Of a DNA stretch of 9,912 nt, positions 1 through 9,912 are shown one piece after another (the stretch's first letter is position 1; the number at the start of each line of letters is the position of its first letter). Where the stretch lies: positions 1 through 9,912 of the forward strand of contig PWGE01000316.1 in NCBI GenBank assembly GCA_003554345.1, in the 5' to 3' direction. Below the pieces are notes generated by a model. That model was not told the origin of the DNA. It did no database searches and saw only the letters and a program-made list of their open reading frames with translations. The position numbers and the translations under genes were made by a program. The stretch comes from T1SED10-198M sp003554345 [NCBI: Candidatus Sumerlaeota bacterium]. GTDB lineage: Bacteria > Sumerlaeota > T1SED10-198M.

Positions 1-117
1 ATAGCTTCATCTACTTTGTTACCTCCGTAAATGTACCATTTGGTGATAGGCGGCTGGTTAGACCTTACCTATGCCGGACTTCAACCGACAAGAATCTAAA
101 AGCTTTTCCTGGCGCAC
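1..117 (-). ncRNA. possible 5' end of a group II intron (domain I), truncated by the window edge
   Basis: There is no credible reading frame here. On the minus strand the sequence begins GTGCGCC at 117-111, matching the GUGYG start of bacterial group II introns. It continues with a segment of the form GTTGAAGTCC (about 86-77), then an ATAGG/CCTAT stem (68-72 with 46-50) enclosing a GGT/ACC stem, and an ACCA-TT-TGGT hairpin at 35-44. This dense short-stem pattern resembles domain I of such introns. The rest, including any reverse transcriptase gene, would lie outside the window to the left. The resemblance is from memory of intron sequences, not alignment. It could instead be another structured RNA or unrelated intergenic DNA. 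Confidence 0.35.
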
Positions 118-185
118 CCTGCAAATAATGTTGTAAAATGATATATTATTTAGCCCAGAGAATTTATGTAAAGGCAAAGATTATT

Positions 186-1316
186 ATGATACGTATACTT
201 CATTTAGCCGATCTTCATTTAGGCTGGGAACCTGCGTATTTACCAGAAGAAAAGAAAAAAATACGACGTAACGAACGTGATCAACTTCTAAAAAAAGCAG
301 TAGATTTTGCCCTCTTTCCTGAAAATAATATTGATGCTGTCTTTATTATTGGTGACCTGTTTGAAAAGTATTCTCCACCACCCCCTCTCGTAAAAGAAGT
401 GCTCAGGCAATTAGATCGACTTTTGCAGGGAGGAAAAGAGTTGTTTACCGTCCCCGGGAATCATGATGAAATCACTTACCGTGATTCTGTATATCGAAAA
501 CACAGGGATGAATGGCCGGGGGTACTGGTGAGCAATCCCATGCCCGAACTGGTTGTCTCAAAGAAGATTAATGGTATCAAGTTGCATATATATTCCCTGG
601 CTTATACCGGCGGTTTGACCCGACCTCATGCCATAGATTCTTTTCCCAGAAAAGATGAAGCCGGTCTTCATGTCGGAGCATTTCACGGTTCATTAGATTG
701 GCAGAAATTAGCAGACAGAAGCCTGCCCCTTAACTCGTCTCTTCTGGCAAAAGCGGGGTACGATTATATCGCTCTGGGACATTATCATCGTCATCTTGAA
801 GAAAAAATCGGCAAGGGAATAGCAGTTTATCCCGGTTCTGTTGAATTTAAAAATTTTCATGACACGGGAACAGGTCACTTTACTGTTATGGAATATCCCG
901 GGGACAGAATCAACATTGAAAAATATCCTGTTGATAGACGCCAACACCTGTTCAAGGAAATTTCTCTTTCGGATATCTCCGATCGAGAAGAATTGATTAA
1001 ATTGTGCCGCAAGCTAAGTGATCCTCAAGCCATGGTTCACCTGAAGCTGTCAGGAAATCCACGCTTTGCAATTGATACCGAAAAGCTTGCTGAGGAACTG
1101 GAACCTTATTTCTTTTACCTGGAAATTGACAATTCCGCCCGTTTTTTTGCAGAGAGTTTTCTGAAAAGCATTGCCCAAGAACCCACGGTACGAGGAGCCT
1201 ATGTGAGACGTTTTCAGGAGAAACAAAAGGAAGTGGCGTCGGAACGCGAACAAAAAGTTCTGAAAAGGGCTTTGTTAAAAGGTCTCACCGCCCTGGAAGG
1301 GAAAGAAAAAGGATGA
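186..1316 (+). CDS. Mre11/SbcD-family DNA repair nuclease, YhaO-like
   Basis: Probably the nuclease subunit of an SbcCD/Mre11-Rad50-type complex that trims DNA ends or hairpins with manganese in the active site. Calcineurin-like phosphoesterase motifs appear in order: D9-L-H11, G56-D57-L-F-E, G91-N92-H93-D94, a histidine in the AFHGS stretch (H167) and G198-H199-Y-H201, followed by YPGSVE (215-220). All metal-ligand positions look intact. At 376 residues it is close to the usual length. A C-terminal capping region and a basic, helical tail (about 350-376) follow, the likely contact with the ATPase. The ATG at 186 is preferred over one at 138, because the family starts MIRILHLADLH and AAAGG lies upstream of 186; the first 16 codons of the longer frame match nothing I recognise. 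The last four bases overlap the ATPase gene, so translation is probably coupled. Confidence 0.9.
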   Translation: MIRILHLADLHLGWEPAYLPEEKKKIRRNERDQLLKKAVDFALFPENNIDAVFIIGDLFEKYSPPPPLVKEVLRQLDRLLQGGKELFTVPGNHDEITYRDSVYRKHRDEWPGVLVSNPMPELVVSKKINGIKLHIYSLAYTGGLTRPHAIDSFPRKDEAGLHVGAFHGSLDWQKLADRSLPLNSSLLAKAGYDYIALGHYHRHLEEKIGKGIAVYPGSVEFKNFHDTGTGHFTVMEYPGDRINIEKYPVDRRQHLFKEISLSDISDREELIKLCRKLSDPQAMVHLKLSGNPRFAIDTEKLAEELEPYFFYLEIDNSARFFAESFLKSIAQEPTVRGAYVRRFQEKQKEVASEREQKVLKRALLKGLTALEGKEKG

Positions 1317-4300
1317 GTGGTCATACCATTACCTTTGAAAAAATAATCCTTGAAGGATTTGGTCCTTATCGGGAGAAAACAGAATTTATTTTTAGCGAAG
1401 GCTCGAACTGCTACGTAGCCTCAAATGAAGCCGGGAAAACCACCATGCTGTCTGGTTTGAGCGCAGTTCTCTTCGGTCTTTCCCACCGTCAGAAAAGCAG
1501 TTCCGCTTTTACCCTGGAGCGTTTCCGCAACTGGAATAATCCCCGAAACTGCCGGGGTGAAGTCTTTGTAAGTACCGGCGAAAACCGATACCTTTTTCAG
1601 CGTGATTTTGATAGTCATAAGGTTGAGGTTTGGTTATTGGATGAAGATTTTTCACGGAAAGAGCTCATTTTAGAAGGAACACATAATCCTGAAGCGCGTA
1701 AACCGCTTAAAAGATATGAAGAACTCCTTCATGAAATCCTGGGTATAAGCAGCCAGGAACTTTTCACCGATACCTTCAGCGTTGAACAACCTTTGCCTGA
1801 ACCGCAAAATATCAGCACAGAACTACAGGGTCTGCTATCCGGAGGAAAAGGGACTCCTTTTCATAAGGCGTTAGATACACTTGTTGAAGAATTAAAGACC
1901 CTGACCAAATATACCGGTCCTAAAGATCGTGGTATCACAGCCCGAAACATGTCTAAAGAAGGGCAGCTGGAAGAACTGACTCATAGAATAACAGAATTAG
2001 AACAAAAGATTGAGAGCGGGAGAACAGCAGTCGATTCCCTGGTAGAAATACAACAGGCGTTACAAGAAACAGAAGAAGAACTTACCCAGACAAAAAAAAC
2101 TCTCTCTCAAAAAGAAAAGACTCACAAAGCATGGTCAGAATGGCAACTTCTGCAGCGAGAATACTCCAGCGCCGCCCGGGAACGTAATAACCTTAAAAAA
2201 GCAGAAACCGAAGCACGCTCTCTAGAAAAAAACGCTGAAGAGACGCATTCCAGGTTAGAAAAAGACTATTCTGAATTCATCGAAGCCCCACAGAATACCG
2301 GTGATCACCTCCAGAAAATGGTAAGTATTAACAGTACACTCAATGAACTTGACAAAGAAATACGCGGATATGAAGAAGCGCTGAAAGAAGAAAATAAAAA
2401 GCTTGAAGAACTGGAAAATGACCTTACAAAATATTCCGGCTGGGAGTGGCTGGGAAAGGATCCTGTCAGTAAAATCAGTTCACTTCGTCGCAGCACCAAA
2501 ATCTGCCGGGAAGAGTGGCACCGCTTTCAAAGGAACTGGCAAGAATTATCAGAATTACAGGATACCCTCAAACACTTTGCTCCTTTTGCGAAGGCATCAG
2601 AGCAACAACTGAAGGTGGCAAGCTCTTATGACCGTCTGCTTGCTGAAAAGACACAACGGGCTAATAAGGCAAAAGAGGCGTTTCAAAGCGCTGAGAACTC
2701 CTTAAAAAATTATCGCGAAGAGAAAGACAGATTTGAAAAGAATTATAAAGAGCTGATAAACCTGCCTGATGATGCTCCTGAGGCTTTGAACGATATGTTG
2801 GAGGAACTGAAAAAAGCCGAAAAACTTGAAAAGAAAGCAGAGGAACTTTCTCAAAAAACTTCAGTTCCAATTGCAATAAGAGCAGGCAGTGCAGCAATTC
2901 TTTCCATTATAGCGGGTCTTTTTGCCGGCACGGGAAACATTCTTCTCTTAACAATACTTATATTTCTGGGTGCCATTGTCGGGTTTTGGGCAGGGGGTTT
3001 TATATACAGCCTGACAGCTTCGGCTTCCCGAAAAAGGCTGTCAGATCTTCACAATGAACTACGAGAGTGCCGGAAAAAAATAGAACAGTACAAAAACAAA
3101 CTGGGCCGTTTTGCAGAAGAAAGCGAGATTGAGCTGGCACGCGTGGCTGAACGCTTTAAACAATATGAACAGGAAAAACTCCGTATTGAAGAAATGGGGC
3201 GTGAAATTTCAGAAGACAAACTGAACAGTCTGCGTGAGGAGCTTAACGAAGCAGAGAAGGAACTCGAAGATTTTAATCAGAAAGCAGCCCCTTTTTGCCA
3301 TTTTGAAGATATTCAGGAAGCCTTAAACAAATGGCGCTCTCTATCTGATAAAAAGGAACAGCTCGGGAAACAAGTCAATGCACTGGCACATGAAAAGTTT
3401 GGATGCCAAGCAGAAGATGCGGCCAGCGCCGATCCTGCTTCTGAAGAAACAGCTGAACACTGGCAGGAAACTGCCCGCTTTTTAAATCTTATTGCCGGTG
3501 AACAGGCTATACGCAATGTACAAACCATGATCAAATATCTGGATAATGTGTCGGAGAACTGGTGGCAGGAGAATGAAGAAAAAGCCGCAGATCTGGCAGC
3601 ATTAAAAAAACAGAGAGAAGAACTCGCTTACAGATTGAAGACTCATGAAAAGCAGTTCAATGAAGCACAGAAAAAAAGACAGAACCTTCAATCACAAAAA
3701 AACACAATCGTTTCAGCCATTCAGAAGATAATGAAAAAAAATGATAACGATGCCGAAGCAGCGCTGAAAAGATGGAAAGAGAGCCAGGAACTTCTCAAGG
3801 AAATAGAATATACAAGAGGGCGGATAGAGACGCTTGTAAAAAATTATAGCGTAGAGGATATTTCTGGGTTGCAGGAATTGCTTAACAGAAGAAATGACTA
3901 CGTTCTCAGCTGTTTGAACAAATGGAAGGAACATATTAAAAATAATCCGGGTTTACCGAATACCGAGGAAGCCGGTGATGTTGAACAACTAAGAAAAACT
4001 CTGGAACAGCTTGAACATGAAATCAATCAACTAGTTGAAGAAAAAGAACGCCAGGAGCAAAAACGCAACGAGCTGACAAAGCAGCAGGCCATGCTGGAAG
4101 GAGAAAACCCCTTAAATATTGCAGCGGCTGAGCTGGAACTGGCAGAACTTCAACAGCACAAAGAAAACATGGAAATTGAGGCAGACGCCCTTGAAATAGC
4201 ATTTAATGAGCTCTACCAGGCTATCAGCGAATACCGTTCGACATATAAAGAACGCCTGGAAGAAAAAGCATCTTCATACTGCCAGTCTATTTCCGGTGTA

Positions 4301-4630
4301 CTCACTCGCGCAATCGAACTGGACGATAATTTTAATATCAGCATCAAGGAAAATGGTAGACCCTGTACCGTTGAACAATTAAGCAAAGGAGCTCGTGATC
4401 AGCTTTACCTGGCTATTCGTTTTGCAGTAGCCGACCTGCTGGCCGAGGAAATCAAGCTCCCATTAATTTTTGATGACCCCTTTACCAGCAGTGACTCTCA
4501 CCGACTGAAAAATATTCGCAATATTCTCAAACAACAAGCTCCTCTCAGACAATTCATACTATTATCTCATGCAGATTATTTCACCTCCTGGGGAAAACCA
4601 GTCACAGTAAAAAACTTGGAGAAAAGCTAG
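1313..4630 (+). CDS. SMC/Rad50-like coiled-coil ATPase with central membrane hairpin, YhaN-like
   Basis: Probable ATPase partner of the upstream nuclease: it would bind DNA and use ATP to gate or position the nuclease. The 1105 residues show an ABC head split across both ends. The N-terminal part has a P-loop A36-S-N-E-A-G41-K42-T-T and a Q-loop glutamine (Q159). The C-terminal part has a signature L1023-S-K-G-A-R-D, Walker B LIFD1054-D1055, a D-loop S-S-D1061 and H-loop H1086. Long charged heptad-rich coiled coils fill about 220-515 and 570-1000. Between them, residues 524-541 and 543-566 form two hydrophobic helices. No CxxC zinc hook is present, so this is the YhaN type (YhaN of Bacillus also has central membrane helices) rather than SbcC. 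The first P-loop glycine is alanine here. The start overlaps the nuclease stop as ATGA, with AAGGG about 11 bases upstream. Confidence 0.88.
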   Translation: MSGHTITFEKIILEGFGPYREKTEFIFSEGSNCYVASNEAGKTTMLSGLSAVLFGLSHRQKSSSAFTLERFRNWNNPRNCRGEVFVSTGENRYLFQRDFDSHKVEVWLLDEDFSRKELILEGTHNPEARKPLKRYEELLHEILGISSQELFTDTFSVEQPLPEPQNISTELQGLLSGGKGTPFHKALDTLVEELKTLTKYTGPKDRGITARNMSKEGQLEELTHRITELEQKIESGRTAVDSLVEIQQALQETEEELTQTKKTLSQKEKTHKAWSEWQLLQREYSSAARERNNLKKAETEARSLEKNAEETHSRLEKDYSEFIEAPQNTGDHLQKMVSINSTLNELDKEIRGYEEALKEENKKLEELENDLTKYSGWEWLGKDPVSKISSLRRSTKICREEWHRFQRNWQELSELQDTLKHFAPFAKASEQQLKVASSYDRLLAEKTQRANKAKEAFQSAENSLKNYREEKDRFEKNYKELINLPDDAPEALNDMLEELKKAEKLEKKAEELSQKTSVPIAIRAGSAAILSIIAGLFAGTGNILLLTILIFLGAIVGFWAGGFIYSLTASASRKRLSDLHNELRECRKKIEQYKNKLGRFAEESEIELARVAERFKQYEQEKLRIEEMGREISEDKLNSLREELNEAEKELEDFNQKAAPFCHFEDIQEALNKWRSLSDKKEQLGKQVNALAHEKFGCQAEDAASADPASEETAEHWQETARFLNLIAGEQAIRNVQTMIKYLDNVSENWWQENEEKAADLAALKKQREELAYRLKTHEKQFNEAQKKRQNLQSQKNTIVSAIQKIMKKNDNDAEAALKRWKESQELLKEIEYTRGRIETLVKNYSVEDISGLQELLNRRNDYVLSCLNKWKEHIKNNPGLPNTEEAGDVEQLRKTLEQLEHEINQLVEEKERQEQKRNELTKQQAMLEGENPLNIAAAELELAELQQHKENMEIEADALEIAFNELYQAISEYRSTYKERLEEKASSYCQSISGVLTRAIELDDNFNISIKENGRPCTVEQLSKGARDQLYLAIRFAVADLLAEEIKLPLIFDDPFTSSDSHRLKNIRNILKQQAPLRQFILLSHADYFTSWGKPVTVKNLEKS

Positions 4631-4764
4631 CCACCTATAAAAAGGTTTGATAAAGAACTTGTAGAACAATAGTTCACCTCTTTAATAACCAAACTCATCC
4701 TTAAACTTATCAGCAATCGGAGCTCTTACAGAAAATAAAAAATGGATAGAATAATTCGCTTTTC

Positions 4765-4813
4765 AAAAAATTGAGTGTTTGAAAAATTTTAAGGAAAACT
4801 TTCAACTGCTCAA
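4765..4813 (-). terminator. probable Rho-independent terminator of the DUF3298 gene
   Basis: Arms TTGAG (4771-4775) and CTCAA (4809-4813) close a hairpin. Inside it TTGAAA pairs with TTTCAA and TTTT with AAAA, separated by small internal loops. Read on the minus strand the stem is followed directly by six T residues (4770-4765), as expected for a terminator about 50 bases past the minus-strand stop. On the plus strand there is no T run, so it would not serve the ATPase gene. The stem is AT-rich and imperfect. Confidence 0.42.
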
Positions 4814-4861
4814 TACAGGGATACTATTTAACGCCATACAATCATTTCCAGACCGGGATTT

Positions 4862-5581
4862 TTAGTCCGTTAAACCGGAAAGATATTCTTCTTCAAATTC
4901 CTCAGGAGATATTTCAAACCGTGGAATTCCCATAGATCCCGGGGCAATGCTATACTTAGGAAAAACAATCACCATCTTTTCATTTTCAAGGTAAAAACCG
5001 GAGGCTGCAGCAAGCCAGTTCATATCCTCTTCCCACTCAAAAAAATAGCCCTCCTCACGACTCTCAACGTGTTGCTGAATAAAGGCATTTATAGCACTTA
5101 CATAATCAAATTCTTCAGAAAAGAGGTCTCCCAGAATTATTTCACGACTTTCCTCTGGATGGATATTATAAGTATCTAACTCAGAAAATGTGCTGCCGCC
5201 TGTATTGTACTCCACCAGCACCGTAAAAGAAAGGAAAGGAGAGCAGGACCTTTTCTGATAATCTATCACCAGCCAGTACGGGGGATAGTCTTTCTGTTCC
5301 TCTTCCGGAATTTTTGCTTTGTTGTCCCTGGCTTGCCGGGCTAACCTTTCAGGTATTTCCAGGTATCTCTCCATTAAAAAGTCATTCATCTTTTTCTCAA
5401 ATTCAGAGTCCGGTAATCCCTCAATACCGGGAATAGCTGCATCTATTTCGATCACTTCGTCCTGAATAACCATTTCATGAGCCGTGAACAAGGAAATCTC
5501 TGTATCTTCTGAAAACAAAGGAGGAGAGAGAAGGATTGTCATGCAGAAAATAAAGAAAAGTTTACAGGGTTTTGATCTCAT
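4862..5581 (-). CDS. secreted DUF3298 (RsiV/PdaC-type) domain protein
   Basis: An exported protein of 239 residues whose molecular role is not established. The N-terminus MRSKPCK followed by LFFIFCMTILL and a likely cleavage near LFS-ED (about residue 24) is a signal peptide. Residues about 35-130 fit the N-terminal half common to this group, with the segment IPGIEGLPDSEFEKKMN (50-66) and a beta segment ending YNTGGSTFSE (125-134). Residues about 135-228 fit DUF3298, with a GDLF motif (151-154) and the typical ending FYLENEKMVIVFPKYSIAPG (197-216). The same fold forms the extracellular part of the anti-sigma factor RsiV, which binds lysozyme, and a region of the deacetylase PdaC. No catalytic domain or anti-sigma helix is present here. 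A TTG at 5599 could add six residues; the ATG at 5581 is chosen, although neither has a good ribosome site. Confidence 0.8.
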   Translation of the reverse strand: MRSKPCKLFFIFCMTILLSPPLFSEDTEISLFTAHEMVIQDEVIEIDAAIPGIEGLPDSEFEKKMNDFLMERYLEIPERLARQARDNKAKIPEEEQKDYPPYWLVIDYQKRSCSPFLSFTVLVEYNTGGSTFSELDTYNIHPEESREIILGDLFSEEFDYVSAINAFIQQHVESREEGYFFEWEEDMNWLAAASGFYLENEKMVIVFPKYSIAPGSMGIPRFEISPEEFEEEYLSGLTD

Positions 5582-5639
5582 GTTTTTTATCTTTTTCAAA
5601 TGTTACAAAGGTTGCAAAAAATAGTTCCTTTATTATCAG

Positions 5640-5667
5640 ATTATACCCCCTCCGCATGGAAAATAAA
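5640..5667 (-). promoter_or_regulatory. candidate promoter of the DUF3298 gene
   Basis: On the minus strand a perfect TATAAT (5645-5640) lies about 59 bases upstream of the chosen ATG. The corresponding -35 position, TTTATT at 5667-5662 with a 16-base spacer, is poor. The spacer is unusually G-rich next to the -10 box. The -10 match carries most of this call. Confidence 0.33.
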
Positions 5668-5839
5668 CCCGGCGTTGTATAGATGTTTCCTGAACACAAA
5701 AAAGAAGCAGGTATTATTCTAATCAGTAGCTTTCTTAAAAAACATTCCCCAATTCTCTTTTCATTAGAAGAGAAGAACGCCAATCCTGCCGATCATGTAT
5801 TTTTGATATAACGTTTATTTATAATTTTCAACCTTTTTT

Positions 5840-5868
5840 TTGGTGAAAAATTTATTATGTACTATAAT
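5840..5868 (+). promoter_or_regulatory. sigma-A type promoter of the small gene at 5951
   Basis: A perfect TATAAT at 5863-5868 is preceded by TTGGTG at 5840-5845 with a 17-base spacer. Transcription would start near 5875, giving a leader of about 75 bases that contains the alternative stems described at 5877-5943. Confidence 0.6.
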
Positions 5869-5876
5869 GAAATTAG

Positions 5877-5943
5877 AGCGGAAAAGAGTTATATAAGCCT
5901 TTGCGTGCACCTCTTTTTCGGCTTTTATTCAATAAAAAGGAGG
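5877..5943 (+). promoter_or_regulatory. possible RNA switch or attenuator in the leader
   Basis: Three segments of the leader can pair in two competing ways. Upstream arm AGCGGAAAAGAG (5877-5888) can pair, with one mismatch or bulge, with middle arm CTCTTTTTCGGCT (5911-5923). The stem is followed by TTTTATT, like a weak terminator. Alternatively CCTCTTTTT (5910-5918) can pair with AAAAAGGAGG (5934-5943), hiding the ribosome binding site. A small TTTTAT-TCA-ATAAAA hairpin (5923-5937 region) would also affect access to it. No known riboswitch family is recognised. Pairing was judged by eye without energy calculation. Confidence 0.4.
5937..5943 (+). promoter_or_regulatory. strong ribosome binding site fixing the 5951 start
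   Basis: AAGGAGG lies 7 bases before the ATG at 5951. It is the best Shine-Dalgarno match in the window and is the main reason for accepting the small downstream frame as a real gene. Confidence 0.8.
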
Positions 5944-5950
5944 CGGGCAT

Positions 5951-6295
5951 ATGTGCCTGACAAAGGTTCACTCCATTTACAGAATTCTCCCCTCTCCAAG
6001 AACAGATGAAGAACATATGGTGACATGTCAGATAGCGGTAGGTCTGCAAAAAAAGCTAAAAGCGGTTTTTCCGGATACTCTTGTCATGGTACGATTGCCG
6101 GGTGAGCATACTCAGCAAAATGAAGTCGGTTATCAGGTCAAAGGAGAAAATCTTTCCAGAGAAGAAAAAGCAGATTTCCTTAAAGAACTGGAGAAAATTG
6201 AAAAACAATATTTTTCCACCGGAGAATGGGTAGATGAAGACCCTACCGAATGCTGGCAATATTTAAAAAAATATCTGGACAGGCAGGAACAATAA
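5951..6295 (+). CDS. small protein of unknown function
   Basis: I do not recognise this 114-residue protein. It has no signal peptide or membrane segment and is probably cytoplasmic. The first half reads as a mixed fold: a DEEHMVTCQIAVGLQKKLK helix (about 19-37), then a PDTLVMVRLPGE strand (41-52). The second half is strongly helical and charged (about 70-112), with two tryptophans, W79 in GEWVDEDP and W88 in ECWQYLKKY. Cysteines are at 2, 26 and 87, with no metal-binding spacing. Evidence that it is real includes a near-perfect ribosome site at the right distance, a TATAAT promoter and sensible amino acid composition. It stands alone, divergent from the DUF3298 gene, and 218 bases separate it from the next gene. 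Its leader may control expression. Confidence 0.75.
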   Translation: MCLTKVHSIYRILPSPRTDEEHMVTCQIAVGLQKKLKAVFPDTLVMVRLPGEHTQQNEVGYQVKGENLSREEKADFLKELEKIEKQYFSTGEWVDEDPTECWQYLKKYLDRQEQ

Positions 6296-6426
6296 ACAAA
6301 TAGACATACCGAACGCCTCTCTTTATTTCTTCTTTCTACCTTTTTTGAGCGGGGAGCTGGAATTTCGTTGTTTTCTTTAATAAGGGAGGGTTTAGACAGA
6401 TCTCATTTTTTCGTTATAAAGCAGTA

Positions 6427-6459
6427 AGATTCCTGAATAATAGATATAAGCAGGAATTT
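6427..6459. promoter_or_regulatory. inverted repeat upstream of the PKD gene (operator or terminator)
   Basis: ATTCCTG (6429-6435) and CAGGAAT (6451-6457) are perfect inverted arms separated by 15 bases; a G-T and an A-T pair can extend the stem. A 12-base palindrome AATTTATAAATT (6460-6471) and a T run follow, so it might end the small upstream gene's transcript. The large loop and the position just upstream of a promoter fit a protein-binding operator equally well. The rest of 6296-6426 shows only a mostly pyrimidine tract at 6316-6346. Confidence 0.38.
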
Positions 6460-6474
6460 AATTTATAAATTTTT

Positions 6475-6504
6475 TTGTTGTAGCAGGATTTTTTGTATTA
6501 TAAT
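6475..6504 (+). promoter_or_regulatory. candidate promoter of the GLUG/PKD gene
   Basis: A perfect TATAAT at 6499-6504 has TTGTTG at 6475-6480, an 18-base spacer. Predicted transcription would start around 6511, only about three bases from the ATG at 6514, giving an almost leaderless message. The surroundings are very AT-rich, so chance matches are likely. Confidence 0.42.
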
Positions 6505-6513
6505 TATAGTGTA

Positions 6514-9500
6514 ATGCAATTGGGGAAGTTTTTTGTCTTTTTATTTTTTGTGCTTTCCATAAACTGGGGTATGGGAAATTCTCATCACTCTTCTGAAAGC
6601 AGTTTCGCCGGCGGTAAAGGTACCGAGAACGAGCCCTATTTAATAGAAACCGCCGAGCAACTGGATAACGTGAGAAATCACCTGGATGCTCATTTCAAAC
6701 AGATAGCAGATATTGATCTCAGCGATTATTCATCTGGATCGGGGTGGGAACCACTCCCCACATTTCGTGGTATTTACAATGGAAATGGCTATAAAATCAC
6801 CAACCTTTTTATTGACAGGCCGGATACTCAAAACATAGGTTTATTTGGACAGCAACGTGGTAAACTCAAAAATATTGCTCTGGAAAAAGTAGAGGTTAAA
6901 GGCCAGGACTTCACAGGAGGTTTAGTAGGAGTCAATAACGGTACTATTAGCACCAGCTACAGCGGTGGAATAGTGTTAGGAAGGGATGTGGTAGGAGGAC
7001 TCGCAGGTGTAAATGAACGCAGTACAATAACAAACAGTTATTCCACTGCTGAAGTATCGGCTAATTCAACTGTTGGTGGTCTGGTAGGAAGAAACCAGTG
7101 GTCTGCCACTATTAATAATTGTTATGCCTCCTCTCCTGTATGGGGTCTATTTATTACCGGCGGACTCGTTGGCAGAAATCAAGAATCAACTGTAGAAAAT
7201 TCATGGTATGATTATCAAACCACCCGACATCTTGATGATACAGGAAAAGGAACTCCTCTTTCTACTGAAGAAATGAAACAGAAATCCTCTTTTGAGGATT
7301 GGGATTTTGAAGAAACATGGAATATTATAGAAGGAACTTCCTATCCTTTCTTTCAATTGCAAGAACCTTTCGCCCTTTTCAGTGCAAAACCTCAAGAAGG
7401 TTCTACCCCCCTTGAAGTTAAATTCACCGACAGATCATACGGTGAGATCAATTCTCTACAGTGGGATTTTGGAGATGGCAACACCTCTAATGAGCAGGAG
7501 CCACTACATATATATGAGGAAGCAGGAAATTATACGGTAACCCTATCAGTAACAGGAAAAGAGGGAAAAGATGAGTCCAGCCAGATAATTAGCGTTCATG
7601 ATCCTTTAGAAGCGTCATTTTCAGCAAAACCCACTGAAGGCACGCCTCCTATGAGCATCGAATTCACTAACTCCTCCAAAGGCAACATTACTGATTATTA
7701 CTGGAATTTTGGAGATGGCTCCTCTGAAATTGATATTCACGACCTTACCATTAAACAGGCATGGGAAGAATCCTGCGGAATGGTCATCCAACCTGAAGAT
7801 GATCCTTATGATATACTGACCCATGACTATTTTCGTGCTATGTCTGTCTATGAAGACTTCTTTTTTGTTTTAAGACACGGAGATCCTGCTAATCCTGGAG
7901 GAGGGGAAGGACCGGCGGTCAATTTCTTTTGTACGACAGACGGCTCTCATCGTCCTGATCTCTATCTTTCTACGGAAGGTATCCCTCAAGAAAGATTTGG
8001 TCTGCATCAGCTGGAGTTTGCAGATGACGGTACGATATACGGTACAAATCTTGTCTCAGACAGAGTAGGAGAAAATGATTTTCATGTACTTGACGGTGAT
8101 TTTACTGTTTATCGGTGGGAAAATATTGATGCTGAACCTGTTGAAATATATCGCTGGGATGGCAACCCCGAAAGAATGAGACTGGGAGATGGGATTTCTG
8201 TCAGGGGAAGTGGTGAAGATACCAGGATACTCATAACAGGTAATAGTAAAGATTCTCTTCCTTTATTACTCCAACAGAAAGAAGGAGAATGGAAAGGAGA
8301 TTTTCTTGATTTTCCTGTAAGAGCACAAGAGGTTTATTTAAATGAAGATGGAACCTTCTGGGCTTCCTACTATGCTGTTGAAACACCTCTACAAAAATAT
8401 CATCACAATGGCTTCGCGGTTGCAGATAAAAAAATTAATTTTGATGAAGTATATGATCCTGCTGGAATCACATCATTCACGATAGATGAAGATAATGATA
8501 TTATTTATACTATTGGGGTACGCCTTGATAATCGAAGAGTAGTTGCGTGGACTAAAAATGGCAATTTAATTGCCGAGTCAGAACCCTATGAATGGAAGGA
8601 ATATGACCATGATGATTATTTGAATGGTACTGCCCACGTTGATCTTGATAATCAGGGAAATATTTACACTCTCCTTGAAAGAAGCGGTGTTTCCTGTTTT
8701 ATAACTGCTTCTCCACCTTTTACAAAACAGAATCCTGTTCATACATATAAACGAGAAGGAACGTTTCCAGCAACACTCACAATCTGGGATGACAACGGAA
8801 CAGACTCTGCCACGGAGTATATTTCTCTCTACAAACCAGCTGAAGCGGATTTTAATGCCGAACCTACAGAGGGTATCGCTCCTCTACAAGTTAACTTTAG
8901 CGACCAGTCCAGTGGTGATATCGACACCTGGCAGTGGGACTTTGGAGATGGCAATACCAGCTCCGAGCAGGAGCCGAAACATACATATACGGAACCAGGA
9001 GAATATACCATAACCCTATCAGTAAGTAGTGATGGAGAAGAAAGTGAAACAGAACAAACTATTACAGTGTATGCTCAAGTAAAAGCATCCTTTTCAGCAG
9101 AGCCCATTGAAGGACCAGCTCCTCTGGATGTGAAATTTACCGACAATTCTATTGGTGATATTGTTAGCCGCTACTGGGATTTTGGAGATGGGAATACTTT
9201 CATCCCCCAACCTGATTCCAAACCTGATTATGCCCTGAAGTCAGATTTGCAGCCTTTACTGCCAGAAGGAGGTGAAGGCAATTTTACTGAGTTTGCTTTT
9301 GATTCTACAGGAAGGCTTTATGTGCTTGAGACAGATGCCGTGTACTATACTGACGATCCTTTTGATAATGAACCATCCTATTCCGTTTTGATAGAGTCAA
9401 AAGAGGTCTTCATGGAGGGAATGGCCATAGATGATGAAGACAACGTCTATTTGCAGGCATTTTGGGTTACAGAAACAAAAAGTATTATTTGTAAGTTTGA

Positions 9501-9912
9501 TGCGGAAGGCAATCTAATTTGGTCAAATGAAAATGATCGTATTGTCTGTTCTACAATACTGAATAGTGGAGAACTGCTGGCAGCAAGCCATGAAGGAGAA
9601 TTTTTCCTTTTTGATCCAGATGACGGTTCTTTGATTGATTCGCACCGGGTCTGGGGATTAGGGAGATATGTTCAAGATATAACCTCAACACCCGATGATA
9701 CAGTATTTGCCTTCCAATCCGGAGCTGTTAAGAAGGTATCGGGAGGAAATGCAGATAACCTGGAGGATTATTCGGCTGAACAATTTGGTGAGGCGTCATA
9801 TGATAACATGGAATGGAGAAAGGGTAGAATTTCGTACCTGGCAGGGGAAAATGTTGTGATTTCTACCAGCTACGATCCTGACTCTCCTTCAGATTCGCGC
9901 CTGATAATACAA
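6514..9912 (+). CDS. large secreted GLUG/PKD surface protein with inserted propeller domains (3' end missing)
   Basis: The frame is open for 1133 codons to the window edge. Residues 1-21 form a signal peptide (MQLGKFFVFLFFVLSINWGMG). Residues 36-235 are a beta-solenoid region beginning GTENEPYLI and containing GLUG repeats. Four PKD domains follow: intact at 286-363; split at 366-403 and 739-774; intact at 776-853; and a fourth opening at 856-894 that is interrupted in turn. The inserts (404-738 and 895 onward) look like beta-propellers, with DxxGxxY-type blade turns. GLUG and PKD modules are typical of bacterial cell-surface or secreted proteins; adhesion or polymer binding is inference. The C-terminal anchor is not visible. 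No ribosome site precedes the ATG. A TTG at 6493 with GCAGGA upstream is an alternative, but the signal peptide needs a start at or before 6514. Confidence 0.85.
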   Translation, partial: MQLGKFFVFLFFVLSINWGMGNSHHSSESSFAGGKGTENEPYLIETAEQLDNVRNHLDAHFKQIADIDLSDYSSGSGWEPLPTFRGIYNGNGYKITNLFIDRPDTQNIGLFGQQRGKLKNIALEKVEVKGQDFTGGLVGVNNGTISTSYSGGIVLGRDVVGGLAGVNERSTITNSYSTAEVSANSTVGGLVGRNQWSATINNCYASSPVWGLFITGGLVGRNQESTVENSWYDYQTTRHLDDTGKGTPLSTEEMKQKSSFEDWDFEETWNIIEGTSYPFFQLQEPFALFSAKPQEGSTPLEVKFTDRSYGEINSLQWDFGDGNTSNEQEPLHIYEEAGNYTVTLSVTGKEGKDESSQIISVHDPLEASFSAKPTEGTPPMSIEFTNSSKGNITDYYWNFGDGSSEIDIHDLTIKQAWEESCGMVIQPEDDPYDILTHDYFRAMSVYEDFFFVLRHGDPANPGGGEGPAVNFFCTTDGSHRPDLYLSTEGIPQERFGLHQLEFADDGTIYGTNLVSDRVGENDFHVLDGDFTVYRWENIDAEPVEIYRWDGNPERMRLGDGISVRGSGEDTRILITGNSKDSLPLLLQQKEGEWKGDFLDFPVRAQEVYLNEDGTFWASYYAVETPLQKYHHNGFAVADKKINFDEVYDPAGITSFTIDEDNDIIYTIGVRLDNRRVVAWTKNGNLIAESEPYEWKEYDHDDYLNGTAHVDLDNQGNIYTLLERSGVSCFITASPPFTKQNPVHTYKREGTFPATLTIWDDNGTDSATEYISLYKPAEADFNAEPTEGIAPLQVNFSDQSSGDIDTWQWDFGDGNTSSEQEPKHTYTEPGEYTITLSVSSDGEESETEQTITVYAQVKASFSAEPIEGPAPLDVKFTDNSIGDIVSRYWDFGDGNTFIPQPDSKPDYALKSDLQPLLPEGGEGNFTEFAFDSTGRLYVLETDAVYYTDDPFDNEPSYSVLIESKEVFMEGMAIDDEDNVYLQAFWVTETKSIICKFDAEGNLIWSNENDRIVCSTILNSGELLAASHEGEFFLFDPDDGSLIDSHRVWGLGRYVQDITSTPDDTVFAFQSGAVKKVSGGNADNLEDYSAEQFGEASYDNMEWRKGRISYLAGENVVISTSYDPDSPSDSRLIIQ
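6835..7173 (+). repeat. GLUG repeat array in the coded protein
   Basis: Five copies of a G-L-x-G core occur at residues 108 (IGLFG), 135 (GGLVG), 161 (GGLAG), 188 (GGLVG) and 216 (GGLVG), spaced 26-28 residues apart. Segments such as GTISTSYS, STITNSYS and ATINNCYA lie between them. This matches the Peptidase_M26 GLUG repeat family, which forms beta-helical rungs in exported proteins. There is no peptidase signature here. Confidence 0.8.
7459..7551 (+). repeat. PKD coding repeat, copy 1 (first intact PKD)
   Basis: These 31 codons run from QWDFGDG through TVTLSV. By hand count 74 of 93 bases match the copy at 8932-9024, including identical runs over the EQEP and TLSV codons. Such similarity at the DNA level suggests that the units arose by duplication within this gene. 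Confidence 0.7.
7723..8727 (+). other. propeller-like domain inserted in the second PKD domain
   Basis: Residues 404-738 separate the WNFGDG strand of the PKD domain from its HTY strand. Blade-type turns ending in an aromatic or hydrophobic residue recur near 450, 509, 573, 616, 665 and 718 (for example ADDGTIYGT, NEDGTFWAS and NQGNIYTL), consistent with about six blades. The segments FTVYRWEN (530-537) and RLGDGISVRGSG (556-567) recall DUF4623-type propeller proteins, a resemblance from memory only. Confidence 0.6.
8932..9024 (+). repeat. PKD coding repeat, copy 2 (second intact PKD)
   Basis: This is the partner of the 7459-7551 repeat, covering QWDFGDG to TITLSV of the third PKD domain. 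Most differences fall in the loop and at third codon positions. Confidence 0.7.
9196..9912 (+). other. second propeller-like insert, in the fourth PKD domain (partial)
   Basis: From residue 895, directly after WDFGDGNT, the sequence leaves the PKD pattern and becomes a repeat of beta-rich segments. The aromatic or hydrophobic blade positions Y936, Y979, L1022, F1065 and Y1108 are each exactly 43 residues apart, and most follow a D/N-rich turn (DSTGRLY, DDEDNVY, NSGELL, PDDTVF). At least five blades are visible. The closing half of the PKD domain would lie beyond the window. Confidence 0.58.

What the first reader, a model, noticed from the sequence alone, without database searches (positions are those of the whole stretch)
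7609..8835. A PKD domain split by a 335-residue propeller-like domain
The second PKD domain starts normally (FSAKPTEG ... WNFGDGSS) and then breaks off. Its second half (PVHTYKREGTFPATLTIWD) appears only after residue 738. In the intact copies the same loop is about 8 residues. PKD domains are usually strung in tandem, and a whole domain nested in this loop would mount it away from the chain. The frame is continuous, so this is not an assembly artefact of two genes.
Basis: partly seen in the sequence, partly recalled or inferred. Interest (0 to 1): 0.6.

Follow-up and report, generated by a model that had tools for sequence, protein, structure and literature searches.

The report
Propeller-like domain nested in PKD domain
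In a bacterial surface-type protein, a whole, probably propeller-shaped domain sits in one loop of an Ig-like PKD domain, like a head mounted on the side of a stalk; unrelated domains sit in the same loop in other proteins of bacteria and methanogens, so the loop looks like a reusable socket.

Summary
Confirmed and extended. The second PKD domain of the window ORF is split: N-half 7612-7719, C-half 8722-8817, with about 335 in-frame residues between them where the intact copies have 7. The insert is a whole domain, probably a beta-propeller (distant DUF4623 kin). In the same Sumerlaeota genome its two relatives lie free between whole PKDs (C223) and inside an FGE-sulfatase domain (C97). The window's fourth PKD is split too, by another propeller-like family whose relatives are free-standing. 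Kelch propellers occupy the same PKD loop on contig C381 (and probably C336) and in 23 archaeal loci; a discoidin domain does so in another Sumerlaeota genome. A model of an archaeal kelch-in-PKD unit, from nested sequences only, is confident (pLDDT 96.5, pTM 0.92). The window's own model makes one PKD sandwich from the two halves, but intact-PKD rows in its alignment favour that, and its insert is not modelled confidently. Likely role, inferred: a PKD stalk with side-mounted ligand-binding heads, like the 'split domains' of RTX adhesins. Known principle; this pairing was not found in the papers searched.

The parts
6493..9912 (+). Open frame of the protein (TTG at 6493, first ATG 6514), cut by the contig end
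   Evidence: window = whole contig C428, 9912 bp; signal-peptide-like start seen by eye, not tested
7372..7596 (+). PKD 1, intact
   Evidence: PF18911 67.8 bits at 7393-7593; N and C halves 48 and 34 bits, 7-residue loop
7612..7719 (+). PKD 2, N-terminal half (ends WNFGDG)
   Evidence: PF18911 profile 9-46 at 7615-7725; 41 bits with half-HMM
7762..8700 (+). Nested domain, probably a beta-propeller, distant DUF4623 kin; linkers 7720-7761 and 8701-8721
   Evidence: relatives at 48% and 43% in C223 and C97; alignments; family profile finds 4ftd_A, E 7.5e-13; core borders set by eye from the alignment
8722..8817 (+). PKD 2, C-terminal half (QNPVHTYKREGTFPATLTIWD...)
   Evidence: PF18911 profile 48-79, 29.6 bits; 32.7 bits alone; 12 bits with the half-HMM
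8839..9069 (+). PKD 3, intact
   Evidence: PF18911 77.2 bits
9085..9192 (+). PKD 4, N-terminal half (ends WDFGDG)
   Evidence: PF18911 profile 20-46 at 9118-9198; 49 bits with half-HMM
9202..9912 (+). Start of a second nested domain, BamB/PQQ-like propeller of another family; the C-half of PKD 4 would lie beyond the contig end and is not seen
   Evidence: PQQ_2 E 8.9e-4, under its cut-off; relatives at 41-49% in C210, C427, C150 are free-standing, no PKD halves found
6991..7059 (+). GLUG motif in the N-terminal part of the protein (best of 2 stretches)
   Evidence: PF07581 E 9e-10

Best explanation
The protein is a secreted-looking protein of a Sumerlaeota bacterium with a string of PKD domains, one of which (and by its visible half a second one) carries a whole propeller-like domain in the loop that follows strand C. 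Shown or strongly supported: the split, the pairing of the halves, recurrence of the same site with unrelated inserts, and that relatives of the inserts exist free. Inferred: the PKD string is the stalk; a domain that leaves and re-enters through one side loop stands off the stalk as a head, need not bear pulling force, and can be exchanged without breaking the stalk. The heads most likely bind extracellular ligands (glycans or proteins), which would make this an adhesin or substrate-capturing protein.
For: Complementary Pfam halves. In the 40 ORFs with half-PKD events at 7 bits (L100-L104 left out) N and C halves alternate 157 of 157 times; 59 pairs have a 6-23 residue loop and 34 a gap over 40. 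Ten ORFs hold one split pair and no other PKD half. Kelch-in-PKD model pLDDT 96.5, pTM 0.92, its propeller Z 37.1 to the LZTR1 kelch domain. Window model: halves superpose on the 1l0q PKD, 80 residues, 1.3 A. Same insert family free in C223 and nested in FGE in C97. Relatives of the second insert are free in C210, C427, C150. An F5/8 type C domain (E 2e-9) lies between PKD profile positions 3-44 and 48-80 in another Sumerlaeota genome. RTX-adhesin split domains are described as projecting ligand-binding domains from the adhesin axis (passages seen of PMC12077191 and PMC10865825).
Against: The window's insert has no confident model (219 of 412 model residues under pLDDT 50, overall pTM 0.35); Pfam and PDB sequences give nothing for it alone. 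The window model's PKD was helped by intact-PKD rows. The window's C-half scores only 12 bits with the half-HMM, so at thresholds of 12 or 20 bits alternation breaks once in the window, and once or twice in L041. In divergent Sumerlaeota PKD proteins (L100, L101, L104) halves often do not alternate (10 of 184 neighbours alike when they are included at 7 bits); I read this as weak halves missed, untested. Export, stalk role and ligand binding are untested.
Confidence: 0.75

Rival explanations
1. The halves do not pair with each other across the insert: each C-half pairs with the next N-half (a circularly permuted or swapped PKD), so propellers and PKDs simply alternate in series.
For: In C381 the order is kelch, C-half, N-half, kelch, C-half, N-half, kelch, C-half, which alone would allow it.
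Against: Ten ORFs have one split pair and no other PKD half at 7 bits; in the window the C-half is followed by a complete PKD; a single kelch unit is modelled confidently with its own two halves.
Confidence: 0.04
2. Assembly chimera or a remnant of gene fusion, not a real domain.
For: The genome is a draft in 454 contigs, 87.66% complete.
Against: The frame is open through both joints; the window has two split PKDs, and splits at the same site recur on C381 and in 24 loci from other organisms' assemblies.
Confidence: 0.02
3. Nested as described, but the propeller is an enzyme (for example a lyase or glycosidase) or a spacer, not a binding head.
For: In C97 the same family sits inside an FGE-sulfatase domain; many propellers are enzymes (general knowledge).
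Against: No enzyme family matched the insert in Pfam or NCBIfam; I could not assign catalytic residues.
Confidence: 0.25
4. One insertion event only: the window's split PKD descends from the archaeal kelch-in-PKD module and its insert was later replaced or diverged.
For: The tree of PKD halves does not reject one clade of all split PKDs including the window's (p-AU 0.786; only 71 columns).
Against: The inserts belong to different families; the window's N-half scores higher against intact PKDs of its own genome (mean 100.0, n 14) than against the nested PKDs of other organisms (mean 82.3, n 31), while the two C381 N-halves score highest against those (means 107.8 and 117.4). For the window's C-half the difference is weak (56.6 against 50.1).
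Confidence: 0.15

Closest known systems
'Split domains' of RTX adhesins (Ig-like domains from which a ligand-binding domain emerges; PMC12077191, PMC10865825, passages seen)
   Same: A beta-sandwich of the stalk is interrupted, and a whole domain with neighbouring ends buds out of it; the chain then returns and completes the sandwich.
   Different: The guests named in the passages are carbohydrate- or sugar-binding, PA14, peptide-binding and RTX-roll domains (a vWFA domain emerges from a beta-roll). Neither text holds 'PKD' or 'propeller'. Here the host domain is a PKD, the guests are propellers, and the organisms are Sumerlaeota and methanogens.
Archaeal surface-layer protein with YVTN propeller and PKD (PDB 1l0q)
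   Same: Propeller and PKD in one surface protein; its PKD is the top structural match of the split PKD.
   Different: By the entry's title the domains are in tandem: the propeller is beside the PKD, not inside it.
Kelch-in-PKD proteins of methanogens (24 of 60 loci, one of them Syntrophomonadaceae)
   Same: Same loop of the PKD, similar insert size (304-322 residues in 29 of 34 long gaps), same complementary halves.
   Different: The insert is a kelch propeller, and most of these PKDs read FGDE where the window's read FGDG.
Prolyl oligopeptidase family (recalled, no call)
   Same: A propeller nested in another domain.
   Different: The host domain is an alpha/beta hydrolase, not a stalk sandwich.

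Membership tests
PKD domain (PF18911/PF00801), for the split domain | Match to the profile over both halves, in order and without overlap | tested here: met
   9-46 and 48-79; pieces alone 26.3 and 32.7 bits, cut-off 27, so the N piece alone is just under it
PKD domain (PF18911/PF00801), for the split domain | Core residues kept (F, G, P, F, S, W, F, G, D in the N-half; P, H, L in the C-half) | tested here: met
   12 invariant columns in the 23-row alignment with 22 intact PKDs
PKD domain (PF18911/PF00801), for the split domain | One PKD beta-sandwich | tested here: met
   80 residues, 1.3 A, Z 12.7 to the 1l0q PKD; the alignment included intact PKDs, so this is not independent
DUF4623 (PF15416), for the insert | Score above the curated cut-off (28.9 bits) | tested here: not met
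   No match for the window, C223 or C97 copies; free relatives L023 27.2 and L022 16.8 bits, below the cut-off; 3 of 11 members of the family alignment match at E up to 0.1
DUF4623 (PF15416), for the insert | Kinship through intermediates to a solved structure | tested here: met
   Profile of 11 relatives finds 4ftd_A, E 7.5e-13, best stretch 117 profile positions; that 4ftd is a DUF4623 protein is recalled
Beta-propeller fold, for the insert | Closed ring of blades | tested here: inconclusive
   The insert is modelled with low confidence; weak matches of single relatives to NHL and PQQ repeats
RTX adhesin | Nonapeptide RTX repeats, type I secretion signal, N-terminal retention domain | not tested
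   The C-terminus lies beyond the contig end; no search made
RTX adhesin split domain (as an architecture only) | A sandwich interrupted by a whole domain, then completed | tested here: met
   relatives of both inserts exist free of PKDs

The most novel reading that the evidence does not exclude
The loop after strand C of PKD domains is a general plug-in socket. At least four domain types (DUF4623-like, BamB/PQQ-like and kelch propellers, discoidin) have entered it on separate occasions in bacteria and archaea, and in this Sumerlaeota lineage whole domains move into the inside of other domains (also FGE-sulfatase) often enough to suggest a favoured route of domain exchange on surface proteins.
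Probability: 0.35. Interest if true: 0.7.

Novelty: new variant of a known kind. Interest (0 to 1): 0.5.

Why it matters
It suggests a sequence rule (WxFGD with no PxHxY within about 25 residues, then PxHxY further on) for finding side-mounted heads on PKD stalks; Pfam here reported such PKDs only as halves, some under the cut-off. It extends the split-domain principle from RTX adhesins to PKD proteins of methanogens and uncultured bacteria, and offers a natural site for grafting domains onto a stalk. The kelch form occurs in methanogens, a Syntrophomonadaceae genome and this Sumerlaeota genome, which hints at transfer between members of anaerobic communities (inference).

Tried and rejected
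Looked for close kin of the window's insert in genome contigs and viral contigs and in plasmids: none, so no relatives of it could be handed to the structure predictor. Kelch kin in plasmids (18 records, 16 of them Leptospira) match only within residues 57-366 of the 389-residue query, that is the kelch part; none in phages. Viral contigs gave 8 kelch loci; in the three read (L031, L032, L034) I saw no PKD. BFVD matches of the kelch model were seen only as a list of 50 names of 886 and not followed. Looked for a repeated target site and a composition step at the joints of the window insert: the longest word shared by the two 150-base stretches was 9 bases, and GC is 0.400 inside against 0.433 and 0.438 beside it, so no sign of a recent DNA insertion. 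The tree of PKD halves has 71 columns and cannot prove or exclude separate insertions. Papers: searches returned no paper; I saw listings and abstracts' beginnings only, none about a domain nested in a PKD. Only open-licence PMC papers are held. PMC2447325 (surface repeats of Methanosarcina) was searched for six words in the 8,998 characters held; its body was not read. (Sumerlaeota) was a listing, not followed.

Limits of the counts: loci were fetched with a kelch-in-PKD query, so the share of split PKDs is no census. Left out of the 157 of 157: L100-L104, whose halves score low; with them 174 neighbours alternate and 10 do not. Also left out: L001-L008 and L016-L021, which repeat window or own-genome stretches. 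Left out of the kelch model's alignment: L063, L064, L069 (odd insert length), so 28 of 31 nested units of other organisms; the window model used 22 of the 46 intact PKDs. Base rate: in this genome 6 split sites (three cut by contig ends, so only one half seen) against 17 other rows (my grouping of the 24 rows); in the Methanocalculus genome of L048 39 PKD rows with one split pair and one lone C-half; in the Methanosarcina genome of L040 110 rows with one clear split pair. Splits are thus rare there.

Full report
WHAT IS THERE. The window is a complete 9,912-base contig of a draft genome of 2.55 Mb in 454 contigs. Its phylum is Candidatus Sumerlaeota: the genome of a locus titled Candidatus Sumerlaeota (L076) gives the same match at the same contig place as the 'same phylum' genome G027. 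The last ORF (6493-9912, open at the contig end) begins with a signal-like stretch (by eye), has GLUG motifs and then PKD domains.

THE SPLIT. PF18911 finds an intact PKD 1, then profile positions 9-46 at 7615-7725, then 48-79 at 8722-8817, then an intact PKD 3, then positions 20-46 at 9118-9198 and nothing more before the contig ends. Half-domain models from 16 intact PKDs of other loci score the window's N-half at 41 bits and C-half at 12 bits; one shuffle of each of 1048 ORFs gave at most 5.9. MAFFT, given the split PKD and 22 intact ones, opened one gap across the insert and aligned the rest as one PKD with 12 invariant columns.

THE INSERT IS A WHOLE DOMAIN THAT ALSO LIVES ELSEWHERE. Alone it matches nothing of note in Pfam, NCBIfam or PDB sequences. 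In the same genome it has two relatives, 48% and 43% identical. In C223 the relative lies between two complete PKDs. In C97 it lies inside an FGE-sulfatase domain: the C97 protein aligns with the C223 FGE in two pieces, residues 60-116 and 421-707, with the propeller between them (95-430 as a third piece; the borders overlap by some residues); Pfam sees the C97 FGE from profile position 30 on, right after the propeller. Nine of 40 genomes of the phylum, its own included, hold relatives; L022 and L025 are single-domain ORFs of 364 and 388 residues. L023 and L022 reach 27.2 and 16.8 bits against DUF4623 (cut-off 28.9); 3 of 11 relatives match it at E up to 0.1. The profile of 11 relatives finds 4ftd_A at E 7.5e-13; among three further matches, at E 0.02-0.08, are Scone-E and Scone-R, which I recall as designed propellers. 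So it is a distant DUF4623-like domain; the propeller fold is likely, not proved.

A SECOND SPLIT IN THE SAME ORF. After the N-half of PKD 4 comes a stretch with weak PQQ/BamB similarity (E 8.9e-4, under the cut-off). Its three relatives in this genome (41-49%) start right after a signal-like stretch, and no PKD halves were found in their ORFs. It is another propeller-like family at the same PKD position; its end and the C-half lie beyond the contig.

THE SAME LOOP ELSEWHERE. On C381 two kelch propellers lie between complete pairs of PKD halves, and a third, cut by the contig start, precedes a C-half; on C336 one, also cut, precedes a C-half. Among 40 Sumerlaeota genomes only G000 has matches to the kelch unit that include both PKD halves; matches in the other genomes begin at model position 31 or later and end by 342 of 383 (E limit 1e-10). 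A genome-contig scan with the kelch-in-PKD alignment gave 60 loci. In the ORFs of the loci fetched by then, 26 sources (24 of those 60, L009 and the window) hold 34 half pairs more than 40 residues apart, 29 of them 304-322. Twenty-three of the 24 are titled as archaea (Methanoregula, Methanosarcina, Methanocalculus, Methanolinea and other methanogens) and one as Syntrophomonadaceae. L063 has a 607-residue insert and L069 one of 114. In another Sumerlaeota genome (G016) an F5/8 type C domain (E 2e-9) lies between PKD profile positions 3-44 and 48-80, and a Sad1/UNC-like domain (E 3.8e-5) follows in what reads by eye as the next PKD.

DO THE HALVES PAIR? In 40 ORFs with events the halves alternate 157 of 157 at 7 bits; every ORF that begins with a C-half or ends with an N-half is cut by a contig or locus end, except a weak 10.6-bit call in L097. 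At 12 and 20 bits 149 of 151 and 145 of 148 alternate, one break in each case being the window's own weak C-half; with L100-L104 included, 174 of 184 at 7 bits. Ten ORFs hold one split pair and no other half, so pairing with a neighbour in the chain is not available to them. AlphaFold2 on the Methanosarcina unit with 28 nested-only rows: mean pLDDT 96.5, pTM 0.92, strands 7-36 before and 349-382 after the propeller; residues 42-341 match kelch domains at Z up to 37.1. The PKD part of that model was not matched to PDB, since propellers filled the list. AlphaFold2 on window 7603-8838 with 22 intact-PKD rows: halves about pLDDT 95-98, 219 residues of the insert under 50, overall 54.8, pTM 0.35; 80 residues spanning 1..412 superpose on the PKD of 1l0q at 1.3 A (Z 12.7), with 2c26 and the ColG and PrtV PKDs close behind. 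Intact rows favour that answer.

ONE EVENT OR SEVERAL? The window's N-half scores higher against its own genome's intact PKDs than against split ones of other organisms; the C381 halves do the reverse; the window's C-half hardly discriminates. The tree puts 31 of the 33 kelch-carrying rows together (SH-aLRT 94, fork drawn open; the two C381 rows beside Methanoregula L050; L046 and L064 fall outside) and the window's split PKD elsewhere, but the AU test does not reject a single clade of all split PKDs (p 0.786; 71 columns). Separate entry of several insert types is the likelier reading, since the inserts are of different families. The kelch module looks acquired as a unit, perhaps from methanogens; this is inference.

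HOW IT PROBABLY WORKS. [quoted passage not shown] The window protein has the same anatomy with a PKD as host. I infer a stalk of PKDs with side-mounted propeller heads that bind something outside the cell. What they bind is unknown; an enzyme is not excluded.

NOVELTY. The principle is known; a PKD as host and propellers as guests were not found in nine searches on the subject of an open-licence library. I therefore call it a new variant of a known kind.

Noticed in passing
L009, L010, L011, L013, L022, L025, L029; L122, L123: Several Sumerlaeota ORFs end in a short tail of the form xWxLF or similar plus 0-3 residues (ALWHLFE, SDWNLFE, GDWQLFDY, SSWTLFY and the like); it may be a C-terminal sorting tail. 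A simple pattern fits 9 of 72 distinct tails, two of them (L024, L103) not convincing; L122 and L123 were seen by eye.
   Followed up: partly
L030:1-2703 (C97): The same propeller-like family nested inside an FGE-sulfatase domain, near profile position 30.
   Followed up: partly
L100:4945-6381 (G016): A discoidin (F5/8 type C) domain nested in a PKD and a Sad1/UNC-like domain in what reads as the next PKD of a 3263-residue ORF.
   Followed up: partly
L063:5278-7320 and L069:1389-1952: L063 has a 607-residue kelch insert (12 DVW motifs in its ORF) in one PKD loop, perhaps two propellers in series; L069 has only 114 residues, perhaps a collapsed or shortened array.
   Followed up: no
window 138-4630: Calcineurin-like phosphoesterase and AAA-domain genes overlapping by 4 bases; probably an SbcD/SbcC-type pair (name recalled).
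   Followed up: no
window 4862-5599, minus strand: DUF3298/PdaC-domain protein with a signal-like start, on the opposite strand to the other four ORFs.
   Followed up: no
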